The translations under genes and the position numbers were made by a program. Below are positions 1-39,509 of a stretch of DNA of 39,509 nt, piece by piece; the first letter of the stretch is position 1, and every line of letters begins with the position of its first letter. Origin of the DNA: Desulfobacteraceae bacterium (GTDB lineage: Bacteria > Desulfobacterota > Desulfobacteria > Desulfobacterales > JAABRJ01). A model generated the notes under the pieces. That model searched no databases and was not told the origin of the DNA. It worked only from the letters and a program-made list of their open reading frames with translations. The DNA lies in NCBI GenBank assembly GCA_022340425.1, contig JAJDNY010000171.1, positions 1 through 39,509 on the forward strand, given 5' to 3'.

Positions 1-228
1 CCCCCGGTGGCGGTGGCCGGCGAGGTCCTGGTGCGGGAGAACCTGGCCGGGGTGGGGGCCGTCATGGCGCTCATGGACCGCCGGGCGCGAGCCAGGGTGC
101 GGGCCCTGGCCCGGAGCATCACGGTCGTCGAACTGGCGCACGAGCCGGATTTCCAGGCCCGTTTCGTGCGAGCCACCCAGTTCCCGCCCCTGGATGCCAG
201 CGGGTGGCCGGTGACCGCAACCCCGTGA
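1..228 (+). CDS. C-terminal end of ASKHA/RACo-type corrinoid-protein activator (partial)
   Basis: Only the last 75 codons are in the window; the open frame runs in from the left edge and stops at a TGA at 226-228. The tail contains NLAGVGAVMALMDRRAR, then VVELAHEPDFQARFVRATQFPP. This matches the usual C-terminus of DUF4445/RACo proteins (a 'G.a.LaGa..aLl' helix, then 'VELa.dp.F...F....fP'). These ASKHA-fold ATPases, often with an N-terminal 2Fe-2S ferredoxin domain, use ATP to drive reduction of inactive Co(II) corrinoid proteins to Co(I). The next gene, 39 bp downstream on the same strand, resembles the activation domain of methionine synthase, which supports a corrinoid-activation role. The family call rests on a short fragment. 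The ferredoxin and ATPase motifs would lie outside the window. Confidence 0.6.
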   Translation, partial: PPVAVAGEVLVRENLAGVGAVMALMDRRARARVRALARSITVVELAHEPDFQARFVRATQFPPLDASGWPVTATP

Positions 229-267
229 CACGGCGCCGCCACCAGGCGGCTGACGGGAGACCGCCGC

Positions 268-1008
268 ATGCCGGTATTGGATCAGATGCCCGTCCAGATC
301 GACCCCGTCGCTCTGCTGCGCGCCCTCAACCGCGGCCGGGTGCCGGCCCCGCTGCGGGCGGCGGCCGAACAGGCCGCGGCGCGGGCGGAGAACCTGATCA
401 CAGCCGCGGCGCTCTGGGAATGGTTCACGTTGCGCGCCGTGGCGTCTCCCACGGTCTTCGTGGCCCGCGACCCGGTTTCAGATCCGGTGCGCCTGGAAAT
501 CGGCCCGAACGCGGATCTGCTGGCCGCCGCGCGCCGCGTGCTGATCGGCGTGCTGACCATCGGCGGGCGCCTGGACGCGGAGGCCCGGCGGCTGCAGCGG
601 GCCGGTGAGCCTTTGGGGGCCTACTTGCTGGACAGCGCCGGGGTGGTCGGCTTGGGCCGGGTGGGCGACCGGCTGCGGGAACTGGCCGAGAGGGCGGCGG
701 CGGAATGCGGCTGGGGTGTGGGGGCGTCCCTCAGCCCCGGCTCCCTGGCGGGCTGGCCGCTCACCGGCCAGCGCGATCTCTGCGCCCTGCTGCCCCTGGA
801 GCGCATCGGGGTGCGCCTCAACGCGGCGGGTATCCTCGTTCCTTTCAAATCCGTGACCAGCGTCATCGGGATCGGCCCGGGCTACACCGGCCGGCGGGTG
901 GGCTCGGTCTGCCACCTGTGCAGCCGCGCTGCGGCCTGCTGGCGCCGGCGGGACGACCCCGCCGCCCGAAGGGAGCCCCCCCTCGTGGGACCCGCGCCGG
1001 ATGCTTGA
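268..1008 (+). CDS. Vitamin B12-dependent methionine synthase activation-domain-like protein
   Basis: This 246-aa protein has the signature of the MetH reactivation domain in its C-terminal half: LSPGSLAGWPLTGQRDLCALL, then IGVRLNAAGILVPFKSVTSV and IGIGPG, followed by a cysteine cluster (CHLCSRAAAC). The spacing of 'SPG..gWPl..Q..l..ll', 'igV.l...g.l.P.KS.s..iGi' and C..C....C is typical of stand-alone activation proteins in anaerobes. In MetH this domain binds S-adenosylmethionine for reductive methylation of the cobalamin. Stand-alone copies are thought to serve corrinoid methyltransferase systems or truncated MetH. The ATG follows GGGAGA at suitable spacing. It probably forms an operon with the upstream RACo-like gene. 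The family is fairly sure; the partner corrinoid protein is not known and may be the one at 37245-37877 or one beyond the left edge. Confidence 0.72.
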   Translation: MPVLDQMPVQIDPVALLRALNRGRVPAPLRAAAEQAAARAENLITAAALWEWFTLRAVASPTVFVARDPVSDPVRLEIGPNADLLAAARRVLIGVLTIGGRLDAEARRLQRAGEPLGAYLLDSAGVVGLGRVGDRLRELAERAAAECGWGVGASLSPGSLAGWPLTGQRDLCALLPLERIGVRLNAAGILVPFKSVTSVIGIGPGYTGRRVGSVCHLCSRAAACWRRRDDPAARREPPLVGPAPDA

Positions 1009-1033
1009 CCCGCCCCACGGCATGGGGTATAGT
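1005..1033 (+). promoter_or_regulatory. Predicted sigma-70-type promoter for citrate synthase
   Basis: TTGACC at 1005-1010 and TATAGT at 1028-1033 are separated by 17 bp. The -35 box overlaps the stop codon of the upstream gene. Transcription would start near 1040 and give gltA a leader of about 210 nt. This is a sequence match only. Confidence 0.55.
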
Positions 1034-1117
1034 TTCCTCGTTTTGCTGACCTGATTCTTTCTTGGTCGTATCCGTCGATATTTCCCTTCGGAAGTTTTTT
1101 GATGGGCACATCCCATT

Positions 1118-1151
1118 GCTGCCGGCCGGCGCCAGGGCGCCGGCCGGCAGC
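1118..1151 (+). terminator. Strong GC hairpin in the gltA leader (attenuator or terminator-like)
   Basis: Positions 1118-1133 and 1136-1151 are perfect 16-bp inverse complements with only two bases between them, so a few inner pairs must open into the loop. No T-run follows, so a classical intrinsic terminator is doubtful. It lies between the predicted promoter (1005-1033) and the gltA start (1250), so it would be part of the gltA mRNA leader. It may instead end transcripts from the upstream corrinoid-activation genes. Confidence 0.5.
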
Positions 1152-1249
1152 GCTCAGGGCGGCGACCGCCGATGGGCCGGCGGCGGGCGCCTTGCGTTTT
1201 TTGCAGCAGTAAAGGGCCCCTGAAAAGAGATCAACGGCAGGAGTGAAAA

Positions 1250-2533
1250 ATGGCTGAAACCGTGAAAATCACCTTTGATGGAAAAACCATCGAGCTGCCC
1301 CTGCTCGTGGGAACCGAGGGGGAGCGGGCCATCGATATTTCAAAGCTGCGGGCCGAGACGGGTCTGATCACCTGGGATCCGGGCTTCGCCAACACCGGCA
1401 GCTGCTCCAGCGCCATCACGTTCATGGACGGCGAGCGGGGAATTCTGCGCTATCGGGGCATTCCCATCGAGGAGCTTGCCGAGCGCTCCAGCTTCAAGGA
1501 GACCGCCTTTCTCCTGGTTCACGGGGTGCTGCCCACGCGCCAGGAACTCAACCGCTTTTCGGTCTTGTTGAACGACCATTCGCTGGTGCACGAGGACATG
1601 CAGATCTTCTACCAGAACTATCCGCGCGCCTCGCACCCCATGGGGATTCTCTCCTCGATGGTAAACGCCCTGAGGAGTTTCTACCCGGTGTTGTCCACGA
1701 TCGAGGAGGAAATCAACATCACGGTGACCCGCCTGCTGTCCAAGGTGAGAACCCTGGCGGCCATGTCCTACAAGATATCCCGCGGCCACAAGGTGGTCTA
1801 CCCGCGGCCGGACCTGCCCTACTGCGCCAATTTTCTCAACATGATGTTCGACTCGCCGGTAAACCCCTACGCCATCGACGAGGACGTCGTCCGGGCGCTG
1901 AGCGTCTTCTGGATCCTGCACGCCGATCATGAGCAGAACTGCTCCACCTCCGCGGTCCGGGTTGTGGGCAGCGGCCGGGTCAACCTCTATGCGGCCATTT
2001 CGGCCGGGATCGCGGCCCTCTGGGGGCCGCTGCACGGCGGCGCCAACCAGGCCGTGATCGAGATGCTCTCGATGATCAAGGATGAGGGGGTCAGCATTCG
2101 GCGCGTGCTGGAGCGGGCCAAGGACCGCAATGACGCCTTCCGGCTGATGGGCTTCGGCCACCGGGTCTATCGGACCTACGACCCGCGCGCCAAGATCATG
2201 AAGAAGATGTGCGACCGGGTGCTCAGAAAGTTCAGCGCCACCGATCCCCTGCTGGACATCGCCCAGGAGCTGGAAGCCGCGGCCCTCGCGGACGATTATT
2301 TCGTCGACCACAACCTCTACCCCAACGTCGACTTCTACAGCGGGATCGTGCTGCGGGCCATCGGGATTCCCACCAACATGTTCACCGTGATGTTCGCCAT
2401 CGGGCGGCTGCCCGGCTGGATCGCCCAGTGGAAGGAAAGCATGGACGACCCCGACTGGCGCTTGTGCCGGCCCCGCCAGCTTTACGTCGGCCCCACGGTG
2501 ACCCACTACGTGCCCATCGACGAGCGCGGCTGA
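1250..2533 (+). CDS. gltA: Citrate synthase
   Basis: The 427-aa protein is the usual length for type II (hexameric-type) citrate synthase, which condenses oxaloacetate and acetyl-CoA to citrate in the cytoplasm. Active-site motifs are present: GPLHGGANQAV around residue 262 (catalytic His), GFGHRVYRTYDPRAK around 302 (second catalytic His) and NVDFYSG around 359 (catalytic Asp). The N-terminal beta-rich segment (VKITFDGKTIELPLLVGTEG) is the type II extension. The ATG is preceded by CAGGAGTG. The gene stands alone with its own predicted promoter and a long leader holding a GC hairpin. Downstream it meets the uraA gene tail to tail, with a dispersed repeat between them. Si- versus re-type is not in doubt, since re-citrate synthases of some anaerobes are unrelated in sequence. 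Confidence 0.95.
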   Translation: MAETVKITFDGKTIELPLLVGTEGERAIDISKLRAETGLITWDPGFANTGSCSSAITFMDGERGILRYRGIPIEELAERSSFKETAFLLVHGVLPTRQELNRFSVLLNDHSLVHEDMQIFYQNYPRASHPMGILSSMVNALRSFYPVLSTIEEEINITVTRLLSKVRTLAAMSYKISRGHKVVYPRPDLPYCANFLNMMFDSPVNPYAIDEDVVRALSVFWILHADHEQNCSTSAVRVVGSGRVNLYAAISAGIAALWGPLHGGANQAVIEMLSMIKDEGVSIRRVLERAKDRNDAFRLMGFGHRVYRTYDPRAKIMKKMCDRVLRKFSATDPLLDIAQELEAAALADDYFVDHNLYPNVDFYSGIVLRAIGIPTNMFTVMFAIGRLPGWIAQWKESMDDPDWRLCRPRQLYVGPTVTHYVPIDERG

Positions 2534-2539
2534 AGTTTG

Positions 2540-2688
2540 ACAGTTCCGCTAAAAACCCAATTTCCGCGTTGCGCCGCATCTCCAAGTTGCTGCGGCGTAG
2601 ATAAGTACGCCGCACTCCTCGAGATTTGCGCGCCGTAACTTGGCTTTTTTGCGAAAATGTCTGGTTTTTTACTTTTTAGCGCTTCATC
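2540..2688. repeat. MITE-like dispersed repeat, copy A
   Basis: This 149-bp segment aligns along its whole length with 20491-20640. It carries an imperfect internal palindrome: the left part (CTAAAAACCCAATTTCCGCG) mirrors the right part, which ends near TTTTTTGCGAAAA. The copy is flanked on both sides by the same 7-bp direct repeat AAGTTTG (2533-2539 and 2689-2695), as expected of a target-site duplication. It lies between the convergent 3' ends of gltA and uraA. It has no credible coding capacity. It could also act as a bidirectional terminator through its palindrome. Confidence 0.7.
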
Positions 2689-2736
2689 AAGTTTGCCCGG
2701 CCGCGTTGGCGCAAGGCGGCGGGTCGGCGCCCGCGC

Positions 2737-3990
2737 CTACTCGCTGGCCGGCCGGCTCCTGGGCAGCACCAGGTTCAGCAGGACCCCGACGATGCCGGCC
2801 AGACCGATGCCGCCGATGGAGAATTTACCGAAGGAGAGGGTCATGCCGCCGATGCCAAAGACCAGGATGAGGGCCACGATGGTGAGGCTGCGGGCCTCGG
2901 TCAGGTCCTTGCCGGCGCGCACCAGGCTGTTCAGGCCGACCACCATGATGGCGCCGAAGAGCAGCAGCATGATGCCGCCCATCACGGGGGTGGGGATGGT
3001 TTGAAGCAAGGCCCCGACCTTGCCCACGAAGGCCAGCGCCACCGCAAAAATGGCCGCCCAGGTCATCACGGCCGGGTTGTAGATCTTGATCAGGGCGACG
3101 GCGCCGGTGACCTCCGAATAGGTGGTGTTGGGCGGGCCCCCCAGCAGCGAGGCCGCCGCCGTGGCGATCCCATCGCCCATCAAGGTGCGGTGGATGCCCG
3201 GTTTGCGGAGGTAATTTTCACCGGTGATCGAACCGATGGCCAGGATGTCGCCGAAATGCTCGATGGCCGGTGCGATGGCCACCGGCACGATGTAAAAAAT
3301 GGCCTGCCAGCTCCACTGGGGAAAGACAAAGGCCGGCATCGCCAGCCAGGGGGCTTGGCCCACCGGCGTGAAGTCCACCAGCCCGAGCGTCAACGATACC
3401 CCATAGCCGACCATGATGCCGCAGAGGATGGGGATCAGCCGCAGCATCCCCCGGCCCAGGAGCGACACCGCCACGGTGGTGCCCAGGGAGAGCATGGAGA
3501 CGATCAGGGCGGTTTTCTGGGGCACCAGCACGAGCGACCCGTCGCCGCTTCTGCCCAGCGCCATGTGCACCGCCACCGGTGCCAGAATCAGGCCAATGAC
3601 CATGATCACCGGGCCGGTGACCGTCGGCGGCAGGAGCCGCTGCAGCATCTCGCTGCCCTGCCAGCGGACCAGCACGCTCAGAATGACATAGGCACCCCCG
3701 GCGGCGGCCAGGCCGCAGAGGGTCGCCGGGATTCCCCATGTCTGGACGCCGTAGATGATCGGGGCGATGAAGGCGAAGGACGACGCCAGGAAGATCGGCA
3801 CCATCCCCTTGGTGATGAACTGGAAGATCAGGGTGCCGAGCCCGGCGGTGAAAAGCGCGACGTTGGGGTTGAGGCCCGTCAAAAGCGGTACCAGGACCAG
3901 GGCCCCGAAAGCCACAAACAGCATTTGGGCCCCCACCAGGCCGTCCCGCAATCGGAATCGGTAAACCGCCACAGCGCTTTTTTCGGCCAT
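2737..3990 (-). CDS. uraA: Uracil permease (NCS2 nucleobase:cation symporter)
   Basis: The 417-aa, highly hydrophobic protein fits the 14-segment UraA/UapA fold of the inner membrane. Diagnostic stretches include SFAFIAPI near residue 72, [16 protein letters not shown] around 240-255 (Glu of the substrate site) and [18 protein letters not shown] around 284-302, the second substrate/ion-binding motif typical of UraA. Family members import uracil with protons. The ATG is well placed behind AAGGAGG. The gene follows upp with a 107-bp gap on the same strand, the usual upp-uraA salvage pairing: uptake feeds the phosphoribosyltransferase. Uracil rather than xanthine is favoured by the motifs and by the upp neighbour. 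Confidence 0.93.
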
Positions 3991-4097
3991 GAACGAGCCT
4001 CCTTGAAAATCAGGAAAAATGACGACGGCCCAGTAAGCCCGGACCGCGCTGCCCCTGCGCGGCCGGCTGCCATCGCGGGCAGGGTTGCCCAGAGGCG

Positions 4098-4724
4098 CTA
4101 TTTGGTGCCGAAAATCTTGTCTCCGGCATCCCCCAGACCCGGCAGGATATATCCGATATCGTTCAGATTGTCATCGATGGCGGCTGTGAAGATCTCAACG
4201 TCGGGGTGTTTTTCCTCCAGCCGCCGAATGCCCTCGGGGGCCGCCACCACGAAAAGGCCCTTGATCCTGCGGCAGCCGGCGGCTTTCAGCAGGTCCACGG
4301 TCGCGATCAGGGTGCCGCCGGTGGCCAGCATGGGGTCGAGAATCAGCGCGATGCGCTCCTGCATGTTGCTGGCCAGCTTAACATAGTAGTTGACCGGCTC
4401 CAGGGTCTCTTCGTTGCGGTAAAATCCCACCACACTGACCTTGGCGGAAGGGATCAGGTCCAGGACCGCATCCATCATTCCCAACCCGGCGCGCAGAATC
4501 GGGACGACCGTAATCTTTTTACCCTTGATGCGCTGCACCCGCACCGGACCCGCCCAACCGCGGATGGTGCGGTTGATGGTTTTGAGATCCTTGGTGGCCT
4601 CATAGGTCAGCAGGCGCGCAAGCTCCTGGGCCAGGTCACGAAAATCCTTGGTGGACAGGTCTTTTTCGCGCATCAGGCCAAGCTTGTGCTTGATCAGCGG
4701 ATGGTTGACGACGGTAACGGGCAC
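4098..4724 (-). CDS. upp: Uracil phosphoribosyltransferase
   Basis: Starting at the GTG at 4724, which follows AAGGAGG by five bases, the protein has 208 aa, the family's normal length. The open frame continues upstream by 41 codons, but that part is Pro/Arg-rich and non-homologous. It converts uracil and PRPP to UMP. The PRPP loop [13 protein letters not shown] (about residues 123-135) and the C-terminal uracil-binding segment [17 protein letters not shown] are both intact. [18 protein letters not shown] at the N-terminus is a textbook Upp start. It is the first gene of a probable upp-uraA operon with a predicted promoter at 5002-5030 and a leader of about 270 nt. Confidence 0.95.
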
Positions 4725-4978
4725 AGCGGCCTCCTTCCGGTGGCGCCTGCAGTTGCCCACAGGCATTCGTGGCACGCACCGGCGCGGGGGGCTGCTGCGG
4801 ACCAGGGGCGCCTTGGGGCGGGCGGGAGTGTTTGCGGGACGAAGCAAAATTGCCGGGAACGGGAAGGCCGGGATTTGAATTCAGCGGGCGAGAGGCAAAA
4901 ACGAAACGACTGCGGCAGCTCAGGTGGCTGTGGGCTGGCTGTATCTCCAAAACGCTCCGCCTTCGGGTTGGCAACCAA

Positions 4979-5050
4979 AAAGGTGTTTATCGGTGGGGAT
5001 GCTTGTAAGCAAATTCGCTTGGCATGTCAAGGCCACAGATAAACACCTTT
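4979..5050 (-). promoter_or_regulatory. upp promoter inside a 13-bp perfect inverted repeat
   Basis: On the minus strand TTGACA (5025-5030) and TACAAG (5002-5007) are separated by 17 bp, a good sigma-70 match upstream of upp. This promoter is bracketed by a perfect 13-bp inverted repeat: AAAGGTGTTTATC at 4979-4991 and its complement at 5038-5050. The rest of the gene-free stretch 4725-5110 is the presumed upp leader; I recognise no known riboswitch in it. The inverted repeat could be a regulator site, the ends of a small repeat element, or an RNA stem. Confidence 0.5.
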
Positions 5051-5110
5051 CGGGCGGCCGGCTCTTCTGAAAGCGGTGGTCCGCAGGCTTCGGAGCAAGG
5101 GCGGGGCGGG

Positions 5111-5455
5111 CTAGCGCTCGTAGATGAACGCGCTGTCGTGCTGCGGTTCCAGCTGGCTCAAATCCCCCAGGGGGCGGTCGAAGGTGAACTTGGACGGCAC
5201 CACCACCATGCTGTGGGCGCACTCGCTGACGTTGCCGCCGGTGAGCGAAAAGGGCAGCGAGACGACGAACAAGGCGGAGCCGGCAACGATCGAGACAAGC
5301 CCCAGCGGTCTGACGATCAGGGCATCGGCCCACATGGCTGAGGCGGTGATCTCCTTTTGGTAATTGCTCTCGGCCAGGGCTGCGCCTCCGAGGGGGACCG
5401 CCAGCAGGCTGGCGACCACTGCCAGAATGGTAACCGTTCTAAGAAAGCGTTGCAT
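5111..5455 (-). CDS. Small membrane/exported protein of unknown function
   Basis: With the ATG at 5455, behind a strong AGGAGG, the product is 114 aa. It begins with a signal-peptide-like stretch (MQRFLRTVTILAVVASLLAVPLG, then AALAE as a plausible cleavage site). A hydrophobic segment follows (LVSIVAGSALFVVSLPFSLT, about residues 50-70) and then a soluble tail. Similar small proteins from deltaproteobacteria are sometimes labelled 'multidrug transporter', but nothing here supports transport. Extending the frame upstream to 5626 would add a hydrophilic, Arg-rich region overlapping priA, so the shorter start is preferred. It is a single gene between upp and the divergent priA. The function is unknown. 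Confidence 0.75.
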   Translation of the reverse strand: MQRFLRTVTILAVVASLLAVPLGGAALAESNYQKEITASAMWADALIVRPLGLVSIVAGSALFVVSLPFSLTGGNVSECAHSMVVVPSKFTFDRPLGDLSQLEPQHDSAFIYER

Positions 5456-5516
5456 CCGTACCTCCTGTTTTAAAATCCAATAACGGTCTGTCCGTCGGCA
5501 ACCGGGCTGGTCGGGG

Positions 5517-5545
5517 TTGAACACCCCATACGATAGGGCTATATA
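5517..5545 (+). promoter_or_regulatory. Predicted promoter for priA
   Basis: TTGAAC at 5517-5522 and TATATA at 5540-5545 with a 17-bp spacer sit about 75 bp ahead of the priA start. The region is shared with the divergent small membrane protein gene. Confidence 0.5.
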
Positions 5546-5619
5546 TCGGCCGGCATCTTTCCGAGCTTTAACAGGGGATACCCAAGGCTCTCCCCCGACC
5601 CGAACCAGAATGGGTGCGC

Positions 5620-8091
5620 ATGTCAAGCCAGCCGCAACCGCAACCCCCGTCTCCGGTGTTCATAGAGGTGGCCGTGGCCCTGCCGGTGCAGCGCACCTAC
5701 ACCTACAGCGTGCCGGCCCTCTATCAGGCCCAGCTTCAGCCCGGAAAACGCACCTTGGTGCCCTTCGGCAGGCGCCGGGTGACCGGCTATGTCCTCGGGG
5801 CGCTCGCGCCACCCGAGGATGGCCTGGAGATCAAGGCGGTGCTGGATATCCTGGATGCGCAACCGCTTTTCCCGGCCGCCATGATCCCGTTTTTCAAATG
5901 GGTCGCCGACTACTATCTACACCCGCTGGGGGAGGTGATCAAGGCCGCTCTGCCCCAGGGCATCAATCTTTGCGACCGGGCGGTGCTGAGCCTGACCCCC
6001 GAGGGACAGGCGGCCCTCGTGCAGAACTCGCTGCCCCCCCTCACCCGGCAGGTGCTGGAAAGGATCGCCCAAAAAGCCTGCCAGCCCAAGGACCTGGGAC
6101 GCAGCCTGGGGGCCGCGGTTCCCGCGGCGCTGCTGCACTCCCTGAGTGACGCCGGCTGGGTGGCGCGCGCGCGGGTCCTCAAGCGGCCCGCCATCGGCGG
6201 CCGGACCGAGCGCTTCGTCACCATCGCCCCGGCCGTCCGCCGAGCGGACCTGACCGGGCTGACCCCCAAGCGGCGTCAGCTTTTCGAGGCGGTGGCCGCC
6301 GCCGGTGAAATTTCCTCGGTGCGCCTGGGGGAAATCATGCCCGGCGCCGCCCGGCTGCTCGCGCCCCTGGTGCGCTGCGGCCTGTTGCGGGTGGTGGAAA
6401 AAGCCGTCTACCGCGACCCGTTCGGGGAGGCCATCGCCCCCGACCGCGCCCCCCAGCTGACCGATGAGCAGGCGGCGGCAGTCGCCCGGGTGGAAACGGC
6501 CTCGTCGGAAGGCTTCGCAGCCTTTCTGCTGGCGGGGGTGACGGGCAGCGGCAAGACCGAGGTCTACCTGCAGCTGGTGGCCCAGGCCGTCAGCCGGGGG
6601 CGGACCGCCCTGATCCTGGTGCCCGAGATCGCCCTGATCTCCCAGACCGAGCGGCGTTTCCGGGCGCGCTTCGGCGAGCGCGTGGCTGTTTTGCACAGCG
6701 GGCTTTCCGCCGGTGAGCGCTTTGACCAGTGGCTGCGGATCGTCCAGCACGAGACCCCCATCGTGATCGGTGCGCGCTCGGCTATTTTCGCCCCTCTGGA
6801 GGATCTCGGGTTGATCGTGGTCGACGAGGAGCACGACAATTCCTACAAACAGGACCACGGATTGCGCTACCATGCGCGGGATCTGGCCCTGGTGCGCGCC
6901 AAGCAGGCCGGTTGCGTGGCCCTCCTGGGCTCGGCGACCCCCTCGGTGCAGTCCTGGCACAACGCCCAAAGCGGCAAGTTCGAGGCCCTGCGGCTGAGCC
7001 GGCGCGTGGAAAACCGGAGCCTGCCGGAGATCACGGTCGTCGATCTGACCGAGACCCGCGATGTGCGCGGGATCCGGCGCTTCATCAGCCCCACCCTGGA
7101 GACGGCCATCACCGAGACCCTGGTCCGCAACCAGCAGGTGCTGCTGTTTCTCAATCGCCGCGGCTTTGCCAGCCTGCCCATCTGCGCCGCCTGCGGCGAA
7201 GCGCTCAGGTGCGCCAACTGCGATATCACCCTGACCTACCACCGCCATGCCAACGCCTACCGCTGCCACTACTGCGGCTATTCGCGGTCGGCGGCCGCCT
7301 GCTGCACGACTTGCGGCTCTTCGCGGATCAAGCTGCTGGGGCTGGGGACCGAAAAGGTTGCCGAAGGGGTGGCCGCGCTCTTTCCGGAGGCCCGGGTGGC
7401 CCGCATGGATCGCGACACCACCGGCCGCAAGGGGGAGACGCTCAAATTGCTCAAGGGGCTGCGGGACGGCACCATCGACGTTCTGGTGGGAACCCAGATG
7501 GTGGCCAAGGGCCATGACTTCCCCAACATCACCCTGGTGGGGATCATCTGCGCGGACCTGTCGCTGAGTTTTCCGGATTTTCGCGCCGGCGAACAGACCT
7601 TTCAGATCCTGGCCCAGGTGGCCGGCCGCGCCGGTCGCGGCGGTGCGGCCGGTCGGGTCATTCTGCAGACATACACCCCCGAACATTTCAGCATCGTCGC
7701 GGCCCGCCAACAGGACTTTGACCTTTTCTACCGACGGGAGATCGGCTACCGTCGTTCCCTGAACTACCCGCCCTTTGCGCGGCTGGCGCAGTTGAAAATT
7801 TCCGGCCGCCACAAGGAGCGCACGGCGGAGAGTGCCGCGGCGCTGGGGGAGATCTGCCGGCGGCTGAGCCGCCGCGACGAGGTGCTGGCGCGGGCCATCG
7901 AGGTGCTGGGCCCGATCGAGGCGCCGCTGGCCCGGATCGCTGGCCAGTACCGCTGGCAGATTCTGGTCAAGGGTCTGGGGGCCGGGCCCCTGAGACGCTT
8001 TCTGTGGCTGTTGACCACGGAGCCCGGGCGCGTCCTGAGCCCCCCACAGGTGCGGGTGGCCGTGGACGTCGACCCCGTTTTCATGCTATAG
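5620..8091 (+). CDS. priA: Primosomal replication-restart helicase PriA (N')
   Basis: The 823-aa protein (from the ATG at 5620; a GTG two codons earlier is possible) matches full-length PriA, the superfamily 2 3'-5' DNA helicase that reloads the replisome at stalled forks. Order of domains: N-terminal 3'-DNA-binding domain (VALPVQRTYTYSVP), winged-helix region, and a helicase core with Walker A GVTGSGKTEVYL near residue 310 and the DEEH box VVDEEHDNSYKQ near 405. These are followed by the zinc-binding insertion, rich in paired Cys (CAACGEALRCANCD, then CHYCGYSRSAAACCTTCG), motif VI AQVAGRAGRG and the C-terminal domain. All motifs look intact. It has its own promoter. The start overlaps only a spurious upstream extension of the neighbouring minus-strand gene. 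Confidence 0.96.
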   Translation: MSSQPQPQPPSPVFIEVAVALPVQRTYTYSVPALYQAQLQPGKRTLVPFGRRRVTGYVLGALAPPEDGLEIKAVLDILDAQPLFPAAMIPFFKWVADYYLHPLGEVIKAALPQGINLCDRAVLSLTPEGQAALVQNSLPPLTRQVLERIAQKACQPKDLGRSLGAAVPAALLHSLSDAGWVARARVLKRPAIGGRTERFVTIAPAVRRADLTGLTPKRRQLFEAVAAAGEISSVRLGEIMPGAARLLAPLVRCGLLRVVEKAVYRDPFGEAIAPDRAPQLTDEQAAAVARVETASSEGFAAFLLAGVTGSGKTEVYLQLVAQAVSRGRTALILVPEIALISQTERRFRARFGERVAVLHSGLSAGERFDQWLRIVQHETPIVIGARSAIFAPLEDLGLIVVDEEHDNSYKQDHGLRYHARDLALVRAKQAGCVALLGSATPSVQSWHNAQSGKFEALRLSRRVENRSLPEITVVDLTETRDVRGIRRFISPTLETAITETLVRNQQVLLFLNRRGFASLPICAACGEALRCANCDITLTYHRHANAYRCHYCGYSRSAAACCTTCGSSRIKLLGLGTEKVAEGVAALFPEARVARMDRDTTGRKGETLKLLKGLRDGTIDVLVGTQMVAKGHDFPNITLVGIICADLSLSFPDFRAGEQTFQILAQVAGRAGRGGAAGRVILQTYTPEHFSIVAARQQDFDLFYRREIGYRRSLNYPPFARLAQLKISGRHKERTAESAAALGEICRRLSRRDEVLARAIEVLGPIEAPLARIAGQYRWQILVKGLGAGPLRRFLWLLTTEPGRVLSPPQVRVAVDVDPVFML

Positions 8092-8128
8092 GCAGCGCGC
8101 CGCCGGAGGCCGTGCCGGGAGCGGGCGC

Positions 8129-8157
8129 TTGACTTCGGCTGGCCGGGACATTACCCT
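8129..8157 (+). promoter_or_regulatory. Predicted promoter for the DUF1573-like selenoprotein candidate
   Basis: TTGACT (8129-8134) and TACCCT (8152-8157) have a 17-bp spacer and lie about 30 bp before the ATG at 8186, which has a strong GAGGTG ribosome-binding site. The -10 box is a weak match. Confidence 0.35.
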
Positions 8158-8185
8158 TCCCTAAATCTTCCATTCGAGGTGAAAA

Positions 8186-8917
8186 ATGACATTATACCGC
8201 CTGTTGCCAAGGCTTGTGCTGGGGCTTCTGGTGCTCTCGGCCGCGACGGCGCCAGCCGCTCGCGCCGGCGCCCAGCCCGCACCCGCGGCGGTCGTTGAGA
8301 CGACCGCATTTGAATTCGAACCGGTGGTCGACGGCGCGGCCGTGCGCCACGAGTTTACCATCGCCAACCGCGGCGACGCTCCTTTACGCCTCCTGAAAGT
8401 CCGCACCGGCTGAGGGTGTGCAGCGGTCTCGTATCCGAGACAGATCCCTCCCGGCGGCGAGGGCAAGATCAAGATTCAGGTGGATACCACCGGCTACGGC
8501 GGTCGCGAATTGCGCAAAAGCGCCGTTGTCGATACCGATGACCCGCGGAACCCCGCCATCACCCTGCAGATTTCAGGCAAAGTGGCGCGCTTCGTGACGA
8601 TCATCCCCCATTCGGTCCAATTCTCGGGGCCGGTGGGCACCCCGATGTCGGCCGTGGTGCGGATCCTCCCCGAGCCGCAGTTCCCCTTCAGGGTGCTCTC
8701 CATCAGCCCCAAAACGGGGGATCACATCCGCTGCGACCTCCAGCAAGTCACCGAGTCCGGGCGACCGGTCTACCTGGTGACTGTGGAGAATCTCAAGGTC
8801 GACAAGGGCCGTTACCACGATGTCGTGCTGGTCAAAACCGACAGCGGGATCCGGCCCGAGATCAAAATCAGCGTTTTTGGGAACCTTTATGAACGGCCGC
8901 CTAAAAGCCAATCCTGA
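8186..8917 (+). CDS. DUF1573-like exported protein with in-frame TGA (candidate selenocysteine, residue 76)
   Basis: Read through one TGA at 8411-8413, a single frame encodes 243 aa. It has a signal peptide (hydrophobic residues 8-21, ARA cleavage site near 27) and a DUF1573/Ig-like region: FEFEPVVDGAAVRHEFTIAN, LRLLKV, then RTG-TGA-GCAAVSY, IPPGGEGKIKIQVDT and TDDPRNPAITLQISGKV. DUF1573 proteins normally have a TGCGC-type motif after the 'l.kV' strand; here the TGA takes the place of the first Cys, leaving U-G-C. The same frame continues on both sides, with no indel and family-like sequence after the stop. A hairpin follows the TGA (see 8412-8450). This makes selenocysteine more likely than decay, but a nonsense mutation or base-call error cannot be excluded. 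Ordinary gene calling would split it into 8186-8413 and 8480-8917. Its molecular role is unknown. The HAD gene overlaps its end. Confidence 0.7.
8412..8450 (+). promoter_or_regulatory. Candidate bacterial SECIS stem-loop
   Basis: Directly behind the in-frame TGA, GTCTCG (8426-8431) pairs perfectly with CGAGAC (8436-8441) around a TATC loop. An outer stem GAGGG (8412-8416)/CCCTC (8446-8450) can close the structure. The upper stem begins 12 nt after the TGA, close to the 11-nt spacing of the E. coli fdhF element. If the last G-C pair opens, the loop begins with GU, in line with the usual requirement for a G at the start of the loop. The internal bulge is asymmetric (9 and 4 nt). Confidence 0.5.
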
Positions 8918-9542
8918 GATCCGGGTGGTCGCCTTCGACTGCGACGGGGTGATGTTCGACTCCGCCGACGCCAACCGGGCCTTCTACAACGACATCCTGC
9001 GGCGCATGGGCAGGGCCGAGATGACCCCGGCCCAGTTCGCCTACACCCACATGCACGCGGTTCAGGATTCCATCGCCCACCTGTTTCCCAACCCGGCCGA
9101 GCGGGACCAGGCCCACGCGTGCCGGATGGGAATAAATTACGAGCAGTTCATCCCCATCATGCGGATGGCCCCCTATCTCAAGCCGCTGCTGCAAAACCTC
9201 AGGCGGCGCTACAAGACCGCCGTCGCCACCAACCGCACCGACACCATGCCGCGCGTGATGTCGGATCACGGTCTCGAAGGTTACTTCGACCTGGTGATCA
9301 GCGCCGCCGATGTGCGCCGCCCCAAGCCGCACCCCGAGCCGCTGCTGAAAATTCTCGACTTCTTCGAAGTGTCACCGCGGGAGATGATTTACGTGGGGGA
9401 TTCGGAAGTCGACCGGCTGGCGGCCGCCGCGGCCGGCATTCCGCTGGTGGCCTACAGAAACCGCGAGCTGGCCGCCGATTTTCATGTGGACGACATGCAA
9501 GCCCTGGAAACGCTGCTGCTGGAGCGCAACCCTACCCTCTGA
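8889..9542 (+). CDS. HAD-superfamily hydrolase, phosphoglycolate phosphatase-like
   Basis: The 217-aa protein carries the four HAD motifs in order: DCDGVMFDS (I, nucleophile Asp near residue 17), TNRT (II, near 114), KPHP (III Lys, near 145) and GDSEVD (IV, near 172). A helical cap lies between I and II, as in subfamily IA phosphatases such as Gph. It therefore should dephosphorylate a small phosphorylated metabolite, with Asp-phosphate as intermediate and Mg2+ as cofactor; the substrate is not readable. The ATG at 8889 lies inside the last 29 bp of the DUF1573-like gene in another frame, so the two are probably translationally coupled. A longer frame from 8820 adds non-homologous residues and was not used. 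The next gene is convergent. Confidence 0.88.
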   Translation: MNGRLKANPEIRVVAFDCDGVMFDSADANRAFYNDILRRMGRAEMTPAQFAYTHMHAVQDSIAHLFPNPAERDQAHACRMGINYEQFIPIMRMAPYLKPLLQNLRRRYKTAVATNRTDTMPRVMSDHGLEGYFDLVISAADVRRPKPHPEPLLKILDFFEVSPREMIYVGDSEVDRLAAAAAGIPLVAYRNRELAADFHVDDMQALETLLLERNPTL

Positions 9543-9653
9543 ACCCGCCCGGATTCTTCCCGCACCCCGCACCATTTTTCCCAGGCGCCCCCACGATCCG
9601 CCCATGTATGTTGCAAAACGGCTTGCGCGCCCGGGGTTCCCGGCAAGGGCGCT

Positions 9654-10460
9654 TCATGCCGTGGGGGTGGTGGGGGGAACCGCGCAGCCTGCCGCAACGT
9701 GGCGCCGGACCCGTTCCAGGGCGGCCTCAAGCCCGTCGGCCGGCGGCAGGCGAACGCTGATTTTTTTGATGTAGCCGCGCGTTTGCAGGGCCTGGAAGGA
9801 GGGCTGGAAGTTCAGGTCGAACACCCAGCCGAGCTGAAGCAGCTTGAAGTCGTTGAAACTGCGGAGGGTTGCCAGGTCCACCATCCGGCCGGCCGCCAGG
9901 CTGGCGATCGCCGCCGGCGAGCAGGTGGGCAAATCCGGCAGCCCCAGTTCGATCACCGGGTCGGGCGCCTCCCGGCGGCGGTCGTAATAGTCGGTGACCA
10001 CTTTCCAGATGTCCAGCTTGTCGGCGTCGCGCAGCAGGCGCATCAGCAGCCGCCCGAAGCCCGGCGGGCCGCCCGGCAGGCGGGCGGCGTTGTGGAAGGC
10101 CACGGCCCGGACGATCAGCCGCCTTTCGGCCCGCGGCAGGGCGTGCAAGACGCGCTGGGCCGCCATCGTGCGCAGGCTCAGGTGGGCGTGATTGGCCGAA
10201 GCCCGGTCCAGAAACGTGCCGTAGCGGGCATATTGGGGGAAGCGGCCGACGTCGTGCATCAGGGCCGCGGCCTGGGCCAGGCGCAGTTGGGGCTCCGGCA
10301 GGCCCAGTCGCCCGCCCAGCATGCGGATATCGTCGCGAACCCGCAGGCTGTGGTCGTATTTCAAGCGCACCGGGCGGTCGTAGACCGGATCCCGACGGTA
10401 GAACCCCTGAACGAAGGCGTCGAGCCAGGTCTCCAGGCGGGTGAGGTCGGCGGGGGTCAC
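9654..10460 (-). CDS. HD-domain phosphohydrolase-like protein
   Basis: This 268-aa cytoplasmic protein shows the HD metal-binding pattern: KYDHSLRVRDD (first His), ALMHDVGRFPQ (HD pair), HAHLS, VAFHN and LLRDADKLD (last Asp). These are the residues that hold the metal pair in HD/PDEase-fold phosphohydrolases, so hydrolysis of a nucleotide or phosphate ester is expected. It has no GYP signature and no sensor or response-regulator domain. It starts with GTG at 10460, overlapping the mobB stop by four bases (GTGA), so it is the second gene of a mobB-HD operon. Why it is coupled to mobB is unclear. The C-terminal 80 residues are less typical, and the substrate is unknown. Confidence 0.82.
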   Translation of the reverse strand: MTPADLTRLETWLDAFVQGFYRRDPVYDRPVRLKYDHSLRVRDDIRMLGGRLGLPEPQLRLAQAAALMHDVGRFPQYARYGTFLDRASANHAHLSLRTMAAQRVLHALPRAERRLIVRAVAFHNAARLPGGPPGFGRLLMRLLRDADKLDIWKVVTDYYDRRREAPDPVIELGLPDLPTCSPAAIASLAAGRMVDLATLRSFNDFKLLQLGWVFDLNFQPSFQALQTRGYIKKISVRLPPADGLEAALERVRRHVAAGCAVPPTTPTA

Positions 10461-10939
10461 AGGAAGCGCGACTCGATCAGATCGGCCAGCGCCGTGACCT
10501 GATCGAAGCCGTAAACGGGTGCCGCCACCGTCACGGGGGCGTCGGTCACCATGGCGATGCGGCTGCCGTCGGGCAGGTCAAGGGGGCTGTGGTTGCATTC
10601 GGCGCGGTAAACTTCGATTTTGGGTTTGTCCGCGTGTTTGTAGCCTTCGGTGATGATCAGATCCATGTCTGCGAAGTAGGGCAGGAGATCGTCTATCTCC
10701 TGGGACTGCAGGCGCTTGACCAGCGAAAGGCTTTCCCCTGAGGTGACCATCACGGCGTCGGCGCCGGCCTGCCGGTGGCGCCAGCTGTCCTTGCCCTGAC
10801 GGTCGATGTCGAATCCGCGGGAGGTGTGTTTGATGGTACCGATCCTGTAGCCGCGGCGCTTGAGCTCGGGAATCAGGCGTTCAATCAGGGTGGTCTTGCC
10901 GCAGTCGGATTTGCCGACAATGGAAATGATCGGGGGCAT
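10457..10939 (-). CDS. mobB: Molybdopterin-guanine dinucleotide biosynthesis protein MobB
   Basis: The 160-aa P-loop GTPase starts with IISIVGKSDCGKTTLIERLI (Walker A at residues 9-17) and continues with GYRIGTIKHTSRGFDIDRQGKDSWRHRQAGA, the conserved MobB stretch. DLIITEGYKHADKPKIEV is near residue 90. MobB assists MobA in attaching GMP to molybdopterin, making the bis-MGD cofactor of formate dehydrogenases and related enzymes. The protein is full length and ends shortly after the final beta strand. The ATG at 10939 has a predicted promoter behind it (10976-11004). It overlaps the HD-domain gene. The family call is solid. Confidence 0.93.
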   Translation of the reverse strand: MPPIISIVGKSDCGKTTLIERLIPELKRRGYRIGTIKHTSRGFDIDRQGKDSWRHRQAGADAVMVTSGESLSLVKRLQSQEIDDLLPYFADMDLIITEGYKHADKPKIEVYRAECNHSPLDLPDGSRIAMVTDAPVTVAAPVYGFDQVTALADLIESRFL

Positions 10940-10975
10940 TGAACTTCACCTATGGCACCGGAATAAGTGCGCGTA

Positions 10976-11004
10976 AAACTAAGCTCCACCACCGCCCTTG
11001 TCAA
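10976..11004 (-). promoter_or_regulatory. Predicted promoter for the mobB operon
   Basis: On the minus strand TTGACA (10999-11004) and TAGTTT (10976-10981) are 17 bp apart, about 40 bp upstream of the mobB ATG. The -35 is perfect and the -10 is weak. Confidence 0.45.
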
Positions 11005-11032
11005 GCCGCGGCGGGCCGCTGCGCCCCGGCGG

Positions 11033-11494
11033 TTATTCCCCTTGGGCGGTTTTATACGGCTTGACCAGCAGGACCGGGATGGTCGCGCTTTTGCTGATGC
11101 GCTCGGCCACCGATCCGAAGACGATTTTGTCGATGCCCTTGCGGCCGTGGGTTCCCATGATGATCAGGTCGATGTTTTCAGCCTGGGCGTAGTTCAGGAT
11201 CTGATCGCAGATGTCGCCGGAGACCACCTGGGCGCGCGTGTCGGGGTAGTCCTTGAAAAACTCCTGGCGGAACTCCTCCAGCCGTTGGGTGGCGCCCTCG
11301 ACCACGTCCCGTTCGAAGCGGTCCACCGTGGGGTGGGGCACGTAAATGCTGGTGAAATATTCAAACACGCGTGCCACGAAGAGCAGGTGGATCTGGGCGC
11401 CGAACTTCTCGGCCATCATGGTCACGCAGGAAACCAGCTGCGGCGATGTCTCCGAAAGATCCACCGGGAAGAGTATCTTTTTAAAATCTGCCAT
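11033..11494 (-). CDS. Universal stress protein, UspA family
   Basis: From the ATG at 11494 (behind AAGGAGA) the protein has 153 aa, the standard single-domain length. It starts with KKILFPVDLSETS, where the Asp belongs to the nucleotide site. It ends with LIIMGTHGRKGIDKIVFGSVAERISKSATIPVLLV, which holds the G-2x-G-9x-G-(S/T) ATP-binding signature. It is likely a cytoplasmic ATP-binding stress protein. It is a single gene with its own promoter at 11554-11582. No partner gene is apparent. Confidence 0.93.
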   Translation of the reverse strand: MADFKKILFPVDLSETSPQLVSCVTMMAEKFGAQIHLLFVARVFEYFTSIYVPHPTVDRFERDVVEGATQRLEEFRQEFFKDYPDTRAQVVSGDICDQILNYAQAENIDLIIMGTHGRKGIDKIVFGSVAERISKSATIPVLLVKPYKTAQGE

Positions 11495-11553
11495 GCTCCG
11501 TCTCCTTTCCATGGTGAGGGGCGTGGGGGCCCCCGAAATCCGGATGATCCCGG

Positions 11554-11582
11554 ACTATACAGGAACTCCGGCGGCGCTTCAA
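11554..11582 (-). promoter_or_regulatory. Predicted promoter for the UspA gene
   Basis: Minus-strand TTGAAG (11577-11582) and TATAGT (11554-11559), with a 17-bp spacer, lie about 60 bp before the start codon. This is a good sigma-70 match. Confidence 0.55.
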
Positions 11583-11625
11583 GCACCCCCGCAGCCTGGC
11601 TGGCCGGCGGCTTTGGGATCCGCTT

Positions 11626-11653
11626 TTGATCCTGGGGCGGCCTGTGGTATACA
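11626..11653 (+). promoter_or_regulatory. Predicted promoter for the YchF-like gene
   Basis: TTGATC (11626-11631) and TATACA (11648-11653) with a 16-bp spacer lie about 130 bp ahead of the ATG at 11782. Between them and the gene, 11726-11735 and 11745-11754 form a 10-bp GC stem with a 9-nt loop in the presumed leader. Confidence 0.45.
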
Positions 11654-11781
11654 AGCGATCGCAGTCGCAGCAATCACCGGCGCCACAAAGTGCGGCACTG
11701 GTTTTTGGCGTGGCTCTCAATTTTGGGCGGCGCTGCCAAAGCCCCAGCGCCGCCACGGCATTCGGAAGGAGGACCCAAGCC

Positions 11782-12819
11782 ATGAAACTCGGCATCATCG
11801 GTCTCGCCCGGGCGGGCAAGACGACCGTTTTCGAGGCCCTGACCGGCAATCTAGCCGAAGGCGCCCACAAGGGGGAGAGCCGCATCGGAACCATCCGGGT
11901 GCCCGATGAACGGATCGACATTCTCAGTCGGCTCTACACCCCGCGCAAGACCATTTATGCCACGGTGGCCTATTTCCTGCCGGGTTTCCAGGGGGGCACC
12001 CGCGAGGGCGGCGCCAGGGAGCAGCAGCCCTGGCAGCAGACCCGCGACTGCGACGCCCTGATCCACGTCGTGCGCAATTTCAGCGGCTACGGTTTCGAGG
12101 TCCCCCGGCCGGCGGCGGACCTTGCGGCCCTGGACCAGGAGCTGATCCTGGCCGATCTGGTGGTGGTGGAAAAGCGCCTGGAGCGGCTGGAACTCGACCA
12201 GAAGCGCGGCAAGAAGCCCGATCTCGAGGAGCTATCGCTGCTCACCGCCTGCCGCGATGGGCTGGAAAAAGAGCTGCCGCTGCGGGCCGCGCCGGCCCTG
12301 GCCGCGGCCCCCCAGCTGCGGGGCTTCGCCTTCCTGTCGGCCAAGCCGATGCTGGTGCTGTTCAACAACGAGGACGACGACGACACCTTTCCGGCCGCGG
12401 TGGGGCCGGTGCAGCGGGAAAACGGCATGGTGATGCGCGCCAAGCTGGAGCACGAGTTGGTCCAGATGTCGGCGGAAGAGGCCGCCGAGTTTCTGGCGGA
12501 GTTCGCCATCGCCGAGTCGGCCATGGATCGGGTGATCAAAAAGTCATACGACCTGCTGGGGCTGATTTCCTTTTTCACCGTGGGCGAGGATGAGGTTCGG
12601 GCCTGGACCGTGCGGCGCGGCACCGCCGCCCTGGATGCCGCGGATGTGATCCACTCGGACATCAAGAAAGGCTTTATCCGGGCCGAGGTGCTGGCCTACC
12701 GGGACCTCATGGCGGCCGGCAGTTACGCCGCCGCTCGCAAACAGGGCACCGTGCGCCTGGAGGGCAAAACTTACGCGATGCAGGACGGCGACATCGTCAA
12801 TTTCCGCTTCAACCTCTGA
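11782..12819 (+). CDS. Divergent YchF/Obg-like P-loop protein (DUF933 C-terminus)
   Basis: From the ATG at 11782 (behind GGAAGGAGG) the product has 345 aa, close to YchF (about 363). The P-loop is GLARAGKTTVFEALTG rather than YchF's GLPNVGKST. Where YchF has the G3 'DIAGL' motif, this protein reads AYFLPGFQGGTREGG, so the switch II Asp is missing. The coiled-coil segment (ELILADLVVVEKRLERL) and the C-terminal TGS-like DUF933 domain (IHSDIKKGFIRAEVLAYRDL, LEGKTYAMQDGDIVNFRFNL) are well conserved. It is therefore a YchF relative that may bind a nucleotide but hydrolyse it differently or not at all. The true ychF would be expected elsewhere in the genome. It is a single gene, convergent with the radical SAM gene. 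Confidence 0.85.
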   Translation: MKLGIIGLARAGKTTVFEALTGNLAEGAHKGESRIGTIRVPDERIDILSRLYTPRKTIYATVAYFLPGFQGGTREGGAREQQPWQQTRDCDALIHVVRNFSGYGFEVPRPAADLAALDQELILADLVVVEKRLERLELDQKRGKKPDLEELSLLTACRDGLEKELPLRAAPALAAAPQLRGFAFLSAKPMLVLFNNEDDDDTFPAAVGPVQRENGMVMRAKLEHELVQMSAEEAAEFLAEFAIAESAMDRVIKKSYDLLGLISFFTVGEDEVRAWTVRRGTAALDAADVIHSDIKKGFIRAEVLAYRDLMAAGSYAAARKQGTVRLEGKTYAMQDGDIVNFRFNL

Positions 12820-12853
12820 CCCTTTTCACCCACCGGCCGCCCGCAGCGCCGGG

Positions 12854-13867
12854 TCAGTCGGCGCGCAGCTCCTCCTTGAGCAGGCAGCAGGCCACCCGGT
12901 AGCGCGGGCGGCCGGCGGCGTCATAGGCCAGGTTGCCCGGCTGGATCAGCTTGTTCATCACGCAGCCTTCAGGGATGTCCAACTGGAAGAGCGCCGCCTC
13001 GTTGATGCCGCCGGTTTCCCGCAGGCCGTCGTCGCCAATCGTCAGGCTATGCAGCGGGTAGTCCTCGCACAGGGGGCAGCGGTAGACCCGGCCGTTGGGG
13101 AAAACGAAGTAGTTGCAGGCCACCCGCCCGGCGCAGGCAAACGGTTCGCCGGGGTCCAGAAAGACCTTCGGATAGGTGACGGTGATGCCCCGGGCCGCCG
13201 CCCGCTCGGCCACTGCCGGGACGGTCTCGCACCACTCCTGGCGCGACACCTGGGGCCCACCGGGGTCCCGGGCGCCGCCGGCCTCGCGGGCGGACTGACC
13301 CCGCAGGCCGATCACCTGGATGAAAAAGCGCTCCACCCCCAGGGCTTGCAAGAGGGGCGGCATCTGGGGCAGCTCATTGATGTTGTCGCGGCTGACGGTG
13401 AAGATCAGGCTGGCGCCAAACCCGGCCTTGACCGCCTTGCGGATGCCGGCGGTGCAGGCCGCATAGCTGCCCGCGCCGCGGATGCGGTCGTTTACCGGCG
13501 CGCTGGCGCCGTCGAGGCTGAAGCTGAAATAGTCCACCTCCGCTGGGGTGACCCGCCCGAGGATGTCGTTAAACAGGTAGCCGTTGGTGTCGATGGTGAC
13601 CGAGGCATAGCCCAGGCGGCGGGCGCTTTGCACCGCCTGGGCAAGCTCCGGGTGCAGGGTGGGCTCGCCGCCCAGGAAGATCACGTTGGCGGTCGGGCTT
13701 TTGTCGGCAAACAGCGCCAGCCAGCGCTCGATGGTGGCCAGGGGCAGGCTCTCACGGCCGTGCTGGGCGGGGTTGATGTAGCAGTGGCGGCAGCGCAGGT
13801 TGCAGCGGGTCAGGATGTGGAAAAAAAGATTGGTGGCGTTTTTGGAAAACGCGACGGTCCGTTTCAT
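12854..13867 (-). CDS. Radical SAM protein with C-terminal Cys-rich (SPASM-like) region
   Basis: The 337-aa protein has the radical SAM cluster motif CNLRCRHC at about residues 22-29, the FLGGEPTLHPEL strand and SAM-binding 'GGE' near 65, and SFSLDGASAPVNDRIRG near 130. A C-terminal set of cysteines follows: CAGRVACNYFVFPNGRVYRCPLCEDYPLHSLTIGD, then a Cys at EGCVMN and a CC pair near the end. This layout resembles SPASM/twitch-type enzymes that modify peptides or other macromolecules, but no precursor peptide was seen nearby. It is the last gene of a minus-strand run (carA, carB, purF, CNB protein), 33 bp after the CNB gene. The substrate is unknown. The ATG lacks a clear Shine-Dalgarno, suggesting coupling to the gene before it. 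Confidence 0.85.
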   Translation of the reverse strand: MKRTVAFSKNATNLFFHILTRCNLRCRHCYINPAQHGRESLPLATIERWLALFADKSPTANVIFLGGEPTLHPELAQAVQSARRLGYASVTIDTNGYLFNDILGRVTPAEVDYFSFSLDGASAPVNDRIRGAGSYAACTAGIRKAVKAGFGASLIFTVSRDNINELPQMPPLLQALGVERFFIQVIGLRGQSAREAGGARDPGGPQVSRQEWCETVPAVAERAAARGITVTYPKVFLDPGEPFACAGRVACNYFVFPNGRVYRCPLCEDYPLHSLTIGDDGLRETGGINEAALFQLDIPEGCVMNKLIQPGNLAYDAAGRPRYRVACCLLKEELRAD

Positions 13868-13900
13868 GGGCAGGGGGCACCAGGCAGCTGCAGGGACCCT

Positions 13901-14404
13901 TCAGCCCCGGTGCTGCTTTAGATTTTCCAGCTCTTTTTTGGTTTTGACCAGCTCCTCGTTGGTCAGGCGCAGCCTGAGGGAAATGAACTCCGAAAAGATC
14001 CGGTAGAGCAGCAGCAGGAAGTTGGCGCGCTCGTCATCGGAGGCAAGGCGGTCGGTGGCCGAGGTGTCCACCGCCAGGCTGATGGTCTTGCCCTCGGCGT
14101 AGACCGAGGCCGACCGCGACAGACCGTCCAGAATCCGCATCTCGCCGAGAATTTCACCGACCTTGTCGATGTGCCGGATGGCCACCCCGTTTTTTTCCAC
14201 GCGGACCCTGCCGGCCAGCAGAAAGTAAATCCAGGGGTCCCGCTCGCCCTCCTCGATGATCAACTCCCCGTCGCCGTATTCGCGGATCTTGCTCAGCCGC
14301 AGGAGCTGCTTCAGGCTGCCGGTTTCAAAATTCTTCAGCGGCGAGAGGGTCATCAGTTTCTGGATGTTCTGGACATTGTCCTGCAGAAACTTGGATTCGA
14401 TCAT
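13901..14404 (-). CDS. Cyclic nucleotide-binding (CRP-like) domain protein without DNA-binding domain
   Basis: The 167-aa protein is a single cNMP-binding beta-roll: LKNFETGSLKQLLRLSKIREYGDGELIIEEGERDPWIYFLLAGRVRVEKNG, then GEILGEMRILDGLSRSASVYA, which corresponds to the phosphate-binding cassette (GE...R.A). No helix-turn-helix follows. Instead there is a helical, charged tail (LRLTNEELVKTKKELENLKQHRG) that could form a coiled coil. It may sense a nucleotide or act through protein contacts. The ATG follows AAGGAG. It lies 45 bp after purF and just before the radical SAM gene. The ligand is unknown; similar domains often lack the cNMP-specific residues. Confidence 0.85.
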   Translation of the reverse strand: MIESKFLQDNVQNIQKLMTLSPLKNFETGSLKQLLRLSKIREYGDGELIIEEGERDPWIYFLLAGRVRVEKNGVAIRHIDKVGEILGEMRILDGLSRSASVYAEGKTISLAVDTSATDRLASDDERANFLLLLYRIFSEFISLRLRLTNEELVKTKKELENLKQHRG

Positions 14405-14449
14405 GATGCGCTCCTTGGGATCCCTCTGGCGCGGGTGCCGGGCGGCGGT

Positions 14450-15910
14450 TCACGCCACACATTCCAGGCAGTCCTTGCTCAGGTGCTCGTCGAAGTGAAC
14501 CGGGTATTTTCCGTCAAAGCAGGCCTTACAGAAGGTGTGCTCGGGGTTGGGGACGCCGGTGGAGGTCAACAGGCCCTCCAGGCTCAGGTAGTAGAGGGAA
14601 TCCAGACCCAGCAGGCCGGTCAGTTCCGCCACCGATTTGCTGGCGGCGATCAGCTCGCCCTTGGACGAAAAATCGATCCCGTAGTGGCAGGGAAAGCGGT
14701 GGGGGGGGCCGCTGACCCGCAGATGGATCCGTTTGACGCCGATTTCCCGAAGGGCTTTGACGCGGGTTTTGACGGTGGTGCCGCGGATGATGGAGTCTTC
14801 GATGATGATGATGTCCTTGCCGCGCAGCAGCTCCCGGACCGGGTTGAGCTTGATTCGCACCCCGAAGTCCCGCATGCTCTGGGTGGGCTGAATGAATGTG
14901 CGCCCGACGTAGTGGTTGCGGATCATTCCCAGCTCGAAGGGAATTCCCGAGGCTTCGGAGTAGCCCAATGCGGCGTAGGTCCCGGAATCCGGAAAGGGCA
15001 TCACCAGATCGGCCGCCACCGGCGCCTCCTGGGCCAGCCGGCGGCCGTGGGCCTTGCGCGTCTGGTAGACGTTGCGGCCGCCGAAGATGCTGTCGGGCCG
15101 GGCGAAATAGATGAACTCGAAAATGCAGAAGGCCTGCCGGTCCGCCGGGCGGGTGTGGATCGACTTGATGCCGCTGTCGCTGATGATGATGATTTCGCCG
15201 GGGTCCAGCTCCCGAATGAACTCCGCCTGAACCAGGTCGAAGGCGCAGGTTTCCGATGCCAGGACGTAGCTGCCGTTGAGTTTGCCCAGGCACAGGGGGC
15301 GGAAGCCGTGGGGGTCGCGGATGCCGATGACCTCGCCGCGGCTGGTGAGCATGACCAGCGAAAAGGCGCCTTTGAGGCGCGTGGCGGCCTCCACCAGGGC
15401 CTGCTGGAAGCCGTAGCGCAGGCTCTTGACGAAGAGATGCAGGAAGATCTCACTGTCCATGGTGGTCTGAAAAATGGAGCCGGATTCCTCCAGCTCGTTT
15501 TTCAGCGCCTGGGCATTGACGATGTTGCCGTTGTGACCCACGGCGTAGGACCGCTGGCGGTGGCGGACGACAAACGGCTGGGCGTTGTTGAGGATCGAGC
15601 TGCCGGTGGTGGAGTAGCGCACGTGGCCGACGGCGCTGGTGCCGCCCAGCTGATCCAGGTGCTCGTCGTCGAAGACCTCCGGCACCAAGCCCATCCCCTT
15701 GTGGGACACGATGCTTTTCTCGCGGCTGACCGCGATCCCGGCGCTTTCCTGGCCGCGGTGCTGCACGGCGTAGAGGCCGAAATAGGCCAGGCGGGCGGCA
15801 TCGGTGTGGCCGTGGATGCCGAACAGGCCGCAGGCCTCGCGGGGCTTGTCGTCAAAATCGGGTCGGACGGCGGCGGCGCAGGGCGCATCCCCGTCAGTCT
15901 GGAAGTTCAT
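14450..15910 (-). CDS. purF: Amidophosphoribosyltransferase (glutamine PRPP amidotransferase)
   Basis: With the ATG at 15910 the protein has 486 aa. A propeptide of about 26 residues would be cleaved to expose the catalytic Cys in REACGLFGIHGHTD; YAVQHRGQESAGIAVS follows in the class II glutaminase domain. The PRPP-binding loop IIIIEDSIIRGTTVKT lies in the phosphoribosyltransferase half. Cysteines in HRFPCHYGIDFSS and FCKACFDGKYPVHF match the [4Fe-4S] ligands of the Bacillus-type oxygen-sensitive enzyme. It makes phosphoribosylamine, the first step of purine synthesis. The frame extends upstream to 16033, and alternative starts (e.g. MTPPSV) are possible. It follows carB after about 150 bp on the same strand, so purine and pyrimidine/arginine entry enzymes sit together. 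Confidence 0.95.
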   Translation of the reverse strand: MNFQTDGDAPCAAAVRPDFDDKPREACGLFGIHGHTDAARLAYFGLYAVQHRGQESAGIAVSREKSIVSHKGMGLVPEVFDDEHLDQLGGTSAVGHVRYSTTGSSILNNAQPFVVRHRQRSYAVGHNGNIVNAQALKNELEESGSIFQTTMDSEIFLHLFVKSLRYGFQQALVEAATRLKGAFSLVMLTSRGEVIGIRDPHGFRPLCLGKLNGSYVLASETCAFDLVQAEFIRELDPGEIIIISDSGIKSIHTRPADRQAFCIFEFIYFARPDSIFGGRNVYQTRKAHGRRLAQEAPVAADLVMPFPDSGTYAALGYSEASGIPFELGMIRNHYVGRTFIQPTQSMRDFGVRIKLNPVRELLRGKDIIIIEDSIIRGTTVKTRVKALREIGVKRIHLRVSGPPHRFPCHYGIDFSSKGELIAASKSVAELTGLLGLDSLYYLSLEGLLTSTGVPNPEHTFCKACFDGKYPVHFDEHLSKDCLECVA

Positions 15911-16059
15911 AAAAAAGCCTTTGGCTGGCGGGATCACGCTGGGTGGGGTCATGCAGCGGCTGCCGGCGATCCCGTGTCCGGGGCGGCCCCCCATGTGGGG
16001 CTGCCGGGTTCTTAATTGACACATTATGAGCACCTTGTAAATGCCCGCGGCCGGCGGGG

Positions 16060-19000
16060 CTAGCCGGGGCTGCGGTGGTACTCCTGGATGGTCTTGACCT
16101 CCAGGGCCGCCGCCCGCAGCGCCTGGATGCCGCGGCTGATGGCCATGGCGCCGGCAATCGTGGTGGTGTAGGGCAGGCCGAACTTGATCGCCGCACGCCG
16201 GATCATGAAGCCGTCCCGGCGGGTCTCGCCGCCGGTGGCGGAGTTGATGATCATCTGGATCTCGCCGTTTTTGATGGCGTCCAGGACGTGGGGGCGGCGG
16301 CCGGTGGAAACCTTGGCGAGATTGCGGCTGGGGATCCCGTTGGCGGAGAGAAACGCGCCGGTGCCGGCGGTGGAGAGGATCGTGAAGCCCATGGCGTGGA
16401 AGCGGGCCGCCACAGGCAGCACTGCGGGTTTGTGGCGGTCGTTGACGCTGATGAAAATGCCGCCCCGCGTGGGCAGCTTCTGCCCGGCCCCCAGCTGGGC
16501 CTTGGCATAGGCCGGCCCGAATTCGGCGTCGATCCCCATCACCTCCCCGGTGGATTTCATCTCGGGCCCCAGCAGGGTGTCCACCTTGGGGAAGCGGTTG
16601 AAGGGCAGGACCGCCTCCTTGACCGCCACATGCCGCGGGACCACCTCCGAGCCAAGGCCCGCCTCGGCCAGGGACTGGCCCAGCATCACCTTGGTGGCCA
16701 GCTTGGCCAGGGGCACGCCGGTGGCCTTGCTGACGAACGGGACCGTCCGCGAGGCCCGCGGGTTGACCTCCAGCACGTAGAGCTGGCCGCCCTTGATGGC
16801 GTACTGCACGTTCATCAGGCCGACCACTTTCAGCTCGGCCGCCATGGCCCGGGTGGCCGCGGCGATCTCGTCGCAGACCGTCGCGGCAAGGCTGTAGGGC
16901 GGGAGCACGCAGGCCGAGTCGCCGGAATGGATGCCGGCCTCCTCGATATGCTCCATGATGCCGCCGATCAAGGTGCTGCGCCCGTCGGAGATGGCATCCA
17001 CATCCACCTCGATGGCGTCTTCGAGGAACTTGTCGATCAGCACCGGGTGGCCCGGAGAGGCCTGGATGGCCAGGCGGGTGAAATTTTCCAGGTCCCCCCG
17101 GTGGTAGACGATTTTCATCGCCCGGCCGCCCAGCACGTAGGAGGGGCGCACGATCACCGGGTAGCCGATTGCCTCGGCGACCTTTGCGGCCTCGGCCACC
17201 GACAGGGCCGTGCCGTTGGCCGGCTGCAGCAGCCCCAGTTTTTTGAGCATCGACTGGAACTCTTCGCGGTCCTCGGCGCGGTTGATGTCATCGGGGTGGG
17301 TGCCCAGGATCGGCACGCCGGCCTGCGCCAGGGGGACTGCCAGGTTGAGGGGCGTCTGCCCGCCGAACTGGACGATGACCCCAAAAGGCTGCTCGGTCTC
17401 CACGATGTGCAGGACATCCTCCAGGGTCAGCGGCTCGAAATAGAGCTTGTCGGAGGTGTCGTAGTCGGTGGAGACCGTCTCGGGGTTACTGTTGACCATG
17501 ATGCTTTCCACCCCTTCCTCGCGCAGCGCAAAGGAGGCGTGGACGCAGCAGTAGTCGAATTCGATCCCCTGGCCGATGCGGTTGGGGCCCCCGCCCAGAA
17601 TCATGACCTTGCGGCCGCCGGACAGGCGGGCCTCGTTTTCCTGCTCGTAGCTGGAGTAGTAGTAGGGGGTGGCGGCCCGGAATTCGGCGGCGCAGGTGTC
17701 CACCAGTTTGTAGACCGGCAGGATCCCCTCCGCACGCCGGCGCGCCCGCAGCGCGGCTTCGGGGAGGCCGCCGAGGTGCGCGAGCTGGCGATCGGAATAG
17801 CCCCGGCGCTTGGCCCGCCGCAGCAGGGGCGTCGGCAGATCGCCGGCTGCCGCGCGCAGTTTCCCCTCGAAGGCCGTGAGCTCCTCCAGCTGATGGAGAA
17901 ACCAGGGGTCGATGCCGCTGAGTTCATGGATCCGCTGGATGGAAAACCCGGCCCGCAGGGCGTGGCGCAGGTGGAAGATCCGCTGGGAGTTGGGCACCGC
18001 CAGCTTCTGTTCGATGAGCGCGGCGGACGGCGGTTTTTCGTCGCACTCCGGCGCTTCGCCCGGATCCTGGCCGTCGGCCCCGAACCCGTGGCGGCCGATT
18101 TCCAGCGAGCGCAGGCCCTTCTGGAGGGACTCCTTGAATGTCCGGCCGATGGCCATGGTCTCGCCCACCGATTTCATCGCGGTGGTGAGGACATCCTCGG
18201 TTTCGGGGAATTTCTCGAAGGTCCAGCGCGGGATCTTGACCACCACGTAGTCCAGGGTGGGCTCGAAGGCGGCCACGGTCTCGCCGGTGATATCGTTGGG
18301 GATTTCATCCAAGGTGTAGCCCACGGCCAGCTTGGCGGCGATCTTGGCGATGGGAAACCCGGTGGCCTTGGAGGCCAGGGCCGAGCTGCGCGACACCCGC
18401 GGGTTCATTTCCACCACCACCATCTCGCCGTCGCGCGGGTTGACCGCGAACTGGACATTCGAGCCGCCCGTGTCCACCCCGATTTCGCGCATGATCGCCA
18501 GCGAGGCGTCGCGCATGACCTGGTACTCGCGGTCGCTCAAGGTCTGGGCCGGCGCCACGGTGATGCTGTCGCCGGTGTGGACGCCCATGGGGTCCAGGTT
18601 TTCGATGGAGCAGACGATCACCACGTTGTCGTGGGTGTCGCGCATGACTTCCAGCTCGAACTCCTTCCAGCCCAGCACCGATTCCTCCAGCATCACCTGG
18701 CCGATCAGACTGGCGTCCAGACCGGCCTTGGCCATCTTCTCGAGGTCCTCGATGTTGTAAGCCACCCCCCCGCCGGTGCCCCCCAGGGTGAAGCTGGGGC
18801 GGACGATCAACGGAAAGCCGATTTCGGTGGCCGCCGCGCGCGCCTGGTCCATGTCGGTGGCGATGGCGCTGTGGGGTATGCGCAGGCCGATCTTCGCCAT
18901 GGCCTGGCGGAAGCGGTCGCGGTCCTCGGCTTTCTCGATGGCATCGATGGAGGCGCCAATCAGCTCCACCCCGTATTCTTCCAGAACCCCCATGCGGGCC

Positions 19001-19305
19001 ACGGCCACCGCGGTGTTCAGCCCGGTCTGGCCGCCCAGGGTGGGCAGCAGGGCATCCGGGCGTTCGCGGGCGATGATTTTCGCCACCGTTTCGGGGGTCA
19101 CCGGCTCGATGTAGGTGCGGTCGGCCATTTCGGGGTCGGTCATGATGGTGGCCGGGTTGCTGTTGACCAGCACGACCTGGTAGCCCTCCTCGCGCAGCGC
19201 CTTGCAGGCCTGGGTGCCGGAGTAGTCGAACTCGCAGGCCTGGCTGATGATGATGGGGCCGGCGCCGATGATCAGGATTTTCTGGATGTCCGTGCGTCTT
19301 GGCAT
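16060..19305 (-). CDS. carB: Carbamoyl-phosphate synthase large subunit
   Basis: The start is the ATG at 19305 ([20 protein letters not shown]), giving 1081 aa, the normal CarB length. The same frame remains open far into carA, but that part is a shadow. Two homologous ATP-grasp halves are evident: the first with [19 protein letters not shown], the second beginning with [19 protein letters not shown] near residue 566. An oligomerisation region lies between them and a C-terminal MGS-like allosteric domain ([26 protein letters not shown]) follows. It makes carbamoyl phosphate from bicarbonate, ATP and ammonia channelled from CarA, for pyrimidines and arginine. Motifs are intact. It starts 20 bp after carA. 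Confidence 0.96.
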
Positions 19306-19325
19306 AGTGCTTTCGCGGTGGCCCC

Positions 19326-20471
19326 TTATCCCCTGAAGGTTTGGATCATGCGAACGAATTCGTCGAAGAGGTAGTGGGCGTCGTGGGGGCCGGGGGAGGC
19401 TTCGGGGTGGTACTGGACCGCCAGAATCGGGTAGTGGCGGTGCCGGAAGCCCTCCACGGTGTTGTCGTTTAAATTGACGTGGGTGATGGTGATCGCGTCG
19501 TCGCCGACGGCCTCGCGCCGGACCCCGAAGCCGTGGTTCTGGGAGGTGATTTCCACCCGCCCGTTGGCGAGGTTCTTGACCGGCTGGTTGGCCCCGCGAT
19601 GGCCGAACTTGAGTTTGAAGGTCCGGCTGCCCAGGGCCAGGCAGAGAAGCTGGAAGCCCAGACAAATGCCGAAGATGGGCCGGTAGCCCAGCAGCTCGCG
19701 GATGGTGGCGATGGCCCCGGCGACCGGCTCGGGGTCCCCGGGCCCGTTGGAGAGGAAGATCCCGTCGGGTGCCAGGCGCCGGATGGCCGCGGCCGGGGTG
19801 TTGCCGGGAACCACGATGACCTCGCAGCCGGCGGCCGTCAGTTGCCGCAGGATGTTGTATTTGATGCCAAAGTCCAGCGCCACCACCCGCCGGGTCGGCG
19901 CGGCGCTTTGCCACAAGGTGCTGTCCAGCGGGGCGTCCGCAGGCGCCAGCGGCTGGGGTCCGCCGTCTTGCCAGCGGTAGGGCCGGGTGGTGGCCACCAG
20001 TCCGGTCAAATCCCGCCCCACCATGCTGGGGATCTCCCGTGCGCGGGCCGACAGGCTGGCCGGGTCCAGGTCCCGGGTGGAGATAAAGCCCCGCATGGCG
20101 CCGGCGGTGCGCAGGTGGCGGGTGAGGGCGCGGGTGTCGAGGGCTTCCACGCCGAGGACCTCCCCGGACCGCAGGTAGTCGGCCAGGGTCCCGCTGGCGC
20201 GGAAGTTGCTGGGAAAGCGCTGGTATTCGCGCACCACGAAGGCCGCCACCTGGATCCGCTCGGACTCCACGTCCTCCAAGTTCACCCCGTAGTTGCCGAT
20301 CAGCGGGTAGGTCATGGTGACGATCTGCCCCTTGTAGGAAGGGTCCGTCAGAATTTCCTGATACCCGGTCATGCTGGTATTGAAGACCATCTCGCCGCCG
20401 GCCTCGCCCGGGCCGGTGAACGCGCGGCAGGTGAAATGGCGGCCGTCTTCGAGGGCTAAGAGTGCATCCAT
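19326..20471 (-). CDS. carA: Carbamoyl-phosphate synthase small (glutaminase) subunit
   Basis: The 381-aa protein has the CarA N-terminal domain ([35 protein letters not shown]) and a class I glutamine amidotransferase domain: [10 protein letters not shown]-like [22 protein letters not shown] with the catalytic Cys, and [11 protein letters not shown] with the catalytic His and Glu. One oddity is that the nucleophile motif reads CLGFQ where most CarA proteins have CLGHQ. The triad residues themselves are present. The start ATG has no clear Shine-Dalgarno and lies only 19 bp from the edge of a mobile-repeat copy (20491-20640). carB follows directly, so they form an operon feeding ammonia from glutamine. 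Confidence 0.95.
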
Positions 20472-20490
20472 GTGGGTTTCATCGTCTTTG

Positions 20491-20640
20491 AGGGTTTCGC
20501 AAAAAGTCCCATTTCTGCGTTGCGCTGCATCTCGAAGTCGCTGCGGCGTAAATAAGTACTCCTCACGCCGCTGAGATTTGCGCGCCGTAAATTGAACTTT
20601 TTTCGAAACCGTCTGGTTTTTGAATTATTACTGCTTCATC
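20491..20640. repeat. MITE-like dispersed repeat, copy B
   Basis: This 150-bp segment is homologous to 2540-2688 along its full length. Its internal imperfect palindrome runs from GGTTTCGCAAAAAGT on the left to ACTTTTTTCGAAACC on the right. It is bounded by the direct repeat GTCTTTG (20484-20490 and 20641-20647), which extends to 13 bp (TTCATCGTCTTTG) because the left flank also matches the element's right end. It fills most of the gap between the glutamate synthase operon and carA. Confidence 0.72.
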
Positions 20641-20689
20641 GTCTTTGGCGGCAGGGTTGAATTGCAAACCGGCCGGTGGGCCGGGGCGC

Positions 20690-23020
20690 CTACGCCAGGG
20701 GGTCGTTTTCCACCAGGTCCCAGATGCCGCAGGGGCAAGCACCGGCGCAGAAGCCGCAGCCGATGCACAGCTCGGGGTCCACCACGTACTCGTACTCCGG
20801 CGCGCCCAGATCCTGGCGGCTGATGGCGCCCTGGGGGCAGATCGCCACGCACAGGCCGCAGTCCCTGCAGGCGCCGCAGGAAGAGCACTGCGAGCCGCAA
20901 TGGGCCATGTCCTCAAAGGCGGTCACCCGGGGGTCGAAGTACTCCAGGTGGACTCGCCGGCGGTCGATCATCGTGCGCGAATCGGCCAGCGGGCGTTTGC
21001 CGTTGAGAATGTCGTTGATGGCCGCCGCGGCCTTGCGGCCGGCGCCGATGGCATCGGTTAAAAGCCCCGGTTTTACGGCATCGCCGATGGCGAAGACCTT
21101 GGGGTCCGAGGTCTGCATGTGGTCGTTGACCTTCACGAAGCCCCGCTCGGTGACGATGTCGCGGGGCAGAAAATCCAGGTCGGGAACGTCCCCGATCGAG
21201 ATGATCACCGTGTCGGCCGGGATGACCTCGCCGGTGTTGAGCGTGACGCCCTTGGCGGTTATCTCCTTGGTGAAAACCGGCCAGCGGAACTGGGCGCCGG
21301 CGGCCTCGGCGGCCTCGCGCTCCTTGCCGAAAGAGGCCGGCTCCTGGACGTCCAGCAGGGTGATCTCGCGCGCGCCCAGCCGGTGGGCTTCGGTGGCCGC
21401 ATCGCAGCCGACGTTTCCGGCCCCGATGACCACCACCCGTTTGCCCGGCGTGAAGCCGCCGGACTTGGTCTGGCGCAGAAAGTCCAGGGCGGTGACCAGC
21501 CGTTCGCTGCCCGGGATCGGCAGGCTACGGGGTTTCTGGGCCCCGGCGGCGATCACCATGAAGTCGAAATCCGCGCGCAGCCGGTCGATTTCCTCGCGGG
21601 TCAGGTTCTGCTGAAGGTGGACGTGGGGGATGACCTCGCCGATGCGCCCCAGTTCGCGGGTCACCACCTCCTGGGGGATCCGGCTTTCCGGGATGACGTT
21701 GGCGATCTTGCCGCCGAGCTTCTCGGAGCGGTCGTAAACCACCGCCTCATGGCCATACTGGCGCAGCTGCCAGGCCACCGACAGGCCCGCCGGACCGCCG
21801 CCGACCACCGCGATGCGCTTGCCGGAAAGGGGCGGCAGGGGGGGCAGCTTGGCGTCGATGCTGGCCTTGCCGAGATGGCGGATGTCCACCGGAAACATGG
21901 CCGCCGACTGGCGCGTGCAGGCGCTCATGCAGAGGTTGGGGCAGAGGTAGCCGCAGACCGTGGCCGGAAAGGGGGTGTAGGCCAGCGCCAGGTCAACCGC
22001 CTCGTCCACGCGGCCCTCGCGGATCAGCTGCCAGCGCTGCTGGACGGGAATCCCCGTGGGGCAGGTGGCCTCGCAGGGGGCCTTGTACTTGCGGTTCTCC
22101 CAGATCGGAAGGTAGCGGCGCAAAGCGCCGGTGGTGGTCACGGGGATGGTGCTGCGGTCGATGTCGGTCAAGTCGCCCACCAGGCCGCCGCGGCCGAGCT
22201 CGCGGTCCCAGACCTCCTGGCGGAAAGAGGCCATCGAGCGGTTGGAGAGGCTCAGACGCTCCTGGGGGGTGCGGGCCACCAGCAGCTGCCACTGGCGCCG
22301 GTCCGAGACGGGCTTGAGCAGCTCGGGGCGTTTGATGGCACCCGCAAAGACCTCCAGGTTCTCCGTCAACCAGCCCCACTCCTCGTCGGAGATCGGTATC
22401 AGCCGAGCGTCCGTCTGGCTGAACCCCTGATGAGGGCCGCGGAAGAAGACCTTGCCGCCGACCATGCCCACGAAGGGCCGGTAGCCCAGCACGTTGGCGG
22501 GGTCCTGGGCCTCCACGCCGCAGATCACGGCGATGCCGCCGGCCATGAACTCGCCGAAATAATCGCCCACCGACCCCAGGACCCACAGCTCGGGCGGCGC
22601 GAAGCGCGGGTTGTGCTTGGTCATGGTCATGCCGCGGGCGCCGATATTGCCGGCGATGAAAAGTTTGCCCTGGGACATGCCGTTGGCGATGCCGTTGGCG
22701 GCGTTGCCGTGGACCACGATTTCGGCCCCTGCATTGAGCCAGCCGACGTCGTCCGAGGCCGGGCCCATGGCTTCGATGCGGGTGTTGGCAAAGCCCAGCG
22801 AGCCCATGCGCTGGCCGGATTGGCCGGTCACCCGGATGTAGAGCGGGTCGTCGCCGGCCTTCCAGAGCCGCCCGCCGATGCCGTGCTGGCCCAGGGCCTG
22901 CACCTCGATTTGGCGGTGCCCGCGGGAAACCGCGGCCTGGATGCGGTCCTCCAGGATCCGCGAGGCCAGGCGCGTGCCGTTTTCCTTGCCCGCGATGACG
23001 TGAAATTTGGTTTTGCTCAT
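20690..23020 (-). CDS. Glutamate synthase GXGXG domain fused to GltD-like NAD(P)H oxidoreductase and ferredoxin
   Basis: The 776-aa protein has three parts. Residues 1-240 form the GXGXG beta-helix of glutamate synthase (GQHGIGGRLWKAG, GSLGFANTR, GNAANGIANGMSQG, GNIGARGMT). About 310-690 is GltD-like: N-terminal Fe-S cysteines (CEATCPTGIP, CGYLCPNLCMSAC), FAD-binding VVGGGPAGLSVAW, nucleotide-binding VVIGAGNVGCDAA and FAIGDAV. About 700-776 is a Cys-rich ferredoxin tail (CSSCGACRDCGLCVAICP, CIGCGFCAGACPCG). It would pass electrons from NAD(P)H or ferredoxin to the FMN synthase subunit encoded just upstream. The fusion of a GltB end domain with GltD is typical of split 'archaeal-type' GOGAT. 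It is the last gene of the three-gene operon. Confidence 0.88.
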   Translation of the reverse strand: MSKTKFHVIAGKENGTRLASRILEDRIQAAVSRGHRQIEVQALGQHGIGGRLWKAGDDPLYIRVTGQSGQRMGSLGFANTRIEAMGPASDDVGWLNAGAEIVVHGNAANGIANGMSQGKLFIAGNIGARGMTMTKHNPRFAPPELWVLGSVGDYFGEFMAGGIAVICGVEAQDPANVLGYRPFVGMVGGKVFFRGPHQGFSQTDARLIPISDEEWGWLTENLEVFAGAIKRPELLKPVSDRRQWQLLVARTPQERLSLSNRSMASFRQEVWDRELGRGGLVGDLTDIDRSTIPVTTTGALRRYLPIWENRKYKAPCEATCPTGIPVQQRWQLIREGRVDEAVDLALAYTPFPATVCGYLCPNLCMSACTRQSAAMFPVDIRHLGKASIDAKLPPLPPLSGKRIAVVGGGPAGLSVAWQLRQYGHEAVVYDRSEKLGGKIANVIPESRIPQEVVTRELGRIGEVIPHVHLQQNLTREEIDRLRADFDFMVIAAGAQKPRSLPIPGSERLVTALDFLRQTKSGGFTPGKRVVVIGAGNVGCDAATEAHRLGAREITLLDVQEPASFGKEREAAEAAGAQFRWPVFTKEITAKGVTLNTGEVIPADTVIISIGDVPDLDFLPRDIVTERGFVKVNDHMQTSDPKVFAIGDAVKPGLLTDAIGAGRKAAAAINDILNGKRPLADSRTMIDRRRVHLEYFDPRVTAFEDMAHCGSQCSSCGACRDCGLCVAICPQGAISRQDLGAPEYEYVVDPELCIGCGFCAGACPCGIWDLVENDPLA

Positions 23021-23083
23021 CTCTCTCTCTCCGAAATCTCCTGTGCGCCGGGCCGATGGGGCATCGGTCGGCCAAATCCCAGG

Positions 23084-24718
23084 CTAAACGACGTATTTGA
23101 TCTGGAGTCGCTGGGCGGCATCGGCATCGCCGATGCCGAGAGCGTCGGACATCCCGATCGGCAGGGATGTCGAGCGTCCCAGTGGGGCGATGATCTTCTT
23201 GAGTTCGGTGTCGAAGCTCAGGAAAACGTCCACCACCCTTTGGGCGACCTCGTCCACGTCCAGCCGCCGGTAGAGCCGCGGGTCCTGGGAGGTGATGCCC
23301 TTGGGGCAGCGGCCGATGTTGCAGATGTTGCAGCGGTCCGATTCGGAGCCCAGGCAGCCGGCGGCGGCCTGCATGATGTACTTGCCGATCTGCACGCAGC
23401 TTGCGCCCAGCATGATCAGGGCGGCGGCGTTGGCCCCCAGGTTGCCGTTTTTGCCGGCCCCCCCGCCGGCGATCAGCGGGATCTCGTTCTGTTTGCCGAT
23501 GGTCACCAGATTGAGGTAGGCGTCGCGGATGTTGCTGGCGATGGGGTGGCCCATGTGGTTCATGGAGACGTTGTAGGCCGCGCCGGTGCCCCCGTCCTCG
23601 CCGTCGATGGCCAGACCCGAGGCGTAGGGGTTGCGCGCCAGGTTGTTGAGCACTGCGAGCGTGGTGGAGGAGGCGGAGATCTTGGGGTAGACCGGCACCC
23701 GGAAGCCCCAGGCCATGGACATCGAAAGGATCATCTTGGCCACCGATTCCTCGATGGAGTACTGGGTCTGGTGGGTGGGCGGGCTGGGTAGGCTGACCCC
23801 CGCGGGAACCCCGCGGATGGCCGCGATCAGCTTGTTGACCTTGTACCACATCAGCAGGCCGCCGTCGCCGGGCTTGGCGCCCTGGCCGTACTTGATCTCG
23901 ATGGCGCAGGGGTCCTCCTTCATTTCCGGCAGGGCGTGGATGATCTCGTCCCAGCCGAAATAGCCGCTGGCGATCTGCAGGATGGTGTATTTCAGAAAGC
24001 GGCTGCGCAGCAGGCGCGGCGGGCACCCGCCCTCGCCGGTGGAGATGCGCACCGGCATGTTGAGCTCCTCGTTGAGGTAGGCCACGCCGAGCTGCAGCCC
24101 TTCCCACATGTTGGGGCTCAGGGCGCCGAAGGACATGCCGCCGATCATCAGCGGGTAGACCTCGCGCACCGGGGGCATCCAGCCGTTGGCGGTGAAGAAT
24201 TTCAGGCTCTCTTCGGGCGGCAGGACCCGTCCGATCAGGCTGCGCAGCTCGAATTCATGGCGGCCGGCATCCAGGGCCGGGTCGGTGAGCATCGAAATCC
24301 GGATGAATTTGATCTGGTCGAGCAGGCTGCCGTGGTCGTTGCGCCGGCCGCCGCGGCGGCGCGGCTGCCCGCCGCGGTTGGTGTGATAGCGCAGCTTGTC
24401 GGCCTCGTCGCTGCGGACCGGGAGGATGGCGTCGTTGGGGCAGACGAGGCTGCACATGGCGCAGCCGATGCAGCTGTAGGCCGGGTCGGTGCGCTGGCGG
24501 ATGCCGTGATAGATCGTAAAGGCGCTGGCCGGTGTCTCGCTGAGATTCAGGCTGGTCTGGACCCGGCGCTGGCGGAAGACCCCCAGTTCGATGGCCTGCA
24601 CCGGGCACACCGCCGTGCAGCGGCCGCAGAGGGTGCACTTGTCCTTGCTCCACAGAATCTGCCAGGGCAGGTCCTTGGTGCTCAGTGTGGAAGGGGTAAT
24701 GCTTCGGTTTGGCAGCAT
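23084..24718 (-). CDS. Glutamate synthase FMN-binding (synthase) subunit with N-terminal ferredoxin domain
   Basis: The 544-aa protein begins with two 4Fe-4S motifs (CTLCGRCTAVCP at about residues 28-39 and CIGCAMCSLVCP near 82-93). The central domain of glutamate synthase follows: MIGGMSFGALSPNMWEGLQ, STGEGGCPPRLL, EIKYGQGAKPGDGGLL, DGEDGGTGAAYNVSMNHMG for FMN and 2-oxoglutarate binding, and a Cys cluster (CLGSESDRCNICNIGRCP) where GltS holds its 3Fe-4S centre. It should make glutamate from 2-oxoglutarate and ammonia released by the glutaminase subunit. The ATG at 24718 overlaps the glutaminase gene by 37 bp, and the GXGXG-GltD gene follows after about 63 bp. This is the archaeal/anaerobe layout, not the single large GltB. 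Confidence 0.92.
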   Translation of the reverse strand: MLPNRSITPSTLSTKDLPWQILWSKDKCTLCGRCTAVCPVQAIELGVFRQRRVQTSLNLSETPASAFTIYHGIRQRTDPAYSCIGCAMCSLVCPNDAILPVRSDEADKLRYHTNRGGQPRRRGGRRNDHGSLLDQIKFIRISMLTDPALDAGRHEFELRSLIGRVLPPEESLKFFTANGWMPPVREVYPLMIGGMSFGALSPNMWEGLQLGVAYLNEELNMPVRISTGEGGCPPRLLRSRFLKYTILQIASGYFGWDEIIHALPEMKEDPCAIEIKYGQGAKPGDGGLLMWYKVNKLIAAIRGVPAGVSLPSPPTHQTQYSIEESVAKMILSMSMAWGFRVPVYPKISASSTTLAVLNNLARNPYASGLAIDGEDGGTGAAYNVSMNHMGHPIASNIRDAYLNLVTIGKQNEIPLIAGGGAGKNGNLGANAAALIMLGASCVQIGKYIMQAAAGCLGSESDRCNICNIGRCPKGITSQDPRLYRRLDVDEVAQRVVDVFLSFDTELKKIIAPLGRSTSLPIGMSDALGIGDADAAQRLQIKYVV

Positions 24719-25812
24719 ATCTTGACCTCCTGGCGGTCCGGGCCGACGATGGCGGTGTCCAAATGCATCGGTTGAAAGTCCTTGCTCTTGTCGCGGTCAG
24801 GGATGGCCGCATCCAGGCCGCAGATCTCAGACGAAAAGGCGAAGAGCCCCGGACGGCCGCCCACCACCCCGGGGCGCAGCTTCTTGCGGTCCTGGACCAT
24901 GAACAGCGAGTGGTCCGGCAGGCACCCGATGACGCAGTTGGGCCCGTCGATGATCAGGCGCCGACAGGAGTGTTTGAGATGGGTCAGGAAGGCCCCGTTG
25001 GGGTGTTTGCGCAGGCCCTCGTCCTGCAGCGGTGTGATGATGTGCTTGTAGCACGCCAGCCCCAGCCCGAGCTTGCGGCAGGTGTAGTGCAGGATATGGG
25101 TGAAAACCTCGGAGTCGGATTGGAAGCCGTAATAACCGGGGAAGCCGCGGGTCTTGAGGTACTCCTTGATGGGGATGAAGGCCGTGTTCTCGCCGTTGGT
25201 CATGGTGGAGTAGCCCTGGGTGAAAAACGGGTGGCAGGCGTAGAGGTTGATGGCGTAGTTGGTGTTCTGCCGCCCCTGGGCCATGATGACGCGGGCCTTG
25301 AGTTCCTTGCGGTCGAGTTTCAGATGTTCACCCACCTGGATCGGGTCGCCGATCTCCTTGATCATGATCACGTCGGGCCAGAAGGAGAAGACGATCATGT
25401 CGTTTTCCGCCTCCCCCATCCTGCGCAAGGTCAGGCGGATGTCCAGCAATTTGTCGGCAAGCTGCTCCTGGCTGTAGCCGTCCCACTCCTCGGGGTATTC
25501 GTAGGCGCGGATCAGGTAGACGTCGCGTTTGGGCACCCCCGGCGGCGGGGTCTTGGGGACCTTGATGGAGATTTTGTATTTGGTCATGAAGCCGATATCC
25601 ATCATGAAGGCGTCCAGCCGTTTGAGCCCCTTTTCGCTGAAAATCCCCGAGAGGATCGGTGCGTCCTTCATCTCCTCGAAGGGCCCCCCCAGGTCCCGCA
25701 GGAAAATGCCCACGCCGGAGCCGTCGTGCCCCTCGCGCATCACGTCCAGGGCCTCCAGAGCGGCCATGGGGGACAGCGGTTCGTCACTGGTCATGGCAAA
25801 CAAACGACACAT
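24682..25812 (-). CDS. Glutamate synthase glutaminase subunit (class II glutamine amidotransferase)
   Basis: From the ATG at 25812 (behind AGGAGGGTT) the product has 376 aa and begins MCRLFAMTSDEP, so removal of Met exposes the Ntn-type nucleophile Cys. MREGHDGSGVGIFLRDLGG and later FQSDSEVFTHILHY fit the class II glutaminase domain of GltB. It is fully separate from the synthase domain. A longer frame up to 25914 would bury the catalytic Cys and was rejected. It is the first gene of the three-gene glutamate synthase operon, with repeats in its upstream region that might bind a nitrogen regulator. The divergent neighbour is glnE. Confidence 0.9.
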   Translation of the reverse strand: MCRLFAMTSDEPLSPMAALEALDVMREGHDGSGVGIFLRDLGGPFEEMKDAPILSGIFSEKGLKRLDAFMMDIGFMTKYKISIKVPKTPPPGVPKRDVYLIRAYEYPEEWDGYSQEQLADKLLDIRLTLRRMGEAENDMIVFSFWPDVIMIKEIGDPIQVGEHLKLDRKELKARVIMAQGRQNTNYAINLYACHPFFTQGYSTMTNGENTAFIPIKEYLKTRGFPGYYGFQSDSEVFTHILHYTCRKLGLGLACYKHIITPLQDEGLRKHPNGAFLTHLKHSCRRLIIDGPNCVIGCLPDHSLFMVQDRKKLRPGVVGGRPGLFAFSSEICGLDAAIPDRDKSKDFQPMHLDTAIVGPDRQEVKICCQTEALPLPH

Positions 25813-26358
25813 GGGTGAACCCTCCTTTTTTACAAAAATGTAAGGAGTTGGGGCGAAAACCGACAAAACTGTAAATCCGGAGCCTGAATCCAGCACCAGG
25901 GTCAGCTTCAGCAATTTTTATGCCGTATCCAACTGTAAATTGGATAAGTTTGCTGTGGGCAGCAGGCGGCGGGAATGGTGGCAGCGCGCGCCGGGGCATG
26001 ATCGGGTGGTTGACCGTCGCCGCGGATGCCCGCGGGCGTGGTCTCACCGCCTGCGGACGGGCGCCCGGCTTCGAGCCTTCGAAATCGAACAGGACAGCAG
26101 CGTTTATCCCCCAACTCCTTAAAAAACAGCCTGATTCCTATAGTCGATTTCCCGGTGCATTTCAACCCGAAAAAAGGACCCCTGGACGCCCCCGGTCGCC
26201 TGGGGTTGTCTTTTGCTTTTGCCCGCTTTGTGCTACCCTGGCGCCAACCAACGATCGCCGGGTCGCGCCGCCCGCCGTTTTCGCCCCGCGTCCCGTCGCT
26301 GCGCAGCGGTCAATTCCCCGACCCCGCCGGCCAGCCCTGAACGGAGCACGCACCACCC
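25813..26358. promoter_or_regulatory. Divergent control region between glutamate synthase operon and glnE
   Basis: This 546-bp gene-free stretch holds short repeated sites on the glutamate-synthase side: direct repeats AACTGTAAAT at 25867-25876 and 25931-25940, the palindrome TATCCAA-N7-TTGGATA at 25926-25946 around the second copy, and TTACAAAAATGTAA at 25830-25843 next to the ribosome-binding site. I could not assign convincing -35/-10 boxes for either gene. No RNA gene was recognised. 26161-26358 holds only low-complexity GC-rich sequence. Confidence 0.4.
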
Positions 26359-29256
26359 ATGAACACCGCTGAACTCGCATTATCGCCTGCCCTGGCAGAG
26401 GAAGCCGCCGGCAAGTGGACCGCTTTCTGCCAGGCGGCCGCTGCCGCCGGCCTCCGGGTCCCCGAAGGCCCGGAACTGGCGGTGGAACTGCAGCGGGTGT
26501 TCGCTTTCAGCGAGTTTGTCGCCCAGAACGCCGCCCGTTATCCGGGTCTGGTGGTGGACCTTGTGGCCTCCGGCGATATCCAGGCGCCCTATGTTCCGGG
26601 AGGCTACCGGGGCAAACTGGCCGAGGCTTCAGGCGCCGTTGCCACCGAGCCCGGCCTGGCCGCGGCGCTTCGCAAACTGCGTCGCCGCGAGATGCTCCGC
26701 ATCGCCTGGCGCGACCTCGCCGGTCGGGCCGGGCTGGCCGTCACCATGGCGGAGCTCTCGCGGCTGGCGGACGCCTGCATCGCCCAGGCCCTGACGCGCC
26801 TCTACGACTGGCAGTGCGCCGAGTGCGGCGCGCCGCTGGATGCCCGGGGCCTCCCCCAGTCGTTGGTGGTCCTCGGCATGGGCAAGCTGGGGGCCGGCGA
26901 GCTCAACTTTTCCTCGGATATCGATCTGGTCTTCGCCTTCCCTGCCGCCGGTGAAACCCGCGGCGGGCCGGAGCCCATGGACAACCACGCCTTTTTCGTG
27001 CGCCTGGCCCGGCGGCTGATAAGCGTTCTCGGCCAGCCCAGCGCCGACGGGCCCATGTACCGGGTGGACCTTCGGCTGCGTCCCTTCGGCGAGAACGGCC
27101 CGCTGGTGATGAGCTTCGACGCCATGGAGGAATACTACCAGGAGCAGGGGCGCGAGTGGGAGCGCTACGCCTGGATCAAGGCCCGCACCGTGGCCGGCGA
27201 CGTGGCGGCCGGCGCACGCCTGCTGGCCACGCTCAAACCCTTCGTTTTCCGCCGCTACCTGGATTACGGCACCATCGAGGCGATCCGCGACATGAAACGC
27301 CAGATCACCCTGGAGGTGAGGCGCAAGGGGCTGCGGGACAACATCAAGCTCGGGCCCGGCGGGATTCGCGAGATCGAATTTTTCGGGCAGGTCTTTCAGC
27401 TGATCCGCGGCGGGGTTCTGCCGGCGCTGCAGGCGCGGCCGATTCAGCAGACCCTGGACACCCTGGCGGCCGAGGGCCTGGTGCCCGGTGCGGTGTGCCG
27501 CGAACTTCAGGCGGCCTACATCTTTCTGCGCGATACCGAACACCGCCTGCAAATGGCCGCCGACCGGCAGACCCACCAGTTGCCCCGGGAGGAGCCGGCG
27601 CGCCTGCGGCTGGCCGTTTCCATGGGGTTTGAAGACTGGCCGGCGTTTCACACCTGCCTGGCGGGCCACATGGCGGTGGTGCACGGTCATTTCAGCGGAT
27701 TGCTGAAGACCGATGAGCCCGGCTCCGGCGGGTTGCGCGCCGGCGATTCCGACGGCCCGGAGCTAGAGAACCTCTGGCGCGGGCTGCTGGAGCCGCAAAA
27801 GGCCGCCGCCGTGCTCGCGGCCCGGGGCTTTGCGGAACCCCGGACGGTGCTGGAGCTGGTGGTTCACCTGCGGCAGGCGGTGGAGGGGCGCGTGGTTAGC
27901 ATCGAGGCCCGCCGCCGTCTGGATCGCCTGATGCCCCGGATCCTGGAGGCCGTGGCGGCCGCCGGGGGCAGCAGCCAAACCCTCAACCGGGTGATCGAGC
28001 TGATCAAGGCCATCGAAACCCGCTCCTGCTACATGGCGCTTTTGCTGGAAAACCCCGAGGCCCTCAACCATTTGGTGCGCCTGACCGCGGCCAGCCCGAT
28101 GGTGGCCGCCCAGCTGGCGCGGCACCCGCTGCTGCTGGACGAACTGCTGGACTCCCGGACGCTTTACACGCCCCCCCGGCGCCCGGAGCTGGAATCCGAG
28201 TTGGCCCGCCGCCTGCGGGCCATCGACCCGGATGATCTGGAATACCAGATGGAAGCCCTGCGGGTCTTCAAGCAGACCCATATCCTGCGTGTGGCGGCCG
28301 CCGACGTCACCGGCGAGTTGCCTCTGATGCGGGTCAGCGATCATCTCACCGACATCGCCGAAACGGTCCTGGCGGCCGTGCTGGACATCTCCTGGCGCCA
28401 CCTGGTGGCCAAGCACGGGCGCCCCTCGGTTTTCACCCTGGCGGGAGAGGTCGATCGGGGCTTTGCGGTGGTGGCCTACGGCAAGCTGGGGGGGATCGAG
28501 CTGGGCTACGGTTCGGACCTCGATCTGGTCTTCCTGCACGCCGGCGGCGCCGGCCAGAGCCTCGGGGAGCGACCGCTGGACAACGCCCAGTTCTACGCCC
28601 GCCTGGGCCAGCGGGTGATCCACCTGTTGACGGCGCACACCGCGGTGGGCACGCTCTACGAGGCCGACATGCGGCTGCGGCCCTCGGGGGACGCCGGCAT
28701 TCTGGTGAGCCACGTGGACGGCTTCGAGGCTTACCAGCTGAACGACGCCTGGACCTGGGAGCACCAGGCCCTGATTCGGGCGCGGGTGGTGGGCGGGGAC
28801 GCGGCCCTGGCGCGGCGCTTCGCCGCCATCCGGGCGGCCGTGCTGTGCCGCAAGCGCGCGGCAGAGGCGCTGCGGGCGGAAGTCGGCGGGATGCGGCAGC
28901 GCATGCGCCGGTCCCTCTGGAAGCCGGTCAAAGGCGAGTTTGATCTCAAGCAGGCGCCCGGCGGGATGGTGGACATCGAGTTTCTGGTGCAGTACCTGAT
29001 CCTGTTGGAGGCCCACGCCCACCCCGAGCTGATCGGCTGGACCGACAATGTCCGCCAGCTGCGGACCCTGATGGAAGCCGGGGTGCTGGACGAGGACAGC
29101 GCCTATTTTCTAAAGGAAACCTATCTCGTCTACCGTGCTGCCGCCCACCGCCTCAGCCTGCTGGCACTTCCGGCCAGGGTCGCGGCAGATCTTTTCGCCC
29201 GCCGCCAGGTCAAGGTCCGCGAGATCTGGAAACAATTCATGCAGGAGAGCGCCTAA
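26359..29256 (+). CDS. glnE: Bifunctional glutamine synthetase adenylyltransferase/deadenylase
   Basis: The 965-aa protein is the usual GlnE size and has two nucleotidyltransferase halves. The N-terminal one carries VVLGMGKLGAGELNFSSDIDLVF (near residue 171) and the C-terminal one VVAYGKLGGIELGYGSDLDLVF (near 705). Both keep the G-S-D-x-D metal/ATP motif. PGGIREIEFFGQVFQLIRGG and PGGMVDIEFLVQYLILL are the linker-helix motifs after each catalytic domain. GlnE switches glutamine synthetase off and on by AMP addition and removal under PII control. It sits back to back with the glutamate synthase genes, so both halves of the GS-GOGAT cycle are controlled from one locus. The ribosome-binding site is weak (GGAG, 14 bases upstream). 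Confidence 0.95.
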   Translation: MNTAELALSPALAEEAAGKWTAFCQAAAAAGLRVPEGPELAVELQRVFAFSEFVAQNAARYPGLVVDLVASGDIQAPYVPGGYRGKLAEASGAVATEPGLAAALRKLRRREMLRIAWRDLAGRAGLAVTMAELSRLADACIAQALTRLYDWQCAECGAPLDARGLPQSLVVLGMGKLGAGELNFSSDIDLVFAFPAAGETRGGPEPMDNHAFFVRLARRLISVLGQPSADGPMYRVDLRLRPFGENGPLVMSFDAMEEYYQEQGREWERYAWIKARTVAGDVAAGARLLATLKPFVFRRYLDYGTIEAIRDMKRQITLEVRRKGLRDNIKLGPGGIREIEFFGQVFQLIRGGVLPALQARPIQQTLDTLAAEGLVPGAVCRELQAAYIFLRDTEHRLQMAADRQTHQLPREEPARLRLAVSMGFEDWPAFHTCLAGHMAVVHGHFSGLLKTDEPGSGGLRAGDSDGPELENLWRGLLEPQKAAAVLAARGFAEPRTVLELVVHLRQAVEGRVVSIEARRRLDRLMPRILEAVAAAGGSSQTLNRVIELIKAIETRSCYMALLLENPEALNHLVRLTAASPMVAAQLARHPLLLDELLDSRTLYTPPRRPELESELARRLRAIDPDDLEYQMEALRVFKQTHILRVAAADVTGELPLMRVSDHLTDIAETVLAAVLDISWRHLVAKHGRPSVFTLAGEVDRGFAVVAYGKLGGIELGYGSDLDLVFLHAGGAGQSLGERPLDNAQFYARLGQRVIHLLTAHTAVGTLYEADMRLRPSGDAGILVSHVDGFEAYQLNDAWTWEHQALIRARVVGGDAALARRFAAIRAAVLCRKRAAEALRAEVGGMRQRMRRSLWKPVKGEFDLKQAPGGMVDIEFLVQYLILLEAHAHPELIGWTDNVRQLRTLMEAGVLDEDSAYFLKETYLVYRAAAHRLSLLALPARVAADLFARRQVKVREIWKQFMQESA

Positions 29257-29333
29257 TCCCGGCCCGCGCTGCCGGGCGGCTGCGTCCCCCGGGCAATGGT
29301 GCCTGCTGCAACGTCCCACAGAAGGGGTAACCC

Positions 29334-29987
29334 ATGGAAAAACCGGTTGAAAACTACTGGACCTTGCACCTCCAGGCCCTCAAGGAGACCCTGGTGAAAA
29401 ACAATTTCGAAGTTTTCATCGTGGCCGACGCCGCGGCCGCCAAGGACCTGGTGCTGAACCAGATCCTGCCGGCGGCCGCCCCCCGCACCGTCTCCTGGGG
29501 CGGCTCGATGACCTTCATGGGCAGCGGCCTCTACCAGGCGCTGCGCGAGGCCCCCGGCATCACGGCCATCGACACCGCCGATGCCAAGGTCGCCCCCGAG
29601 GAGAAAATGGCCCGCCGCCGTCAGGCTCTTGCCGTGGACCTCTTCTTCACCGGCAGCAATGCGGTGACCGAGCACGGCCAGCTGGTGAACCTCGACATGC
29701 AGGGCAACCGGGTGGCGGCGCTGACCTTCGGACCCAGGAAGGTGGTGGTCCTGGTGGGCCGCAACAAGATCGTGCCCGACATCCAAAGCGCCATGGCGCG
29801 CATCAAGCGCTACGCCGCCCCGGCCAACGCCATGCGCCTGGACATGCAGACGCCCTGCGCCAAAACCGGCCGCTGCGAGGACTGCCGCAGCCCCGAGCGC
29901 ATCTGCAATACCTGGACGATCACCGAAAAGGCCTGGCCCAAGGGCCGCGTCACGGTCATTCTGATCAACGCCGACCTGGGGCTCTAA
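29334..29987 (+). CDS. LUD-domain protein (LutC/YkgG family)
   Basis: The 217-aa protein matches stand-alone LUD (DUF162) proteins: VSWGGSMTFMGSGLYQALRE near residue 58, then DLFFTGSNAVTEHGQLVNLDMQGNRVAALTFGP around 102-134, KVVVLVGRNKIVPD, and a C-terminal Cys cluster (CAKTGRCEDCRSPERICNTW) that could bind metal. LutC takes part in L-lactate oxidation with LutA and LutB, but no lutAB is present here, and single LUD proteins with this Cys tail are common in anaerobes with no proven role. The ATG follows AGAAGGGG. It lies 77 bp after glnE and may be co-transcribed with it. The function is uncertain. Confidence 0.85.
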   Translation: MEKPVENYWTLHLQALKETLVKNNFEVFIVADAAAAKDLVLNQILPAAAPRTVSWGGSMTFMGSGLYQALREAPGITAIDTADAKVAPEEKMARRRQALAVDLFFTGSNAVTEHGQLVNLDMQGNRVAALTFGPRKVVVLVGRNKIVPDIQSAMARIKRYAAPANAMRLDMQTPCAKTGRCEDCRSPERICNTWTITEKAWPKGRVTVILINADLGL

Positions 29988-30127
29988 AGTCCCGGCAGAA
30001 TTTAAGGCCCCGGGACCGCCTTATTCGGTTAAAGGCGCACCATCGCCAACCGCGCTACAGCCAAGTTCCCCAAGCGCTCTCCCCGGCGGCTGTTTCCCGC
30101 TCTTTTTTCGGGAACATAAAAATTCCC

Positions 30128-30165
30128 TTGACAAATGGGCTCGCGTATATTGTATACAATATACG
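30128..30165 (+). promoter_or_regulatory. Promoter and GntR/FadR-type palindromic operator of the methyltransferase operon
   Basis: A perfect 22-bp palindrome covers 30144-30165, with core TTGTATACAA. TTGACA (30128-30133) lies just upstream, so any -10 (TGTATA at 17 bp or TATACA at 19 bp) falls inside the palindrome, where a bound repressor would block RNA polymerase. FCD/FadR-type GntR regulators favour sites of the form TnGTnnnACnA, which the core fits, and such a regulator is encoded in the operon at 37962-38678. The rest of the gene-free stretch 29988-30290 holds a weak hairpin (30094-30114) and the leader. Confidence 0.65.
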
Positions 30166-30290
30166 AAAATAGCTCCACCTTTATCTCCACGCGCCGGCCG
30201 CGCCGGGTCCGGCCGGATGAGGGGCAGCCGGCGGCGGGATTTTCACAGGCACTCACCACAGTCCAAGGATCGAATTTCAGGGAGGTTCCG

Positions 30291-31772
30291 ATGGCGATAC
30301 TGCCGGAGGTCAAACCGCATTACGGCAAGCTGAAGTTTCTGATTGACGGCGAATGGGTCGACTCCACTGCCACTGTCAGCAACACCACCACCAACCCGGC
30401 CACCGGTGAGATCATCGCCGAGTTCCCTACCGCCACCCGCGAGGAGGCGCGTGCCGCGGTGGCGGCCGCCCAAAAGGGGTTCGAGGCCATGCGGCGCATC
30501 CCCCTGCGCGAAAGAGCGCGGATGCTCTTCGACATGCGCCAGAAATTCGAGGAGCGCTTCGAGGAGCTCTGCCGGGTGCTCACCCAGGATCACGGGCGGA
30601 CCATCGCCGAGTCGCGCGGGTCGGTGCGCCGGGTGATCGAAAACATCGAATCGGCCTGCTCGGCGGCATACGGCATGGCCGCCCGCAACGAGCACCTCGA
30701 CGAGCTGGCCAACGGCATCGACATGTGGCTGAGCTGGGAGCCGCTGGGCGCCTTTTTGATCGTCACCCCCAGCAACATCCCGATGCACGCCTGGTCCTCG
30801 TTTGTGCCCTACGCCCTGGCGGCCGGCTGCTCGGTGGTGATCAGCCCCAGCCGGCAGGACCCTGTGGCGGCCGAGTATATCACCCGGGTCGCCCAGGAGA
30901 CCGGCTGGCCCAAAGGGGCCATCAACCTGATTCACGGCGGCCGCGAGATCAACAAGTTCATCCTCGACCAGCCCGAGATCCAGGGCCTGGGCTTTATCGG
31001 TTCCACCGACGCGGGCGCCGATCTATTCGCCCACTGCGGCCGGCTGGGCAAGAATTCCTCCATCAACGGCAACGGCAAAAACCTGGTGGTCCTGATGCCC
31101 GACGCCGACCTGGACAAATCGGCGATCTATCTGCGTCAGGCCTGCTTCGGGATGACGGGGCAGCGCTGCCTGGGGTCCGACAACGTGGTCGTTGTTGGCG
31201 ACATCTACGACGACATCAAGGAGCGCTTCACCAACGTCGCCCGGCAGATGAAGCTGGGCTACGGCCTGGACGAGTCGGTTACCATGGGACCTTATGTGGG
31301 GCCCCAGGGGCGCGACAAGGTGGCCGGCTGGATCGCGCGCGCCCTGGCCGAGGGCGCCAAGATGGTCCATGACGGCCGGGTGATTCCCCAGGAATTGCGT
31401 TCGGGCTATTTCATCGGGCCAACGATTCTGGAGGACTGCCACATCGACATGGCCATCAACCAGGAAGAGGCCTTTGGTGCGGTCGCCTGCCTGATGCGGG
31501 CCCAGAGCCTGGAGGAGGTCATCGGTTGGATCAACACCAAGACCGATCTCGGCCACTCGGCCTGCATCATGACCGAAAGCGGCCGCCATGCCCGCAAATT
31601 CGCCCGCGAGGTCAACGTCGGCAACGTCGGCATCAACGTGGCCGTGCCGCAGCCCTACGCCTTTTTTCCGCTCGGCTCCAAACGGCGCTCCTTCATGGGC
31701 GGGGCCAAGTCGCGGATGGCCTCCATGCGCCTTTTCCTGGACGAAAAGACCGTGACCGCCCGCTGGGTCTGA
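30291..31772 (+). CDS. Aldehyde dehydrogenase, methylmalonate-semialdehyde dehydrogenase type
   Basis: The 493-aa enzyme (ATG at 30291, behind GGGAGG) has the ALDH fold: ATPSN-like IVTPSNIPMHAW, the GFIGSTDAG Rossmann loop and the catalytic Cys in GMTGQRCLGSDNVVVVG. Where most ALDHs have a general-base Glu, this protein reads NGNGKNLVVLMPDAD, as in CoA-acylating MMSDH/IolA enzymes. Those convert (methyl)malonate semialdehyde with CoA and NAD+ to propionyl- or acetyl-CoA with loss of CO2. It is the first gene of the operon, right behind the GntR-type operator. In this setting it probably oxidises an aldehyde left after demethylation or side-chain cleavage of the substrate. The exact substrate is open. 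Confidence 0.85.
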   Translation: MAILPEVKPHYGKLKFLIDGEWVDSTATVSNTTTNPATGEIIAEFPTATREEARAAVAAAQKGFEAMRRIPLRERARMLFDMRQKFEERFEELCRVLTQDHGRTIAESRGSVRRVIENIESACSAAYGMAARNEHLDELANGIDMWLSWEPLGAFLIVTPSNIPMHAWSSFVPYALAAGCSVVISPSRQDPVAAEYITRVAQETGWPKGAINLIHGGREINKFILDQPEIQGLGFIGSTDAGADLFAHCGRLGKNSSINGNGKNLVVLMPDADLDKSAIYLRQACFGMTGQRCLGSDNVVVVGDIYDDIKERFTNVARQMKLGYGLDESVTMGPYVGPQGRDKVAGWIARALAEGAKMVHDGRVIPQELRSGYFIGPTILEDCHIDMAINQEEAFGAVACLMRAQSLEEVIGWINTKTDLGHSACIMTESGRHARKFAREVNVGNVGINVAVPQPYAFFPLGSKRRSFMGGAKSRMASMRLFLDEKTVTARWV

Positions 31773-31827
31773 TGATCGCGGCAATGGAAATTCCGGCCGC
31801 TTGAATCGCATAGGGAGGAAATTCCGC

Positions 31828-32625
31828 ATGATTATCGTGGGTGAGCTGATCAATGCCAGCCGCAAGGCTGTCGGGGCGGCCATCGAGGCCCGGGACAAGG
31901 CCGCCATCCAGCAGGTGGCCGCTGACCAGCATGCCGCCGGCGCCAACTTTATCGACGTCAATGCCGGCATCTTCGTGGGGCGCGAGGCGGAGCATCTGAA
32001 ATGGCTGACGGAGAGCGTCCAGGAGGTCGTAAACGGCCCCTGCTCCCTGGACAGCCCGGACCCGGCGGCCCTGGAAGCCGCCTTGGCCGTCCATAAGGGC
32101 ACGGCCATGATCAACTCCATCTCGCTGGAAAAGGAGCGCTTCGAGAAGCTGTTGCCGGTCGTCGCCGGGACCGACCTCAAGGTGGTGGCGCTTTGCATGA
32201 GCGATGCGGGCATGCCCGAGACCGTCGAGGACCGCCTGGCCATCGCCGACAAACTGGTCAATGCCCTGCTGCAGAAGGGTGTTGCCATGGGCAACATCTA
32301 CCTGGACCCGCTGGTGCAGCCGGCCTCGGTCAACCAGAGCTTCGGGCCGGCGTTTCTGGACGCCATCGCCGGAATCCGGCAGGCCTTCCCGGAGGCGCAC
32401 ACCATGTGCGGGCTTTCCAACATCTCCTACGGCCTGCCCAACCGCAAGTTCTTGAACCAGACCTTCATGGCCATGGCCATCGCCAAGGGGCTCGACGGCG
32501 CCATCGTCAACCCCCTGGACCGGGGCATGATGGCCGCCATCGCCGCCGCCGAGGCGCTGGCCGGACGTGACGGCTACTGCATGAACTATCTCAAGGCCCA
32601 CCGGGCCGGAAAATTCGAATTCTAA
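31828..32625 (+). CDS. Methyltetrahydrofolate:corrinoid methyltransferase (pterin-binding, MtrH/AcsE-like)
   Basis: The 265-aa protein (ATG at 31828, behind GGGAGGAAA) is a pterin-binding TIM barrel: MIIVGELINAS at the start, ANFIDVNAGIF near residue 38, LDSPDPAALEAAL, MINSISLEKERFE near 93, YLDPLVQP, MCGLSNISYGLPNRKF near 193 and IVNPLDRGM. These are hallmarks of the AcsE/MtvA/MtgA group, which moves a methyl group between a corrinoid protein and tetrahydrofolate. With the MttB-like enzyme and corrinoid protein further down, it completes a three-component system whose product would be methyl-tetrahydrofolate for the Wood-Ljungdahl pathway. No DHPS features were seen. Confidence 0.9.
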   Translation: MIIVGELINASRKAVGAAIEARDKAAIQQVAADQHAAGANFIDVNAGIFVGREAEHLKWLTESVQEVVNGPCSLDSPDPAALEAALAVHKGTAMINSISLEKERFEKLLPVVAGTDLKVVALCMSDAGMPETVEDRLAIADKLVNALLQKGVAMGNIYLDPLVQPASVNQSFGPAFLDAIAGIRQAFPEAHTMCGLSNISYGLPNRKFLNQTFMAMAIAKGLDGAIVNPLDRGMMAAIAAAEALAGRDGYCMNYLKAHRAGKFEF

Positions 32626-32690
32626 GAGGTTCGATTTTCGGCCGTAAACGCATAGAATGGCGCAAACGATTCACAACAGGGGGAAAAGAG

Positions 32691-33767
32691 ATGAAAAAGA
32701 AAACCGTCATGCTGCTTACCGGGATTCTCTGCGCGCTGGTGCTGATGAGCCTGCCGGCGGCCGGCTTGAGTGCCGACCAGCAGGTTTACAAGCTCAAATT
32801 TGCCTGGAACGACATCTGGGGCCCGAAGTTCAGGGCATCCCAGATCTACCGCCCGGGAGGGGAGATGCAGCGCATGCTTTTCGAGCGCAGCGGCGGGCGT
32901 ATCCAGCTGGAAATCATCCCCCGGATGTTTTCCGGCAACGACATTTTTATGGCGGTGGCCAAGGGCAAGGCGGATATGGGGGATGTCCCCATGCCGTTTC
33001 TTTCGGGCACCTATCCCATCTGGAACTGGGGTGAAATTCCGGGAATCGTTTCCGAAGATCCGGTCCAGGGGCTGGCCGAGGAGCTTGCCGTGTATCAGGA
33101 CCCCAAGGTCCAGGCGATCTACGATGAGACCCTGGCCAAGTTCAACCTGAAATACTGGTTTGTCACCCAGTGGGACCCGGCCAACGGCATCTGGAGCAAC
33201 AAGGAGATCACAAAGCTGGATGACCTGAAGGGCATGAAAATCCGCGTCGGCGGCTACCTGCCCACCCAGGGCCTCAAAGCCCTGGGGGCCAGCCCGGTGA
33301 CGATTTCGGGCTCCGAGCTGGCGCCGGCCATGATGGCCGGCACCATCGATGCCGTTCTGACCAGCCTGGGCTACGGATATTCCATCGGCCTGTCCAAGGT
33401 CTCCAAATACTTCACCCTGACGCCGCTCTCACCCACATGGACCGCCGTCACGCTGGTGAACCGCAAGACCTTCGAGTCGCTTCCGGCTGATCTTCAGGAA
33501 GTGCTGATGCAGGTCGGGCGTGAACTGGAGCAGATGGTCAGCTTGTCCACCACCGCCGAGTACGTTATGAGCCTCGACACGGTGGATCTCTCCGGGGTCA
33601 AGCGCACCCGCTTCGAGGGCGCCGAGCTGGCAAAAGTGATCCAGCAGTGCCAGTCCGTGGAACAGGAATGGCTGGGGATTGACGGCCCATGGAAAGCCAA
33701 GCGCCCCGAACTGCTGGAAGCGGTCAAGGCCGCGGTCTCCGATTACCGGTCCTTTACGGGCAAATGA
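32691..33767 (+). CDS. TRAP transporter substrate-binding protein (DctP family)
   Basis: The 358-aa protein starts with a signal peptide (MKKKTVMLLTGILCALVLMS, cleavage near AAGLSA) and then has the DctP fold: YKLKFAWNDIW, GRIQLEIIPRMFSGNDIFMAVAKGKADMGDVP, and LKGMKIRVGGYLPTQGLKALGASPVTISGSELAPAMMAGTIDAVLTS around residues 178-225. The Arg in KIRV is the residue that pairs with a substrate carboxylate in most DctP proteins, hinting at an acidic or zwitterionic ligand. It captures the substrate in the periplasm and hands it to DctQ and DctM. A strong hairpin lies between this gene and dctQ. Confidence 0.92.
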   Translation: MKKKTVMLLTGILCALVLMSLPAAGLSADQQVYKLKFAWNDIWGPKFRASQIYRPGGEMQRMLFERSGGRIQLEIIPRMFSGNDIFMAVAKGKADMGDVPMPFLSGTYPIWNWGEIPGIVSEDPVQGLAEELAVYQDPKVQAIYDETLAKFNLKYWFVTQWDPANGIWSNKEITKLDDLKGMKIRVGGYLPTQGLKALGASPVTISGSELAPAMMAGTIDAVLTSLGYGYSIGLSKVSKYFTLTPLSPTWTAVTLVNRKTFESLPADLQEVLMQVGRELEQMVSLSTTAEYVMSLDTVDLSGVKRTRFEGAELAKVIQQCQSVEQEWLGIDGPWKAKRPELLEAVKAAVSDYRSFTGK

Positions 33768-33786
33768 TTGTCCGTTCTTAAAACCA

Positions 33787-33830
33787 CCCGGGGGCGGCGG
33801 ACGATGATCCCGTCCCGCCGCCCCCCGGGG
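33787..33830 (+). other. GC-rich stem-loop between dctP- and dctQ-like genes
   Basis: Positions 33787-33800 (CCCGGGGGCGGCGG) pair with 33815-33829 around a 14-nt loop, with one G bulged. No T-run follows. Hairpins at this place in transport operons often protect the mRNA of the binding protein or partly stop transcription, so that the binding protein is made in excess; that role is inferred. Confidence 0.5.
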
Positions 33831-33850
33831 GCACCCGTTCGGGCAGGTCG

Positions 33851-34369
33851 ATGGCGATGCAGAAGCTTGTGGCAATAATCGAAACCATCACCGAGATTGT
33901 CAGTGGGCACCTCCAGGCCTGGCTGGTCTTTTTCCTCATGGTCATGGTGCTGGTGGAGGTCCTGACCCGCTACCTGCTCCAGGCACCCCTCGCCGTGGCG
34001 GACGAGATGGGGGGCTACGCCCTGGTTTCGATCACCTTTATCGGCCTGGCCTACACATGGAAGGAGGACGGTCACGTCCGGGTGGAGCTGGTGACCAACC
34101 TGCTGCCCGCTCGAGTGCGGCAGGGGTTGCGCTTTCTTATCCTGCTGATGGCCACCGCCTTTTGCGTCCCCATGATTTTGGGTTGCTACGAACTGCTCCA
34201 GGATTCTCTTCTCTTCGAAGCCCGCAGCGGCAGTTGGATGCGAACCCCGCTGGTCTATCCCCAATCCCTGCTGCTGATCGGCTCGGTGCTGCTCTTTTTC
34301 CAGCTGGTTGCCGAAATCATCAAGGCCGTCAGGAAGTTCCAAACCCTTAAAGAGGAGGGGCAGGGCTGA
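33851..34369 (+). CDS. TRAP transporter small permease (DctQ family)
   Basis: The 172-aa protein has four hydrophobic segments: about residues 20-40 (LQAWLVFFLMVMVLVEVLTR), 55-72, 92-116 (FLILLMATAFCVPMILGC) and 135-155 (LLLIGSVLLFFQLVAEII). Between them is the conserved ISITFIGLAYTWKEDGHVRVELV-like stretch typical of DctQ. It joins DctM in the inner membrane as the small subunit of the sodium-driven TRAP carrier. Its stop codon shares four bases (ATGA) with the DctM start. The ribosome-binding site is weak. Confidence 0.9.
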   Translation: MAMQKLVAIIETITEIVSGHLQAWLVFFLMVMVLVEVLTRYLLQAPLAVADEMGGYALVSITFIGLAYTWKEDGHVRVELVTNLLPARVRQGLRFLILLMATAFCVPMILGCYELLQDSLLFEARSGSWMRTPLVYPQSLLLIGSVLLFFQLVAEIIKAVRKFQTLKEEGQG

Positions 34370-35673
34370 TGGGCGGCGAAATCCTGGTGGCCATCGCGCT
34401 GATTGCCGGGCTGTTCCTGCTGCTGATCATGGGGCTGGAGATCGGCTGGTCGGTGGGCATCGTGGCGGTGGCAGGGCTGCTCTGGTATGTGGATCAACCC
34501 ATCGGGCAGCTGGCCGAGACGACTTTCGGCGCGCTCAATTCGTTTACCCTGACGGCCCTTCCGCTGTTTGTCTTCATGGGCGGGATCCTCGGCAACACCG
34601 GCGTCAACGAGAGCCTCTTCGGGGCCGTCGAGAAATGGGTCGGCGGCCTGCCCGGCGGGCTGGCCTGCTCGGTGATCTGCGGCAACGCGATCTTTGGCGC
34701 CATGTGCGGCTCCACCATCGCCGCCACGGCGACCTTTGGTAAAATTGCCTTCCCCGTCATGGAGGCCAAGCACTATTCGCCGAAGCTGGCGCTGGGCTCG
34801 ATTGCCTCCGGCACCGTGTTGGCGCCCCTGATTCCCCCCAGCATCCTGTTGATCCTCTATGGCGCCTGGCAGGGCCTGTCGATTGTGGACCTGCTGGCGG
34901 CCGGGCTGATTCCGGGAATTTCGCTCACCGTTCTGTTTATCATCACTATTATCGTTCAGGTGAAGCTCAACCCGGCGTTGGCGCCCCCGACGGTCCGCTA
35001 CCCCTGGGGGGAAAAGCTCAAGGCGCTGGTGGAAGTGCTGCCCTTTGCCGGGGTGATCCTGGGGGTCCTGGGCGCCATTTTCGGCGGGTTCATGACCCCC
35101 ACCGAGGCCGCCGGTCTGGGGGCCTTTTTGAGCATTCTCCTGACCCTGGCCTACCGTAAACTGACCTTTGCCATCCTTCGCCGGAGCCTGCTGGACACGG
35201 TCAAGGTAACCTCCTTCTCGCTTTTCATCATGGCCATGTCCACCCTGATCTCGCATGTGTTCAACTCCGCCGGGATCATTCCGATGATCAAGGATTTCGT
35301 CATTTCCCTGCCCATCGGCAAATACGGGGTCATGGCGCTCTTTTTCCTGATGTATTTTTTCATGGGAATGTTCTTCGACTCCTGGTCGATGCTCTTTCTG
35401 ACTTTTCCCTTTGTGATGCCGGTCATCGTCGGGCTGGACATCAACCCCATCTGGTGGGGGATCGTCTACGTCATGGCCGGCGAGCAGAGCACCATCACCC
35501 CGCCCTTCGGATTGAGCCTTTTCGTGCTGCGCGGGGTGGTGCCCTGGCATTCCATGGGAACGATCGTGCGGGGCTCGCTGCCGTTTCTGATTCCCATATA
35601 CCTCAACGTTTTGCTGCTGTTCCTGTTTCCCCAGTTCGCCCTCTGGCTGCCCAGCGTCCTGAAGGGCGGGTGA
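34369..35673 (+). CDS. TRAP transporter large permease (DctM family)
   Basis: The 434-aa, highly hydrophobic protein matches DctM, the channel-forming subunit with about 12-13 membrane segments. Conserved stretches include LTALPLFVFMGGILGNTGV near residue 61, GGLPGGLACSVICGNAIFGAMCGSTIAATATFG near 91, SGTVLAPLIPPSILLILYG near 146, FMTPTEAAGLGAF near 241 and ITPPFGLSLFVLRGV near 377. It drives substrate entry with a cation gradient. Translation is coupled to the DctQ gene by a 1-base stop/start overlap. The next gene is the MttB-like methyltransferase, suggesting that the carrier brings in its substrate. Confidence 0.94.
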   Translation: MGGEILVAIALIAGLFLLLIMGLEIGWSVGIVAVAGLLWYVDQPIGQLAETTFGALNSFTLTALPLFVFMGGILGNTGVNESLFGAVEKWVGGLPGGLACSVICGNAIFGAMCGSTIAATATFGKIAFPVMEAKHYSPKLALGSIASGTVLAPLIPPSILLILYGAWQGLSIVDLLAAGLIPGISLTVLFIITIIVQVKLNPALAPPTVRYPWGEKLKALVEVLPFAGVILGVLGAIFGGFMTPTEAAGLGAFLSILLTLAYRKLTFAILRRSLLDTVKVTSFSLFIMAMSTLISHVFNSAGIIPMIKDFVISLPIGKYGVMALFFLMYFFMGMFFDSWSMLFLTFPFVMPVIVGLDINPIWWGIVYVMAGEQSTITPPFGLSLFVLRGVVPWHSMGTIVRGSLPFLIPIYLNVLLLFLFPQFALWLPSVLKGG

Positions 35674-35736
35674 GGTTTGTTGGGTCGATTTGTGCTGGCT
35701 GCCGCCAGCCCGCCATCAATTGAAAGGAGAGCCGCG

Positions 35737-37179
35737 ATGAGTTGTCATAACCGCATGCGCTTCTACGGCGAAGAGCAATTGGCGCTGATGAAAGACCGGA
35801 TTTTCGAACTGCTCGAAAAACGGGGCGTCAAGATGGACCACGAGGAGGTCATGCAGCGCCTTCAGAAGGCCGGCGCCCGGGTGGACTTCGCCGCCAAGAT
35901 GGTGCGTTTTCCGCGGGCGTTCATGGCGGAGCAGTTGGCCAAGGCCCCCAGGGAATTCAGCCTGGTCGGCCGCAACGGCAATTTTGCCTTGCAATTTCCT
36001 CACCCCCAGGGGCTTTTCTACACCCGCCTATGCACCGGCGGTCAGAACTGGCTGGACCCCGAAAGCGGCGCGTTCCGCCGGGTGACCATCGAAGACCTGG
36101 CCTACTGGCGGCAGCTCTCGGACCGCCTACCGCACATCGACTACTCGCCCTTCCTGGTGCCGGACAACGTGCCGTCCCCCACCGCCGACGTCCACGCCCT
36201 GCGGACCATGTTGGAAAACGGCGAAAAACACATCTGGATCCAGCCCTACAGCGGGGAGTCGGTTCCCTACCTGGCGCGTCTTCTGGTGGCATCCGCCGGC
36301 GGGGAAGAGGAGCTTGAAACCAGCCCGCTGGCCAGTTGGGTCACCTGTTCCCTGAGCCCGCTGGATTTCAAGTGGATGGACATGGAAATCATCCTCCAGG
36401 GCGCCCGCCTGGGATGCGCCATGCAGCCCTGCAGCCTGCCGGGCTCGGGTGCCACCGGCCCCTTCACCGCGCCCGGGGTGGTGCTGCTGTCTGCGGCCGA
36501 AAACCTGGTCATGCTGGCGGTCGCCCAGATTGTCCGGCCGGGAACGCCGGTCGTGGCCACCTCCCTGCAGTTCTCGGCGGACATGCGCACCGGCCGCAGC
36601 CTGCAGTCCAGTGTCGAGTCTCTCCGTCAGTCGGCCCTCTTTCCGCAGCTGATGCAGGACGCCTTCGGCGTTCCGGCGCACACCTACGGCAGCGGTTCGG
36701 ACTCGCCCGATATCGACGCTCAGGGCATGGTGGAGCGGTCTTTGCGGGCCATGCTGATCGCCTCTTGCGGGGCCGCCGTGCTGGGCGGTGCCGGCCAGCT
36801 GGAAGTCGCCTGCAGTGTAAGTCCGATTGCGCTGGCCATCGACAACGAGATCTTTGGGATGGTAAAGGCCATCATCGCGGAGATGAAATTCGACGATGAT
36901 GCCCTGGCCTGGAAGGAGTTGATGAGCATCGAGCCGGGGGGCCAGTTCCTGACCAACCCGCACACCTTCAAGCACTGCCGCGAGGTTTTTCTGCCAATCA
37001 ATTTCACCCGCCTGACCCGGGACGCCTGGGCCCAGGCCGGCGGCAAGGATCTCAACCAGAGGGTGCGCGCGTATCTCCGGGAGGTGATGAAGGACGCCGG
37101 CCCCATCGCCTTGCCGGAAGCCGCCCGCAAGGAAATGGCGGCTATTGTCCAGGCGGCGGATGAAAAGCTGGCCAAATGA
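35737..37179 (+). CDS. MttB-family methyltransferase, non-pyrrolysine type
   Basis: From the ATG at 35737 (behind GAAAGGAGA) the protein has 480 aa and matches the trimethylamine methyltransferase (MttB) superfamily: an N-terminal helical part (IFELLEKRGVKMDHEEVMQRLQKAGARVDF), FTAPGVVLLSAAENLVMLAVAQIVRPGTPVV near residues 245-275 and AHTYGSGSDSPDIDAQGMVERSLRAMLIASCGA near 315-345. No in-frame TAG occurs, so it belongs to the members lacking pyrrolysine, such as MtgB (glycine betaine), MtpB (proline betaine) and MtcB (carnitine). These demethylate quaternary amines onto a corrinoid protein. The partner corrinoid gene follows. Which amine it uses cannot be told from sequence. Confidence 0.9.
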   Translation: MSCHNRMRFYGEEQLALMKDRIFELLEKRGVKMDHEEVMQRLQKAGARVDFAAKMVRFPRAFMAEQLAKAPREFSLVGRNGNFALQFPHPQGLFYTRLCTGGQNWLDPESGAFRRVTIEDLAYWRQLSDRLPHIDYSPFLVPDNVPSPTADVHALRTMLENGEKHIWIQPYSGESVPYLARLLVASAGGEEELETSPLASWVTCSLSPLDFKWMDMEIILQGARLGCAMQPCSLPGSGATGPFTAPGVVLLSAAENLVMLAVAQIVRPGTPVVATSLQFSADMRTGRSLQSSVESLRQSALFPQLMQDAFGVPAHTYGSGSDSPDIDAQGMVERSLRAMLIASCGAAVLGGAGQLEVACSVSPIALAIDNEIFGMVKAIIAEMKFDDDALAWKELMSIEPGGQFLTNPHTFKHCREVFLPINFTRLTRDAWAQAGGKDLNQRVRAYLREVMKDAGPIALPEAARKEMAAIVQAADEKLAK

Positions 37180-37244
37180 AAATGGCTGAGGGCCGTGGCC
37201 ACCAAGCCGCAACCACCCGCAAACCATGCTCAAGGAGAGCCGTG

Positions 37245-37877
37245 ATGATCGATTATAACGCCATAACCGAAACGCTGATGAAGGGGGATGCCGAACGGTT
37301 GACGGTCCTGGTGCGCGAGGCCCTCGAGGGGGGCGCCAAGGCCGGGGAGGTGTTGAATACCGCCCTGATCCCGGGGATGGACGTCGTCGGCCAAAAGATG
37401 GAAACCGGTGACCTGTTCATCCCGGAGGTCTTGATGTCGGCCCAGGCGATGAGTGCCGCGGTGGAAATTCTCAAGCCGCTGCTGGGGGAGGGGGAGGCCG
37501 CCACCCCGGGCAAGGTGGTGATCGGCACGGTCAAGGGCGACCTGCATGACATCGGCAAGAACCTGGTGACCATGATGATCGAAAGCGCCGGCTTCGAGGT
37601 CGTCGATCTGGGGGTGGACGTCTCCCCGCAGCAGTTCGTCGAGGCCATCAAAACCCACCAGCCCGATGTCGTCGGGCTCTCGGCGCTGCTGACCACCACC
37701 ATGAACATGATGCAGCAGACCATCGCCGCCATCGTTGCGGGCGGCTGCCGCGAGCGGGTCAAGATCATTGTTGGGGGGGCCCCGGTCACCGAGCGCTTCG
37801 CGGCCGAGATCGGGGCCGACGGCTACGCCGCCGATGCCGGCGCCGCCAGCAAGCTGGTCAAGTCTTTTTTCAACTGA
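37245..37877 (+). CDS. Corrinoid (B12-binding) methyl-carrier protein
   Basis: The 210-aa protein (ATG at 37245 behind CAAGGAGA; a GTG one codon earlier is possible) has the two-part structure of MtbC/MtgC/MttC proteins: a helical cap (residues 1-85, NTALIPGMDVVGQKMETGDLFIPEVLMSAQAM) and a Rossmann B12 domain with the D-x-H-x-x-G motif (Asp99, His101, Gly104), the SALLTTTM loop and GGAPVT near the end. His101 should be the lower cobalt ligand. It carries the methyl group from the MttB-like protein to the methyltetrahydrofolate methyltransferase at 31828. Reductive reactivation would need a RACo-type protein, such as the one cut off at the left edge. Confidence 0.93.
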   Translation: MIDYNAITETLMKGDAERLTVLVREALEGGAKAGEVLNTALIPGMDVVGQKMETGDLFIPEVLMSAQAMSAAVEILKPLLGEGEAATPGKVVIGTVKGDLHDIGKNLVTMMIESAGFEVVDLGVDVSPQQFVEAIKTHQPDVVGLSALLTTTMNMMQQTIAAIVAGGCRERVKIIVGGAPVTERFAAEIGADGYAADAGAASKLVKSFFN

Positions 37878-37961
37878 AGCGTTGCGGGCCAAACCCCGAC
37901 GGAGGCGAGTCCCTGTCGGCGGTCGGCCCGGAAATTTAGATTCGATCCGAAGGGAGGCTGC

Positions 37962-38678
37962 ATGGACATCGAGTCGCTGGGGGATCTGGCCCAAAAGCAC
38001 ATCCGGGAGCTGATCATCACCGGGGCCTTCAAGCCCGGTCAGCAGCTCAAGGAGGAGGAGCTCTGCAGCCGGTTTCAGATCAGCCGGCCCCCCATCCGCG
38101 AGGCCTTCAAGATGCTCGAGGCCGAGGGTTTGGTCACCCGCAGGCCGCGCCGCGGGGTGTTTGTGGCCGAGATCACCGCCAAGGATGTCTGGGAAATCTA
38201 CACCCTGAAGGCGGTGATCTACCAGATGGCCACCTCCTTGGCCATGGCGGTGATGACCCCAAAGGACGTCGCGGCCCTTGAGGCTGCGGTCGCCCAGATG
38301 GCCGCTGTGGTCGCCAGTCCGCCGGTCGATCTGCGTCAGTACCAGCAGCACCATCGGGTCTTTCACGAGACGATTATGACCCTCGCGGGCAACGACCGGC
38401 TGACCCGGATCGAGCGCAACCTGCGCTTCCAGGTTTCCCGCATCAGCTACACTTCGCTGCAGGACCCGGGACACTTGCAGGACTCCCTCGCCTACCACCG
38501 CCGGATCGCTGCCGCCATGCGGCAGGGCGATCGCCCCCTGGCCTGCCGGCTGATGAAGGAGCACGTGCTGGACGCGCTGGATGTGGCCTTGCGGCTGCAG
38601 CCGTACGAATCCGGCGAGCCCGTCTCCGGCGCCGGGCCCTTTCCGGCCGACGCCGATCTGCTGGAAGTGGCGCTTTAG
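37962..38678 (+). CDS. GntR-family transcriptional regulator, FCD (FadR) type
   Basis: The 238-aa protein has an N-terminal winged helix (IRELIITGAFKPGQQLKEEELCSRFQISRPPIREAFKMLEAEGLV, about residues 12-55, then RRPRRGVFVAEI) and a C-terminal all-helical FCD ligand domain. In the latter, HHRVFHETIMTLAGNDRL and the later YHRRIAAAMRQGD and HVLDALD supply the His residues that usually bind a metal and a carboxylate effector. It most likely controls its own operon through the palindrome at 30144-30165. The ATG follows AGGGAGG. The effector may be the substrate or an early product. Confidence 0.92.
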   Translation: MDIESLGDLAQKHIRELIITGAFKPGQQLKEEELCSRFQISRPPIREAFKMLEAEGLVTRRPRRGVFVAEITAKDVWEIYTLKAVIYQMATSLAMAVMTPKDVAALEAAVAQMAAVVASPPVDLRQYQQHHRVFHETIMTLAGNDRLTRIERNLRFQVSRISYTSLQDPGHLQDSLAYHRRIAAAMRQGDRPLACRLMKEHVLDALDVALRLQPYESGEPVSGAGPFPADADLLEVAL

Positions 38679-38723
38679 GACTTCGGACCCAAAAAGTACA
38701 GGACCCCGCAAAGGAGAACGAAC

Positions 38724-39317
38724 ATGACCGACCCCAAACCCCAGATCCGGACTATCTTCACGGTGGTCGAGGAAACCCACGCCGACGGCGCGCTCACCCT
38801 GAAGACGCCCACCCGCAAGGCGGCCTGCGCGGTGGTCTTCAAAAACCCGTTTGCCGGAAAGTACGTCGAGGACCTCTCCCTGCTGATCGAATGGAGCAAA
38901 GATCTCGGGACCATGCTGACCCAGCGGGCCGTGGCGGCGCTGGGGATCGCCCCGGACAAGGTCCAGAGCTACGGCAAGGCGGCCATTGCCGGCAGCCAGG
39001 GCGAGCGCGAGCACTGCGCGGCCCTGATGCACCCGGCCCTGGGCACGCCCATCCGCGCGAATGTCGGCGGCGGCAAGGCCCTGCTGCCCTCGGCCAAGAA
39101 GGTCGGCTATCCCGGCTGCCCCATCGATCTGCCCCTGGGCCACAAGGACGCGGCTTACGTCCGCTCCCATTTCGACGCCATGGAAATCCGGGTGCCCGAC
39201 GCCCCCCGGGGGGACGAACTGGTCCTGATCGTCGGGGTGACGGATTCCGGCCGGCCGGCCCCGCGGGTGGGTGGGTTGACCGTGGACCAAATCACGGGCG
39301 AGGACGGCCTACGCTAG
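38724..39317 (+). CDS. PF06684-type 'amino acid synthesis' family protein
   Basis: The 197-aa protein (ATG behind AAAGGAGAA) resembles the DUF1185/AA_synth family: RTIFTVVEETHADG near the start, CAVVFKNPFAGKYVEDL around residue 34, KVQSYGKAAIAGSQGEREHCAALMHPALGTPIR around 74-106 and DLPLGHKDAAYVRSHFD near 134. The family name is historical; its biochemical role is unproven, and members often occur in catabolic clusters with transporters and oxidoreductases, as here. It lies 45 bp after gntR and ahead of a molybdenum-hydroxylase-type subunit, so it probably takes part in the breakdown of the imported compound. Confidence 0.8.
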   Translation: MTDPKPQIRTIFTVVEETHADGALTLKTPTRKAACAVVFKNPFAGKYVEDLSLLIEWSKDLGTMLTQRAVAALGIAPDKVQSYGKAAIAGSQGEREHCAALMHPALGTPIRANVGGGKALLPSAKKVGYPGCPIDLPLGHKDAAYVRSHFDAMEIRVPDAPRGDELVLIVGVTDSGRPAPRVGGLTVDQITGEDGLR

Positions 39318-39388
39318 CCCGGGAGACGGGCGGGGCGCCAGGCTCGGCCGCGCCCGGTCGTCGTCTCGGATCTGAAAGAGGAACGAGG

Positions 39389-39509
39389 ATGGATGCCAAA
39401 ACGGTTCATATCGCCTTTACCTTAAACGGCCAGCCCCGGGCCCTGGACATTCCCGCGACGGCCAGCGCGCTGCAGGTGATCCGCGATCTGATCGGCCTCA
39501 CGGGCACCA
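39389..39509 (+). CDS. [2Fe-2S] small subunit of xanthine dehydrogenase/CoxS-type molybdenum hydroxylase (partial)
   Basis: The right edge cuts this gene after 40 codons. The start (MDAKTVHIAFTLNGQPRALDI, then LQVIRDLIGLTGT) matches the plant-type ferredoxin N-terminus of CoxS/XdhC-like subunits, where 'tvNG....l.v.....Ll..LR..lgLtGtk.gC' leads to the first cluster. The cysteines would follow beyond the window. The ATG at 39389 comes after a GAGG-containing stretch. These subunits carry electrons for molybdenum enzymes that hydroxylate aromatic heterocycles, purines or aldehydes, so the cluster may go on with the medium and large subunits. The call is based on little sequence. Confidence 0.65.
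   Translation, partial: MDAKTVHIAFTLNGQPRALDIPATASALQVIRDLIGLTGT

Follow-up and report, generated by a model that had tools for sequence, protein, structure and literature searches.

An in-frame UGA is very probably read as selenocysteine in a DUF1573 / OS_HP2-family gene of a Desulfobacteraceae bacterium

How is a single TGA to be read when the same frame encodes recognizable DUF1573 sequence on both of its sides? The question arises at positions 8411-8413 of the window, by which we mean the whole stretch of 39,509 nucleotides analyzed here. The open frame on the forward strand from 8186 to 8917 has this TGA as its sole internal one and terminates at a true stop, TGA 8915-8917; TGA is also used as an ordinary stop at the ends of neighboring genes, which makes a recoding of TGA throughout the genome improbable. 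Standard ORF calling splits the gene into 8186-8413 (75 aa) and 8480-8917 (145 aa), the two broken genes that the initial annotation had foreseen. Translation with TGA as selenocysteine (Sec) gives 243 residues with U at position 76, in the context ...VRTG-U-G-C-AAVSYPRQIPPGGEG... The Pfam model PF07610 (DUF1573) matches residues 37-133 (62.7 bits against a cut-off of 26.1, E=3.4e-17). This match covers both flanks of the TGA without an indel, and the TGA itself takes the place of the first Cys in the domain's CGC motif. The initial annotation had described one frame with one TGA at exactly this Cys and a downstream half that keeps the DUF1573 pattern, and the extension of the match past the TGA to residue 133 bears it out. 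An N-terminal export signal, judged by eye, suggests that the protein is exported. Other read-through TGAs with coding-like flanks were sought in the window by eye, and every case was an antisense shadow or an ordinary gene end. The features discussed below are collected in Table 1.

Table 1. Positions in the window of the putative selenoprotein gene, its codon and RNA features, and its neighbors
Feature	Position	Strand	Basis or remark
priA (primosomal helicase), conserved upstream neighbor	5614..8091	+	neighbor genes across loci
DUF1573 / OS_HP2-family selenoprotein gene	8186..8917	+	243 aa; family-model match, codon alignment, structure model
In-frame UGA, very probably decoded as selenocysteine, residue 76	8411..8413	+	homologue codons
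Putative bacterial SECIS-type hairpin	8412..8450	+	fold, synonymous recoding, covariation
SECIS-type lower stem, takes in part of UGA	8412-8416 with 8446-8450	+	fold
Cys78, partner residue in U-G-C motif, nearly invariant	8417..8419	+	homologue alignments
SECIS-type upper stem	8426-8431 with 8436-8441	+	apical loop UAUC
HAD-family hydrolase, conserved downstream neighbor	8889..9542	+	29-base overlap with selenoprotein gene

The gene is an ordinary, well-supported member of a selenoprotein family that has already been described. It matches the NCBIfam model NF041425, OS_HP2 family (seleno)protein, with 138.9 bits against a cut-off of 100. Reviews include DUF1573 (pfam07610) with the motif UGC among the selenoprotein families, its first report being from the Olavius algarvensis symbiont (PMC9312934, PMC13188914), and OS_HP2 (pfam07610, UxC) was listed in 2008 (PMC2398784); the original report, as cited in these papers, dates from 2007 and concerns that symbiont. 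The novelty suspected in the initial annotation thus did not hold, given these listings and the existence of a dedicated family model. The OS_HP2 selenoprotein of the Olavius algarvensis delta symbiont has the same domain and the same U-G-C, and we found nothing that separates the window protein from it. The domain is likewise shared by Cys-type DUF1573 (PF07610) proteins of Bacteroidota and Desulfobacterales, in which C-G-C is invariant at the corresponding site and a Cys codon replaces the UGA.

A homology search found homologues in 54 of 58 related genomes, most matches having exactly one internal TGA, and many matches with a single TGA were again found in a wider sample of the phylum. All matches of the 58-genome search were retrieved, and the codon alignment comprises 67 homologue rows from Desulfobacterales-type genomes, the order of the source organism. 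The initial annotation had proposed to look for homologues with TGA or TGC at the same codon; the alignment has TGA in 53 rows, TGC in 12, TGT in two and no other codon. Four positions, Asn61, Sec/Cys76, Gly77 and Cys78, vary little or not at all among the homologues, and the U/C-G-C motif is invariant in alignments of 27 and 28 rows; in Bacteroidota it reads CGC. Changes between Sec and Cys on the protein tree number approximately six by parsimony, of which at least three are forced by well-supported branches. The two loci L031 and L065 of genome G036 are sister copies, of which one has Sec and the other Cys. Elsewhere, several Cys forms occur as second copies alongside a Sec form of the same genome. 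A peptide-pattern scan of genome contigs used a pattern containing Cys and therefore returned Cys forms only. A search of viral contigs found no relative. At one locus, L095, the TGA is present but U-A-S replaces U-G-C, with one extra residue after it, and Cys78 is seemingly lost or shifted. Another, L076 in genome G009, has a second in-frame TGA near the C terminus, which is probably an ordinary stop overrun by the homology search.

Decoding of the UGA would depend on the selenocysteine machinery, and the initial annotation had proposed to look for selA, selB, selC and selD. The first two and the last are present in the source genome, each with a score over its cut-off (selA 594.6 bits, selB 367.5, selD 378), whereas selC was not found in the source assembly (209 contigs, 97.7% complete) with an Rfam model, DNA similarity or anticodon-arm patterns. 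ARAGORN, run near selA, selB and selD and at the anticodon-arm pattern sites of the source genome, gave no selC either. The SelD of this genome has its own TGA at the GUASKL site, a known selenoprotein position. Among 30 genomes searched, 24 have a selC over the cut-off, and in many relatives it adjoins a PepT-like peptidase gene. No close match to this peptidase gene was found in the source assembly, where the matches are only 30-35% identical. Because the usual neighbor is missing too, the absence of selC probably reflects a gap in the assembly, which is the simplest and likely reading.

Evidence at the RNA level comes from a hairpin that begins within the UGA. In the published model of the bacterial SECIS element, the hairpin follows right after the UGA, with its apical loop 16-37 bases away and a guanosine in the first two positions of the loop; a subset of putative elements fails this model (PMC13188914). 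In most Sec forms the UGA and the apical loop are 17-18 bases apart, in agreement with the published distance. Minimum-energy loop calling placed a guanosine at the start of the loop in only four of 53 Sec forms (8411-8450 in the window and the homologous stretches of loci L010-L098), so that by this calling the hairpin of the family mostly lacks it; in the window, the G at 8431 closes the apical loop. Among 49 Sec forms the upper stem was paired in 85% of cases, against 51% in versions recoded synonymously without change to the protein (z=14.2). The corresponding values for 13 Cys forms were 40% and 32% (z=1.9), without a SECIS-like hairpin clearly above background, unlike the Sec forms. These z values treat the sequences as independent though they are related, and the contrast with the Cys forms, together with covariation, is the better support: five of the six upper-stem pairs change on both sides with pairing retained. 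Pairing of the lower stem is also enriched (z=8.9 on the same basis), but this stem is less certain because its 3' arm has an alternative partner, pairing with which is enriched as well (z=10.6). Taken by itself, the window sequence, folded as 42 bases from the UGA onward, forms a hairpin only slightly better than shuffles do (z=-1.38), and the RNA evidence thus rests on the family. The hairpin, starting within the UGA and peaking 17-18 bases after it, would guide SelB, which would bring Sec-tRNA(Sec) to the codon at 8411. The predicted product is an exported protein of two Ig-like domains with a Sec76-Gly-Cys78 motif.

Gene decay or a sequencing error is frequently the cause when a metagenome assembly shows one internal stop, and the lack of selC in the source assembly could be taken in the same sense. 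We rejected this explanation on the basis of the family-wide conservation of TGA at the homologous codon, and we consider it hardly credible: 52 other homologues of the 67 have TGA at the same codon, and the remainder have TGC or TGT. A relative of the same genus is 81% identical over the available part and keeps the TGA, and changes between the two are mostly synonymous (synonymous to nonsynonymous 13:5 before the TGA and 6:4 after it, the latter on few codons). In relatives of 40-50% identity, the region downstream of the TGA is conserved to the end of the gene. Random decay and the lack of an aligned Cys, both named in the initial annotation as arguments against selenocysteine, are contradicted by the synonymous excess on both sides and by a codon that is only TGA or Cys. 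Its selenocysteine reading is supported by this codon pattern together with selA, selB and selD, the synonymous excess and the covarying hairpin. We are highly confident, from comparisons of sequence, that the TGA at 8411 is read as Sec and that the protein belongs to DUF1573 / OS_HP2, a confidence that does not extend to its function. A further proposal accepts Sec at this position and adds a selenium-dependent switch, in which ribosomes lacking Sec would stop at 8411 and less of the coupled HAD hydrolase would be made. Many families of the order keep the arrangement priA, DUF1573 selenoprotein, HAD hydrolase (5614-9542 in the window). In 44 of 54 Sec loci the HAD gene comes next in the same direction, and two more loci have priA only; these counts are lower bounds, since the flanks retrieved were short for many loci. 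In the window the first 29 bases of the HAD gene overlap the selenoprotein gene. The estimated HAD start falls between -40 and +60 bases from the end of the selenoprotein gene in 38 of the 48 loci with a HAD neighbor, which speaks for such coupling. Four of 14 Cys forms were also seen at the priA/HAD site among the fetched loci, many of them with short flanks. The adjacency is hence not tied to Sec, and we regard the switch as quite improbable.

What the Sec-Gly-Cys motif does is a separate question. The structure model, whose mean pLDDT is 91.6, is all-beta and can be read as two Ig-like domains; U-G-C sits at a turn between strands 67-74 and 79-82. Foldseek returned generic Ig-like matches only, with low TM-scores. 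The HYDIN/CFA65/VesB-like Ig domain (PF22544) and ciliary central-pair Ig proteins belong to the same Ig-like fold class, but share only approximately 10-16% sequence identity with the window protein, again at low TM-scores; 2qsv, the closest solved bacterial match by sequence, is without the C-G-C motif. On the basis of the U-x-C motif and of what is generally known about Sec/Cys pairs, we suggest that the protein probably has a periplasmic redox role. We lean slightly toward thiol/selenol chemistry in which Sec76 would act as the attacking selenol and Cys78 would close a selenenylsulfide. The main alternative is that Sec is used but that U-G-C forms a ligand site for a soft metal, copper, mercury or similar, instead of a catalytic redox pair. 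Such a site would be compatible with a fold that is Ig-like and not thioredoxin-like, and with His55, which in the 28-row alignment is as invariant as Sec76 and Cys78; moreover, the SO_0444 family Cu/Zn efflux transporter, a listed UxC selenoprotein, is a metal protein. However, Bacteroidota relatives keep CGC but not His55, none of the genes adjoining the locus is a metal-handling gene, and selenoproteins of known function are mostly oxidoreductases (PMC2398784). Metal binding therefore appears to us unlikely, though worth serious consideration, and we retain the redox role as our tentative preference. The following combined proposition is improbable as a whole: the protein carries out selenol redox chemistry in the periplasm on an Ig fold and not a thioredoxin fold, a conserved priA-DUF1573-HAD operon encodes it, its SECIS belongs to a subclass without the usual guanosine in the loop, and translation of the HAD gene is coupled to Sec insertion.

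In conclusion, the gene described here is a further, strongly supported member of a selenoprotein family that has been described but has no assigned function. The comparison of homologues shows the predicted Sec form to be the usual form in Desulfobacterales-type genomes, kept by selection at the RNA level and in a conserved gene neighborhood. To the description of the family we add the order of priA, selenoprotein and HAD genes, at least three switches between Sec and Cys, and a SECIS loop mostly without the published guanosine. As a redox scaffold, an Ig-like fold carrying Sec-Gly-Cys would be unusual. Through the Sec/Cys pairs that exist, the question of redox chemistry on an Ig fold becomes testable, and the sister copies of G036 provide a natural pair for comparison.
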